From assembly GCA_905160935.1 (NCBI GenBank), contig CAJHZI010000518.1, positions 1,236,001-1,300,000 of the forward strand: a stretch of DNA of 64,000 bases. The letters run 5' to 3'. This stretch comes from Enchytraeus crypticus (taxonomy: Eukaryota; Annelida; Clitellata; Enchytraeida; Enchytraeidae). Shown here one piece after another: positions 1 through 64,000 of the stretch (the first letter of the stretch is position 1; every line of letters starts with the position of its first letter). The position numbers and the translations under genes are program-made. The notes beneath the pieces are model-generated. The model saw only the letters and a list, made by a program, of their open reading frames with translations. It was not told where the DNA came from and made no database searches.

Positions 1-150
1 AATCTCGGTCTGCTTCTGCTTCCATTTCCTTCCATTATTCCTTATATGACCTCTGTTAGTAAACTACCCTCACTTAGAATGTGTCCAGCTCTTCTTTTTC
101 TTAATGAATTTATTAACTGTCTATCTGTACTAACTCTCTCCTGTTCTTCT
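1..150 (-). repeat. LINE-A 3' end fragment
   Basis: The stretch matches the 3' end of the larger LINE-A copy at 11390-12905, read on the minus strand: it shares the text around aatctcggtctgcttctgc and agaatgtgtcca in the same order as 11510-11640. It is a truncated, diverged copy cut by the left window edge. Confidence 0.7.
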
Positions 151-359
151 TGATTAGTAACTTAAGTTATAATATAGTTTGGCGTGGAAATGCCGTTTTT
201 TTTAATGTTTTGCAGACTGAGAATACATTTGAAGATCGAAGAAGATCTTAAACAGCTTGAAAAATATTGAAATTGAATGGAGCTACAGAGGATAAATGTT
301 AAAGTTGTATGCTAATCCGAAGACAGTTTAATTTGGTAAAAAATTAAGCAAGGGTCGTA

Positions 360-520
360 AAAATGTGGGATTAAGGATACTTATAACTACACGTTATACG
401 TATACGTTGGCCCGTATGTCCGGGCCAACGGGACATTGAAGAGCCGACCAACCGTAAAATGCTCATACCCTAAGAGGCGGCTAAGAAGGAACTTAAGCAT
501 GCAGAGAGAAATCCCCCAGG
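360..520 (+). repeat. SINE head fragment with hairpin
   Basis: Positions 430-500 resemble the head shared by the SINE-A and SINE-B copies of this window (gaccaaccgt, then a cgtaagaggcgactaa-like block). A perfect 9-bp hairpin, GTTGGCCCG / CGGGCCAAC with a 6-nt loop, lies at 406-429. The body and tail are not recognisable. Confidence 0.4.
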
Positions 521-720
521 GGCCATTTTTTCCAAGCCATAGCCTACATTATAGTGTAAATAAATTGTAGCTTAGCTTATAAATTATATGTTAGTATTTT
601 GTTATTATTATTAGCTAGCTTCCATAGTTATATTTTAAAACTTATAAATAATATATAAAATACTTAGAAGTTCATGTTCCAACACAACGCTAGTTATTAA
701 TATGTTCTTTGTTTATGCAG

Positions 721-819
721 GAACTGATCTACCTTGCATTGTTTACGCTATTCTACTTCATAGCTGGCATAGTAGCTGCATGCAATGCTTCTCTTAGCGG
801 TGTCATTGGAGCTGCCGCC
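721..819 (+). CDS. MARVEL-domain protein, penultimate coding exon
   Basis: The exon is 99 nt, phase 0 at both ends, between acceptor tatgcag and donor gtgagt. It encodes 33 residues, including the hydrophobic run LALFTLFYFIAGIVAACNAS, a transmembrane helix typical of the third/fourth helix of MARVEL proteins (MAL, plasmolipin, CMTM), which work in membrane apposition and vesicle traffic. It joins in frame to the exon at 3499-3660. Earlier exons lie upstream of the window, so the exact family member cannot be named. Confidence 0.8.
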
Positions 820-899
820 GTGAGTATAACAGCTGCTTAATTAACCTCTCTCCATATAAATTATAAATCAAATAAATAAATAAATAAGAATTATAATAA

Positions 900-1050
900 C
901 AATAACAATGATATAGGTTTAACATCCGTATAGTTTGTACATGGATGATGTCATGGACGTCCCCACATCACACACGGCACTACCAATCAATTCACCCAAA
1001 CGACTTGAACAAACATATGTTGAAGAGAAAGAAAGGAGATCCTAACCGGT
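900..1050 (-). repeat. CR1/L2-like LINE 3' tail
   Basis: It carries the block ataggtttaacatccg ... gatgatgtcatggacgtcc ... aatcaattcacccaaacgac, the same 3' untranslated region as the copies at 8650, 13355 and 57030. The 3' end points left, towards an (AAT/AAC)-rich tail. Confidence 0.7.
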
Positions 1051-1175
1051 GACGATAAATGTAGACCTACATGTATGTAGTCAGAAATACTGTAGGCCTA
1101 AATGAATGAACTCCATGAAGTCGAGAAGTGATTTTTGAAGATTGTAACTAGAGATGGGAATTTTGTGAATTTCAA

Positions 1176-1345
1176 GGGTTCGGTTCGGTTCGGAACTCGA
1201 AGTTCGGTTCGGTTTGCAGAAAATGAAATTTCAGTTCGAGTTCGGTTAGCATTCGACAATTTGGGAGTTCGGTTCGGCTTCCTTCTAAATAGGGTTCGGT
1301 TCGGGTTCGGCTCGGTTTCCATCTTACAAGAGTTCAGCTCGGTTT
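1176..1345. repeat. GGTTCG minisatellite
   Basis: About 170 bp of irregular repeats of ttcgg/ggttcg. The stretch is unusually CpG-rich for the region and is open on both strands, giving Asn-Arg-Thr runs on the minus strand, but this low-complexity frame is not a gene. Confidence 0.75.
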
Positions 1346-1349
1346 CGGG

Positions 1350-1640
1350 TGAGAAATAGTTAATAATAATAATAATAATAATAACGCACATTATAGTGAA
1401 ATGGTCAACTATGTTGATATCTATCACTTTTAATACCACATGTTATATCCGTTAGGCAATTTAGTCCTTTTTCTGTTTAGCCAGTCCAGTGAATGTCCTA
1501 GATTTTACTCTCAGATCAGCGCGGCTGGGATTCGAATCCACGAGGGTTCAATTCACCTCAGGATCTGTCACTTAAAACTTCATGACGTTATCTACACCCT
1601 TAACCATTGCGCTTTTGAGACATTCAATAAAGTTCGGTTT
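1350..1640 (-). repeat. tRNA-derived SINE, family 2
   Basis: Read on the minus strand it begins with a tRNA-like head: A-box-like gcgcaatggttaaggg and B-box-like ggattcgaatccc (near 1530). It continues through a unique body to a (TTA)n tail at 1363-1384. A second copy at 43720-44005 is about 85-90% identical by eye over the whole length. Confidence 0.8.
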
Positions 1641-1649
1641 AGTTAATGC

Positions 1650-2470
1650 TGCCATAGGTTAACATGTGACAGTATTGCAAAAGGGCTTCAGAAAACACAT
1701 GAAAACAAGTTCAAATGCCACGTTTTTACCTGTTAAATTAGGCCATGAAAGACGAAGAGAGGTGGCCTCTATTTTTATATATTTCTAAAAATAAGTCCAA
1801 GTTAACCAACAAATGCTCATAAATTAGATATTTTAGCTCTTTGTTGTATCAGAAACACCCTCTTTCAGCATAACCAGCAAATAAATGCTTCATCTATCTC
1901 AGCATACATTTTAACATTATATATTAGGAAAGTCTAGAATTAATTGGAATAGTGTTGGTTAATCCATGGATATCTATATACTCATGTTATATATATAGGA
2001 TTCCTTGGTTAATCTGATCCAATCATTCAAAAGCAAAATGCAATTCAAAAATATAAATAGTCAAATATGGATGATATCTTAAACACATATGAACTTCCAA
2101 GAAAATTTTAGAGAATTTTATAATAATATATATTTTCTATCAATTTAAAACAGTAATCTTCTTAATTTATCTACGTAGATTCAATTTTGTTTGCTTGTCA
2201 GCCTGGCTTTGTTGTATAGTGCTCGATATTATCCTTGTCGAGAGTACTCTAATTGTTCTTATATTATTCGTGTTAAAAAGTATTAAATAATTACTACTAA
2301 ATATGTCATGCTGTAAAGTTGCAGCTTCTCATCATTTCTAATACGTATCAAGTGTCTAAATGCTTTAAAGTTAAACTAATCGACGCTCTGAATGCAATTT
2401 TCTGACTAGAGTTGTTTAATACGATGGGACGAACATCTTATCCTTCTCACGCCTCTCAAGATCTCTTTAC
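1650..2470. other. Intron sequence without recognised content
   Basis: AT-rich intron of the MARVEL gene. I see no open frame with family character and no repeat shared with the rest of the window. Confidence 0.5.
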
Positions 2471-2479
2471 TGACAGTAT

Positions 2480-3480
2480 TTATTATTTGTTTATTTATTT
2501 ATTTATTTAGATCACCAAAAAGGGTCATTCAACCCTGTACAGTTCACAAGCAATGCAAACAAATAAGTAAATGCAATAAGTGAGCACAATTTAAATGTGA
2601 ACCTCGGTGAACTTAAAACGAAAATATAAAGTAGAAATTAAAGAATTGAAATAGAGAAATTCAAAATAAAGAAAATTAATGATAATAGGTAGGCATAATT
2701 ACACATTTAAGATCAGTATCATTAATAACTATTTATTACGTACTGACAAAGATTAATATTGAAACAGTTAATGGAACGAGATGATCGTAAATTAAGTGGA
2801 AGGGATATCCAGTATCTAGGGCCTTGTACAGCGATATACTTTTCGCGACAGAAGGTTCTGAAGGATGGTATAGTAAATTCAGAAACTTGTTGAAATTTAT
2901 AAACAGAATTTACAACATTATTTAATAGCAACGAATAGTTGTAACATAAAGGCATATCATTATGAGTAAGTTTATACAGAAATACGCAACAGCAATATTT
3001 ATGAATATCACTTAACTTTAAAATTTTAAGTTCTTTAAATATATTGTTCGTATGACTACGAAACTCTGCATGTTGAATTATTCTAATTGCTCGTTTTTGG
3101 AGTACTATCAATTCGTTGAGCAAGGTTTTAGAAGCGTTCCCCCAAACAATATTACAATAAATTAGATGCGGATATATTAGACTGTAGTATAAATTTAACA
3201 TACAATGTTTAGGTAACTTAGTTTTAACCCGATGGAGTAATCCAATGGATTTGGCTAATTTTTGTGCAGTATAAGAAATATGATATTGCCATGATAATTT
3301 TCATCGAGAATCACTCCCAAAAATTTAGTCTTATCTATTCTAGAAATGTTGATATCATCTATGTATATATGAAAATTTTAAGAATTATTGTTATATTTGT
3401 ATTTATGCCCAAATAGCATGTAATTGGTTTTTTTGTATATTTAGGGATAATCTATTTAATTTCCTGTATAAAAGCAACCT
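2480..3480 (-). mobile_element. Jockey/CR1-type LINE, RT C-terminal part
   Basis: An open frame at 3201-2722 encodes the end of a non-LTR reverse transcriptase: YYSLIYPHLIYCNIVWGN, then LQKRAIRII and a C-terminal PRYWISLPLNLR block. Further upstream on the same strand, in shifted frames (3480-3220), are RT residues of the type DKTKFLGVILDE and NYMLFG, so the copy is frameshifted and dead. The 3' region (2505-2600, gggtcattcaaccctgtac) recurs at 45330-45400. The copy ends about 18 bp before the acceptor of the next host exon. Confidence 0.85.
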
Positions 3481-3498
3481 TATTTTTTATGTTTCCAG

Positions 3499-3660
3499 TT
3501 CTTCTCGTTCATGTGCATGGCTATATTTGGCGCGGATAGTTTGATTCAGTTTCTAGAAGTGAGAAAGGACTACAAAGCGCGAAATGACAGAAGAGCAGTG
3601 CCCACATCTGAAGCTGCTGCGGATACGGCTATCAGCAGAGATGGAAAAGAATTCTACTGA
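3499..3660 (+). CDS. MARVEL-domain protein, terminal exon
   Basis: Acceptor gtttccag ends at 3498; the exon runs 162 nt to a TGA at 3658-3660. It opens with FFSFMCMAIFGADSLIQFLE, the last transmembrane helix of a MARVEL protein, then a short charged cytosolic tail (about 30 residues) ending DGKEFY. Phase 0 matches the exon at 721-819 exactly. CMTM, MAL and plasmolipin are all possible relatives. Confidence 0.82.
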   Translation, partial: FFSFMCMAIFGADSLIQFLEVRKDYKARNDRRAVPTSEAAADTAISRDGKEFY

Positions 3661-3698
3661 TTGCTGCTGACCGAATAATATAAATGACGTTCAGCAGA

Positions 3699-3700
<2 letters not shown>

Positions 3701-3762
<62 letters not shown>

Positions 3763-4000
3763 CACTGCGTACAGGCAGGTCCATGGTATATAAAGCCTCC
3801 AGTTTTCCCTATCTTCCGTTTTCCTCTTCATGTCCACATTCGAGTGAGTCTTTAAATTAAATCATCTACAACATTCCTTTTGATGTACCATTATTCTTGG
3901 GGGATTCTGCTTATGAAGAGGTGGGCCCCTATGCTTTCAGCTTCGACTAACATTTACTGGGTAGGGGCATCATTCCCTGAGAAAACAATCCTGTTTACCC
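3701..4000 (-). repeat. SINE-A type element with (CT)n
   Basis: A (TC)n tract (3704-3760) abuts ttcactgcgtacaggcaggtccatgg, the minus-strand form of the LINE-A/SINE-A tail. The next 230 bp, including ccattattcttgg and aacatttactggg, recur at 8095-8320, so this is a dispersed element whose tail grew a microsatellite. Confidence 0.7.
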
Positions 4001-4119
4001 AGCAGTTCTAATATTAAATTATTATTCCATTTCATTCTAATGTACTTAATTGAGCATATTTTACTTTTAACCAAGTTGCTTACATAACAATCAGGCATAT
4101 ATTTGCACTTAGTTTATTT

Positions 4120-4620
4120 TAATTAACTAAGCCTTAATAGCATTTTATCATCTATTTTTGATTTCGATATTTCACGCGGAGGTAAGGGGCGGATCCATAG
4201 GGGCATAGAGCCGCTGAATTAATTAGGCCTTAATTGTATTTTATCGTTTATTATATGATTTCAACATTTCATGTGCAGGTAAGGGGCGGATCCATAGGGG
4301 CACAGGGCCTCTATTGTATGATTTCAACATTTCATGTGGAGGTAAGGGGCGGATGTATAGGGGCATAGGGCCTCTCCCCCCTCAGACCGCCGATCATTCG
4401 TGACAGGCTCGAATGCACCAGCATGGCTCTTTATATTTATTTGCAATGTGTTTATTGTTTTTTGTATGTTTAAATATATACATAAGAGTAAAACAAACGG
4501 TATAAGCAACGCATTTTGAACTCTGACTGGGAGATGGCGTGGGCGTAGACCGAAGTAAAAATGTGGACACCGCTTTTAAATAATTTCGGCCCGCCTTAAA
4601 AAATTCCTGGATCCGCATCT
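4120..4620. repeat. Tandem units and DNA-transposon-like (MITE) copy
   Basis: The block aggtaaggggcggatccata occurs three times (about 4180, 4277 and 4340) in imperfect tandem units. The right end (aaaaaattcctggatccgc, near 4598-4616) matches the ends at 53130-53160 and 56790-56820. The pattern suggests a family of short non-autonomous DNA elements; I cannot define its target duplication. Confidence 0.55.
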
Positions 4621-5227
4621 TATGAAGGCTGGTTTTAAGTGTTTTGCTTACTTCGTTTGAAAGTTTTATATTTTGTTTGTTTGTAGACTCTAGCCATGAT
4701 TTTAGTGCTTGATATTATCCAATTAAAGGGCATCCAAGAAGAATTTGCCAGATTCTGAAAAATTGATAAATTTATTATCATGCTTTTAAACTAGCTATTA
4801 AACTAACTACAGTGGATTGTGGTAATATAAAATATACATGTAGATCAGAACCTTTTACCTTCTTTCCATCAACTAGGCCTAATAATAATAATAATAATAA
4901 TGATGCCGCCTCTAGGAAGTTGGATAAATACCGAGATCTGACCTCAGGATATGAAGTTGTTCCGGTTGCCATTGAAACCATGGGCCCGATGAATCCCGAA
5001 GGAGTTGACTTTATCAATGGCATAGGCAGACTTATCACAGAGCAAACCGGCGATAAGCGAGAGACATCTTTTCTTTGGCAAAGGCTTTCCATGACTTTGC
5101 AAAGATTTCATGCAGTCTGCTTCAACAATTCTTTTAAGCCGATTGATGACCTCGAGTAGCCGGGCGGCGATTCAGCACGTATTGCTTGAATCGTTTTTAT
5201 CAAACCCCAGGTTCTTTACACCGGGGT

Positions 5228-5348
5228 AAAAATAAAATAATAAAAAATAAATAAAAATAATAATAATGATAATAATAATAATAATAACAATAATGCTAAT
5301 AATAATAATGCTAATAATAATAATAATAATAATAGCAATATAATAATA

Positions 5349-5381
<33 letters not shown>

Positions 5382-5390
5382 ATAATCAGT
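5228..5390. repeat. (AAT)n microsatellite
   Basis: About 160 bp of imperfect AAT/AAC/ATG triplets. A shorter tract lies at 4880-4904. Confidence 0.9.
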
Positions 5391-5439
5391 CACATTCGGT
5401 TTGCTTCGACTGTAACGGATATACTAAATAAACCTCGAC

Positions 5440-5990
5440 AATTAATAGGCCTACATGTCATCCTTGACAGGTCTGTAGACCTTTTATACTTAACTGAAAC
5501 ATGGCCGTCTCTCCTGATTTCCGGCCCACTGCTCTTCTAAACTATCTTACACCTCCTGATTATTGCTTTAAACACGTTCCTCTTTTCACTGGTCGTGGGG
5601 ATGGAATTTCCGCTATTATAATTTTAAATCCTCATTTTCTTCTCTTATTAAAACTGTCTTCGCTTTTTTGATGATATGTGCTTAGGCTAACAAGTGAATC
5701 TAAATCCTATAATTCAAAACTTAGTCTCCTGCCTCCCCAATGCTGCGCTATACTATTTTACTCCTCCTGAATATTGCTTTCAACATAGACTATACATATG
5801 TGTATATGTCCCTCGTTCCACTGGTAGCGGGGATGGAATTGCGCCTATTAATTAAAATTAATGCATTTTCTGCTCTTTAAAACTGCATCTTTCGCTTAAT
5901 TCTTTTGAGCACATGTTGCCTTGGCTTATATGTGCATCTAACACGTATCTCTTCTTGATAGGATATATACCTTCATCCTTGTCCAAGGCC
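5440..5990 (+). mobile_element. Decayed LINE endonuclease fragments, two in tandem
   Basis: The conceptual reading around 5490 gives LTETWLS-like residues followed by PPDYCFKHVPLFTGRGDGI, typical of the apurinic-endonuclease domain of CR1/jockey LINEs. The same segment occurs a second time, diverged, at 5756-5860. Both are broken by stops and frameshifts. Confidence 0.65.
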
Positions 5991-6009
5991 GCTTAATTTA
6001 CTTTCTGAT

Positions 6010-6085
6010 TTCTCTTCACTTCTTGATAACAAAGTTTAAAATTAGTCTTGTATCTCTCCAGTCAATTCCTATTCTTTCAAAAACC
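6010..6085 (-). repeat. LINE-A RT fragment
   Basis: The string attagtcttgtatctctccagtcaattcct corresponds to 12345-12375 of the large LINE-A copy, in the same orientation (minus). Confidence 0.65.
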
Positions 6086-6599
6086 TCATTGCAGTTTCCA
6101 TCAATGCCCGAAATGAATCGAGAATTAATCGAACAAATGTTCAGTGTGTCCACCATGTGCCCGAAGAACTGCATTCATTCACCCGCTGGAACCACTGAGC
6201 TGAGTCCACGAGTGTTTGACTGATCTCAGCCCAACGGAGGACAATGACTCGTTTAAAATGTTCAACGTCGTGAATTGGTTCACGATAGACTAATTGCTGA
6301 AGAAAACAGTAAATGATGGACTAGTAAATCGGTTTAAAATCAGGGGGGGGCTGTTAGGTGGCCAGTTGTAAGGTTCAGTAAACTCTGGCAGGTTTACTTT
6401 CATACAGCTGATCATATGACATGAAAATTACATATCGGCGACTAATGATAATTTCTCAAACATTTGTAGTAGTATCTCTTAGATATTTCGTAATTTAATA
6501 GATGAGAGAATTGTCTTTAATTTCATGTATCAAGTATGTCCTATTCCAGTTTGATATTCACATTCACATTCGAAATAGAGGTGTTTTTCAAAATATCAT

Positions 6600-6616
6600 A
6601 TATTTATATATATTTA

Positions 6617-6669
<53 letters not shown>

Positions 6670-6680
6670 TACATATATAG
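6600..6680. repeat. (TA)n/(CA)n microsatellite
   Basis: An uninterrupted (TA) tract of about 40 bp passes into ACAC and ATAT runs. Confidence 0.95.
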
Positions 6681-6829
6681 GCCTACGTGTAGCTTAAATA
6701 TCGTGTCGTATAACTATTGTGTTAGATAGGTTAACTCGATGAAGTATGGCAACCATTTATCAGCGTCAGAGTAGGCTTGAGTTGATCGAGGTTTAGACGT
6801 AAATTTGAGAATAATAATAATAATAAATA

Positions 6830-7262
6830 CGATTAGAGTTCTACTGTTGTCCATGACAACATTGAGCACTGTGATACCAAATCAAAGCCGATGAGCAGAG
6901 TGAGGGGTCCATAAACGGTGCGAGACAAAATCCGGGTGGTCAGTCCAAGGAAGGGTACTAGCGGAATGGAGGTTTACGTGTTGGTTTCAGTTCGTGGACG
7001 TTTGGTGGATATGAAAAGTCGAAGAGAAAAGATTTCAATCGTCTATGAAACTGTTCGTGGAGTAGGAAAGGCTGATCAGGAATAGAGGAGGGGGTGCGCA
7101 GAGTGGAAGGAAGAGAATTCCAGATCTGCGGGGCAGCATGCTGGAAGGAGCGCCTAGACAGCTTGCTACGTGAAGGAAGGCTTGGTCTCTCAAGAGTAAC
7201 GAACTTAGAGGACCTGGTGGGCATGGAGGTAGGTTGTCCCACTTGTAGTAAGTGGGACATGT
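6830..7262 (-). mobile_element. CR1-like LINE, ORF2 C-terminus and 3' UTR
   Basis: The minus-strand frame 7260-6958 contains SRRSFQHAAPQIWNSLPSTL followed by a basic FHRRLKSFLFDF end, the usual C-terminal signature of CR1/L2-type LINE proteins. The 3' region at 6835-6930 (gttgtccatgacaacattgag) matches 29560-29625 in the opposite orientation. Confidence 0.8.
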
Positions 7263-7319
7263 AACTATTACCAGGAGTGGTAATAGACTTATAAGTTAGA
7301 GAAACTGCTAACTTTGAGC

Positions 7320-7349
7320 CAGTGTAAGGACTTGATAGTCCTTACACTG
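7320..7349. repeat. Perfect 13-bp hairpin
   Basis: CAGTGTAAGGACT and its exact reverse complement are separated by TGAT. Confidence 0.85.
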
Positions 7350-8090
7350 ATAATTGAAGAGAATTGTGAGAATCATGCACATATCAAAATTACACCACAT
7401 TCTACATACGGAGTTTCGTGTCATCACATTCTACATTCTACATACATGCGTTTGGGTTAAAGGATTTGGTAAATTGGGGTTGGGTTTGGGTAATGTGTAG
7501 AAATTGGTGCAATTCTAAAGTATGGGGCAACTCTTAAATATCCCTACTGTGTTTACCATTGAACTGGAACGTAACGCAATTAAATGACGAACGGATCATT
7601 GTAAATAATATGCATTTGTAATTTTATAATTTGTCTTTCGTTGACATGCATTCGTTTAAATATATATAGAAGTTTTATCTGACTAGGCTTAAGGTTATGG
7701 CTGGTTAAGAATTAGGCCAGAAAATGGCTAAAACTAATGAAGGTTTAAGATCTGTCAGTTTAACATGGTGGCAGTCCGTTATTTAATGACCAGGGGACTT
7801 AGTTGCGTAAATGTTTTTAGTTTATTTGTCGACATAATAAGGATTAAGGAGGTACTAAATAAGTTATGCTCTTATTCTGCAAATGTAATTATGTAACTTG
7901 TACGCAGATCTGTGTAATGTGTAACTATCTTAGTAATCAACGTTATCCTAATACCGTTGTAGTTTTATCTATATTTTATAGTCAAAACAGGCTTCCCATC
8001 AATCAGCTGATGGTACTATATCAGCCTAATTTTTAAGACCATTAAAATTTTCGTTTGACTGGTGTGCTTCCAAGTAAAGAAATGTGGATG
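7350..8090. other. Intergenic sequence without recognised content
   Basis: No convincing open frame, and no repeat shared within the window. Confidence 0.5.
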
Positions 8091-8094
8091 ACGC

Positions 8095-8320
8095 CCACTG
8101 GCAGGTCCATTGTATATAACGCCTCCACTCTTCTCTGTCTTCCGTTTTCTCTTTGGGCCCACATATGAGTTGATCTTTAAATGATCCTACATAATGTACC
8201 ATTATTCTTGGAGATCTGCTTATGAATAGGTGGGACCCCTATGCCTTCCTCAGCTCCGAATAACATTTACTGGGGAGGGGTGTCATGTCCTGAGAAAACC
8301 ATCCTCTGTCTGCCCGTATC
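8095..8320 (-). repeat. SINE-A type element
   Basis: Second copy of the 230-bp unit at 3771-4000. It starts with the LINE-A tail (ggcaggtccat) and includes taacatttactgggg and cctgagaaaaccatcct. Confidence 0.7.
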
Positions 8321-8649
8321 GGATTACATCAATCGTTTGTTTAATAAAATAAAATAAATAATTCTGATCTGTCAAAGCCAGAAATGTGACATATCTACCT
8401 GACCCTGCAGTGAATAATAATTTTCAAAATAAAATAAAAACCTGGCTACTTTTTTATTACTGGCATGCGTTCTTGATAGGTGTAACATTTCACAGTATAT
8501 AATATTACAAAATTGAAGCCAACTGTGTTACAAGATAAATTAATAGTATGGTAGTTCTTCAAGAAAGAACTATCAAAAAGTCAGTCTAGAGTATCTATTT
8601 AGGAAAAGGTATGAAATTATCATATAAGTGAAGTTCATATGATTAGTTT

Positions 8650-9415
8650 AACAATAATAAAGGTTTAACGTCCGTTTCCTCATACAAGGATGATGTCAGA
8701 GATGTATCCCATCACATGTCACTACAAATCGATTCACCCTAAATGATCTGAAAAAGCATGTGCTGAAAAGAAAGAAAAAGATCCTAAATGGTACTGGTCA
8801 GGTGTTCAAAAAACTGTCAGGCAATATGAAAAAAGTCTATGGTTGGAAGAGATATTTTTTCACCTACAGCTTAAAGAGGAAGTAGTAGAACATGAGCGAC
8901 GATCAGGAGGCAGAGAGTTCCAAACAGTGGGAGCTGAAAAAGAAAAAGAATGTCTACCTAACGAAGTGAGAATATTAGGAATTTTGAGCAGTTTGGCATC
9001 GGAAGAATGAAGCTTACGAGAGTTTGATGTTGGATTAGGAGATCAAAAAGGTAAGAAGGTTTACCAAAGAGAAGTGTTTTGAAAGTTTACAGAGCAATTT
9101 TATACTTAATTCTTTGAACCACAGGAAGCCAGTAAAGAGTATTAAGCAAAGAACTTGAGGTGTCCTGAAGCCTTGAGGATCAACAGACAACACGTGCTAG
9201 AGAATTCTGAATGCATTGCAAATGCATGAGAGAAGAAGGTAGGTCATATAGCAATGAATTACAGTAGTCAAGTTTAGAATTAACTATTTAGCATGCAAGA
9301 ATTATGGATGAATATTTATCGAGAGATGACCGTATCTGTCAAATTTGACTGATCTGAAAGTAAGATGAACAACAGACAGATGAGATATGAGATTTGAAGT
9401 CAAAATTGAAACATT
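8650..9415 (-). mobile_element. CR1/L2-like LINE, ORF2 C-terminus and 3' UTR
   Basis: Read on the minus strand, 8990-8880 encodes LLKIPNILTSLG and HSFSFSAPTVWNSLP, the conserved end of CR1/L2 reverse transcriptase proteins. The 3' UTR ends at the left in ggacgttaaacctttattatt. Upstream parts of the frame are decayed. Confidence 0.8.
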
Positions 9416-9419
9416 TTTA

Positions 9420-10230
9420 TAGTGGAAGATACTGTGGAGAATGTAAGCGAGGTGTTGGAAAACGTGAGAGAGGCATTGGACAGTGAAGGATTGAGAGTGA
9501 ATAAGAAAAAACGGAGCATTTGGAGAGTAGATGGAAGGGTGAGATGATAAACAGAGATTGAGTAATAAGTCAGAGGGTGGAGCTAAGAAAGGTAACAGAT
9601 TTAAAGTATTTTGGGTCTGTAATAGAGGATAATGGGAAGTTGGAAAAGGAAGTTACTAGTAGGATTCAGGCTGGGTGGGCAGAGTGGAGGACAGCTAGTT
9701 GAGAGCTGTGTAGTAGGAGAATGTCACTAAGACTGAAAGGTAAATTCTATAGTTTGGTGGTTAGGCCAGGAATGATGCATGGTGCTGAGTGCTGGGCACT
9801 AAAAATGGAACAGGAGCAGAGATTGCATGTGGCAATCTCTGAGATGAAAATGTTGCGTTTAATGTGTGGTAAAACTAGGAAGATAGAGTGAAAAATATGA
9901 GAATGAATTTGAAAGTGCAGGGGATTATGAATAGGTTGGCTCGGTCGAGATTAAGATGATATGGCCATATAGTGAGAAAGGTAGAGGAGGATGTAGTGAA
10001 GATAGTTTGGAGGGATGAAATGAAACTTCAGTTGGAAAAAGGTTGACCACAATTGACATGGACTGCAGTGATTAAGAGAGAAGAAAAATAGCGGATTGAC
10101 TTATGATATTGTGTGGGACAGAGAGGAGCGGAGAACCCAGCTCTAGTTAAATTCCAGTTGTAATTAAACTGGGATTCCAGAATCCCAGCTCTAGTTAAAC
10201 TGAGATTCAAGGGAAGATGATGATGATGAA
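9420..10230 (+). mobile_element. LINE-B, decayed RT C-terminal part
   Basis: In shifting plus-strand frames the sequence reads as the thumb and C-terminal region of an endonuclease-RT LINE: DFKYLGSVIEDNGK-like residues near 9600, AECWALK near 9785, RLRWYGHI near 9950. It ends with agttaaactgagattcaagggaagatgatgatgatga. Stops and shifts show it is a dead copy. Confidence 0.75.
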
Positions 10231-10419
10231 AAAGCCAATTAATTGATAGCTTAGTTACTGTATTAACCTTCTGAAAATCCTTCGTATCTGCTGATTTTGT
10301 TACTGATTTGGATAATTGAGTCTAGATCACTTTCACAGAGTTACAAGTTCAGATTAAGCAGCTGAAGAATCCTTGATTCTCTTTCCTTCTAAGTCTTTTT
10401 TCATATTATAACATAACAT

Positions 10420-11010
10420 AACATTTACAGAGCCAGGAAGCAATTATATGCTTGTTTAAGACTCATCAGATTGCTCTTAAAATCTAAATGAACCTAAAAT
10501 GAATCTAAATGAACTAAAATGCTCTTAACTAAAACCAATTAATATTAATCAAATCATACAGACTTCATGTCAACATGTAAAATTTATACATAGCCTATGT
10601 ATAACACTGAACATGCAATTTGCTTCTAATTTACATGTTTTTATGTTTATCATATTTATTTTTAAAAGCATTCACTGATTCTGCTTCCACAACTTCGCTT
10701 GGCAAACTATTCCAAGCATTTATAACTCTCTGACTAAAGAAAAATTTCTTTAAATCTAGTCTACTTCTAAATTATTAAGTTTATAAATATGTCCCCTTAT
10801 GTTTCTGTTGTTTGATAAATTAAACCAAATACTATTTATATTGATCAGCAGAGGTGTGCGTAACAAATGTGTGATTGCAATCTGATCTTTATGTAATACA
10901 AGTGAATTCCTTTTGACAAAGATACTATTAATCAGAAAAGCAAGTAGAACATAACAAAGTAAATAACTGTACCTTGTATAATGTTTTATATTGATTTTGC
11001 GTGTCATGTA
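10420..11010 (-). mobile_element. Jockey-like LINE, C-terminal fragment
   Basis: The minus-strand reading gives RLDLKKFFFSQRVINAWNSL, then PSEVVEAESVNAFKNKYDK and a stop. The upstream frame (11007-10756) carries NNRNIRGHIYKL, as usual before this C-terminal block. A (taaca)n-like tract at 10420-10436 marks the 3' end. Confidence 0.78.
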
Positions 11011-11171
11011 AAGATAAATGATAAAAGTGGAGCCTGAGGTAAAAGCCTGGAAAAGTGATATGTTTTATGTTGTTATTCAACTAATTAATATTGTCTTGCT
11101 TGTGTTTTAAATCATTACACGTGCAAATATTGTTATTTTGTACTTTCAGTGCTAAAGATAAATTGTTAAAT

Positions 11172-11250
11172 ATGTGTGAGGTGGTGAGGTCCAACTTTGA
11201 ACAGCTGTTGCCACAGATAGAAGATGTTCTCAATAGATCTAATTTCATTG
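11172..11250 (+). CDS. PNLDC1: PNLDC1 exon 1 (coding part)
   Basis: Start ATG and 26 codons, beginning MCEVVRSNFEQLLPQIEDVL and ending in phase 1 before gtttga. Acceptor tactttcag (11141-11149) suggests that a non-coding exon lies upstream. It is the conserved N-terminal helix before exonuclease motif I. Confidence 0.9.
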
Positions 11251-11290
11251 GTTTGAAACTTTCTTATGTGATATAACTGAATGACTTTCT

Positions 11291-11337
<47 letters not shown>

Positions 11338-12918
11338 TATATTATATATATATATACGTACATATATATAATTATATATATCTCTCTCTCTCTTAGTGCA
11401 CTGCCTACTGGCAGGTCCATGGTACATAACGCCTCCACTCTTCTCTGTCTTCTGCCTTCCTCTTCATTTCCACAGATGAGTGGGTCTTTAAATCATGTAA
11501 CATACCTAATCTCGGCCTGCACCTGCCTCTTTTTCCTTCCATTCTACCTTCTATGACCTCTTTTAATAGACCTTCCCCCCTTAGAATGTGTCCTATCCAT
11601 CTCTTCTTCCTATTTCTTAATACATTTATCAACTGTCTATCTGTGCCAAATCTCTCGAGGACTTCCTCATTTGTAGACTTTTGAGTCCAACTAATCCTCT
11701 CCATTCTTCTCCAAATCCACATTTCCAATGCCTTCAGATTCCTAATAACTTCCTTCCTTAAGGTCCATGTTTCACATCCATGCAATAGCGTGGTCCAAAC
11801 CAAAGTTTTCACTATCTTTATCTTTGTGACTTTCTTTAGACTTTTTGTTAATAGTTCTTTTCTACTACAAAAGGCCACTTTTGCTTGTGCAATCTTATTG
11901 CATATTTCCGTCTCACATTTCCCATCATCGGTTATAGTATGTCGCAAATATTTGAAACTCCTTACCTGTTCCAATTTCGTACCATTTATTATGATATTAA
12001 CTTCACCTTTATTATTGGACACTCTCATAACCTTGGTCTTTTTTATATTAATCTTCATGCCATATCTTAGGGCCGTATCATTCAGCCTATCTTATGCAAT
12101 CCAATCTCGCTGCCCGCTACCATTCCTTGGTCATCTGCAAATCGTACATCTTGTAACAAATTCCCTCCTACTTTTATTCCTTCTTCCAAGTTTTCCATAT
12201 CTTCCTCCATCTTTGTCTCAGCATAAATGTTAAACAGCAGCGGCGAAATGCTACAACCTTGTCTTACTCCACGTCATATTTCACCTTCTTCTGAGTATTC
12301 TTGTTGGATTTTGATTACAGCCCTTTGATTCATGTACAAGTTCAAGATTAGTCTTCTATCTCTCCAGTCAATTCCTTTTCTTTTTAAGATATTCATCATC
12401 GTTATCCAATCAATCCTGTCAAAGGCCTTCTCGAAGTCTACAAAGCAAACAAAAACGTCATTTCCATATTCTAAGCTTCTTTCGCAAAGAACCCGCATTA
12501 CTCCTATTGCTTCTCTTGCACCACATCCTTTCCTAAAACCAAATTGTGTCTTGCTCAGTATCATGTCTGCTTTCAACTGAATGCGATTATTTAATATCTT
12601 TAATAAGATCTTCGATGCATGAGGTATTAAGCTGATTGTTCTGTAATCCGAACACTCCACAGCATTGGCTTTTTTGGGAATTGGAATCATCACTGACTTG
12701 GTAAAGTCGTCTGGCCAAATACCTGTATTGTGCACTTCCATACATACCTCCATTAACTTTTTGAGAGTTTCTCCTTCCAACATTTTCAAGAATTCTGCTG
12801 GGATTTCATCTATTCCGGCTGCCTTCCCCTTCTTCATACTGTTAATTGCAGAATAAATTTCCTCCTTCATTAAATAGGGGCCCCTTTTATCGTCTCTATA
12901 TAATTTCTTCTTCTATTT

Positions 12919-12985
<67 letters not shown>

Positions 12986-15628
12986 AAGGTATATACTAGG
13001 AAACTGGAGACATTGGAAATGTGGATCTGGAGAAGAATGGAGAGGATTAGTTGGACTCAAAAGGTTACAAATGAGGAAGTCCTGGAGAGAGTTGGCACAG
13101 ATAGACAGTTGATAAATGTATTAAGAAATAGGAAGAAGAGATGGATAGGACACATTCTAAGGGGGAAAGGCCTATTAAAAGAGGTTATAGAAGGTAGAAT
13201 GGAAGGAAAAAGAGGCAGGTGCAGGCCGAGATTAGGTATGTTAGATGATTTAAAGACCCACTCATATGTGGAAATGAAGAGGAAGGCAGAAGACAGAGAA
13301 GAGCGGAGGCGTTATGTACCATGGACCTGCCAGTAGGCAGTGCACTAAGAGATATAATAAAGGTTTAACGTCTGTTTCCTCATACAAGGATGATGTCAGG
13401 GACGTCCACCCATCACATGTCACTGCAAATCGATTCACCCCAAACGATCTGAAAAACACTTTCTGAAGTGACGGAAAAAGATCCTAAATGGTGCCAGTCC
13501 GGTAATCAAAAAACAGTCAGGCAAGATGAAAAAAGTCTATGGTGGCAAGAGATGTATCTTTAATCTACAATGGAAAGTGGAAGAAGTAGAACATGAGTGA
13601 AGATCAAGAGGCAGAGAGTTCTGAACAGTAGGAGCTCAGAATGAAAATGAACGTCTACCTAAGTAAAGTAGAAACCTATTTCTATATTGCGAGGATTGCC
13701 CACCCCTTTGTGATGAGAGTGTCCTAGAATAAAGATGAAGGCAATATTACAATAAATGATACGAAATTGGAACCGGTAAAGTGTTTCTAATATTTAGGTC
13801 ATACTGTAGCAGGTGATGGGAAATGTGAGACTAAACTATGCAGTAGGATTGTTCAAGGAAATGAGGCGCTTTCGATAATAGGAAAGAATTTTTAACACAA
13901 GATTTAAAGTTAGTCACAAAAATAAACATAGTGAAAGCCTTGATATGGACCATGCTTTTATATGGATGTGAAACATGGACCTTAAGAAAGGAAGATATCA
14001 GGAAACTAGAGCCATTGCAAATGTGGATACGGAGAAGAATAGAAAGGTGTAGCTGGACTCAAAAGATTACAAATGAGAAAGTTCTGGAGAGAGTTATTAC
14101 GAATAGACAGTTGATATATTCATTAAGAAATAGGAAGAAGAGCTGGATAGGTCACATTCTAAGGGGGAAAGTGTGACTACTAATAGTAGTCATAAAAGGC
14201 AGAATAGAAAGAAATAGAGGCAGAGGCAGGCCGAGATTAGGTATGCTAGATGATTTAAAGATCTACTCTTAACTTAACATTAAAGATTTAATGTCTAGTT
14301 TTATATTAATGAGGTTTAAGTCAACCAAACCATCTAGTCCTCCTCCTATAGAGATTATCTTTATCTCCATTAGGTTCAGATATTAAATATTTAGTTTTAA
14401 TCGTAAGTGTATTATTAATTTAATAAGTAGTATATTGCAATACTTGCTGTATTTACGTAGCAGTAAAGAAAATATGAGCTTGAGGCATTTTGTGGGTTAA
14501 TATAATAGAATGTCAATTTTAAACATGATTCTGAAAAAATTAAAATTAAATTTTTGATTTATATAAATGATATTTTATTCGTTAAATATTCGTTTATAAC
14601 TTAAACTACGATTTATAATTTAAACTACTTATTTTGACTGTTAAACTTTAGGTGGCACAACTACAGGGCCTTATAGATCAAATGAACTTGTTGAGTTAGT
14701 TAATATTGTGTCCATTATATTAAGGGAAGACAGACTATAGGTATGAATTTTTGGTTAGTCTTGACTCTATAATAAAGCTCTTGTAGTTACATTGTTAGTA
14801 GTCAACATTAATGGCTTGGAGCCAGTGGCGAAGTCGGTAAGATACTCGACCGCGGATCAGTATGTGCGGGGTTCAAATCCTGGGCTTGCCTGTCACTGAC
14901 ATCGCTTTCGAGTGAGGAAACTAATGTTAAACTTAGCTTTACCAACTTTTTTAATGCTGATAAACAATTTTTTCTTAATGTTGCTGTTGTGTAACAGCTC
15001 TTGATGCAGAGTTCTCCGGCTTGAACATATCGGACAAGAGTAGAGGAAGGTAAATTTTTTTAATAAATATATATTTAGTTGGAATAAAATAAATTTGTCT
15101 TTTATTGTTATAAATCAAATTCCCCGTACTATCCCCATGTTGTGTCCGTCCCCGTGTGGTATCCGGCTTGCTTGAAAAATAGACTAACCGTGTAAATATG
15201 CACATGTCGTAGAAGGCGCATAAAAACAAGAACAAGTAAAAAAACATTTCAGCATGTATTTTACGTCGTTTTGAAAAGAAATGATGGCTCTTCAAAATGG
15301 CATTGGCAGAAATTTTATGTGGCCTCTTCGCTATTATTTTTATAGAGATAATTTTACGCTACATTTAACACGCCCGAAATCCTGTACTGGAAATTTCTTA
15401 TCTGACCCCACTCATATTTGCAAAACTATAACTTTCACGTTATTAAAGATATTCAAACGAAATTTCTCTATGTTTGGTACAATTGGCTGCCAATCAAGTA
15501 CTGTAAATTTCAAGAACGATTTCTGTCGACTCCTTACGACTTAACTCCTTTCCCCACCTTTTTATTGTATAAAAAGGTGGGGTATATATATATATAGATA
15601 TATAATATATATATATCTATATATATAG

Positions 15629-15667
<39 letters not shown>

Positions 15668-15877
15668 ATATATATATAGATATATATATATCTATATATT
15701 ATATATATATTATATATATATATTATAGATATATATATATATATTAATTTTAATATATATAATATAAATTTCTATAGATTTAAATATTTAATATTTCTAT
15801 ATATATTTTTTATATTATTTATATAGATTTCCATATACAAAGAAAGTGTTAATAAATCGTCCATATATGTATATATG

Positions 15878-15911
<34 letters not shown>

Positions 15912-15936
15912 ATATATTATTATGTGTATATATATA

Positions 15937-15999
<63 letters not shown>

Positions 16000-18900
16000 A
16001 TATATTGGATGATTTATTAACACTTTCTTTGTATATGGAAATATAGTGTAAACCGTTCTGTCATATCTTCGCAGGGGTGTAAATATGGCGTAATGGTTAT
16101 ACCGTTCGCGTGAGAAGCAAGTGGCAGGGCTTCAAACCCTGAGCAAACCCAGTAAACAGCAAATAGATCACCCCTTAGTGTCTATGGATGGTCAATATGG
16201 GATCTTGTAACTAGTTGGCTCAATCAACAGCAGAAATACGATGGATGATTAATCTTGAAAAATATCAATTCGAGTTATATGCCGTCGATATAAGTACTCA
16301 GTACACTATCTACAGGTGTAGGTAGTGTACTGAGAGAGAGTGAGATGGTGTGAGAGAGAAAAATAGCGAGGGTAGAATTGTTTTAATTTCATTCCTGAAG
16401 CGAAAATGTTTTGATTTTGTTCTTACTTTATGGTTCGATGTTATATTGTCTATGCTGCTTTGCCTAGATATGGTAGGGAAGACATTCGTGTTATAAATTT
16501 CAAAAGCACACCACCTATGATGTTGCTTCAGTAATCTATGTTTTTCATTGAACAAAACTACGTTGGTGAAGAAAGCATTTTTTATCACAAGTTTTTGTCT
16601 CCATCTATATTTTCAGGAAAAGTGTGTAGTGTTTCTCCTTCTTTTTCTCAAATTTCTAGAACCAATATTGAATAAAATATAGTTTTACAAATGTTGCTAT
16701 AATAATATTGTGTCAATTTTGTGTTTTAAAGTAATATTATTTCAGTGTATCTAAGCATTTGATTGGGTATTTGTTATCTTTAGTTTATTCGATACAGGTG
16801 AACAGAGGTATAAAAAGTTAAGAAGCAGTGTTCATGCTTTCACATTGGTTCAAATTGGTATGTGTACTCCCTGTTTTAAAAAGAATTATGTAAAAATGTA
16901 TTTATACTTTTTATATATAAAATCAATAGGTGTCCTAAGTGTGTAACGTGCAGAACATATAACTCTAATAATTGGGTGAGTCGTCTCGAATAGCAAGTCT
17001 TTGTTCACTATAGAATTTTTTAACTCAAAAACTGCTCACTTTTAAATTAAAACATTAAACAATGGGCTCTAGTCCTAAGCTCGTATAAGCTTTGATCATT
17101 TAAATGTTACACATATTATGCTATTACAAATATTACGCTATTGTGATTTTTGATATTAATGGTAACGTTTGATAAATACGGTCGGGATTTATCGTGCTTG
17201 GGGGTGGGTTAAGTTTGTGCGCCTGTAAACGAAGTTAAGCAACGGCGAGCTCAGTTAATACTTGGCTTGTCAACTACCGTGGAATACCGTGTGCTGACAG
17301 TTTTGAATGAATAAAATCTCCAACGTTATGGAATGGTATTCATAAATCCGCGCCAACTGCAATCGATGTGTGATCTAAAGGAAACGTTTGCGATAGCAAT
17401 GGAGTGAAAGGAGAATTAACAACACTACAAAAACAGTAACTAAGCAAGGAAACTCTGTAGCACATGCTGTATGTTATGTGTGTTATACACGAATTTATAA
17501 TACAAAAATAGAAATAGAATAAAACATACCAAAATAATCACTTTTCGCCTGCTATATCCATAATAAAACTGATTTTGCTAATTCTTAGAAATATCATCTT
17601 ATAGACTTATTAGGACCTCATGCCTCTCTTTCAGGAGAATAGTACTCTGCAGCTTTATATTACATGAGGGGCTTAACTAAATCTATACATAATAGTAGCC
17701 TTTAAACTAAATTCTCTATCCTATCCTTTAGGTTTTAGTGTCAAATACTGTAAATGAAGTTGCTAATACTTATGTTCAGTTAATGAAAAATTTGTTTGGA
17801 ATACTTTATACAGACGTTTCTCTATCGCTAAATGCAGCTTTTGATAAAGCATATCAGGCAAGCATGCTATCAACTTTGTCATCCAACTGGGTGACTGAGT
17901 GCATGTATATGCATATAGTCAATTATCTAAATATGTCCATAGGTAACTTCAGCAATAGTATACGTAATTTTCAATATATAATTGTGTTAAAAAATTAAAT
18001 GTAAAAACGAGGAAGAAAAGCGCAGGAAGCAGACTTTGTATTTAATATTTACAGAAGAACCCATATCGTTAGTTAACGTACATAAAAGGAAGAGCTCAAA
18101 ACAAATGTCTCTCTGGTACACTAGTGGTAAATATTTAAAAATTAAATAATTATTTGTGTAAATTGCATCGTGTCGCATACGATAGCAACAATACTATAAA
18201 TAAATATTAGTTACCCATATCTATTCTTTAGCTATTTGTAGCCTCAGTTGGTGTTCTGATGGAGAGACTGATAATAATTTTGTTTAATTATGATATAATG
18301 TGAGTTGAAGAGTTTTTAGTACGCGAGGGTTGCATATTATTTGCTTTGCCGGGAGAGCAAAATGCCGTTGTTGATCAATTCCTACGTCAGCGCTGTGATG
18401 ATGAACCATAGAAATCTTGAGAAATTACTATTAGCGTTTCGATATAGACATACATATATTTTACTCATATCAGTTCTTTAGCTGATATGAGTATTTTACT
18501 GATGATATGGTGTGGGACAGGGAGGATTGGAGAAAGTCTATTCGTATCCCGACCCTGGTTAAACTAGGATGTAAGGGAAGACTGATAAGAATTTTGTTTA
18601 ACATTAGGTTTTGACATTAGGTAGGCTAAGGTAGCCCAATATTAGGTAGCCTGGGCTTTCCGTCACTGACATCACTTTCTAGTGAGGAAACTGATGTTAA
18701 TATTAGCTTTATCGGCTTTACTACAGTACACTGACGGTGATGTTGTGTCTATTTATCAATTTTTATCCATATATTTTTGCATTTCCAATGATGTGTACTT
18801 TATATTTTGTAGGTATATCTGCATTTGAAAGAGATACATATGACAATATGTAAGTTAATTTAGTACTTGTTTGTTTTGAAAAAATGGAATGAAATATGCA

Positions 18901-21900
18901 GGTACAAAAACCAAAAAGTAAATTATGACTTGTTTTGTATTTCCAATATATTCTTGAACAAAGATGCTAACCTTACCATGCACGTTATTAATTCAGTCTC
19001 TATTTGCTGAGAAAAAGCAATCGTATGTAGTACATATCAAATATTCTACAACTGCATTGAAACTCAATCACAAAGAATATTTGTTAATAATTTACTTAAC
19101 TAGTCAAATGAGTGTTATTATTTTTATACGCATAAAGCTGTTACTTTCGCTTACTTCGGCCATGGCTAATACTACATTAATATAACTACTCTAGTAGTAG
19201 TATTTTTACTCCCCGAGCACATTTTTTGACTTCAAGTATAAGAAATCTGGTTTATGTACTTTGAAGCCATTGTAGTGCTATTTTTTTATTCAATTGGGGA
19301 TGTATCTAAAGTGATTTGAGAAATTGAAATCTTATTTAATAATGATGGCTGTCTGTGTGAGTGCGCAAATATTTATTTTTTGCTGCACTATTACAAGTAA
19401 ATACTGCAACTTATTGCATTTGACAAGTAATCTTAAGTTATATTTACTATTTGGACTGTACCATGGACAAGATGTGTATTATTCCAAATCGCTAGTTGTG
19501 CATTTAGAGATATTTTAATAAATTGTATAATGTAAACTGATATATGATTTGCAATTTAATCTTAAAGTAAGGTTGGAATAAAAGGTAATTTGACGTTGCT
19601 TGGCAACTTAGCCCAGTAACAGGTGACAAAGGTTTATTTTGTCACCTTGGAAACTGAAATTGATATATTTGCATTCATATTACTATTTATATGTTTAAAA
19701 TGACCTTTGTGCAGTGAGATATTGTGTACACTTTAGTATATTTGCGGCAGAACTGATTTTAGAATAAAATGGCAAGGTTATGAAGCTAAAATATTAAATT
19801 AAGTAATGAGGAAATGCAAATCAACATGTAATTAGAAGTTTAACCTTAATATATTGAGATATAATTGTTGGCTATTGGTGTATTCATGTAAAACTGACTT
19901 CAAGTTATATATAATATGACATTCAATCAAAAGAGTAGATTATGTAAAGCAATAATAAAAATTACACGCATAAGATACATGCATGCAACGCAACCACTCG
20001 TGGTGTTGGGTGGAGAAATGCTTATGAAGGGCTTGATTCTGATTGGCTCTTGAGCATGGCCTCGATCAATACTATATTACCAGAGGACAGTCTATAGAAT
20101 TTTAGTTCACTCCTGAACTCTGGCTTCTACGGAATTACTAGCTGAACTAGTCTAAATATAATTCTTAATGAATTATTGCGACGAACACATAAACTAGTAG
20201 ATTTCATACAAGCTTCTGAATTTCTGACTGCATTCGTAGGAAGTACTGCTACTATACACCTTCTATAGATCGGTGATAGTTATCACGAAAAATACGAAAT
20301 CTATATTAGAACGACTGTGCCTCACGGGATTGCTGGTATTGTGTGGAATTGTCGTCTAACCCTCTATAGGTCGGTTAATCACGACACCATTTCAATATCT
20401 CAATTTGTTGGATTTGTTGGACGTATAAATCCTTGATTGTACAAGAAACGCCGATTACTAGAGTTGAATCTAGATGAAGCGTTTCCTTGTCAATTCAGGT
20501 AGAAATAGCTGCATTGCAACACTTGGTGTTGGCAGTGAAGATAGAAGAAGGAAGTGAAGATAGAAGAAAGAAAAATTGCAGACACAGTAGATGGTACATC
20601 GCTTTCGAGTAAAGTGAAAGCGTTTTTAACCAGAAAACTTGAAGTAAGGCGAAGCATTGTTTACAAGCTGAAACGAAAGCGAAAAATTACCAAAATTGTG
20701 TACTACGTTTGCACTTTGTCTTCTGTTACAGTTTCAACTGTGCTAGCAGGTTTGTCGACAATTGTAGGATTTTCCGGTATGGTTATTACCATACTTTCAA
20801 TTACGAGTGCATTACTGCCATCAATTAGCTTGAAATTCAATTTACAAGATGAAAGTAATAAATTAAATGCAGAAATTGAAAAACTAAATAAACTTAATGA
20901 AAGATTTGACTTTGTTGTCAGTTGTAACGGAAATCTTACCGAGGCAGCCTATAATCAGATTATTTCTGAATTCACATAAAATTTGTTAATACATTTATTA
21001 ACGAATTTAAATATCGCAATTTACGGCGACGCTTACATCACAAATTTTTCTAGCAGAGAATCTGAAACGTAATGAAATCCTAAATCAAGAAACGTTAAAT
21101 TTTTTCGTAATATTAATTTCAAGTCTAAATTCTTTCGATCTGGGTCTAGATCTCTAACAAGTTTTGAAATGAGTCGCCTAATTTTCATTAAAGGTGTACC
21201 CTCTTCAGGTGTTGCTATTAATTTAGCATGAACTAGATTTATTTCCAAATCCATAAACATATTTCTCGGTAGTTCTTCAATTATTGTTAGAAGTAAACAT
21301 TTCAAATCGGTCGTAAAAACTGAAAGAATTCTTTCCACGTCAGAATTAATTTCTTCATCCTGAAATAATTTAAGATATTCTAAGGTAATATTTTGCAAAT
21401 TATTATATTTCCTAAGAAATATTTTGTTGTACTTATTTTGTAGGCCTTGGTCTTCAGAATATTTAGTCATAATGGTTAATACATGAAAACAAATTGCCAT
21501 TAATTTCTTCAAATCAATATTGTCTTTCATGCCAGCCATCTGTAGATACTTCTTGTTTAGCGCATCAAATTTTTCAGTTGGGAAACCAACTTTAAAAATT
21601 AAAATATGCTTCATATCTAAATCTCCGTTCATTGATCCACCATTCACACTAAGTTTCGTATCAATATTGTTCTGTAGTGCAATGTCATTAGCCACTACGT
21701 TTTGTTCTACTTCTTTTAAGATGGCTACTCTCAAATTTTCGCCAAATTCGTTAACATAGCGGTCGCAGTACCCCTTTGTGATGACGTCCGCATCGGTTTC
21801 TGGAGGATGTTTAACATTTAAAATTCTATTGTTGCTCATATTAATGTCTCCAGTGATATCTCCTCTAGTTTTGTCAACTTTTACACTGTCGAAAGAAAAG

Positions 21901-24900
21901 GGGCGTCAGATAATGTAATTTCCCCAGTCTTCAAATATACCCTTTCCATTGTACATGTGAGTATTAGATTAACTTTTGTCTGAGGGTTGTTGTTAAATAA
22001 ATTTACCACATTCGGCTTAACATAATTAAGAAATGACACCGCATCGACCCCCTCTTTACCATCTATGGTGTACTGCTTTGTAAATCCCTTTAGTGATGAT
22101 TTAGTTTCGCGAATTTCGTATTTTTTCTTAAAAATACATATTAAACACTGATTTAAGTGCATCCACTTTTTCATTTATTTTCCTTCTTGCAGGTTCAGGT
22201 ATTAAATTAATCAAAAAATCAGCAAACTCACGTAATTTAGATTTGGTTTCCCCCTCAGTACAGTTTACCTTAACAGCTGAATGATCCTCCATCTTCACCA
22301 CAGGTAAATGTACACTGGTCTGAAGAAGTGGAGTTGTAATATTTGGAACGTGAGTATCTTGAATTGGTTGTTTCAACAGAGCTATTAATTCAGCCTTACG
22401 CAGTCTTGAATATCCACGCAACCCTATTTCTCTCGTAATAGTCTTCAGTTGAACAACAGTTTTAGTTTCCATTTTATATTGTCAAGAAAAATATATTTAA
22501 ATAGAAATCAACTTTTTTCAGAACATTTCTCATCTTGTCTACCAATAGATGGCGCTCGTGGAATGACTACCACTCCATTATTGAAGCTGAACTGCAAAGC
22601 CAATGTACAGCAGATTATTATTAATAGCTGTATACATGTAGCTGAGGTTGACAGTTGAACAGCCATTCTCTGCTTTGCAGCTATTTCTCCACTTGGAGAA
22701 TTAGCTGAGGTTTACAGTTGAACAGCCATTCTCTGCTTTGCAGCTATTTCTCCACTTGGAGAATTAGCTGAGGTTTACAGTTGAACACCCATTCTCTGCT
22801 TTGCAGCTATTTCTCCACTTGGAGAATTACCTGAGGGTTACAGTTGAACAGCCATTCTCTGCTTTGCAGCTATTTCTCTTCTGCTGTGAAAAACTTTCTG
22901 TAAATGTCTACGTGTCAATTCATCAATAAGAATACGCAGTATCCAGTAAATAGGATCTCTATTTTCAAATCAAGAAATTCATAATTGTAGTTCCTTTATG
23001 AAACAGCCAATATATTAACTGTTACCCAATATAAAAATGAACAGGTAACCAGAAAATATATTAACTGCCTCTTTTCAGTGTTAGAGGACGTTATAAAATT
23101 AGACACGCTTACCTCTTTCTTCTCTCTGTAACGATTCTATCATACTTATGCAATCATCGACGTCCCTTGGCTTATCATATGTTTTTATTGCTTACATCTA
23201 CTCCTCTAGGGACCAAACTTTTCTTAAGCTCTTCGTAACACAAACGTATTCTTTCTTGACATTATGAAGCATATGTTCCATATCAATAGGCCCATCTGTT
23301 TTATATCAGATATATGTCTCCACTTATTCATGTAACTCTTTCCTTTACAACTAGACTACGCTTTTCTACTGGTATTAATTCTAAAATAAACGAGTGTAGC
23401 TTGAGATATCCTTAATAAAATCCTTTTGTTCGATATATTTTCTAAATGCAGCAATTTTTTCACTGTGTCTGCCTAAATGATAGCGCATGTTGCAACTAAC
23501 AAGTTTGGTCGGCTTGCACGTCAGCACAGCAGCTGACAAGAGGCTATTCACTTTTTATTAGGCAGCAGTCGAGAGCAGACACAGCTGAACCAAGTTCGCT
23601 TCAGCAATGAACACCTGGCTGTGTTATAATTAAGCCGCTTGTAAAACGAAAGTAAAACACAGCAGTTGAGAAAACTGATTTAAGCTAGCAGTAGCAGAGT
23701 GGTACTCGATCCATGAAACGCAACATCATCTGATTTAGATATAAGCTAGGTTTCAAGGTAAATCAAGACAGAAAATAGAAATGAGCTACGCTCAAGGATG
23801 TGCTGTGCTTAATATTCATGTAACATTTAAGCATAAAGGCAAATATAGAATTTAGCTACGTTTTTAAGGCTGTGCTATGCATCAAATGATTACTGTTCAT
23901 TTGATTATGCATCAAGGCAGAATAATGCTAAAATAGAATTTAGCTATGTGTTTTTAAGGATAGGTTATGCTTGAAATCAAAAATGTGCTCGGGGAGTAAA
24001 AATACTACTACTTACTCTGTTATGATTTCACTGTTATAATTATAACTACACTGTTATGGATCTATCTTTCTCTTCAGTCATTTTTCTCATTTCTAGGTAT
24101 ATTCCTATAATGTAGAACTGCTTGCAGTTCAATTCAAGTTAACTTGTATCTTGTTTTTTAAAATTATTTTTTTAACTTTATGAAGCTTAATAGATATTTT
24201 TGTAATGATTTTAAAATTACACCAATTTTATATTATAAATGTTCATTTTTTGTGTACGATAGGTATAAAGCTACATCTTACAATATCTACTTGCAACCGG
24301 CTATATGTGGCTCAATAGACGTTAGGTATCTGTCCCAGGTATCTGACACCAAGTGTTTTCATTATAGTATAGGCTTGTCATTACTCAAGTTATTCGACCG
24401 CGGATCAGTATGTGCAGGGTTCAAAGCGCCCGTCACTGAAGATATCTAAGTTTGTTATTTCATTTGGGCTATATTACTGAAAGTGATGATGATGAGTTAT
24501 CCATTCAGTCGAAGCCGACTCTTGGACACTTTATGAACTATCTGTCTCCATGTATCACGATTTCTTACTGCCTCCCTCAAATCCGCTATGCTGGTGTTGA
24601 GGTCAAATTCTACAGAATCAAGCCAACGCGTTCTTTGACGACCTTTCCTCTTTTTTCCACTGACCTGTCCTAGCATAATTGATTTCTCAATTGAACTTGC
24701 TCACATGATATGTCCAAAGTATGACAACCTTCGCTTTGTGATCTTCCCTTCAAGAGAAATACCTTGGTTTTATGCGATCTAGCACATCTCTATTGTTAAC
24801 TTTAGCCGTCCACGGGACTCGAAACACGCGTCTCCAACACCAAAGCTCGAAAGCGTCGATTTTCCTTCTATCCGCCTTTTTTAGCGTCCAACCTTCGCAT

Positions 24901-27900
24901 TCATATGTGGCAATTGGGAAGACTATCGCATTGACTATCCTTTATCTGTTTTATCTCTGGTCCTGATTCTCCGTCACGGACGATTTTAGAACCAAGAAAA
25001 ACGAAATCGTTGACTGTCTCGATATCTTCATTGTCAATTCTGATTTTGATTTCAGCAATATCAGTTGTCATGATCTTGGTTTTCTTGATGTTGAGGAACA
25101 AGCCAGCTTTTTCGCTTTCTTTAACCTTTAATATGAACTGTTCCAGACCTTCCCTGCTCTCCTCGAGCAGAGTGGTATCATCCGCATACCTCAGGTTGTT
25201 GATGTTTCTCCCACCAATTTTCACACCTACAGTGGATTCAGTCATATCTACCTTCCGCAATACTGCTTCTGCTTACTGAAAGTAAACTGTCTAAATTTCA
25301 AATTTTTTATCTAGAAAACTTTAATGTCGGTTTTGTAAAGCAAATTGGTGAATTATTGTAACCCGAGTGAGTTTTCTCTTCTGCTATCCTACTTGGCAGG
25401 ATCAAATTATATATTTCTACTTAAAATCTCCGTGTTGTGTATGGGTTGCTTGAAGAATTGACCAACCGTGAAACTATGCACGTGTCGTAGAAGGCGACAT
25501 AAAAACATGATCCAAACCAAAGACAGACAGCATTCGGTTGGTGAGCGCCTATGCTCCAGAAATTGCTACAAATATTTAAACAAGGGCCACCTAGATCGAC
25601 ATTATGCGAAATCCCTCGTCAGGCAAAGTATCAGGTTCGCAACAGAGCTAGATGCAACAAAGCGTTAAGCTAGATGTTCTTAAATCTATCCTGTATTGCT
25701 GTGTAACATTTCGAATACCTTTGTACTTTGTATTGTTTAATATATACAGAAATGTGCATTGATCTATTATTACAGGCTTCCAGTTTGCAGTTCTTGAGTC
25801 AGTACAATTTTGATTTCAATAAGGTTGATTTTTATATTTAATCTAATTAAAACTCGAGCATGTTGTAACGTAATGGTTGTAAGTAATAAATTAAAGCACC
25901 TTGTGGAGCCCTGGCAGAACGCTCGCCTCTCGGACGAGAGGTTAAGAGTTGAAGACTGCGTATCGACATGATCAGTTTTTCTCTCCCTCAGGGGCACATA
26001 AAATTCAGTTGTGTACACTTGGTGATTTCAGGTCGACGTATAGCCCATCTTACATCCCAGGTTTCATTTTCCTTATAGACTCCTCTGGGTCCCCTAAAAA
26101 TGTGACATTACGGCACGTGTGACAGTTGGTTTCTTCTCAATGATTCATCTCCAGATGGCAAGAAAACAGAGGATGAAAAGATGTGTACGAGTTATATACC
26201 ATGCACCTGACACTAGGCTGTACACTGAAATAGAGAGAGAGAGAGAGAGAGGGGGGGGGAGAGGGAGATGAATACTTCTTTTGTGATTTTTTGACTTCAG
26301 ATACATGTATGCTAATGTGTAGGCCTTGTAGGGGTAGGCCTATATTGAAGCATGCAATAACATGCTTATATTAATATTCTGATTTGCAATAAGTTTTTAA
26401 CTGCTTAATATGATTTATTTAGGCTGTATGTGTTCAGGGCACATGTCAGTGCTTTAGTGGCCTTTGTGTCCTATTTCACTTATCTTCATGCATTTCTTGC
26501 GTCTGACATACATGAAGTAAAATGAACATCATTCAATCTAGGCTTATTGTTTCAAGCTGATTGGGCCTTCTGTCGAGTCGTTACTTCAGCAATGAAGTAA
26601 TAAATTACTAGTTTAGATCTTAATGCAACGTAGGTAGTAAGTTATAAGCTTGTTGAAAAATGTTGTTGAGTTTAGTTCCCTTCTTTCCTGTTTGAAATTC
26701 TTGTGTTAATAACACAAAATTTAGTTTTCTTTTGCTACTGAGCATTGTGATTTCCATTGACATATTATGTATGTATTTGTATTCATCACTGCATCGGTGA
26801 TTCGGTATATTTGCTTAATTGTTTCCTTATTATGCGACATCCATTTACTTGGAGATGTTAAATTTCAAAATTAAATTATGTTGCATGATGTTTGTAAAAT
26901 GTTTAAACATTTAGAGTAAATTTTTAGACATTGGTACATATTCACAGATTAAACTTGATACAGATATGGTCGTATAGCAACGGGAGGCTTGCATTTTTTC
27001 TACCACAGTTTCTAGTTAACTTTTTAGCTAATAGGTAACCTTAACCCATACCCTAAATCTAGCCATAAACCTAAAAAGTGACACGAGCGGCAATCGAACA
27101 TAGGACTCGAGATCTAAAGCCTGACACCTTAGCCACTAGACTACTGTAGCTTTCGATCAACTGTAGTTTAATAGAACGATTTAATGGATGGCGCATGAAA
27201 TCTCCCTATACATGTAAACGTATTATGTTCTAGCCAATCAGAGCTCTCTAAATTGAACTCTGTGGTAGAAATGAGATACACGCCAACACCGATACACCGT
27301 CGAAAATGTCATATTATTTCCAAGCTATAGGCTACATAAGGTTTTGATAAGGCATAGCCTTTTGTGAAGGGATCAACTCGTTATGGATGGAGTGCTCTTT
27401 TATGGAGCGTAACAAACTGCATATGAGTAAGAATATGTGCCTTGGACCTGCTACTTGGCAAAACACTAAAGAGAGAGGGAAAGAGAGATATATGGTCTTA
27501 CCATATTTAATATGTATAGAATATTCTTAATTAAAAGAATTTCATTTTTGCATATAATTATGCCCGAGCTTGTGTGACAATGTTATTTATTTATTTCGTT
27601 TATCACATCATACATGTCAATTCGTGTCAATTCTTGAGTGCAAAAATATCAAAAAAGTATCAAAAATAGCATATGTTGTTGTGTGCAGTTTATTTACGAA
27701 GGTGTACCGTACATGAATGAAGAGCAGGAACAAATGCAGAGGCACTCATTCTCTGATCATTCAATCTCTCCAACTAATGACTTGTAAGCTTTGCTTTCAA
27801 TTTTAATATTTGTTTATTTTAAATCTTGTGATATTAATTGCCTTCTGATAATGCTTTTCATGGAGTTTTACTCTCAAAGAGTTCTTTATCTGAATACATG

Positions 27901-30900
27901 TATGTCATTTCATGTGATCATACCAGGGCTGGTGTCAGCCAAAAATATCTCTGTAATGTTCCTCCACAAGACTCTATTCTTCACCATTTCCCCGATATTC
28001 GTTCTTGTCTTCCACTTGGTCTCCCATAAATTCTAATTCCAAAGGCCTTCAGGTCTTTTTCGAGGCAGTCTTTTCACTTCTTCTGGGTCTGGTTTTCACT
28101 GTTCTTTTGCCATCTGCTTTATAGCTAGAAATCTTTCCGGGGTTTCTATTTTGTCCATCAGTAGCACATGTCCTACATATTAGTAATAGTTGTGACTGAT
28201 CTCTGTGTTATCAAGGTCGTGTAAAAAAGAAAGAGGATTATCTCAGCATCAGTGTGCACACTGTGCAGTTATTTGTTAATTATATAACTTCTATAATCAT
28301 GTGCGGAAATAGATGTTTCTATATATTATGTCTATATGAACTGCTGTAGAGGAGCAGCGAAAGATGAAATGCAAGAATGCTACAAGTCAGTGGGTGACTG
28401 GGTGTCGAACGCTGAGGAGGGGGCGACTGTTACACTCAATACTACCACAGGTCAGTATTACGCAAATCTGGTGCATCAATGGCCTTGATTGTTCTTACTG
28501 AAGATAATTCTTTGCACTAGTTGTGAATCATTCAATGGAATGCAAATGTAGAATTTTATGAGAGGTTTGTATGCTTTTGCAATATTTACTTTCATATGTC
28601 CATTTTTCAGTTGGGTAATAAAAGTTCATCGATAATTAATTGATTATTTAATTAATTGATGAAATCTGTTGCTGTATATACGGGTCGTATGTATGCATAA
28701 ATCTACTTTGTTAGTTACTATAAGCGTGACGACTGGTTTAGCGTCAGTCTCATGGCTTATATGATGTTTGTGGCGAGAGATCACTTAATCAGTGAATTTG
28801 CTGCCAGAAACCTAACCGATCATTCTCATTAGTACATCAGAACTTCAAACAGTTCTAATTTTATGTCTAGAAAAGAATTTATATATATTTGGTAAGACGT
28901 CATCTTTGTCAAGTGTTCAAATTTATTTTATGTCTTATTGCAGTTGTTTAGCTAATTAATACATCAATTTAATTTGTTTCATATGATATATTTATGCATC
29001 GATATTCCTCTTTCGTCAGGAATGTATCCGGGATAGTTACAGTATGTTAGCGCCTTTGGAAATATTTTACTGCCTAGTTAAATGCTTCTTGAAATTAATC
29101 TAGAAATAAAATATCTGATTTAATTTTAAAGATTGAAATATATTTATATTTAATGGAAAGTTTTAAAAACTATTTTTTTTGTGAGAGTCTCGTATATTTA
29201 GAAAGCTATGTAGCCGGGTGTATTGCTGTGTGAATGCAGACAGACTGAACTTCGCTGCTCTGCTGGACCTGCGTCTGCGATATCCTCAGACCTGGACTAA
29301 CGTTGTCGACAACAAGGTTACATGAGAATTGAAAGCGTGGCTAACTAATTGTACGATGTAGTAAACAATAACCTTTTTAAAGTTGTAAATTTTATGTAAA
29401 TATTTCTGTTTGATATCATGAAATACTATAAAAGCTTTGAGATTTAGGTTTTCGTGTAGGCTTATTTACAAACTGTATTTGTGTAGGCTATTTTATATTA
29501 ATCCAAAGAGTGAATATCTTTGGACTGGTTTTGTGGATTATGGAATTTGCACTGTTTTGGATCGTCTTTTTGCTCATCAACTTGGATTTATCTCAATAGT
29601 GCTCAGTGTTGTCATGGACGATCGTTGCACTATAATTGTTATGTTATGCGAAGTACATACTAACTATATGTTAGACTTCAAAGAATTTAAAAAGTTCACT
29701 TAGCAAATAGTTGTAATGCTTAAACTTAGAGCATACATGCTCTTTAATGTAATTTGAATTATATTTGTTAAATGTGAACATTTTAAATAGTAGTAGGTAG
29801 AGGACATATGTCTTTTAAACAGAGATTAAGAACATTTCTGCTTCCGCTTAGATATTTTATCTGATAATGTTGTCATCACGTTGTATTCTGGTCATTGCTG
29901 AATAGGTAAACTGATCAACTATTACTGCGCTTTTCTTAAGTGGCGACTAAGCAGGAACATAAGCTGCCTCAGAAGATATAATTTTTTAGATAAAGAGCAT
30001 ATTGAGATTTAGTAGTAGCCTAGCCTAAGCGATAGCCTAAGTTATTGATTGATGGAATAAACTTTAACGAGCCGTGAAATAGACATGATTTCAAATGGAC
30101 TTCCAATTTGTCAGCACAGTAGTGAGAGGAGAGAGAGAGAGAGGGAGAGAATGCATTTAATCTTATGCTACGTGATTGATCTGTTAGGTGGTTGTCACTA
30201 AAGTATCTGCAGAGACAAGAGCGCAACTAGAAGATGAGTTCAGAGTTCTTGGCGAAGAAAGGTAAGCTGATTATAATATTTACTTAATTACTTATTTAAT
30301 TAATTTAATTACTTAACATTACTTGCTATCGTCGGAGAAACAAAAGTCTAATTACTTAATTACTTAGTACTTATTATTTACTTATTTACTTAACATTACT
30401 TGCTATCGTCGGAGAAACAAAAGTCTAATATAAACACGAAAACTGGTTACGTTAAACACGTAACCATAATAAAACATTAATAAATAGTACTGAAAGAAAA
30501 ATTAAATTAAAGTTGATCCAAACCAACGTCAGAAAGGGCATTCGGTTGGTGAGCGCCTGGGCTTCAGAAATTGCTACAAAAACTTAAACGAATGGATTTA
30601 GAAAGCCTATTCGTATCCCGACCCTAGTTAAACTGGAATTTAAGGGATGATGACGATGATGATGATTGAAAGGAAAATTAAGAAAGGAAATGTAAAATTG
30701 TAAAGAAAAATTGTGGAATTCATAGACTAGAAGAAAGGTCAGCCTTTGATAATATATGTCACTTATAATTTCTTGTGTTCGGATCAGTTAATCTCTAAAG
30801 CCTGTATTGAATACAATAATTGATTATATCGTTATAAATAATAGTAATAACAATAATAATAAAAATCGTAAATGACATGAAAGTATTAACTGAACAATAG

Positions 30901-33900
30901 ATTGATTGCTGGGCAACTTTCTTCTTTGTCTGATCCTTGTCCCTTCGACTTTTAGAGCCGTGAACTTTCACGGTACCTTAAACTAAATAATCTCGATTAG
31001 CTCGGCTGCAATTTAACTAGTTACTTTCGTTGAATCGTTTTAATCGAACCCAAAGGCCGTAGACCCGTTGTTCATCGTTATGTTAGTATTATTCTTATTT
31101 CTTTACCTTAAAAAATACGAATAATATTTACATATCTGCTTAAATAGTCTTAATTTAATTGCTAATTTACTACTAATTTTATTTGTTTTGCTGAAAAGTG
31201 TTATTTGTGATAAGCTGCTCTAATATCTTAAACTGTGTCTGTGTTTTGTTTTAGTGTTTATTCTTTTTCTAGGTATAGAGTGTTCTGTTTATTTCAGCGA
31301 ATATCTTACCTACATGTCGAAGCAAAATATTTGAGATAAATTCCAATGTAAGATCGTTACTGATAACAACTAGTATGAATTTTTCGAAATTTCGATACAA
31401 CATGAAATTTTTTACATACCGACTTAACTTAATAATTTTGTATTCTGGTCTAGACTTAATGATCAGGAATACACTATAGATGCTATTTTTATACTTGGAC
31501 AAGTAATTTCTTTCAGACAGTCATCGACTGTTTTATACAGTATTTTACAGTTTGAAAATGTGATAGTTATTATGTTGTGATTATGGTGTCTATTGTTTAT
31601 TTATATACAATACAAAAGGGCTTGACAACACTACACTGTACTGTTACCCTGATTGAAACACTACGTTGTAATATTGACCTCATTGATACAATGTCAGTTT
31701 TGTTTTATTATTAATGAGAACATTTTCTGTTTACTGTTCTCAAATACTAACCAAATTCTTTATACCTGTCTAGTGATTTTGGTTGTATTTTAGGATGCTG
31801 GGTTTTACAAAAGTATTTCGGTTATTACGGAAGCTTAAAAAGGTTTAAATTTATTTGTTTGATTTGTATAGTAGCATTTACAAGTACAATAGGCATGATA
31901 CACTTTAACACTGAAGCTGGCTGCAAATATCGGCCTAATATACCATTTAATTTATTAAGCTATATTCAGATTATTAGATGATAATATTAATACAATGGTG
32001 CCCTTGTATCTCACTTTTCAACGGTTTTGATTTTCTTGCTTATAGTACTGTTTTCTAATCATTCAAATGTGAAAATATTTTAGCAAAAGCGACTATTGTA
32101 ATAATAACCAAGGACAATTACGATAATAACAATAATAATAATAATAGTTATAATAATAATGATAATAGTTAAGTATCAAAACAAAAGACGTCTCAACAAA
32201 AGTATGATAAACTTTTTCGTTCGCAAATTTGTCAATTAATCTTACCTAATCTCTGTGGAACAAGATTAAAATGACAAAACCCTCTTATTATTGTTGCTGC
32301 AAAGTAATATTAATTTATAATTGAGTTGTGTAACTTCTATTTAATGATGGTGTGACATTAATTCTCCAATATGAATTTTTTCAGCCACTGATTGGTCATA
32401 ATAACTTCACAGATCTACTCTACCTCTATGAGAAATTCTACAGACCACTACCAGGTTTAATTAGGTTTAAAATTATTTTTGGAAGCAATGAATCAAAATA
32501 GTTGTCGAATACAACAGATTGTTGATAACATTCTTCTACATTATTGTAACAATGAAGAATTTGCTTGATTAAGGCAAAACAATTTAGTTGATTAAGCATT
32601 TAATAAATTCCATTTATTAAACATTATCTAGTTCTAACTATTTCTGAGTTGTATGAAGGGTATTTAAGTGTGGCTATATATTTATGCCGTTTTTTACAGT
32701 ATAGCTTCTACTTATTGTTTTGTACCATGGCCAAGGTACATGTTCATACTCAGAGTCAGCTTTCAGGCTCCATAAAGAGCACTCCATTGATCAGCAAATT
32801 AATCCCTTCACAAAGGCCGTATAGGCTACTTGATGTAGCCTATAGCGTGGGAATAATATGGCTTCTGAGGTGGTTTCCCGTTGCCTTCCTCAGTTCTTGC
32901 CCTGTCGACTCGTACGACACGTGCAGTTAATTCGTCAGTATCCCTAACACTAAATTCTATTCTTCGTGTCCCTGACACAACACGGGAAATTATATATTTT
33001 ACTATACTATTGTATTGGTGTTATATACTATCCTCTCTTAACAAAATTTAAAATCAAGAGAAGATGATAAGGATGATTGTAGAATCTAAGCCTGGATTGA
33101 TATGTCTATTTAATCAATTGAAGTCGAAGGCATCTTATGTATTTCTGAATTCTGCGAACTCTGGAATTTGGAAACAATATTATATTTGTCGCATTATTAT
33201 ATTGGCTGGAGCCACTTGCGATGTCGGTAGGATCGTAGATGGATCTCCCTTCAGTTATATCGCTTTCGAGAGATGAAACTGACGGTAACATCGGCTTTAC
33301 AGCTTTAAATAGGTTGCTAAGCCAGTGGCACGATAAATTAGATTTCAACACTGCGGATCAGTAGATGCAGAGTTCAATTTTATGTTCACAATCGTAACTG
33401 ATATGCATTCGAGAAATGAAACTGACGTTTAACTGGACTTTATAATGAAAGAGCAAATATTTGTAAAGGCCTTTTTATTGCCATTATATCTTATGTTATG
33501 TTATGAATGTTTTTCATGTTGTAAAGAAATTGTGATTAAAAGTTTTTTGTCATGTTCACTGAAGGATAATATTAATGTGTAACAGTAGGAATGTCGTAAC
33601 AGTAGGGCAATATGTGCTTTAATCGACAATTTTAGAGAGTTCTTATCCTGTGATTCAAGCACTAAGTCAAGAGAAATAAGTTTCATCTATTTTAGAATAT
33701 CAACAGGAGACATGATGTGTTTCACTATCAGCTAGCTGAGTTAAAGATAGTAGACTGCTAGTGTAAATAAAGTAACGTAGTGTTAAATTAAATCATTTAG
33801 AGTACTTCGTCAGTTTATTTCAGCCAAGATTTGATATTTCTTTAGAGAGTTATGACAAGATTTGATATTTCTTTAGAGAGTTATGAGAAGTTCAAGGAGG

Positions 33901-35423
33901 ACATTCACGAGATGTTTCCTGTTGTTATAGATACGAAGCACTTGTCAACAATCATGCGTCTGGTTAGTCTATGTAAACTTTATTCAGCATATTCATTGAA
34001 ACATACCAAGTCACTACTTAAATATTTCTAGACTGTCACGTAGGTACATTGTTAATTGTGTCATTGAATCGTATTGCAAGCTCTAACAATTGTGTAAAGT
34101 TATATTTTGTGCACATGAATGTTAAACATTAAAAAAGCTTTGCTAAACTTAAATGTTATCAGTGGTATTACTATAGTATTGAAGTACAAATGTAGCTCGT
34201 TAGTGGGAATCAAATAGTAAATGTTGTAGTTAGGATTTAGAGACGCATTCTTTTTCTCTTAGAAATTAAATTTATATTGCACATTATCTTTTTAATTTAG
34301 TTTTTTGAAGATGGTTTTATTATGCATTACCTGTGCAAGCAATATTTCAGTCATCTCATTTAATTTAATTTTCCTGTTTGTAGAACTTGTTAGCAAGCAA
34401 AGTTCATCTATAACATTAATCTCCTTCTTCATCTTCTTTTTCTTCTTCACTGGTTCAATCATCATTTAGACATCACTTGACTGTTAACTGTGTTACTAGT
34501 TGACGTTGAAACATGTATGGCCGAGATTCTGTAAATCTTTGAAATTCGGCCGACTGGTAGGGTTCCAGTCTGCCTACAATATGTGAAGTGAAGTGAAATA
34601 TTTCGGCTGAGCACGTCCTGAGCTGTTTACGTTGAACCTGTGCTCACGTGAAGTGGGTTGCGCGTTGACTGACATGGGCTTTGAACTCAGTCCTATGCGA
34701 ATACTCAAACCGTTACGCCAAATACCCTCCTCTGAAGGGATATGGCGTAACATATACGCCTCCTCGTGATAACATTAATGAGCAAGACATATTTGAACCA
34801 TTTTACCTCAGAAAAGCAATGTGGTAATTAATAACAAGTTCATTGTTAATGTAGAATTTTATAATTTTTATATTAAACAAATGTGTTTTTCAGTCGCACA
34901 AAGAAAGCGGTCTGTTTAGTTCTACTGGACTTTCTCAGCTGTACGAATCGCTTAGTGGGTATGATGCAATCGATAACTAATAATTAATTATTATTGATTG
35001 GCTGACACTATTAATTGTGTCAGCCAATCCATATATTAATTTCTGCTTTCAGGCCTTGCATGAGTCTTGTCTTAAATACTGTATTAGTTTAAGATCTAGG
35101 TTATCATGGTGAGTTAATATTATAAGCGTATGCCCGAATGTAACAAATAGCAAGGGCTGTGTTCCTCGCTGAATGTGTATATGCTGAATGTGTTATGTCT
35201 GTGACCTTTACTGTGACCTTGGGCAATGAGCTTGCCAGACTTACATTAGTTAGATTAGTTTCCATCTGATACTGTATGATAGCCTGGCTCAGCGCAATCA
35301 ATAGTGATTTGAAAGATACAAACGTCCCATGGGAAGAAGCTCTGACGCTTTCATATGGATCTAAGTGAATGGAAGTACAAAATGTTCCCGCCTTAAGTTC
35401 TATTCAGAACTCAAGAATCTCTC

Positions 35424-35463
<40 letters not shown>

Positions 35464-37422
35464 ACTATATTGCACTAAGTGGTAGGTCCAAGGTATACAT
35501 TGCTACTCAAGTGCTGTTTTCGATCCATTAGTTAATCCCTTCACTAAAGGTTATGCTTTATACCTTATACCTCAAGCTGTAGGCTTAGCCTATAATAATA
35601 TGGCTCTGCGGTGTTTTCCCGTTGCCTTCCTCATTTCCTTCTAGCCGTCTCTTACAGTTTACGTTTGTTCTATTCTTCAGCGTCTCGGACACAACACGGG
35701 AATGGCATAAGTACAATAGCTATAGTAGGCCTAACAGTACAATAGTAACTCATGAATGATACAAATAAACGATACTCAGGGAGTCGTGCGTTTAAGTCTC
35801 TGCTGACGCTTCTTTGGCAGTATCCTCATGATACTTTAATTAAAGGGCTACTCTCACTGCCTCAGATGACAACATCATATATAAACATCAAGTATTATAG
35901 TGCTGAAGCCATTTCGATGAGAAAAGCTTTTATTAGATGGCGGTAATTCAAACTTCTTGATAATTAGTGTGATCAAGAGGTAAGAATGGAAATGAAGTTT
36001 AAGCACTGATCACAACACCTGGAAGCCAGATATAAAAGAGAAACCACATTGTAAGTTTGACCTTATATAAAACCGCTCATAGAAAATGAAAGGCTGATAA
36101 TACAGTAAAAGTAAAATTATAAGCTTGGCCAGGTGCTTGAGAGAACGATTACACATTTTATATGGTGAATGTTTACTAAGTTTCGAGAAAGAGTTAAGAT
36201 CATGGAACTAGGTCATTAGGCTTCGTCACTTTTATTAAGTGAGATCTTGGCATATATACTGTATAACTTAGCTTTAGATAAACTGTTCTTTCGTGTGTGT
36301 TATGTGTAGGGAGAAGGCTAGATCCTACACTTTATACACTCCTTCCATAAAACATGATGACATCTCTAAAGGCTACGGTAACAAGCATTGCCCACACGAG
36401 GCTGGCTATGACGCTTTCATGTGTGGCTATGGTAAGCTGTAATTAGTTTCTCAAATGTATATTTTATAAAATCATAAGCTTGAATATTGAAATTGAACAT
36501 GTAGTATAATATCAGCAGTGATAGTGATTTAAATCTGGATACCAAAGATGTTAAAACTTGTCCCAGCTATATATTTTATTGTAGGTTTAATTATTGCTGG
36601 CGTGGCTACGCTTGACTTTTATTTGAAATTTTAAGTTTAGTTTTTTCTATTGGTTAATTAATATTCAATTAGTTACTGTTTATAAATTGTTACCATATAT
36701 GTTAACAAGAGTTACCTATAAATAAGTAAACTTCAACGATATGGTGACTTAATTAGAAAATAAATGTGTATTCAAGAGTTAGTATATTATTTCTTTACCT
36801 TATTTTTGCAATAATGATTTGAGTGTACTTGGCCCCTGGCAGAGTTACAGCAGTGATGAGATGTAATACCCGTCGACTACTTTAGGACTAATGCTGTACA
36901 TCTGTTTTCGTTTCCTTCTGAAAAGTAGTCTGTCATGTGCTGGTTTAATTTTCATCATCATCAGTCAGGTCGGGATACAAATAGACTGTCTCAAATCCTC
37001 TCTGTCCTACACCACACCACCAGCCAATCCCCTATTTGAGACTTTTCCATTCGTTTAAATGTTTGTAGCATTTCTGGAGCCTAGGCGCTGACCAACCGAA
37101 TGCCCTTTCTGACGTTGGGCTTGTCTAATTTTATATAATATTATGCTAAATGGTTTATTGACCTAGTTTACAACCTAGTATGACAAATTTTAATTTCATG
37201 TTGATTTAGTATATTATATATTTAAATTTATTCAAACTCTTTGTGTAAAGTAGTTTTAGAGATTGATTTCAGCCATGTAATTGCTATGTAATTTTTCATT
37301 GTTAATAATAATAATTTCTGGAGCCCAGAAATTCGGTTGGTGAGAGAAGCTCTCACCAACCGAATGCCCTTTGTGACGTTGGTTTGAACCTTAGTACTTT
37401 GTAGCCTAATATATACAATGTT

Positions 37423-37506
<84 letters not shown>

Positions 37507-38732
37507 CTCGTGTTGTGCTCGGGTGTGGTTGGACCACTGCAGAATAGGGCAACCGCAAACAATCTGCCGCGTATACGTAAGAGGCGACTAAAGGCAAGAG
37601 CTGAGGATGGCAAGAGGGGACCATCTCGCCATGAAATATTTTCCACCAGGATTAAATGGTAATTAATCCACCTACTGAGGAAGGCAACGGGAAACCACCT
37701 CAGAAGCCATATTTTTTCCCAAGCTATAGGCTACATAAGGTATGGATAAGGCATAGTCTTTGTGAAGGGATTAACTTATGGATCTAAGGAGTGCTCTTAT
37801 TGAGCGAGAAAGCAGACTTTGAGTATGAATATGTACCTTTAACCTTCCACTTGGCAGTGCACTGTAGAAGATATATACAGGGTGCGCATTAAAAAATATC
37901 CTTCTAGCACAATTGCGATAGCTTAGTCAATTCTTAATATTCCACCTTGAAATTTTAAGGTTCTCTTGTGGAAAGAATTTAGCCACAAGCTGACCAAATT
38001 TTGTAAAAATATTTTTAAGGGAACCGGAGTTATCCAAGTTTTGCGAAAAAATTGATTTTTTTCATTTAACACGCAACGTAAAACGCCAATTAGAATCAAT
38101 TCCTTTTTGAAAAAGACTGACTCTGAAAAAGGCCGTTAGATGATGACGACTGATATTGTGCTACAAGTATTACACTTATTCTGCCGAAACTGATTGAAGA
38201 CTCAACAAGTTAAAGTCAAATGATTTAATTTTTCCACAGGACGGCGCGCCGGCTCACACTTCACGTCTTGCGCAAATACTTTCTTGTACAATTAGATTTA
38301 ATAAAATGGATGATTGGCCTCCTAATTCTCCAGATTTTAATTCACCTGATTCTTTGTTGGAGACCCATGTTGGAAAAGCGAAGTAATTTCAAGAAATCCA
38401 GAACACCATTGTTGTGACCTTCTAGTCTGATTGGATTGGCCTCCACACTGATTGATTGACCTGACTGACATATTACGATAAATATTAAGAAATTAATATA
38501 TATATATATATATATCCATATATGCGCATATGTATGCTAGGAGGAAATATGATTATCCAGATCTTCGATGCATGAGGTATAAACTGATTGTTCTGTAATC
38601 CGAACACTCTATATGAGAATTGGGATCAACTTGGTAAGTCGTCTGGCCTAATTGGTATATATCATATACAATATATATCAGTACTTTGGACTGAATTTCT
38701 GGATTTTGGAATTTGCACAGTTTTTGGACAAT

Positions 38733-38802
<70 letters not shown>

Positions 38803-41800
38803 GGGTGTCCAGATAGATCGTGAACGATTTTGAATGACTGCCATTTTTAATCCACTAGTAACAAATTTATAAAAATTGTCATTTAGTATTTAATAATGTC
38901 TCCTTTATTCTTCAGTACAGCGTCAAGTCGATCATGCATCGAGCCAATTAGATTTGTCAGAGTTTTCAGAGGTATCGATTTCCACGCCTTTCGAATCCGG
39001 CGTTTCAAGCTGTTCAATGTCTGCGGTTCAGGATCGGCATAAACCGTTGCCGCCATAATACTCCAAACATTTTCTATCGGTGACAAATCCGGAGAATTAG
39101 GTGGCCAGTCCTCTGGTGAGATATATCCATTAATGTTTGTGTTCAACCACTCGACTGACGCTCTTGATGTGTGTGCACGTGCACCGTCTTGTTGAAACAA
39201 TCCTTCGCCGTTATTACGAAACAGCTTTGTAGCTGTTAAATTCGTACATACAACTGTTCGCTGGAATGCTGGTTTGACCTCTTTCTCCAGTATCTCATTG
39301 ATGTAATAAGTCGAATTAACTGAAGTTTTATTTGGGATGATATGAAGTTTTGTTAATCCGCGAGCTGTAATACCACCCCACACCAGAACTGACGGGCTGA
39401 ACTTCACCTGTGGCGCGCACGGAACAGAAGTTTCTTGTGATCCCCATACTACATCGTTCTTATTGTTAGGTACGTAGTAAAGTTTGAAAGGTGATTCATC
39501 AGTGAACATGACACGCGACCAGTCAATATCTTTAAACTTCTTCGCAAAGTTGACTCGGCGGACTTTATAAGCACTACTTAACTTTGGGACCTTTTGTCGT
39601 TTAAAGCATTTCCATTTCAGCGTCGTTCGCATATACTGTCTTATTGTCTCTTTGCATCCAGCAAAGCGTTTGTCTTTCAATCGACGTGCTAACTTTCGCA
39701 GACTCTGTCCACGCACATATTTAGACTGCCTAATCAGTTTTTGAGCGGCAGCAGTCAGCACAGACTTTCGACCGCCTTGATAACGACTCTGCAGCGTTTC
39801 GTTTGGATTCTGCTTGTAGCGGTTGGCCCACTTGCTAATCCACGCTTTACTACGACCTAGTTTTTTTGCTATAACGCCATAACTATACTTTTCTTCCAAT
39901 AGTGTAATAGCTTGTGCTCTAATTTGCGCTTCGTTTAATGTTGCCATTGCCTAATCAGTGATACGCCGTTTATTTACTGCACTGTTGCGGCAGTTTTCTG
40001 TTTACGCACATTTTGATGACGTCACGGCAAATGACGTCAACACTTTGAAACGTAAGTTACAAACCTACAGTATTTTCCCTGTTATTTACAATTGAACAGC
40101 CTATCTGCCAGTATCAAACTTTCCACATTGTATTGTGCATAACATATAATTTTTTGCATTCAAAATCGTTCACGACCTATCTGGACACCCTATATAAACC
40201 AACAGACCAACAACTGCATGTGTCGTAAATGACGACAAAATAGTACTAAGATCCCAACCAACGTCAGAGTGATCATTCGGTTGGTGAACGCCTATGCTCC
40301 GGAAATTGTTACAAAATTTTCTAACTCCGACTTCTATTAAACTGGGATCTAAGGGATGATGATGATGTATTTAGAGTTATTAGGAATTTCAGACGTGCTC
40401 TTATTCAGTTTGATGTTGCAACTGTAGGTCTGTGTGTTCGTGAAAATCAATGTATCTTCTGTACAATTTTAGTATCAATTAACATTGTTTGGTTCTTAAA
40501 TATATTTGTAATAATAAATAATTATGTGTTTCAGTTTTCCTCCGCATGGTTCATATTATGGCCGCTGCTGAGATAAAGTAAGTAGTCTGTGTCTTTCTTT
40601 TTATTTATCGTTATAAAGCATTACACCTCTTGATAGATGACCTTGTGGTAATTCATATATATATATACATTAATTCATCGTGGGGAGTTACTATTGTGCT
40701 GCCTACCTCCATATCGTTGATAGTCACAATTTATTTAGCCTATATCGTCTAACATTCTTTCTATTATCTTTATATAGTATTACACCTCTTGATAGCCAGG
40801 TTGAATGTTGACTACCTTATTGTCTAACTCTCTTTGATGTAAGTGTGGTAACACATAGCCTAATCCGCTCTGAAGTAAATAAAGATAGCAAGTTAACTCC
40901 CGTATCAGATTGCAGTAAATCTTAAGAATTTAGCGATCAGTCTAAGTGCTTGCCGAGGAAAGAGCCTGTATTACATATCAGTAAGCTCTCTGACTGAGGA
41001 TCAGTAAGTGCAGGATTCAAAATCTAGTGCTTGTCCCATCACTGACTAGATGATGGGAATAGATGACCTTGTGGTAATTCATCGTGGAGAGTTACTATTG
41101 TGCTGCTTAACTACAGTTCGTATGCGCTACTTTACAAACTAGCTTGGCAAAGTTTTCTCCTCTGTGTTGCCTTTGAAAGGGCGCTATTTCTAAACACTAG
41201 ATTTTTGTCAATATAGCCATCGTGTTTAAGCGTTGCTTTCAAAATATTCATCAGAAATTAAAGAAATGTGTATAGTATAAGTTATACATCATCAATCATC
41301 ATCATCGTCATCTTCTTCCATTGAATCCCAGTTTAACTGAAGTCAGAATATGAATAAAAACTTTTCCATTCGTTTTAGATATTCGTTATGGGAAATTGTG
41401 TAGCAATTTCTGGAGCCTAGGCGCTTTACTAGCTTAATCTAGTAGAAATCTTACAATATCTGGATATTTTACCATATGTGAATATTTTAAGTAGTTTCTA
41501 GATTTCAGAGCTTCGATTGCTGAAATGTTGTTGCGTATGTTATAACTCAGATCTTACCAAGATGTGCGACCTCTCTCATTCACCGAGTACATGACTGCAG
41601 CTAAACCACACGTTAACATCATTAACCTCATCAGAGCCGGTATTCCTTCCATGGTAAGCTCTTATGTGTCACGTAGCATTTCTATTAACTAAACTTATAG
41701 CCACTCCTAATGTTCATGCTGTGTGTCTAATGGCTTCCAAACACTCACGTGATGTTTGTTAATAAGACTCCTTTCCTTTGTACGGTGGCAAATGGCATTT

Positions 41801-43723
41801 CTTCAAAAGTTGAATGTTGTGGATTATTCAATCAATCTGTTCTGGCTGGTGTATCTGATAATCGAGATTTCGCCGGTTTGAACCCGACCTGACCGACTTT
41901 CTATCTTAATAAGCATGAATTGGAGTAAGAGGCTTTACAACTCTATCATTTGATGATGTTGTGGATATAACGTCAGCCTTCCCATGACGTAGTGTTTTGG
42001 ATTCAGGCGTCCATTTCATGGAATGATGTTATGATGTTATTACATCATTCATTCCGTATTATGCTCTTGTTTGTTAAACATCGAGTCCGTGGTGTGATAC
42101 TGTGTATCTAGGAGCAATCAGTACGGTGCATTTGTGTGGTATTATCTGATGTAGTGTCGTGCAAAGCATGTTATCGTCGAGTTATTAGTATGTTATGTCA
42201 AGCAAGTCGTAGTCCTCCATCTCTTTAACGTTAGTCCCTGACATCATCCTTGCATGAGGAAACGGACGTTAAACTTTTATTATTATTATTATTATTATTT
42301 ATTTTTTCCATTGAAAACGACGATAGTATTCTAAAAGAGCTCTGGCCACTTGTGAAACATAAAGTAACGCGTTGTGTAAGACAGCTTAGCATTCTTACTA
42401 GTACTCAGTTAGGTTCGTATAGTGAATAATTTCTAGTCTACTCAGTATGAACAATTTCTTAAATTTAATTGAAATATGTTAGAGAGGAAGAGGTTATATA
42501 AAACCCATTCTAATTGAACCTACTGATAACTGCTCATGTGTAGTAAGAGGAGACTAGGCAGACAGTCGCAGACTACTTTAATAGGTCAGACTGCTGCATT
42601 GTTTTGTCTTATGCTATTTTAATCTTCATTGTCCATTTAACTGTACTGTGGTATGCACTTTTCAAATATACTAATTTATTGATAGATTTATATTTTCTTT
42701 CAATTTTCAGAATTTGTCTGGGAAAGATAAAGAATTTGAGCATATCGAGTGGTTGTACATCTACGCACGAAATGGAACTCTCTATTGGAGAGACGTATGA
42801 TTTATTACATTTCATCACTAATGGGTTGTTCTAATATGATACAGGAAATGCAATTACTAGTAAACTTATGCTCTTTAGTAGCAAACAATTTCTCTGCTAG
42901 TTGCAAAGTTGAATTGATTACTTTCTTTATGTCTGATTTACCCAAGTATCCCATTCATTCTACATCCAATTCTCTTCAAGTACTGGAATAAAGACGTGTG
43001 AGAACAGAAAATTTAATCAAAAACTACAAGTTTTATAGAAGACGATCTATCCGGATAACTATTAAATTCAACGATAGGAACATTTGTTAGGATATCCAAT
43101 TCTTTTGAGAATCTGATTTAAGTATTTAAGCTGATTCTGAAAGAAATTGTAAATTCTGACAACTGGTGCTCGTGGCAGTTTCTTATCTTACAGTCTTAAT
43201 TATAGCTATAGTAGTTGCAGATGTTGAAGTATTATTTTCGATGAAACTGGTGCACTGAACAAGTTTCGACGGACCTGTTTTGTTAAGGATGGATCTGTTA
43301 GATGTAGGTGTATGCAGTTAGAGGTATCAGGGGTACTGGTGATTTTATGGGAACATTTGTTTGAGTGTAATGTGTGTAAATACAGCTGGCTGAAGTACTG
43401 AACGAGTTTGGCTCTGTGGACATCTACTGCAGGACTAAGAGAGCTGCTGTCGTTGCAGTCAAGGGTCGCAACTGGTATGTGCCACCGTGTGAGCTTTTAA
43501 CTTTAATTTTTCATTGAGTCTTAGGTGGGCTAGCTAAAAGATTCTTAGCGTTCAAAATATCATTCCTTAAGTTTAGGGCAATATATTTATATTTAAGAAT
43601 TTCACATTTAATATTTGGTATCAGCTGCTGTTAGTTAATTCTGTGGAATCTGACCAGTGACTATGGATATATTGGACTTTGAATCAGTGAATTCTTAGAA
43701 TTCTTGCATTGAGAATGTTTTAC

Positions 43724-43763
<40 letters not shown>

Positions 43764-44531
43764 CACATTATAGTGAAATGATCAACTACGTTGATATCTA
43801 TCACTTTTAATACCACATGTTATATCCATTAGGCAATTTAGTCCATTTTCCGTGTAGCCAGTCCAGTGAATGTCCGAAATATTACTCTCAGATCAGCGCG
43901 GCTGTGAATCGAACCCACGAGAGCTCGATTCATCTCTGGGTCTGTCATTTAACACTTAAAGACGTTATCTACACCCTTAACCATTGCGCTATTGAGACAT
44001 TCAGTATTACTATGACACTATGTCTGCAATATGCTCTTATGTACATTAATATCTCGTTGGTGTATCATTTTCACATTATATCATACAGATGTAGGTAACT
44101 ACATGTAAAATATAAAAACCATCCGTTCGATGGAAGTATAGTCAGTATTGAGAAAGCAAAATTAGACGTATTGACATGTTTAAATAATGTCGCGTCATAG
44201 CGCTTATTTAGGTGTGGACTGGAAGAATCTAAGTTCATTTTATTCATCATATACTATAACCCTGTCATGTCCCAGACACTGAAGAATAGACTAACCTTAA
44301 TTGGACGTGTCTTCAGAGGCAACTAAGCAAGAACTGAAAAAAACGAGAAACCATCGCAGAAGCCATATTTTGCCAAGCTGAAGGCTACATAAGATATGGA
44401 TAAGGCGTAACCTTTGTAAGGGAATAACGTGTTGATCTATGGAGTACTCTTTATGGAGCACGAAAGCAAACTCTGAGTACGAATATGTACATTGGACCTG
44501 CCACTTGTACACCTTGAACCTCACAGAACAC

Positions 44532-44572
<41 letters not shown>

Positions 44573-46187
44573 AAAAAATTCTAATTGGCGACCTATTAAA
44601 GTTTAACGTCAGTTTCCAAAAGAATGGCATGTCATTGACGGAGAGCAACGGATTTGAACCTTGCACCTAATGGTCCGCTGTCGAACAACACACCAACAAA
44701 CCACCATTTCAACCTGGTTTATTTAATCGTAAGATCGTATATTTATCATTTAATTTTGTCTATTGTCGTATTTAATAGAATTATGAGCACTACTGGTGTG
44801 TTGTTTGCTTCACACAGTGCTCAGGATCTGGTGAAAGCTTTTAAGAGCAACAGAGCGGTGACTGTTACAAGATACAGTGTACTGCGTCATCACCCGAGCG
44901 TTAGAAAAGCGCTCTGGTTAGTTCTGTCAATCTTTTGTTAAACAATTAGCGTTCTGATCTGAATACTCTAATATCAGACGGGTCTTTGCTTCTGCTCTCC
45001 GTCCCTTGGGTCTGTTTTGTTTAGCGGCGTGGCTGCGAATTGCTTCATGATATTTTGAAACTTGTGATAAAGAAAATATATTAGCTTAATACCTTACCAT
45101 TACTGGCAGAAAACAGGGAGGGGAGATACTAGCATTCAGCTGGGACTGGATATGTGAACATTTGATGCCGCTAAATAAATGTCAGGTGCTTAAGATAACC
45201 TCATCTAGCGATTTCTAGATATTGTTTAAATTGCTATTTGGCTTAGAAAAGCTGTGCTGAAAAAAAATTGCCGAATTATTTCACGTATCAAAGTTGAATT
45301 TATTTAATAATATTTCATTAAATAAAAACACAGAAAAGGGTCATACAGCCCTGTGCAGTTCACAAACAATATATACAATCTAGCACATGCACTCAAACAC
45401 AAACTAATAGTGAAGCATGGTGAACTTTACATGGAAAAAATAAAAATAAAACGTAAAATGAGTTATAAAAATTGGCATATGCATGAAATCAAATAAGCAA
45501 GTGTATAGCAGAAAATGAATTAGAAAAATAAGACGAGATAGAGAAATCATGCTTATTGAGCAAACAGGTCCAGTAAAGTAAATAACTATTTAAATGAAAT
45601 AGTTAATGGAGTGAATGAAACTTCAGGCTGTTGATGAGTCTCAGATAGTAATTAATACAATCTAATAAAGCTGTATAGGTATCATCATCATCCATTCCCT
45701 TTGAATCCCAGTTTAGCTAGGGTCAAGATACACGTACGAATAAACTTCTCCACTTCTGTCTGTGTGATGATGAACTTTTTACAGATTTTTGGAAGGTATG
45801 AAAATTTAAATAAAGAATCTTAATAATATAAACCTTTATCTTTCGTTATACCTTCATTATTTTTTAAATGAATTATTTCTGAAAAATTATTTGGTAATGA
45901 ATTACTGTCTTATTAGTCATTTTAGGATCGATTGTCATTTCTACTGAACGTGTTTCAAAGTAGGCTAATGTTATATATTTTAACTGATTGTTTCAGGATT
46001 TTTTATAACTACTTAACATTCTAGCTATTTGCAGTTGTATTTTCTGTAGAATAAAAAAAATTGTACTCTAAGTTTAACAATATTTTGGTGTAATTAATAA
46101 AGATCTTGTATTTGTAGGATTGGCGCTGTTATGTCGGGATTGGCCTGCGTGGGGGTCTTGTGGACTTTTGTGAAGAACAAATCATAG
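11172..46187 (+). CDS. PNLDC1: PNLDC1, PARN-like piRNA 3'-trimming exonuclease (whole gene, 21 coding exons)
   Basis: Joining 21 exons gives 1593 nt, i.e. 530 aa, the usual length of PNLDC1. All introns are GT-AG and all phases agree. Seen: an N-terminal SNFEQLLPQIEDVL; exonuclease motif I LDAEFSGL (D29, E31); GVPYMNEEQE near 140; PLIGHNNFTDLL (D264); HEAGYDAF (H357, D362), so the DEDDh set is intact; and a hydrophobic C-terminal segment at 509-526. Known: PNLDC1 is tethered to mitochondria by this anchor and trims pre-piRNA 3' ends in the germline. The anchor, the length and the absence of an RRM favour PNLDC1 over PARN. The start ATG (11172) follows a probable 5'-UTR intron acceptor at 11149. 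Several introns hold mobile elements. Confidence 0.93.
11285..11395. repeat. (TA)n/(TC)n microsatellite at LINE-A tail
   Basis: The tract joins directly to cttagtgcactgcctactgg, the tail of the minus-strand LINE-A. Confidence 0.9.
11396..12905 (-). mobile_element. LINE-A, 3' two thirds of RT ORF
   Basis: Minus-strand frames 12870-12274 and 12058-11405 encode a non-LTR reverse transcriptase: GKAAGIDEIPAEFL, KTQFGFRKGCGAREAI, CFVDFEKAFDRIDW, GVRQGCSISPLLFNIYAE, RFADD (between the frames), then CETWTLRKE and KKRWIGHILRGEGLLKEVIE. A TGA at 12273-12271, where RT proteins have Arg before GVRQGC, looks like a decayed CGA. A second break lies near 12080. The N-terminal part is missing. Close relatives are often mis-annotated as craniofacial development protein 2. 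Confidence 0.9.
12919..12985. repeat. (TA)n microsatellite
   Basis: It separates two LINE-A copies in opposite orientation. Confidence 0.95.
12990..13355 (+). mobile_element. LINE-A 3' end copy
   Basis: The open frame 13013-13336 encodes MWIWRRMERISWTQKVTNEE and later KKRWIGHILRGKGLLKEVIE and RRRYVPWTCQ. It is about 94% identical in protein to the corresponding part of the minus-strand copy at 11405-11730, and ends in ggcagtgcactaagaga. Confidence 0.88.
13355..13690 (-). mobile_element. CR1/L2-like LINE 3' end
   Basis: It starts ataataaaggtttaacgtc and follows the same order as 8650-8960 (gatgatgtcagggacgtcc, aatcgattcacccc, agagttctgaacagtagga). It joins directly to the tail of the LINE-A copy. 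Confidence 0.78.
13740..14280 (+). mobile_element. LINE-A 3' part, third intronic copy
   Basis: The frame 13931-14176 encodes KALIWTMLLYGCETWTLRKE and RKKSWIGHILRGK, with frame breaks before and after. It is more diverged than the two neighbouring copies. Confidence 0.8.
14818..14945 (+). repeat. tRNA-derived SINE, family 1
   Basis: The tRNA-like head has an A-box region (tggcgaagtcggtaag) and B box (ggttcaaatcc). The 3' part, gtcactgacatcgctttcga then gtgaggaaactaatgttaaac, resembles the 3' end of the CR1/L2-like LINE. It is the most complete copy of the family. Confidence 0.85.
14998..15049 (+). CDS. PNLDC1: PNLDC1 exon 2
   Basis: Encodes ALDAEFSGLNISDKSRG with D29 and E31 of the DEDDh active site. 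Acceptor gtgtaacag, donor gtaaat; phase 1 in, phase 2 out. Confidence 0.92.
15552..15582. repeat. Perfect 14-bp hairpin
   Basis: CCCCACCTTTTTAT and its exact reverse complement around a TGT loop, at the edge of a (TA)n block (15583-15760). Confidence 0.85.
15583..15828. repeat. (TA)-rich satellite
   Basis: Imperfect TA/TATAGATA array. Confidence 0.85.
15829..16043. mobile_element. Inverted-repeat element with (TA)n core
   Basis: The left arm begins TTTCCATATACAAAGAAAGT and the right arm (about 16004-16043) is its reverse complement over about 37 bp with two differences. The 140 bp between is almost only TA. It could be a MITE or a foldback produced by palindromic duplication; no coding capacity. 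Confidence 0.65.
16075..16160 (+). repeat. tRNA-like SINE, family 3
   Basis: tggcgtaatggttataccg (A-box region) and ggcttcaaaccctg (B-box-like) are spaced as in a tRNA. A reverse copy lies at 34628-34740. It lacks a foldable acceptor stem, so I do not call a tRNA gene. Confidence 0.6.
16297..16334. repeat. 12-bp perfect hairpin
   Basis: CTCAGTACACTA pairs with TAGTGTACTGAG; the 14-nt interior contains a nested CTACA/TGTAG pair. Confidence 0.8.
16784..16857 (+). CDS. PNLDC1: PNLDC1 exon 3
   Basis: Encodes LFDTGEQRYKKLRSSVHAFT followed by LVQIG, the conserved block after motif I. Acceptor gttatctttag, donor gtatgt; phase 2 in, phase 1 out. A nearer AG at 16798 would break the frame. Confidence 0.9.
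16858..18480. other. Intron 3, mostly unrecognised
   Basis: AT-rich. An 86-codon open frame at 17738-17998 has no family character. Nothing else stands out before 18462, where TACTCATATCAG forms a 12-bp hairpin with 18482-18493. Confidence 0.5.
18490..18735 (+). repeat. LINE-B tail and SINE family-1 3' half
   Basis: gatatggtgtgggacaggg and cgaccctggttaaactagga (18500-18590) match the LINE-B/SINE-B tail. gtcactgacatcactttcta and gaggaaactgatgttaatat (18662-18705) match the family-1 SINE 3' half. Confidence 0.65.
18813..18849 (+). CDS. PNLDC1: PNLDC1 exon 4 (micro-exon)
   Basis: 37 nt encoding GISAFERDTYDN, between acceptor ttttgtag and donor gtaagt; phase 1 in, phase 2 out. It fills exactly the gap between LVQIG of exon 3 and YKATSYN of exon 5. 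Confidence 0.85.
19193..19238 (+). repeat. Left terminal inverted repeat of virus-like element
   Basis: About 46 bp matching the inverted right end with a few differences, e.g. one T fewer in the poly-T run on the right. Three AGT units open it. Confidence 0.85.
20554..20979 (+). CDS. Small membrane protein of the virus-like element
   Basis: The open frame is about 141 codons and is preceded by an in-frame TAG at 20542. Two hydrophobic segments lie at about residues 48-70 (IVYYVCTLSSVTVSTVLAGL) and 74-94 (GFSGMVITILSITSALLPSI). A charged coiled-coil-like stretch rich in Lys, Glu, Leu and Asn follows. No ATG lies before the second helix, so the frame either begins at a non-ATG codon, is joined to an upstream exon, or has lost its start. 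Function unknown; the layout suggests a virion or membrane protein. Confidence 0.6.
   Translation: MKIEERKIADTVDGTSLSSKVKAFLTRKLEVRRSIVYKLKRKRKITKIVYYVCTLSSVTVSTVLAGLSTIVGFSGMVITILSITSALLPSISLKFNLQDESNKLNAEIEKLNKLNERFDFVVSCNGNLTEAAYNQIISEFT
21033..21839 (-). CDS. Fibre-like protein of the virus-like element
   Basis: 268 codons from an ATG at 21839. The N-terminal third contains two copies of a motif known from phage tail fibres, an Asn-rich turn, then Lys/Pro, then DA..K.Y: NRILNVKHPPETDADVITKG (residues 4-23) and DLDMKHILIFKVGFPTEKFD (near 74-93, followed by ALNKKYL). The rest is helical and unrecognised. The same frame is open for about 21 codons upstream without a Met and those residues also fit a fibre repeat, so the true N-terminus is probably missing. 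It converges with the membrane-protein frame, 53 bp apart. Confidence 0.65.
   Translation of the reverse strand: MSNNRILNVKHPPETDADVITKGYCDRYVNEFGENLRVAILKEVEQNVVANDIALQNNIDTKLSVNGGSMNGDLDMKHILIFKVGFPTEKFDALNKKYLQMAGMKDNIDLKKLMAICFHVLTIMTKYSEDQGLQNKYNKIFLRKYNNLQNITLEYLKLFQDEEINSDVERILSVFTTDLKCLLLTIIEELPRNMFMDLEINLVHAKLIATPEEGTPLMKIRRLISKLVRDLDPDRKNLDLKLILRKNLTFLDLGFHYVSDSLLEKFVM
21881..22472 (-). pseudogene. SAP-like protein of the virus-like element, frame-broken
   Basis: The first frame (22472-22128) starts METKTVVQLKTITREIGLRG and continues YSRLRKAELI, a SAP-like DNA-binding helix pair, then about 80 residues to a stop. A second frame, shifted by +1 at the T/A-rich run near 22130-22140, continues the protein to 21881 with QYTIDGKEG and VNLILTCTMER. 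It stops just where the fibre frame begins. I read this as a one-base loss plus a larger 3' deletion. A programmed +1 shift at TTT TAA is a weaker alternative. Confidence 0.6.
22637..22880. repeat. 63-bp minisatellite in virus-like element
   Basis: Almost four copies of a unit containing tagctgaggtttacagttga and ctatttctccacttggagaa, with few differences, in the non-coding right part of the element. Confidence 0.9.
22900..23966. other. Non-coding right arm of virus-like element
   Basis: No open frame. At 23750-23970 a unit of the form tagaatttagctacg ... aaggatgtgctgtgc recurs three times in diverged form, a subterminal repeat next to the right TIR. Confidence 0.6.
23967..24012 (-). repeat. 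Right terminal inverted repeat of virus-like element
   Basis: It ends GGAGTAAAAATACTACTACT, the exact complement of the left terminus over 20 bp and nearly so over 45. Confidence 0.85.
24263..24338 (+). CDS. PNLDC1: PNLDC1 exon 5
   Basis: Encodes YKATSYNIYLQPAICGSIDV then RYLSQ, the SYNFYLFP-type strand of PNLDC1/PARN. Acceptor tacgatag, donor gtatct; phase 2 in, phase 0 out. Confidence 0.87.
24385..24445 (+). repeat. SINE family-1 fragment
   Basis: ttcgaccgcggatcagtatgtgcagggttcaaa matches the middle of the copy at 14818. Confidence 0.7.
24470..25279 (-). mobile_element. LINE-C, RT C-terminal half
   Basis: The minus-strand frame 25260-24901 encodes VGVKIGGRNINNLRYADDTT with the reverse-transcriptase YADD box, then FLNIKKTKIMTT. 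Further downstream (24900-24470), broken frames give ADRRKIDAFELWCWRRVFRV. It belongs to an endonuclease-RT LINE distinct from LINE-A and LINE-B. Confidence 0.85.
25420..25670 (+). repeat. SINE-B copy
   Basis: Head tgaccaaccgtgaaactatgcacgtgtcgtagaaggcgac and body cattcggttggtgagcgcc, as at 30510 and 40200. Its 3' tail is lost. Confidence 0.75.
25776..25823 (+). CDS. PNLDC1: PNLDC1 exon 6
   Basis: Exactly 16 codons, ASSLQFLSQYNFDFNK, phase 0 both ends; acceptor attacag, donor gttgat. It is the conserved segment before the PYMNEEQE motif. Confidence 0.93.
25905..26280. repeat. tRNA-like SINE remnant and (GA)n
   Basis: ggcagaacgctcgcctctcg (25914-25933) is a tRNA-like A-box region. gttatataccatgcacctgacactagg runs into (GA)n at 26230-26265, a diverged SINE-A tail. 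Confidence 0.45.
26280..27060. other. Intron 6 sequence without recognised content
   Basis: No repeat match or meaningful frame seen. Confidence 0.5.
27065..27160 (-). repeat. tRNA-like SINE head
   Basis: On the minus strand, gtctagtggctaaggtgtca and, 30 bp later, tgttcgattgccgc have A- and B-box character. No intact tRNA cloverleaf. Confidence 0.5.
27310..27495 (+). repeat. SINE-A copy, 3' half
   Basis: caagctataggctacataag, gtgaagggatcaactcgtta and ccttggacctgctacttggc match 37720-37860. It ends in a short (GA) tract. Confidence 0.8.
27689..27783 (+). CDS. PNLDC1: PNLDC1 exon 7
   Basis: Encodes FIYEGVPYMNEEQEQMQRHS and 11 more residues ending PTND, a diagnostic PARN/PNLDC1 motif. Acceptor gtgtgcag, donor gtaagc; phase 0 in, phase 2 out. 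Confidence 0.95.
28350..28450 (+). CDS. PNLDC1: PNLDC1 exon 8
   Basis: Encodes GAAKDEMQECYKSVGDWVSN then AEEGATVTLNTTTG. Acceptor ctgctgtag, donor gtcagt; phase 2 in, phase 1 out. It matches the insertion region before the central helix. Confidence 0.88.
28460..29230. other. Intron 8, unrecognised
   Basis: AT-rich with no repeat assigned, apart from a weak tRNA-like stretch near 28725-28790 that I do not call. Confidence 0.45.
29240..29316 (+). CDS. PNLDC1: PNLDC1 exon 9
   Basis: Encodes DRLNFAALLDLRLRYPQTWT then NVVDNK, equivalent to the conserved L..R..P..WT block. Acceptor tgaatgcag, donor gttaca; phase 1 in, phase 0 out. Confidence 0.93.
29500..29650 (+). repeat. CR1-like LINE 3' UTR fragment
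   Basis: tttggactggttttgtggat, cagtgttgtcatggac and neighbours match 38690-38730 and, inverted, 6835-6930. Confidence 0.6.
30188..30261 (+). CDS. PNLDC1: PNLDC1 exon 10
   Basis: Encodes VVVTKVSAETRAQLEDEFRV then LGEE. Acceptor gatctgttag, donor gtaagc; phase 0 in, phase 2 out. VVVxKVS is conserved in PNLDC1. Confidence 0.93.
30311..30430. repeat. 77-bp period tandem duplication
   Basis: acttaacattacttgctatc and gtcggagaaacaaaagtcta occur at 30311 and again at 30388 without a mismatch over about 42 bp, joined by acttaatt-rich spacers. Confidence 0.85.
30510..30675 (+). repeat. SINE-B copy
   Basis: gatccaaaccaacgtcagaa, cattcggttggtgagcgcct, then tcccgaccctagttaaactg and a (GATGAT)n tail; the fullest 3' half of the family. 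Confidence 0.85.
30930..31790. other. Intron 10, unrecognised
   Basis: No shared repeat or convincing frame, except a tract near 30960-31050 that may be an old SINE. Confidence 0.4.
31794..31842 (+). CDS. PNLDC1: PNLDC1 exon 11
   Basis: Encodes MLGFTKVFRLLRKLKK. Acceptor ttgtattttag, donor gtttaa; phase 2 in, phase 0 out. It is the GF..VF..L helix before the third catalytic motif. Confidence 0.9.
32385..32454 (+). CDS. PNLDC1: PNLDC1 exon 12
   Basis: Encodes PLIGHNNFTDLLYLYEKFYR then PLP, with catalytic D264. Acceptor ttttttcag, donor gtttaa; phase 0 in, phase 1 out. Confidence 0.96.
32720..32995 (-). repeat. SINE-A copy
   Basis: Minus-strand copy: accatggccaaggtacatgt, atcccttcacaaaggc, tgcccgttgccttcctca-like and cctgacacaacacggg follow in order from the 3' tail to the head. 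Confidence 0.82.
33205..33440 (+). repeat. Two SINE family-1 copies in tandem
   Basis: ggagccacttgcgatgtcgg ... gaaactgacggtaacatcgg (33210-33300), then gccagtggcacg ... gaaactgacgtttaac (33315-33435). Both are diverged. Confidence 0.75.
33815..33899 (+). repeat. Tandem duplication of the exon 13 splice acceptor
   Basis: agatttgatatttctttaga with gagttatga is present twice, 31 bp apart, so two identical acceptors end at 33845 and 33876. Only the second keeps the PNLDC1 frame; using the first would meet a TGA after six codons. Confidence 0.9.
33877..33962 (+). CDS. PNLDC1: PNLDC1 exon 13
   Basis: Encodes ESYEKFKEDIHEMFPVVIDT then KHLSTIMRL, the P.v.DTK block of PARN nucleases. Acceptor atttctttag (second copy), donor gttagt; phase 1 in, phase 0 out. 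Confidence 0.94.
34628..34740 (-). repeat. tRNA-like SINE, family 3
   Basis: On the minus strand, tggcgtaacggtttgagtat and gactgagttcaaagccc resemble the A and B boxes of the copy at 16075. Confidence 0.6.
34894..34958 (+). CDS. PNLDC1: PNLDC1 exon 14
   Basis: Encodes SHKESGLFSSTGLSQLYESL then S. Acceptor gtttttcag, donor gtatga; phase 0 in, phase 2 out. Confidence 0.9.
34996..35029. repeat. Perfect 13-bp hairpin
   Basis: GATTGGCTGACAC and its exact complement around the loop TATTAATT. Confidence 0.85.
35418..35705 (-). repeat. SINE-A copy with (CT)n
   Basis: (CT)n at 35420-35462 joins tgcactaagtggtaggtcca. Then ctgttttcgatccattag..., gttttcccgttgccttcctc and acacaacacggga complete a full-length minus-strand copy. 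Confidence 0.85.
36310..36431 (+). CDS. PNLDC1: PNLDC1 exon 15
   Basis: Encodes 41 residues, with a variable loop and then KHCPHEAGYDAFMCGY carrying H357 and D362. Acceptor tatgtgtag, donor gtaagc; phase 2 in, phase 1 out. Confidence 0.97.
36945..37125 (-). repeat. SINE-B copy
   Basis: catcatcatcagtcaggtcg, tcctacaccacacc, ttccattcgtttaaatg and accaaccgaatgccctttct run in reverse order of the 30510 copy. A fragment with both orientations of the ccgaatgccc block lies at 37310-37390. Confidence 0.8.
37430..37505. repeat. (TA)n microsatellite
   Basis: About 70 bp of uninterrupted TA, immediately 5' of a SINE-A copy. Confidence 0.95.
37506..37870 (+). repeat. SINE-A, near full-length copy
   Basis: Head cctcgtgttgtgctcgggtg and cgtaagaggcgactaa, body aaggcaacgggaaaccacct, then caagctataggctacataag, and tail ttccacttggcagtgcactg. 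This copy shows the full order of the family. Confidence 0.85.
37877..38400 (+). pseudogene. Mariner-type element remnant
   Basis: It starts cagggtgcgcattaaaaaat, a mariner-like terminal sequence. Near 38231-38330 it encodes FPQDGAPAHTSRLAQ and DDWPPNSPDF of a Tc1/mariner transposase, with the C-terminal motif damaged by a deletion. Most of the gene is missing. Confidence 0.75.
38550..38735 (-). repeat. LINE-A RT and CR1 3' UTR fragments
   Basis: tcttcgatgcatgaggtat and gattgttctgtaatccgaac correspond to 12610-12655 with several deletions. 38690-38730 resembles 29515-29560. Confidence 0.65.
38803..40190 (-). mobile_element. Tc1/mariner element, structurally intact (DD37E)
   Basis: 34-bp terminal inverted repeats (38803-38836 and 40157-40190), starting GGGTGTCCAGATAG, differ at one base. 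TA flanks both ends, as expected. The 1388-bp body holds one complete transposase gene. The left flank is a (TA)n tract, so the exact target site cannot be fixed. It lies antisense in PNLDC1 intron 15. Structure and open frame suggest a recent insertion. Confidence 0.93.
38883..39947 (-). CDS. Tc1/mariner transposase, DD37E
   Basis: A 354-aa uninterrupted protein. Residues 1-110 contain two helix-turn-helix units (YGVIAKKLGRSKAWISKWAN and later LRKLARRLKD). Catalytic residues seen: first Asp in MFTDESPF, second Asp in LFQQDGARAHTS, Glu in SPIENVWSIM. The second Asp and the Glu are separated by 37 residues, so DD37E, the spacing of the TRT/ITmD37E-type lineages rather than DD34E Tc1 or DD34D mariner. 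The product would cut and paste the element at TA sites. Whether it is expressed is unknown. Confidence 0.93.
   Translation of the reverse strand: MATLNEAQIRAQAITLLEEKYSYGVIAKKLGRSKAWISKWANRYKQNPNETLQSRYQGGRKSVLTAAAQKLIRQSKYVRGQSLRKLARRLKDKRFAGCKETIRQYMRTTLKWKCFKRQKVPKLSSAYKVRRVNFAKKFKDIDWSRVMFTDESPFKLYYVPNNKNDVVWGSQETSVPCAPQVKFSPSVLVWGGITARGLTKLHIIPNKTSVNSTYYINEILEKEVKPAFQRTVVCTNLTATKLFRNNGEGLFQQDGARAHTSRASVEWLNTNINGYISPEDWPPNSPDLSPIENVWSIMAATVYADPEPQTLNSLKRRIRKAWKSIPLKTLTNLIGSMHDRLDAVLKNKGDIIKY
40200..40372 (+). repeat. SINE-B copy
   Basis: gaccaacaactgcatgtgtcg, cattcggttggtgaacgcc, then attaaactgggatctaaggg and a GATGATGATG tail; it begins next to the right TIR of the Tc1/mariner element. 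Confidence 0.82.
40535..40577 (+). CDS. PNLDC1: PNLDC1 exon 16
   Basis: Encodes VFLRMVHIMAAAEI. Acceptor gtgtttcag, donor gtaagt; phase 1 in, phase 2 out. It continues the helix after D362. Confidence 0.93.
40600..41115. repeat. Duplicated intron blocks and SINE remnant
   Basis: gatgaccttgtggtaattca and gagttactattgtgctgc occur at 40636-40700 and again at 41058-41107; attacacctcttgatag occurs at 40620 and 40785. A family-1 SINE remnant (gactgaggatcagtaagtgc) sits at 40985-41050. Confidence 0.7.
41290..41430 (-). repeat. SINE-B 3' half
   Basis: atcatcatcgtcatcttctt, atcccagtttaactgaagtc and cattcgttttagatattcg match the reversed SINE-B order. Confidence 0.75.
41551..41653 (+). CDS. PNLDC1: PNLDC1 exon 17
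   Basis: Encodes SYQDVRPLSFTEYMTAAKPH then VNIINLIRAGIPSM; the last part matches the V..INLIRAG block. Acceptor tataactcag rather than the closer ccaag at 41561, which breaks the frame; phase 2 in, phase 0 out. Confidence 0.94.
42228..42306 (+). repeat. CR1/L2-like LINE 3' tail with (ATT)n
   Basis: ccctgacatcatccttgcatgaggaaacggacgttaaac runs directly into (TTA)n at 42277. It is the clearest example of the tail. Confidence 0.85.
42711..42794 (+). CDS. PNLDC1: PNLDC1 exon 18
   Basis: 28 codons, NLSGKDKEFEHIEWLYIYAR then NGTLYWRD, phase 0 both ends. Acceptor aattttcag, donor gtatga. Confidence 0.93.
43386..43474 (+). CDS. PNLDC1: PNLDC1 exon 19
   Basis: Encodes LAEVLNEFGSVDIYCRTKRA then AVVAVKGRN, a small RNA-binding-like C-terminal fold. 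Acceptor aatacag, donor gtatgt; phase 0 in, phase 2 out. Confidence 0.92.
43720..44005 (-). repeat. tRNA-derived SINE, family 2
   Basis: Full second copy of the element at 1350-1640, with the same (AAT)n tail (43723-43762), acacattatagtgaaatg, and tRNA-like head at the right end. Confidence 0.85.
44270..44580 (+). repeat. SINE-A copy with (GA)n tail
   Basis: ccagacactgaagaatagac, gaaaccatcgcagaagccat, caagctgaaggctacataag and tacattggacctgccacttg lead to cactagagagag and (GA)n at 44533-44570. Confidence 0.85.
44590..44695 (-). repeat. SINE family-1 copy
   Basis: gtttaacgtcagtttcc at the left (3') end and aacggatttgaaccttgcac (B box) to the right. Confidence 0.75.
44818..44916 (+). CDS. PNLDC1: PNLDC1 exon 20
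   Basis: Encodes AQDLVKAFKSNRAVTVTRYS then VLRHHPSVRKAL. Acceptor ttcacacag, donor gttagt; phase 2 in and out. Confidence 0.92.
45290..45690 (-). repeat. Jockey-type LINE 3' end
   Basis: aagggtcatacagccctgtgcagttcacaa matches 2519-2550 next to the LINE at 2480-3480. The rest decays and runs into a SINE-B-like fragment at 45680-45760. Confidence 0.7.
46118..46187 (+). CDS. PNLDC1: PNLDC1 exon 21 (terminal, membrane anchor)
   Basis: Encodes IGAVMSGLACVGVLWTFVKN then KS and TAG. The hydrophobic stretch is the C-terminal anchor that separates PNLDC1 from soluble PARN. Acceptor atttgtag; phase 2 in. Confidence 0.94.
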
Positions 46188-46189
46188 TG

Positions 46190-49100
46190 AAATATTTAAG
46201 ATGCTAATATTATGTCAATATTAATAATATGTCATTTATTAATATTAATATTATGTCATTTATTAGATTTTATAATACTAGAATATCCACTGTAAACAGG
46301 TTTACCGGTACACTAGATCTACACTCGAGTAAATTGCATTGTGATCTTAACCCATTAATGCCCAACTTTTCTTTTCTTCATAATTTTTGTTGGTGACATG
46401 TCTTTAGGGTCACAATAATGGGATCAGGTGGTATTTTCTGATTTTTTCACTTTTGTGAAAAATATCTTTAAAAATATATGTGTCCCATATATGGGATCGT
46501 AGGCGCGAATGCACGCGTATTTTCAAGCATCGCTTGTGATGAGTTAATTTTTCATTAAACGCCATGTCATTATATTTGAGACATCAAATCAATATAGGCA
46601 GCTAAGAATTAAGAGTCTGCCACGTATTGAAATAATTTTTATAGGTAATATGTGCTCCAACAATCCAGTAAGGTGCCTAGCTCTGCTCATCACGACAAAA
46701 ATCACATGCACTATTTTTGGCACTAACTTTAGCTAGTCCTATCAGTCCAAAATATCTCAGACTTGTTGTAACTTGTTATTAGTATCACATTTTACAGTGT
46801 ATAAGGTGTATTAGTTTGCAGTACACTTACTGTATAGGCCTACATTGCACTTCAAGCGTTTGTATTTAGACTCTCCTCTACAGCTATGATTCTCTATGAT
46901 CTCTCCTCTTCTTTTTTAGCTCTCACTATACAGCTATGATTTGCTGTGGTCTGTGTAATGATCTTTCTGATCAAAATGTACATCAGCAAGAACACGGCGA
47001 TCCAGAGATTCTTAATACACAGTGGTCTGCCCAAGCTTCGACGAAATGTGTAAAGTATCAAATGCACTTGGTATACATTTCACCAAAATTGCACCAAATC
47101 TAATTGTTTATCCTGTATTTCTGGTGACTTTCTATTGAGAGTCGTGCATTCTGCATGGCGACATCCGCTCGACATTTATGCGAAGAGTGACCATCATCAT
47201 GTATTACTTGGTATGCTGATGTGTATAGGCTGATAAATTTTGATCAATTTGGTCCTGCCTCTCATTCCACGCCAGTACGCCAAGCACAAGTAAGTTTCAA
47301 ACACATGCCGTTTCACTCTAGATCAACGCTTGATATTTCCAAGTCGAATAGCAAGTAGGCCTACACCATGGCAATTCGAGATGAAAATTTGTAAAAGCAG
47401 AATTATTAGTCCAACGAACAATACAACGTTTGACTTCTCATCCTAAAGACTTTTAAAACTCCTACGCTCAGTTCTTTCACATTCCTGAGGTTGGCCAGGG
47501 TACATTTGACCATTTTCAACCGTACTGGCCTTTTGTTCGCGCCTAAACGAAGAAGCATTTAAGCTGTTTAACTTCTGTTTCCCTACCACAATGAGACACT
47601 CCGGCTGCTATTCATAGTATCCGGCTAACTATTCAACAAGTGCTGACTCTGCCATTCTACCCTGTCTCATTTTTGCTTAATAGACATGATATTGTACTTA
47701 CCAACTCTGCCTCCTTGGCTTAATGGACATGTGCTTACCAACGCATCCATTCAACCCTGCGTCTCATATTCAAATGCCTTGATGCGTCTTCATTTAAATA
47801 CTGAATTATGCTGGAAGTGTTAAAAGTAAAGGCAATTCTGTATCGTTTATCGTACTGTTTACGATAAAACATGTAATGTTTAAATTCGCAACTGTTTTAT
47901 TTATATGTGTATGTCCGAAATTTTCGTTCTAAAGTCACAAAAATATGCTTTTATGGAGAGGGTTTTAGGACATCCTGAACAAGAATTCAGTGTCCTTATT
48001 TCAACTTAAAAAGAATTATGAATTAATTTTTGTTGGGTTCCATCTTGCAAACTTTTCCTTTATGAAATTTTCAGTCAACAGATACAAAGTATACCGTATG
48101 AACAAAACCAAACTGACCTCTTGATCGTCTCAACTGAATGAGTGTGTAGGGCGACAAGTAACTTCAATAAGTTCTAAATAGCTGTTTCTGAGATTGTGGG
48201 ATCAATTCCTGGTCGAACAAAAAATTGTTGAACCTGGATCAAATATCTGATGAATAGGAAACCAATTGTTCATGGAAGGAAGGAGGCGCTCGGTCTCCGG
48301 TTCTTAAGAGAAGTCTAAAAGTCTTAACCCTGATTCTGTCTCTGAAGCATGTCAGTGAAAAGCGAGCAATGAATTTAAGCCTTGCTTCAACTGGTAAGCA
48401 GCCACACAATTTGCAGATCTGGTTCAATCCATACTGCAGGGCTATGTGGGCTTGTTTTATCATCGACTGATGCTTGTTATGGGGAACTATTAAGTTTATG
48501 ATTGCTAGTTAAGAAAGATTTATGCCGACATTTCCTTTGTCGTGAATCATCAGTTTGAATCTCTGGAGAGCAGCTCTCTTAATCTTAGAGATGCGATAAA
48601 ATAGATTAGTTATGAAACTAATAAATTGTTCGTGTTTCTTTTGGGTGTTTTTATTAAATTGAAATTGAAACCAAGAACTTATAAGTTCCTGTCATAATAT
48701 TGTAATGAACTTAAATGTGTACTTATACTGATTCAACAAAAAATTACATAGCATCCCTTTCCATACTACAAGTGCTTAGGGGCAGAAATTGTCCTGGGAT
48801 GTCAAACGTGTGTCTAACAGGCAAGCGTGTAACTAACTCGTCGCTATCCAGTACAAGTAAATCTATGCTCTAGTGCGTCTTAAATATGCAATCATTATTC
48901 GGCAGACGTGTTCAATTAGATATGCTTACGTTTATACATGTGTCTTCGGCAAGCCTCGTTGTTATTTATTGGTAACCGTTACACTTTAAAATGCTGTCTG
49001 CAAAATACCGGTGCTGTGGAGCCTGCTGTTTGTTTTTTCAGGCGTTTCTGCGTGGTCAGTTTAAGAATTTTACGTACAAAATTAATTGTAATTGAGTTCT

Positions 49101-49270
49101 GCTGCCGTGTCCCGAACCCTGGTAAACTGCTCTTGTTTCTATAGGAGCAAAATTAATGATAGACTATTGATAATATTAATGAATACCGGATGAGTGTCAC
49201 TATAAAAATTATTGTCATTATAAAAATTATTTATTTGTAGTAGTATATCGGCCTAAAATAATTATAGTAT
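46190..49270. other. Intergenic region, little recognised
   Basis: Between PNLDC1 and contactin. A ttaacccattaatgcccaac stretch at 46346 recalls piggyBac-type ends, but no matching second end is seen. No coding frame with family character. Confidence 0.45.
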
Positions 49271-49289
49271 CAGCAACATCTTACCTAGA

Positions 49290-49430
49290 ATTCCAATTTA
49301 AATAGGGCAGGGATACGAATAGATTTTCCATTCGTTTTAGAAAATTTTGTAGTAATTCCTGAAGCCTATTTGTTCATCAACCGAATGCTCCTTCTGACAT
49401 TGCTTTGGACCTTAGTGCTTTGTCGCATTT
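49290..49430 (-). repeat. SINE-B copy
   Basis: cattcgttttagaaaattttg and atcaaccgaatgctcc run in reversed SINE-B order. Confidence 0.72.
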
Positions 49431-49449
49431 TACGACATGTAAAGTCCAC

Positions 49450-49545
49450 GATTGGTCCATCTTCAGCAATCCGGACACAACACGGGTAACCCGGACACAA
49501 CACGGTTAATATGGACACAACAGGGCTACCCGGACACAACATTGG
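49450..49545 (-). repeat. SINE head with tandem 20-bp units
   Basis: The block ccggacacaacacgg occurs four times in a row (49470-49542) with small changes, an expansion of the SINE head sequence, and ends at a short (TA) tract. Confidence 0.8.
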
Positions 49546-49579
49546 TATATATATATATGTATATTATTTTTTATTTATG

Positions 49580-49915
49580 AGTGAGTTTTCTGTGTAGTGT
49601 TCTGCTAATTGGCAGCTATAAGGTGCATATTCATACGCAGAGTCTGCTTTCACACTCTATAATGAGCACTCCATAGATCAACTGATTAATCCCTTAACAA
49701 AAAGCTATGCTTTATCCTCACCTTAATGCATGTAGCCTATAGCTTGGGAATAGCATGGTTTCTGAGGTTTTTCGTTGCCTTCCTCATTTCGTGCTTAGTA
49801 GCCTCTTACACGCGCGACGCGTTCAGTTCACGGTTGGTCTACTATTCAGCGTCCACTGGTTTGCGTCCCGGACACAACACGGGATACATCCTGAACACAT
49901 CATCGAGCCAATAAT
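49580..49915 (-). repeat. SINE-A copy
   Basis: gtgttctgctaattggcagc, aatcccttaacaaa, gtagcctatagcttggga, ttcgttgccttcctcatttc and cccggacacaacacgggata are the reversed full-length order. Confidence 0.85.
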
Positions 49916-49999
49916 CTATTTGAGGCCTGTACCTATCGGACTAAGGAAAGCAATAGGAAATCTCAGAAGTCCTATTTCTAAGCTCAACTCTAAAATTTT

Positions 50000-50095
50000 T
50001 ATGTCATAAATCCGGTGCTCTCCCCGTCACTAACATGCTATTCAAGCTGGAAACTGACGTTAAACTTTGCCTTAGCCCTATAAATACATGTAGGC
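50000..50095 (+). repeat. SINE family-1, 3' half
   Basis: ccccgtcactaacatgctat and ggaaactgacgttaaacttt match the family tail. Confidence 0.7.
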
Positions 50096-50099
50096 CTAT

Positions 50100-51280
50100 A
50101 TGTAAGTTGGGGTGAGCAGTTGTCCTCTGTAAAGTTTTTCTCTCATATAATACGCCTATATACGCCTAATGATATGAAAAAGTTGGCTTTACATACCAGA
50201 AGCCGCTAAAAATTTTGATGGATTCAAGATGACCTTAGTTGACTACAAATATTTTTTTATAATAAATGGGGAGGGGATTGACGATGCACTTTACTTACTT
50301 CTTTATTGTAACTTTTACATGAGATGTCACTTGTTGCTTGTTTTCATAAATGTTATAATATTCGTTGTTAGAAAAGTTTTCACAGAATAGATGGATATAT
50401 CTTTGGTTTTTGGTACAAAAATTACAAATAACGTAGGCTTAATTCACTACAGGGACAATATCTGTCGCTTGAATGTTTATTTTAAAATATATTATGTCCA
50501 CTCATTTACTAGAGATACATAGGCCTATAGAATATTAATTTTGCAGTTACAGCGTTTTGTTGATTTTTCACTGGTAATAACTTATAAGCAATTACTGGGG
50601 ATAATATATAATAACTCTGTTACCATACAACTGATATCCATAAATACCTTACAATTTCAAATTCTTTGCAGCATGGAGCCATGTGCGCCCCTGCATAGAG
50701 TGCAATTTCTCGAAATATTCAGGAATCATGATGCGTCAATGATTAGGCTATAATTTAGTGTGGCATTTTTTAACAATGCTTCATTCTCATTTTCATAAAA
50801 TGCTTGGCGCTTTTTAAATTAATTTTTGCATAATCCAGATACTGTCTGCATTTCCTTACCTTGTCATCGCAAGTACTTAGCTTCATTTATTTATTAAATA
50901 TTAACCTTTAGCATCTTTTCTGCTCATTATAATTTAGGCCTTCTGCTCAATTCTTATTAGGCTTGTGTGTTGTCAACCGTTCGAATCGTCGTTGAAATGT
51001 CGCTTATCTAAATCAGTCACTTGTTCCGTTAGAATATTAAAGTCCGTTAATAAGCGATACAGAGTTATGTAAATTATTCAGTAGGCTTGTATGTTCTAAA
51101 GTGCGTAGTTGCTGGTTTAGCTTATTAAGGATCATAAACGCGAATCGCATATAAGTCTAATAGCACTGATATTTCTTTTATATAATTCTTATCTAATTCT
51201 AAAAGATGTATTGCTTCTTTACAACATAAAGTTGCAGGTGCAGCTTTCCTTATTTGTCTCCATTTTGATCTAAATATATA
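50100..51280. other. Intergenic sequence without recognised content
   Basis: AT-rich; no repeat shared within the window and no convincing frame. Confidence 0.45.
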
Positions 51281-51284
51281 TATG

Positions 51285-51537
51285 TATATCTCTCTCATAG
51301 TACACTGCCTACTGATAGGTCCATGATACATAACGCCTCCACTCTTCTCTGTCTTCCGCTTTCCTCTTCATTCCCACATATGAGTGGGTCTTTAAATCAT
51401 ATAGCATACCTAATCTCGGCCTGCTCCTGCCTCTTTTTCCTTCCATTCTACATACTATGACCCCTTTTAATAGACTTTCCCCCTCTTAGAATGTGTCCTA
51501 TCCATCTCTTCTTCCTATTTCTTAATACATTATACGG

Positions 51538-51596
<59 letters not shown>
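51285..51596 (-). repeat. LINE-A 3' end and (TA)n
   Basis: cagtacactgcctactgataggtcc to agaatgtgtcctatccatct matches 11396-11605 closely and is then cut by a (TA)n tract (51541-51596). Confidence 0.85.
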
Positions 51597-51598
<2 letters not shown>

Positions 51599-51868
51599 GT
51601 CTACTATCCGCAGCGTGCCTAAACGTTAGGATATTCGGCAAGCCCATATAGGCCTGAGCGACCTAGAAATCTACAGACTGACTAAGATCCCTGATGTGCG
51701 AATTGTTTGTAAAACGATAACAGGTAGCAAGCAGCGGACAATTGAGTGCAGTAGATAAGGGCTCTAAGTAATGATAATGCGACTCACACCTGTAAAACTG
51801 AGTTAGATATCATTATAATACAGTATCTACCAAGTGATATGTTACATATTACAGTTTGAGATGTGAAA

Positions 51869-51956
51869 ATGCTACAAATATTTTATTTTATTTTAACTTT
51901 TGTAAGTATAATCTGTTATAAATCAATTCCAGTGTACACAGATCTTCTTGCTTATG
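51869..51956 (+). CDS. Cont: Contactin exon 1 (signal peptide)
   Basis: ATG at 51869 opens 29 codons with a hydrophobic core after one Gln; donor gtaagt, phase 1 out. The ATG at 51861 is followed at once by TGA and is not used. Confidence 0.75.
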
Positions 51957-54900
51957 GTAAGTACTATTGATAGACTTGAAGCTGAATGTCTTTTTAGTCA
52001 CACAACCGTACATGTCCCCCGTAAATATTGGCTTCAATGCTATTATTTGCGAGCCTGATGTTACCTTCTTGTAAGCGATCAGACACTATGTCACTAAGAT
52101 TAGCTACATGTATGTTTGTTTAAGTTTTGTGTGTAGAGCGTCACTGATTTAACGAAATTATAAAATAAGAAGTGAAACTACCAATCATTAGATACTAAGG
52201 CGAGCTCATCGGATACTATAGGCCTACTCTCTGGCAAATATTTCACTGATAATTAGCCTTACTGATTATTGACTAGATCTCTGAGCGATGTAAACCTGTA
52301 AGAAAATTTAAATAACATTTAAATCAATATATTATATCGATAGATCTATATTTATTTATTTTGATTATTATTTTAATCCAGAACTGTAAATGCATAATAA
52401 TCGTATCATACATGTATAATTGTATATGCTTTCTATAATGAAATTTATTGAATAATAGAGGCATCAAATATCCGGTAATGATTTCATAATGTTAATTATG
52501 AAATCATTAACATAAGTAACATTATTTCATAATGTTAATTATGTTAGAAGCAATTATATATTTTAATAATTATATTATACTAAAAACAAATATGCGAGTG
52601 ATGTCGTTTCAATATATGTGTTATACTTTCAATACGTACGTAGGGTCTACTCCCTAGTACCTTACATATGGAACCAGCCCCATCCAACCCCCAGCATATG
52701 ATCAGATATATAATTAATGATATTAGTTCTCTCCAACTCATGCTGTAAAAAGATTCTGAGCGGTTGTGTGCCGTAGGAACGACCTTGATAGCATTCTCTG
52801 ATGAGAAACTGACGCTAAATGGCTGTTATCGATTGTAACCAGTGGCAGATTCAGAGGGGAGGGAGGGGGTCAGGGCCTTCCCTCCCTTAGGCCCGCGGAT
52901 AAAAATTGTACTCTAGTTGTCCCGGTGTTAGTAAAAATGTAGAAGTATTTTGATCCTGTCCTGGAGAACTGGGCGCGGATCTTTAGGAAAGCTTATTTTC
53001 CTTGTGTTCATGACTATTTGCGTGTGTTGGTGTGTATATATGAGTAGAAAGGTGTAAGTAAAAAATTGAACTCTGTCCCAGAGTAGGCGTAGGGGTAAGT
53101 AAAACTGCCCAAAAATATTTTACGCCCCACTTAAAAATTCCTGGATACACCTCTCATTGTTTAGTATTTTATTCTTTACTAATTTATTTCAATTAGCAAA
53201 GGGCGCTGTGTGAGATTACAATAGGCCTAGATAATAAAAAAGAAAGGTTGCATGAGCCGCTGTCCGATAATTATATAATTACTCGAGAATGCATAGTAAG
53301 GAAGAGGAAATATATGTAAATTAGAAAATGATTATAATTAATGTTAGCATAATTAAAATGCATGAATTTTCTTGCTTTAAATTGTGATTCTTGCAGAATG
53401 TCCATACGGATGGGTGGGCTATCAGGATCATTGCTATAGATTTGTTAGAGATCCGGCTGCTGATAGACTGGGATCTAAGACTTCTTGCACGGTATGATTT
53501 CTAGAATTTATAAACAGCCTATTTGTAATTTATGTCTACCGATTTACTATTAGTCTCTTATCCTTAGAGGTTTTTTGTTGTACTTCTCTGTTTAATTACG
53601 GGTTACCAGTTTATATATGAAATTCAGAGACGCAAATAAAAGACCAAGCCATGTATGAAGAAACCTAGGCGACCAAATGATTTGTTGCGAAGAAACTTTG
53701 TCAGTATGTATATAATATCTCTGTAGCATTTGCTTTATGCATCTGGTTGGGTATCTTGCGAACATGTGCAGTTCATATCATGGTCATATCAATTTCTCAA
53801 CTCTCCAACAAGCGTACCTTATTATATGACAACAATTGACAACATTGACTCATGACAACAATTAGTACCTAAAGTATAGCTTCAGTACTTTCAAAGTTCA
53901 GTATAGAATATACGGCTGAAGAATGTATGAGTGTGTTATATTTTAGACTTTTGAATTTTCTGTTACCAAAGACACAAATTATTATAATATTTTCATTCTA
54001 ATTTTTGCTTTTAGGAAGACGTTATCTGCTCAATTCAGCTGTTTGATGACAGACAGACGATAACTGTTTGCTCATTGTTTAGGTATAACCTATGATGAAG
54101 ACTGATCGGCTTTTAGATGTTATCTATGATGAAGACTGATCGGTGTTTAGATGTTATCTATGATGAAGACTGATCGGTTTTTAGATGTTATCTATGATGA
54201 AGACTGTTTGTTCGGTGTTTAGATGTTTATCTATGATGAAGACTGATCGGTGGTTAGAGATGCTGCTTATTATACATACTTGATACGACGAGTCAATCAC
54301 CTGGGACATACGTAGGACCGGTATATAATACTGGACTAGTCTGCTTAACGATGTAAAAATGTGGTACTAAACGTGATAAAAATTAGCAGAGGTGCTCATT
54401 TTCCTACAATGCTATTTTATTTCAGGCGGATGGGGCTTATGTTCTAAGTGTCAATGATGCAGGTGAACAGGATTTCATCAGCAATCAGCTGACTCAGCTG
54501 GATCAAGGCTTAATCAGGTAGTTACAAGTGTAGTTTTAAACATGAAGTCCTTTACTTTTAACAAAACACGAAATCTTTCTCAGAAGGATGATTTAATGTG
54601 TCTCCTGTGGGCGCAATGCTATATTCCATCGAGGTCGCTGTTGTCTTCTTTCTGCGTTTTGAATCACTTTCACACGAAGCTGTCTAACGTACATTCTCCA
54701 TACATTCGTAAGTTTCTATTCTCTAGTTATTTAAATAAAAAGCTAATGTTAACGTCAGTTTCGTCTCTAGAAAGCGATGTTAGTGATGGTCGAGCCGAGG
54801 ATTTGAATCCCGCACTTACTGATCCGCAGTCGGGTATCTTACCGACATCGCCACTGGCTCCAGTCAAGTAAGCAATAATAAAAATCTATTTATATAAGTT

Positions 54901-55608
54901 GAAGTAGAGAAATGCGAAGAATGCTATAAGATAAGATGATATGATGCTGATGTTAAAGTTGTGAACTTACCTGAAACAAATAATGATAAGATCACGTCAC
55001 GAGAGTAGATGATAATGAGATCGCGTGACTAGTGTTGATAACGAGTGTTGTATAAGATAAAGCTGACGAGAATATTGATATTTGTGGGATCACGTAACGA
55101 TACTGTTGTTGATAATAGTTGATGGTGATGAGATTACATGACAAGATGATGATAAGATAACGTAACGAAGGAGTTGATGATGAGATCATTTCACGAGATA
55201 CTCGATGATATCAATAGATAGATGATGATGCTCGTTTCAGACAGAACTGGTGGAGCAGTGGTCAGAGGAAAGCAGCCGGTCAGCCTCAGTTCTACTGGGA
55301 AGGAGATGGAACTCTCATCGAGGCTTATTTCTACTGGATTAACGACTCCATTCCACAACAACTATATCTCGACTCAATCGTATATCATTATGATGGTATA
55401 ATTTTATATAGTCTTTTTAGTTGCTCAATAAACATGTGCATATATTATAACTGTTGATAATTTAAGAAGTAGAGATATACTTATTCGAATTATATCGCAA
55501 TTGCTATTCCGAACTCATTTAAAAGCATATTTTTAATCATAAGCCATATTTATTTTCTTAGGCTTCAATATTTATTTATAGGCCTCAGATATTTATCTCA
55601 AGATATAC

Positions 55609-55667
<59 letters not shown>

Positions 55668-56016
55668 ATATATGTATGTATATGTATAACTTATACATAT
55701 GGTATGTACAGGGTAAAGCTTGTTGAGAGGGGATTAACTTATTGATCTATGAATTAAGTACGCTTTATGGAGCGTCAAAGAGAACTTGGGTTTGTCGTTT
55801 AGTAGAACACTATATATTACACAAACACGCACACACACACACATAAACACACACATTCACGTATATATATATATATATATATATATAATAGATATAATAT
55901 ATTTAATATTTATTATATTATATATATATATTAATATATATAATAAATATATTATTAGATATATATATTAATAAATATATTATACTTAAATATATTATTA
56001 TAAATATACAGTATAT

Positions 56017-56084
<68 letters not shown>

Positions 56085-56833
56085 ATATTATATTTAATTA
56101 TATATAAGCATATTATAAGTAATATAAGTAAACAGTATGTGCGGGGTTCAAAGTTTATAGTTTAAAGTTTTCAAATTTCTACAGAATGTGTCAGTATGTT
56201 TGTAAGGGTAGCGGTTAGGGTGGGAGAAGGGGGGGGGGGGTACAAGAGGGAACTCAGTTCCACTAGATCAAATTTTTTGAAATATGGGACTAGGGACCAA
56301 TATTTTGTATACTAGGAGCCCTGTAAATGGAAGGGGGTCCGAAAAATATTGATCGTTTCACTATCTCTCAATTTTCGCTTTAACCACTGTATAAGAGGAA
56401 AAAATGGTGTGAGTAAAAAATATGAACTCTGCACCCCCGGAGCAGTGGTGCAAATAGCCTTGGATGGGAGGGGCTTAAGCCCTCCCCCCCGCCAAAATTA
56501 TGTCACTTTGCAATTCGTCCATATCCGCTGAATTTCTTCAGAGGTGATAAAGTTAACCTACTTTATTCCAAAACATAAGTGGGATTTTAGGCATTTTAGG
56601 TTTTACTCTCACTTTAGTACAGGTATGAGTGGTGGGGGGGGGGGTAAGATATACTCACTCTACTAGCCGAGCTCAGTAGTGAAAACATTTTGAGCCCCCC
56701 CCACAAACATTTTTCTGATTGCGTCACATGTCCCGAAGAAGGCGGGGCGTAAGCAAAAAATGTGTACATTCTCAAAAAATATTCGGACCCCCCTTAAAAA
56801 ATTCCTGGATCCGCCCCTGCATGTGCACATATC

Positions 56834-56889
<56 letters not shown>

Positions 56890-56893
56890 ATTA

Positions 56894-56933
<40 letters not shown>

Positions 56934-57579
56934 TATCATCATCATCATCTTCCTTTTACTCCCAGTTTAACAAAGAAATGATTAGAAATGTGTGTATATA
57001 TATTAACAATAATAATAATAATAGGAATAATAATAGGTTTCAGCGTCCGTTTCCTCATCCAAGATTGATGTCAGGGATGTCTACATATCACGCTTCACTA
57101 CAGATCAATTCACCCAGACCAATCTGCACAATAATTGTGCTGAGGAGAAATAAGGTCCTAAAGAAAAGCCGGTCCGATGATCAAATATGGTCAGGGTTGA
57201 TCAATTATCAACGGTGGGAAAATGTAAGTGTTAAGCTTGGTAGAGAAAGTTTAAAGAGAAGAACAAGAGCGAGGATAAGTAGTTAAGAGTTGCAGATTGT
57301 GGGTGCTGCATATAAAAATAAACGTCTGCCGAATGATATGAGAATATTTGGAACAGCGAGAAGATTGATATCAGGGGAACGAAGTGCACGTGAGGAACGA
57401 TATGGAAGAAGAATTTCAGATAAATAAGAAGGCCTGCCAATTCTCAGAATTTGAAAGTTAATAGGGCCTAGATTTTTTTATTTTATGATTAATTAACAGG
57501 AAGTGAGTGAAGACCGCTAAATAGAGAAAGAGAGCGAAATTGAAGTCTAAAAGGACTTGCAAACTAGTCCTATAGACTT

Positions 57580-57638
<59 letters not shown>

Positions 57639-57649
57639 TATATACCTAC

Positions 57650-57729
<80 letters not shown>

Positions 57730-57881
57730 ATAGCAATAGCTTAGGTTAAAGTCAGTTTCCTCACTTGAAAGCGATATCAGTGACGGGCGAGCCCAGGATT
57801 GGAACCCCGCACATACTGATCCGCTTTCGAGTGTCTTACCGACTCGCCACTGGCTCCAGCCAGTGGCGAGCTAGCCAGTGG

Positions 57882-57926
<45 letters not shown>

Positions 57927-57996
57927 TATACATGTATATATATATATAGGCCTATGTATATACTGTATAAACACATACATGTATATTTACTGTATA

Positions 57997-58045
<49 letters not shown>

Positions 58046-58092
58046 ATATTATATATATACTGTGTATATACTGTATATATATATCCATATGC

Positions 58093-58132
<40 letters not shown>

Positions 58133-58228
58133 GCATATGTCTCCTTAACGTATATATATATATATACATGTATATACGATATGTCTATATATATACATGT
58201 ATATATATATATATATATACATACATGA

Positions 58229-58259
<31 letters not shown>

Positions 58260-58309
58260 TATATATACATATACTATATATATACATATACTGTATATGT
58301 ATATATATA

Positions 58310-58353
<44 letters not shown>

Positions 58354-61300
58354 CGAGTATATAATATATCCGCACATGTTTACAGAATGGTCTTAGATTC
58401 CTTTTGAATGTTTTATAGTCTGCCGTTTTCAATGTTTACTCTTATTGACCCTTGTGCCTGTTGGTAAAATAATTTAAGAAAAATTATGGAAAACGATTAG
58501 GCCTATCATTACTGTTCAACCTTTTAATTAAAGTATTAATTGGCTGATAGGATTTATAATCATTCCAATATCTTTGAAATTCTTTGAGTATTATTATTCC
58601 TGTTATTATGCACGTATGTTAAGGTTACAAATGGGGATGGATATTATCGTTGCCCAATCAGCAGTATCCATACATATGTGAGATATCTAAGGAAGACTTG
58701 TATAAAGTTGGACAGGATGAGCGTGGTCCAGGTATTGATCTCTAGCAGTAAGCTAATGATATTTTGTAAGTATAACGATAATGGAACAGGCATGGAAATG
58801 TAATCTCAGTCCTATATATAAATCAATCCACGTCGAATTTTTGCACACGAAAGTACCATTCATAGTCAAGTAATGAGATGCCTTTGCTTCCATTAAACAT
58901 CAAACATTAGAGATCGGATTAAAAAAGTGCACCACTGTAAATCTGATATTTTTGCGGGATTTAATGCTTTACGTATTAGTTCACATCTCTCAGAATGTCG
59001 TAACTCAGTGAGTGAAGTGTAGAGAATCAACATCCTGTAGGTTAAAGCGGCTTTTCTCAGGTCGTGAGATAAATTCTCATTCAAGGAACTGATCAGAGTA
59101 TAATCACTGGCATTCACTGGACAAGTTAAATGAGCATGACTATACAAGCTGTCTAACGATTTAAACAGAGTTTAAGGCGTATACATGTAGTACTAGAATT
59201 GACAATCAACATCTTTACCAATCCTCATTGCAACCAACGGCTTTAGAAGAGATTCGCTCGCTTTGTCACCAATGAAAATATTGGAATCCTGTTGGCGACT
59301 TTAATAAAATTATTATTTTTGTTCTTGACCCAATTGAATCAGAGATTGTCAGGCTGGAATTCTAATATCTGGACGTCTTCTTATCGTTCAAGGATCCAAT
59401 AAACTTGACTGTCCATTCGTTGTAAATAAAAGACTTATAAAAATCCAAATCAAAGATTCCTTTTTGCTGTAACTTAGGCTAAATTTAAAACTATCATAGT
59501 TTTACAAATCAGTCCAAATCAGTACTTCAGCCTGATCTCTACATTCAGGCTTTGTGGTTGTTCGGTGGGTGGTTACTCAAAGATTGATAGTAGTAAACTA
59601 AGCTAAGCGACTAAGGGACAATGAATAACTTACATGTAATTACTAATAATACCTCAAAATAGTTAAGCCAGACAATTCAAGTACATAACCGTGTTAAACA
59701 AACAATAGCTAAATCAAGGAGTCTTTAAAAAAAACAATATTTAAGAAGTTAGGCTACTTAAAACACATTTTATAAGCTCTTGATATTTTAGCAAAAATGT
59801 CAACGTTCTGATAATTAAGTTATCACACTATTTTTATCGAACAAAATAGAGTTGCTTGAATCTTTGTGGCTCTATTATTTGAGAAAACAATCACCTTTCT
59901 TTCATATCCATTCATATCCTACCATGCATATTATCTAGCTTTAGTCAATACAGCGCATAGCAGAGATTTTAACGGAGTGTGTAATGTTTGACATCACAGA
60001 CTATGGAATAGACAATCCTAACCCGGCAACTCTCGACCGAGGTCCAAGTTTTGCGGTGCAGCCTGTGAACACAGTGTACGAGCGCAACGACAAGGAGAAC
60101 TTCTTCACTGAGCTCGACTGCAGAGCTGACGCCTACCCGCCTCCCTCCTACCAGTGGGTCAGGGAGGTGGACGGGAAGATTGTCGCCATTGACCCGCTAG
60201 TCCAGTCAAAGTATACCGTTGTTAATGGAAGACTGATCATTAATAATCCGTCGGCAGAAGGAAGTGATGACGGGAAGTACCAGTGCAAGGCGAGCAACAA
60301 GTTTGGACTGATACTCAGCAGCATCGCCACGCTGTCTGGTGGATGTATGTATAGCTCCTACACAGAACTTTCCTTTCTGTTATAAGTTACCCATTTTCCA
60401 CTCAAGTTGAGCAGTCTTGTACTGTTGTAATGTGGGGTACAATAAATAATTTATATTTTTTGGCTTTTACAGGGTGTTCAAAAGCACTCTTTAAACTGGT
60501 CTTGTAACTTAATAGTAATAACTTAATTTGCACACCATCATTTTTAGAAACTTACAGTGCATGTTATGAAAGCCAGAAAATAACAAATACCAAACTTAAT
60601 ATGATATCAGATTTGAATGATTGTCACTGCATACATTTAAGCACTTTACCTTACCTTTTAAAAACTTTTTACATGTCTTATCACATTCAAATATTTATAG
60701 CTTTTTTACCCTTATTGCACGCACACGCACACGCACACACATTAATGCAAAGTCATTTTCTGATGATCTATTTTGTAATGAAATAAATTCACTATGAAAA
60801 ATGATTTCTAATACGCTTACTTGATTATTTTAAACAAAATTCTGGCCAATTTTGTGCAGAAAGTGGCTTGGGCTATGTTGAGATAAATCCTGTAAAGATA
60901 TTCATAATTTCTGGAAGGTGTCTTTTAATTAATTACATTTTTTAAAATATCTAATCTTTTGAATATATCTGATTTTCAGTTTTTATGTGGATTATGCATA
61001 TTGTAGCAGTTATATAATTAAAACTGGTAAACAATGTTAAATCGAAAATGTTAAAATGGATGCATTGTGGAGGTGGGAGCACTGTTTATGTCTGTGCATT
61101 TATCTGTATAAAGTATTAGACCTAAGTGAATTTAATCTGGATTTGCGGCCTCACGTAACCTCATAGTCCGAAACGTGATTGACTAGCACAAATTTCATCC
61201 AGTCCTATTTGTACCTGATGTTGAATAAATTTCTCTTAAAAAGCATGAAAATATTTTCGTTTATTTGTTAAATATTTATTTGTTTTACACCATTTACCTC

Positions 61301-63936
61301 GATCGGTTACTCGGAATTTTTATTCAGAATATCTCGAGTAATACAATTAAAATTTAATTAAAATAACTGCACCACACAATATAGTTAAAAATATTCATTC
61401 TAGTTATACGTTTATGTGGTGTACTGTTGAGTTAATATCTTTAACACGAAGTACTGTGCTAATCTCTACCTAGCCAAAATTGCAGTTGTACTGAAAAACT
61501 TAGAATTTAATAATGAAAGCTCTCTCAGCTTATTTAGGGTTGCCTATTGTAAGAGATCCGCGAATTCATTCTGTTGTTTTTGTGCAAATAGAAAATTGAA
61601 TTAAATTTGATACATCAAATTGATTATTTGTGTTGTACTTTGAATGATTACATGTTAATTTCATGTAAAATATACTTCTATTGTATTAAAGGTTTTGCAA
61701 ATATATTTTGGCTAGTGTCATTCATTATATATCATAAAACATTAAAATGTTCACTGTATTTACGTTAAGATCTTCTGGACTTTCCGAAGTCGCCGATATC
61801 ACCGGTGCAAGCAACATCATACCAGTGGGCCACCATTGAATGTAGCCCGCCTGCGCATTATCCAGGTAAGTACTGTCATTACCAATATTATCTTCCTGTT
61901 TTAATCCATTTGTAACTTACACACGAGTAAAACTTAAACGCAGTAAAAGCTTTCTCACTATACCAGACATTAGATCTGCCATCGGCAGGCACTCCTTCAT
62001 GTTTTCTGCTCCAACAATGTGGAACTACAAGATCTACGACCAGATCATAGATCTTGCAATTGTATTGGTACTTTCCCGGGCAAGCTGAAAACCCCTCTCT
62101 GTAGGTCTAAATTTTGTCCCTCTTGCCTTCGATCTTGGACTTGCATTGTTTTGATCTAGCTTTCTCTTGAAGTCTTTGCATACTAAGTCGTCATCGTGCG
62201 GTGCATTGGCGTCAGTTTGTAGAGAGCCTGCAAGAGACGTCCTTGATATTGCCTTATGGCGAGGAAAAGAAAGTTAAATTCTTATTGATTGATTTATTGA
62301 TTGATGAGTATTGATTGATGAGTTACGTTAAATGCGAGAGATAACTCTCGCATTTAATTTAATTTATTAGAGACATTCGCAAGTATTTTTTACCTAACTG
62401 GGCCTTGAATTAGGATTGAATGAGAGAGATGTTTATATCTTGCCTGCTTACAAAAATAGTTTGATTTTACTTCAGTTATAAAATCTGACGACTATATCAG
62501 GAATTCTCTGTGGACACTTACGTTACTGACTGGTTCATTTAAACAGATATACAAAATATATACATAAGAATATCTAAAGGAGGTGAGATAATAAAACTAT
62601 ATCAGGGGATATGCATATTCCTCTGAATAATGAGTCCAGGTTCAAATCTCATGTCAGTCGACGAAAAATAAACCAACCAAGGATGTTCAAAATGCCAGCA
62701 AACTAGCTTTAAGACTAGTCAACGCATAGATATCTACCGTAATAGCGGCTTGTGCACTTACTTTGCTCGGGTTTATTTGATGTTAAGTAAGTATTGTTGA
62801 GTGAGTCAATGTGAAGCTCCGGCGGCGCAGTTTTCTTTAAATTGATTTTGATCGCTAATCCTTATAAGTTCCTTCAACTCTAGCCTGGCGTCCTGTCGCG
62901 CTTGAGTGCTTAGGTTAACACTGAGTTATTGCTTTTTTATGTTAGTATATTTTGAATGCTACGCACTGTTTTAGATATACTTTACGCGTGGTACAAGAAC
63001 GATATATTCAACTTTGTAAGACCTGAAGTGAAGCCGTACATCATGATATCGAATGACGGAAGGCTGTATTTCTCTGAGGTCACAAGCGATGATGTGGGGG
63101 AGTATTACTGTCTCGTTTACAAGCCTGGGCAATCTCTTGCGCAGGGAAAGGTCAGCATGCCGACTCTCCTCACGGTCAAGTCCGGCAGTGAGTAAATCCT
63201 TACCATTTAATGAAATAAGGGTTAAGGGCATTGTAACGTACTGCTGGCTGAGACGGTAGCATGTTGACATGTTGTGGTACTGTGAAGATGTAGGTGCTGA
63301 GTTCAATTCCAGTGTTCTTCCTGTTAAACTTGCTTTTGAGACACGATACTGACGTTAAAGTAGGTTTTAGCTTCTAAGTTCATTCAAGAATTTGAACTTT
63401 ATCTCTCACCTTAAAGAAACAGGGAGAGAAATAAAGAGTGAGAGAGAGATGGCTTACGCTGCATGTTTAAGATTTATATTACTTTATAGTACAAACTAGT
63501 TCTAGTTTTGCATGTTAATTAGATCTATAAAATAAATGTTAAATTGTGCATATTTAATTTCTTTGGTGTTACAAGAAAAGCTTCTGTCTTTACTATCCAC
63601 GTCTCAGACAATGTGGAATTAGACCAATTACCATCTGCTCCTCTAATACCCTCAGAGTGTCTATTTGTATCGCATTTCACAAGGTCATGACAAGTCACAA
63701 CAATCGCTAATTTTACACGTTGTCCTATCTGTGTCAGTCTTGTCTAATAAATAAAATGACTTTAATCCCACTCCTTAATGGAATTAATCTCAGGATTGAT
63801 TCAAGTGTTCGCTGATTTGATATATTTTAGGTCCTGGTGTCTATGACCCTCAGATTGGCGATGGTTTCCCTAAAGTTTACCCTACTGCGCCAAAAGTTGG
63901 AGATTCAGTTCGAATTGAATGTTGGGCTTCAGGATC
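51869..63936 (+). CDS. Cont: Contactin, invertebrate type with C-type lectin domain (5' part)
   Basis: Nine joined exons give about 445 codons in one frame, and the gene continues past the right edge. Order: signal peptide ([20 protein letters not shown]), C-type lectin domain at about 30-179 ([15 protein letters not shown] at the start, PYICE near its end), Ig1 in exon 6 (C..W..DDGKYQC), Ig2 in exons 7-8 ([17 protein letters not shown]) and the start of Ig3 in exon 9 (VRIECWASG). Known: invertebrate contactins are GPI-linked septate-junction or neural adhesion proteins with this layout. The Ig4-6, FNIII repeats and GPI signal are expected downstream but unseen. Confidence 0.9.
52845..53160. 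repeat. MITE-like element (ggatccgcccct family)
   Basis: It starts agtggcagattcagaggg and ends ttaaaaattcctggatacacctc; same ends as 4598-4616 and 56790-56820. No coding capacity. Confidence 0.6.
53397..53491 (+). CDS. Cont: Contactin exon 2
   Basis: Encodes [20 protein letters not shown] then [12 protein letters not shown], the first loop of a C-type lectin domain with Cys31, Cys42 and Cys60. Acceptor ttgcag, donor gtatga. Confidence 0.92.
54085..54255. repeat. 34-bp minisatellite
   Basis: About five copies of tctatgatgaagactgatcg followed by gtgtttagatgtta, in contactin intron 2. Confidence 0.9.
54426..54517 (+). CDS. Cont: Contactin exon 3
   Basis: Encodes [20 protein letters not shown] then [10 protein letters not shown]; the A.L..V.d..E..Fi pattern is the lectin-domain helix 2. 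Phase 0 in, phase 2 out. Confidence 0.9.
54745..54870 (-). repeat. SINE family-1 copy
   Basis: Full-length minus-strand copy: gttaacgtcagtttcg, aggatttgaatcccgcactt and ccgacatcgccactggctcc. Confidence 0.85.
55241..55395 (+). CDS. Cont: Contactin exon 4
   Basis: Encodes [20 protein letters not shown] and 30 more residues including [14 protein letters not shown]. The WW.SG pattern is the W-containing lectin loop. Acceptor ctcgtttcag, donor gtataa; phase 2 in, phase 1 out. Confidence 0.92.
55600..56115. repeat. (TA)n and (CA)n tracts
   Basis: TA arrays at 55615-55675 and 55862-56110 with an ACAC stretch between them. No coding content. Confidence 0.9.
56435..56822. repeat. MITE-like element, best copies
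   Basis: agcagtggtgcaaatagcct at the left and aaaaattcctggatccgccc at the right; a second internal start near 56690 suggests two nested copies. Confidence 0.6.
56833..56935. repeat. (TA)n/(TG)n microsatellite
   Basis: TA tract followed by about 12 GT units. Confidence 0.95.
57005..57470 (-). mobile_element. CR1/L2-like LINE 3' end
   Basis: (AAT)n then ggtttcagcgtccgtttcct, aagattgatgtcagggatgt and, further on, a decayed ORF2 C-terminus in the order of the 8650 copy. Confidence 0.75.
57575..57725. repeat. (TA)n microsatellite
   Basis: About 150 bp of TA with a few CA interruptions. Confidence 0.95.
57738..57884 (-). repeat. SINE family-1 copy with end duplication
   Basis: gttaaagtcagtttcctcac to cgactcgccactggct is a full minus-strand copy. 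Its end is followed by an inverted and then a direct copy of AGCCAGTGGCGA (57858-57869, 57873-57884). Confidence 0.85.
57885..58375. repeat. (TA)n-rich satellite with palindrome
   Basis: About 490 bp of TA/TATG/TGTA units. CATATGCTTAATATAT at 58086 and its complement ending 58139 form a 54-bp perfect palindrome. Confidence 0.9.
58624..58731 (+). CDS. Cont: Contactin exon 5
   Basis: Encodes [20 protein letters not shown] then [14 protein letters not shown], the end of the lectin domain with its last Cys. Donor either gtattg (58732) or gtccag (58726); both keep the frame. Confidence 0.85.
58735..59960. other. Contactin intron 5, unrecognised
   Basis: An 84-codon minus-strand frame at 59147-58893 has no visible family match. 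No repeat shared within the window. Confidence 0.45.
59964..60344 (+). CDS. Cont: Contactin exon 6 (Ig1)
   Basis: 127 codons. After a linker ([12 protein letters not shown]) comes the first Ig domain: [19 protein letters not shown] and [17 protein letters not shown] content is higher than in the flanks. Acceptor near 59963, donor gtatgt; phase 1 in and out. The first codons before Met59984 are the least certain. Confidence 0.9.
60350..61765. other. Contactin intron 6, unrecognised
   Basis: Short (CA)n at 60717-60740; otherwise no repeat or frame of note. Confidence 0.5.
61770..61865 (+). CDS. Cont: Contactin exon 7
   Basis: Encodes [20 protein letters not shown] then [11 protein letters not shown], the Ig1-Ig2 link and first Cys of Ig2. 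Donor gtaagt, phase 1 in and out. Confidence 0.93.
62000..62315 (+). mobile_element. L2/CR1-like LINE C-terminus with (ATTG)n tail
   Basis: Broken frame near 61985-62050 gives [19 protein letters not shown], the usual LINE C-terminal signature; the copy ends in (ATTGATTG)n at 62283-62315. Confidence 0.75.
62328..62357. repeat. Perfect 13-bp hairpin
   Basis: TTAAATGCGAGAG and its complement around ATAA. Confidence 0.85.
62975..63187 (+). CDS. Cont: Contactin exon 8 (Ig2)
   Basis: 71 codons: [35 protein letters not shown] and PTLLTVKSG. Acceptor actgttttag, donor gtgagt; phase 1 in and out. Confidence 0.94.
63236..63385 (+). repeat. SINE family-1 copy
   Basis: ctggctgagacggtagcatg (A-box region), gagttcaattcca (B box) and gatactgacgttaaagtagg (tail). 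Confidence 0.75.
63831..63936 (+). CDS. Cont: Contactin exon 9 (Ig3 start)
   Basis: Encodes [20 protein letters not shown] then [14 protein letters not shown]; donor gtacgt, phase 2 out. The next exon lies outside the window. Confidence 0.88.
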
Positions 63937-64000
63937 GTACGTAGAGCATACATGGCTTAAATATTCCTTAACTGAAATCACTCATACATCTTTTTATCTT

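Follow-up and report, generated by a model that had tools for sequence, protein, structure and literature searches.

Host intron and ends of the insert

The window, a 64,000-nucleotide stretch of Enchytraeus crypticus DNA, carries an insert upstream of three plus-strand host exon pieces (32334–32498, 33846–34028 and 36317–36424) that match the CAF1 ribonuclease family PF04857 with E values of 9.3e-7, 1.2e-7 and 0.0046, respectively, the last below Pfam's cut-off. A further host piece with a DAEFSG motif near 15003 gave no family match. Searched against the PDB, the second piece had PARN as its sole match (E = 0.77) and the last piece returned nothing relevant. These exon pieces fit a gene of PARN/PNLDC1 type, one of whose introns would hold the element.

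The hexamer TACTCT lies directly outside both ends of the insert (19187–19192 and 24013–24018, no strand), as the first-pass annotation had reported. The left terminal inverted repeat (19193–19236, plus strand), which begins AGTAGTAGTA, is a remnant of a longer repeat; the right repeat with its inner part (23622–24012, minus strand) ends TACTACTACT. The core of the repeat (19193–19226 against 23979–24012) is complementary at 34 of 34 positions. The inverted repeat as a whole reaches about 44–49 bases (49/48 aligned with one gap and two mismatches), the final five bases of the 49-base left alignment overlapping the start of a foreign repeat, and the well defined inverted ends described earlier are thus borne out. 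The AGT-repeat ends within terminal inverted repeats, AGTAGTAGTA...TACTACTACT, recur alike in other copies, and the right end (23622–24012) is 92–96% identical to the ends of the copies C445, C396 and C331.

The element had been called complete, but a fragment of a high-copy repeat at 19237–20571 (plus strand) breaks into its left end; this fragment is foreign to the Polinton and retains the repeat's 5′ end but not its 3′ end. From 19237 to about 20571 the DNA is 82–87% identical over ∼1.35 kb to six other loci (L002, L003 and L005–L008). The seven repeat loci that were aligned have a common start, and several copies form same-strand pairs ∼6.9 kb apart. Judged by these alignments, the 1.34 kb insert, overlooked earlier, derives from an LTR-like repeat. 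The window copy retains no more than about 3.5 kb of sequence that belongs to the Polinton itself.

Gene remnants within the insert

All three reading-frame regions of the earlier description are present, encoding a membrane protein, a fibre-like protein and a Rho_N/SAP-like protein. The membrane-protein frame (20545–20979, plus strand) contains the two-helix membrane-protein gene of the Polinton (20571–20979), whose start codon is missing where the repeat adjoins it. It is 62% identical to the corresponding frame of a fuller copy, C205 (see below), over C205 residues 10–147. Alignment to the Polinton starts at 20568–20572 in 28 of 29 loci and at 20792 in the remaining one (L012); none of the 29 loci aligns across either junction of the window copy.

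The fibre-like frame (21033–21905, minus strand) corresponds to a tail-fibre-like gene at 21033–21892 that is without about its first 35 codons: it matches the C205 fibre frame from residue 43, the 36th after the C205 ATG. The gene has at least 143 scored matches, of 805 candidates, in the 524 Mb genome, and in about 40 of the 143 (counted by eye) the frame is open for at least 395 codons with no stop. The tail-fibre likeness noted earlier is upheld by the PHROG family phrog_2710 (tail fibre), which was matched by all seven aligned members at E values up to 0.1 (best 8.3e-11), although the window's own frame reaches only E = 0.003. A short motif is repeated in the protein, and its carboxyl part is predicted to be helical in a weak model (mean pLDDT 55, only four sequences). 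The carboxyl part of the window frame has no Pfam match, and P0001 gives a weak one at chance level. A scan of viral_contigs with the fibre protein returned two pattern stretches and no relative, and searching with a profile of the aligned fibre proteins retrieved 19 proteins, of which 13 lie on contigs shorter than 5 kb and all bear only the name 'hypothetical protein'. An attachment protein is a plausible product of this gene.

The Rho_N/SAP-like frame (22128–22481, minus strand; Rho_N, E = 6.9e-8) had been taken for a distinct cargo protein. We rejected it as a separate gene, as it forms the amino end of a polymerase-B-like gene, the remnant of which (21891–22472, minus strand) spans two frames with the Rho_N/SAP-like domain first. 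The remnant continues in another frame at 21881–22174, is cut at 21891 and is 81% identical to residues 158–234 of the C205 polymerase-like ORF. No phage relative was found for the SAP-like frame or for a polymerase piece, and PDB searches gave no useful relative. At 21891/21892 (minus strand) the polymerase amino end is joined to the fibre gene at a deletion junction with two shared bases (TC); in the C104 copy the same two pieces are collinear and 4.5 kb apart. None of the 39 other scored matches spans this junction, in a search that scored 40 of 426 candidates and that a decayed second copy could escape. Integrase, capsid protein, ATPase and protease gave no match in the window copy at E values up to 1e-3. 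The earlier statement that replication and capsid genes are absent is hence correct for the capsid, but the amino end of the polymerase remains.

Two smaller features complete the insert. A tandem repeat of family D1 at 22576–22878 (four copies at 63 bp spacing, no strand) has a similar counterpart at the equivalent position of C575, and 23108–23479 (minus strand) holds a relic of a 242-residue gene that also occurs in C104 and C575 (30% identity by tblastn, E = 4e-8).

The family in the genome

With the right end of the window copy as query, 52 matches were obtained, 40 of 109 candidates being scored, and 12 inverted pairs lie 2.6–14.6 kb apart. Most other insertions examined likewise show 6 bp duplications: among 16 copies read at both ends (the window included) the duplication is perfect in 11, agrees at five of six bases in two and is lacking in three, namely C205 (ACGAAG/AACGAT), C785 and C256.

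The search for longer copies with like ends succeeded. C205 spans 15 145 bp, was read through in pieces and has a 485 bp terminal repeat at 99.2% identity. It encodes polymerase-B-like, rve + chromo integrase, phospholipase A2-like, double-jelly-roll capsid, A32-type ATPase and PX-like proteins, and it also carries fibre, two-TM membrane-protein and AT-hook-like genes. The integrase frame is open (rve, E = 3.8e-13; Chromo, E = 2.5e-7); the capsid matches PF21738 with E = 5.9e-41 (3.4e-30 for a C104 fragment) and the packaging ATPase matches Pox_A32 with E = 1.3e-5. The protease candidate matches Peptidase_C5 at only E = 0.015, and the adenovirus PX-like frame (E = 0.0013) is below Pfam's cut-off. 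The polymerase-like gene contains, in order, motifs ExoI, A and B in its first ORF and C in its second, patterns that we take to mark PolB, and it is called PolB by these ordered motifs and by its place. No profile library recognizes the polymerase body; the matches obtained were Rho_N, an endonuclease VII-like one and some unrelated weak ones.

Two shortened copies were also found. C575 (8.0 kb) gave no match to the 125-residue frame, the integrase, the PLA2-like protein or the capsid protein. C365 (2.57 kb) contains the polymerase N end, the membrane protein and a second SAP gene, with a 536 bp high-copy repeat in its middle.

By sequence comparison, the window insert is one internally deleted copy of an abundant Polinton/Maverick family and not a separate family. 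The family had been left uncertain and is now settled as Polinton/Maverick, and the suggestion that a larger Polinton-type element gave rise to it by deletion is borne out by longer copies with like ends and 6 bp duplications, by the integrase, capsid and polymerase-like genes of the longer copy C205, and by a junction seen nowhere else among the 40 scored matches. No recognizable report of this Polinton family was found in the literature, where one may still exist.

Proposed history of the window copy and comparison with known systems

We hold with high confidence that a Polinton with AGT ends entered an intron of the CAF1/PARN-like gene and was then reduced, by deletion and by an LTR-like insertion, to an immobile fossil. 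A member of the AGT-repeat-end subfamily of Polinton/Maverick elements inserted in the ribonuclease intron and duplicated 6 bp, a step shown by the ends and the TACTCT duplication; the rve integrase of the family presumably performed it. A deletion with 2 bp shared at its junction would have removed the polymerase interior through the start of the fibre gene. Relative to C205, the losses would comprise the bulk of the polymerase, a small frame of no assigned family, the integrase, PLA2-like and capsid genes, the ATPase, and the protease-like and PX-like genes, probably in a single step, although several steps are possible. The LTR-like repeat would have inserted 44 bp in from the left end of the Polinton and afterwards, in the order that we infer, lost its own 3′ end; the same loss would have taken the Polinton's left inner end, with the second SAP/AT-hook-like gene and the membrane-protein start codon. 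Because its junction is unique among the scored matches, the large deletion is favoured to have followed rather than preceded the insertion. With neither an integrase nor a polymerase body, the window copy cannot move or replicate by itself. Against this account stand the want of any profile match to the polymerase body and the missing clean duplication in C205, the copy by which the losses are reckoned.

The deletion might instead have arisen in a replicating form, the short non-autonomous genome then being integrated by the integrase of full copies in the manner of a defective-interfering genome. Such an origin would suit the existence of a fuller copy whose integrase frame is open (C205) and of the two further shortened copies, C575 and C365, each with both ends and a perfect 6 bp duplication; like the window copy, both retain the polymerase amino end. 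Yet the window junction is single-copy among the 40 matches scored of 426 candidates, the C575 breakpoint differs from that of the window, and the 536 bp high-copy repeat inside C365 fits decay in place, and we consider this origin unlikely. It is similarly doubtful that Polintons here repeatedly yield short genomes (the window copy, C575 and C365) that retain both ends and the polymerase amino end while losing the integrase and capsid genes, some of them integrated in trans as defective-interfering-like passengers; an internal junction shared by a mobile short family was seen in none of the 39 other scored matches of those candidates.

That three reading-frame regions lie between intact ends had suggested an independent, compact virus-like family of just three genes. 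All three are pieces of genes found in longer copies with ends of the same kind, the SAP-like gene is frame-broken with its body missing, and the junction occurs nowhere else among the same scored matches; this reading is scarcely credible. Retention of the fibre-like protein by the host for some function, for instance against related viruses, is very improbable. The window fibre frame does run for 268 codons without a stop and gives dN/dS values of 0.28–0.49 when compared with 21 of 29 fetched copies (matches of exactly 804 nt). The stop-free copies compared with each other, however, have a median dN/dS of 0.52 (75 of 91 pairs, dS > 0.02), so that the low window values may stem from selection that acted on the family while it replicated, before this copy was inserted; the start region of the fibre gene is also gone.

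What looked like a new compact virus-like element thus turns out to be an internally deleted Polinton, an example of how the genes found between two clean ends can mislead. The window element is an ordinary fossil; what is unusual is the phage-like fibre gene of its relatives. The wider use lies in this fibre-gene-rich family, in which an animal Polinton carries a gene resembling those of phage tail fibres, which would make the question of infectious particles for Polintons more testable.

Vertebrate Mavericks, as far as the text of PMC8097293 describes them, have (AGT)2//(ACT)2 ends and 6 bp duplications, with 96% of copies degraded. The window family is like them in its AGT-repeat ends, terminal inverted repeats and 6 bp duplications, and C205 in its integrase, double-jelly-roll capsid and ATPase genes. 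C205 additionally has PLA2-like, tail-fibre-like, two-TM and AT-hook-like genes; the terms 'fiber' and 'phospholipase' are absent from the main text of that paper. Set beside the definition of adintoviruses in PMC11071296, C205 has an rve integrase with a C-terminal chromodomain, a double-jelly-roll capsid and a candidate adenovirus PX-like frame; the window copy itself has no integrase. With phage tail fibres (phrog_2710) the family shares a short repeated motif, here encoded by a Polinton within eukaryote DNA.

Ends, host gene and foreign repeat of the window copy

The inverted repeats at the 19193 and 24012 ends of the window copy are exact over 34 of 34 bases, and a longer alignment of the two ends, over 49/48 bases, contains two mismatches and a single gap. 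Because the last five bases on the left are also the start of a foreign repeat, the secure left inverted repeat is 44 bp (19193–19236). TACTCT lies immediately outside both ends; with equal base frequencies, a six-base match at a fixed place is expected by chance once in 4096.

The foreign repeat, from 19237 to ~20571, matches (82–87%) a high-copy repeat of ~1.35 kb in six loci; a seventh, L004, ends early at a contig end. The seven aligned loci have a common start at TATAAG, and in the genome match list same-strand pairs of matches lie ~6.9 kb apart on contigs C575, C359, C452 and C6. From this spacing, which is as two LTRs of a retrotransposon would be placed, we infer that the repeat is LTR-like. 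The window holds a single repeat piece, the right edge of which abuts the membrane-protein gene directly. Among 29 fetched loci (L010–L038), the alignment starts at 20568–20572 in 28 (L012, 20792) and stops at 21892 in 27 (L014, 21888; L033, 21890), and none crosses either point. The first-pass annotation had placed the TACTCT-flanked inverted ends correctly, and its three reading-frame regions are present where it put them; the repeat was overlooked.

Three + strand exon pieces (32334–32498, 33846–34028 and 36317–36424) have matches to CAF1 ribonuclease, of which that of the third does not reach the cut-off; the window copy therefore most probably sits within an intron of a gene of the PARN/PNLDC1 type. 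A DAEFSG motif is located at 15003, on a piece with no family match. An open frame of 355 codons at 38883–39950 on the − strand has what we take to be a likeness to Tc1/mariner transposase.

A fuller relative in the same genome

Comparison of the fibre frame with its own genome gave 143 scored matches among 805 candidates, about 40 of which (counted by eye) are themselves free of stops and belong to frames 395 codons long or more. Around one of these matches, on contig C205, lies an example of the longer copies that the first-pass annotation proposed to look for: an element of 15,145 bp (612360 to 627504) that has polymerase-like, integrase and capsid genes and a 485-bp terminal repeat at 99.2%. 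The polymerase-like gene occupies two frames (L043:2407–5697 and 5634–6278) and begins with a Pfam match to Rho_N (E 1.1e-6); it also contains an endonuclease VII-like piece (1.2e-4). Its body was recognised by none of the profile libraries searched, including the Pfam and PHROG polymerase profiles; we name it PolB because of motifs that we take to be ExoI, A and B, in that order within the first frame, and C in the second. Pfam also identified an integrase, with rve (E 3.8e-13) and Chromo (2.5e-7) matches, as well as a phospholipase A2-like domain in one protein (5.5e-7), the double-jelly-roll capsid protein (5.9e-41) and an ATPase of the A32 type (1.3e-5). For a protease-like frame Peptidase_C5 reaches only E 0.015, and a PX-like frame gives 0.0013. 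The latter is followed by the fibre gene (L039:7183–7899 with L040:2–499), which has phage-tail-fibre-like repeats, then by a two-helix membrane protein (L040:548–991; DUF4231, E 9.3e-5, below the Pfam cut-off) and, beyond it, an AT-hook-like protein (E 0.045). A 248-aa frame, with no convincing match (best E 0.036), is taken for a putative penton protein, and a 125-aa frame, with no Pfam match, might at a guess be SSB-like; frames of 291 and 102 aa have no Pfam match. In the window, the SLATT/DUF4231 two-helix likeness of the membrane protein is also weak (20571–20979; SLATT_fungal, E 4.5e-4, below the Pfam cut-off).

The deletion junction and the fibre gene

The window frame annotated as SAP-like is present, and that label gives way to the amino end of the C205 polymerase-like gene, which it matches at 81% over frame residues 158–234. 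In the C104 copy the polymerase amino-end and fibre pieces have the same order and orientation as in the window and lie 4.5 kb apart, separated by a capsid-gene fragment, a small frame and polymerase frames; in the window they meet at 21891/21892 with two shared bases. A 200-bp query across this junction gave 40 scored places among 426 candidates, the only full-length match being the window itself; the remaining 39 match one half (38 fibre, one polymerase). The window copy is an ordinary Polinton/Maverick fossil, gutted by a large deletion together with an LTR-like insertion. Of the two origins that had been proposed, descent by deletion from a larger element was right, and a compact family in its own right is unsupported.

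Other copies are shortened differently. Among 15 loci compared, C575 is nearest on the right half (95% over 22279–22815; 85% over 22699–24012); it is an 8.0-kb derivative with a deletion of its own, in which the polymerase-like frame is retained as far as residue 248 and matches to the 125-aa, integrase, PLA2-like and major capsid proteins are absent. The third shortened copy, C365, measures 2.57 kb and contains, in the middle, a high-copy repeat of 536 bp (L073:2252–2787), with 39 other scored copies at 95–97% identity (450 candidates).

In the window copy and C575, a 242-aa gene of no known family (L041:3696–4424; window 23108–23479; L057:2060–2361) adjoins the polymerase-like gene; in C104 it is found on the side of the membrane protein. 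A sequence repeated four times at 63-bp spacing occupies window 22576–22878, next to the amino end of the polymerase.

The fibre gene of the window copy (21033–21892) is the same gene as in C205 and other copies, where its length varies within ~330–400 codons (three copies that were read give 328, 396 and 398 aa). With a threshold of E 0.1, all seven aligned members match the PHROG family phrog_2710, 'tail fiber protein'; the lowest E is 8.3e-11, and the frame of the window copy gives 0.003. Profile searching of public data brought up 19 relatives. The AlphaFold2 model, built from four sequences, is helical and poor (mean pLDDT 55). The window frame gives dN/dS of 0.28–0.49 against 21 of 29 fetched copies (six not entered, two dropped as their match was not 804 nt; seven of the 21 with stops); the median among the 14 stop-free copies is 0.52 (75 of 91 pairs, dS above 0.02).

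Target duplications and known elements

Both ends were read in 16 copies, the window included, and duplications were read by eye; C104, C369, C674 and C41 (one end each) and C197 (no end) were left out of the count. The 6-bp duplication, flagged earlier for checking in other insertions, is perfect in the window and in C166, C421, C475, C765, C118, C365, C396, C445, C575 and C746, matches at five of six bases in C182 and C331, and is absent at the ends of C205, C785 and C256. Vertebrate Mavericks are reported to have (AGT)2//(ACT)2 ends and perfect duplications of 6 bp, with 96% of copies degraded (PMC8097293), and a chromodomain integrase is part of the definition of adintoviruses (PMC11071296).
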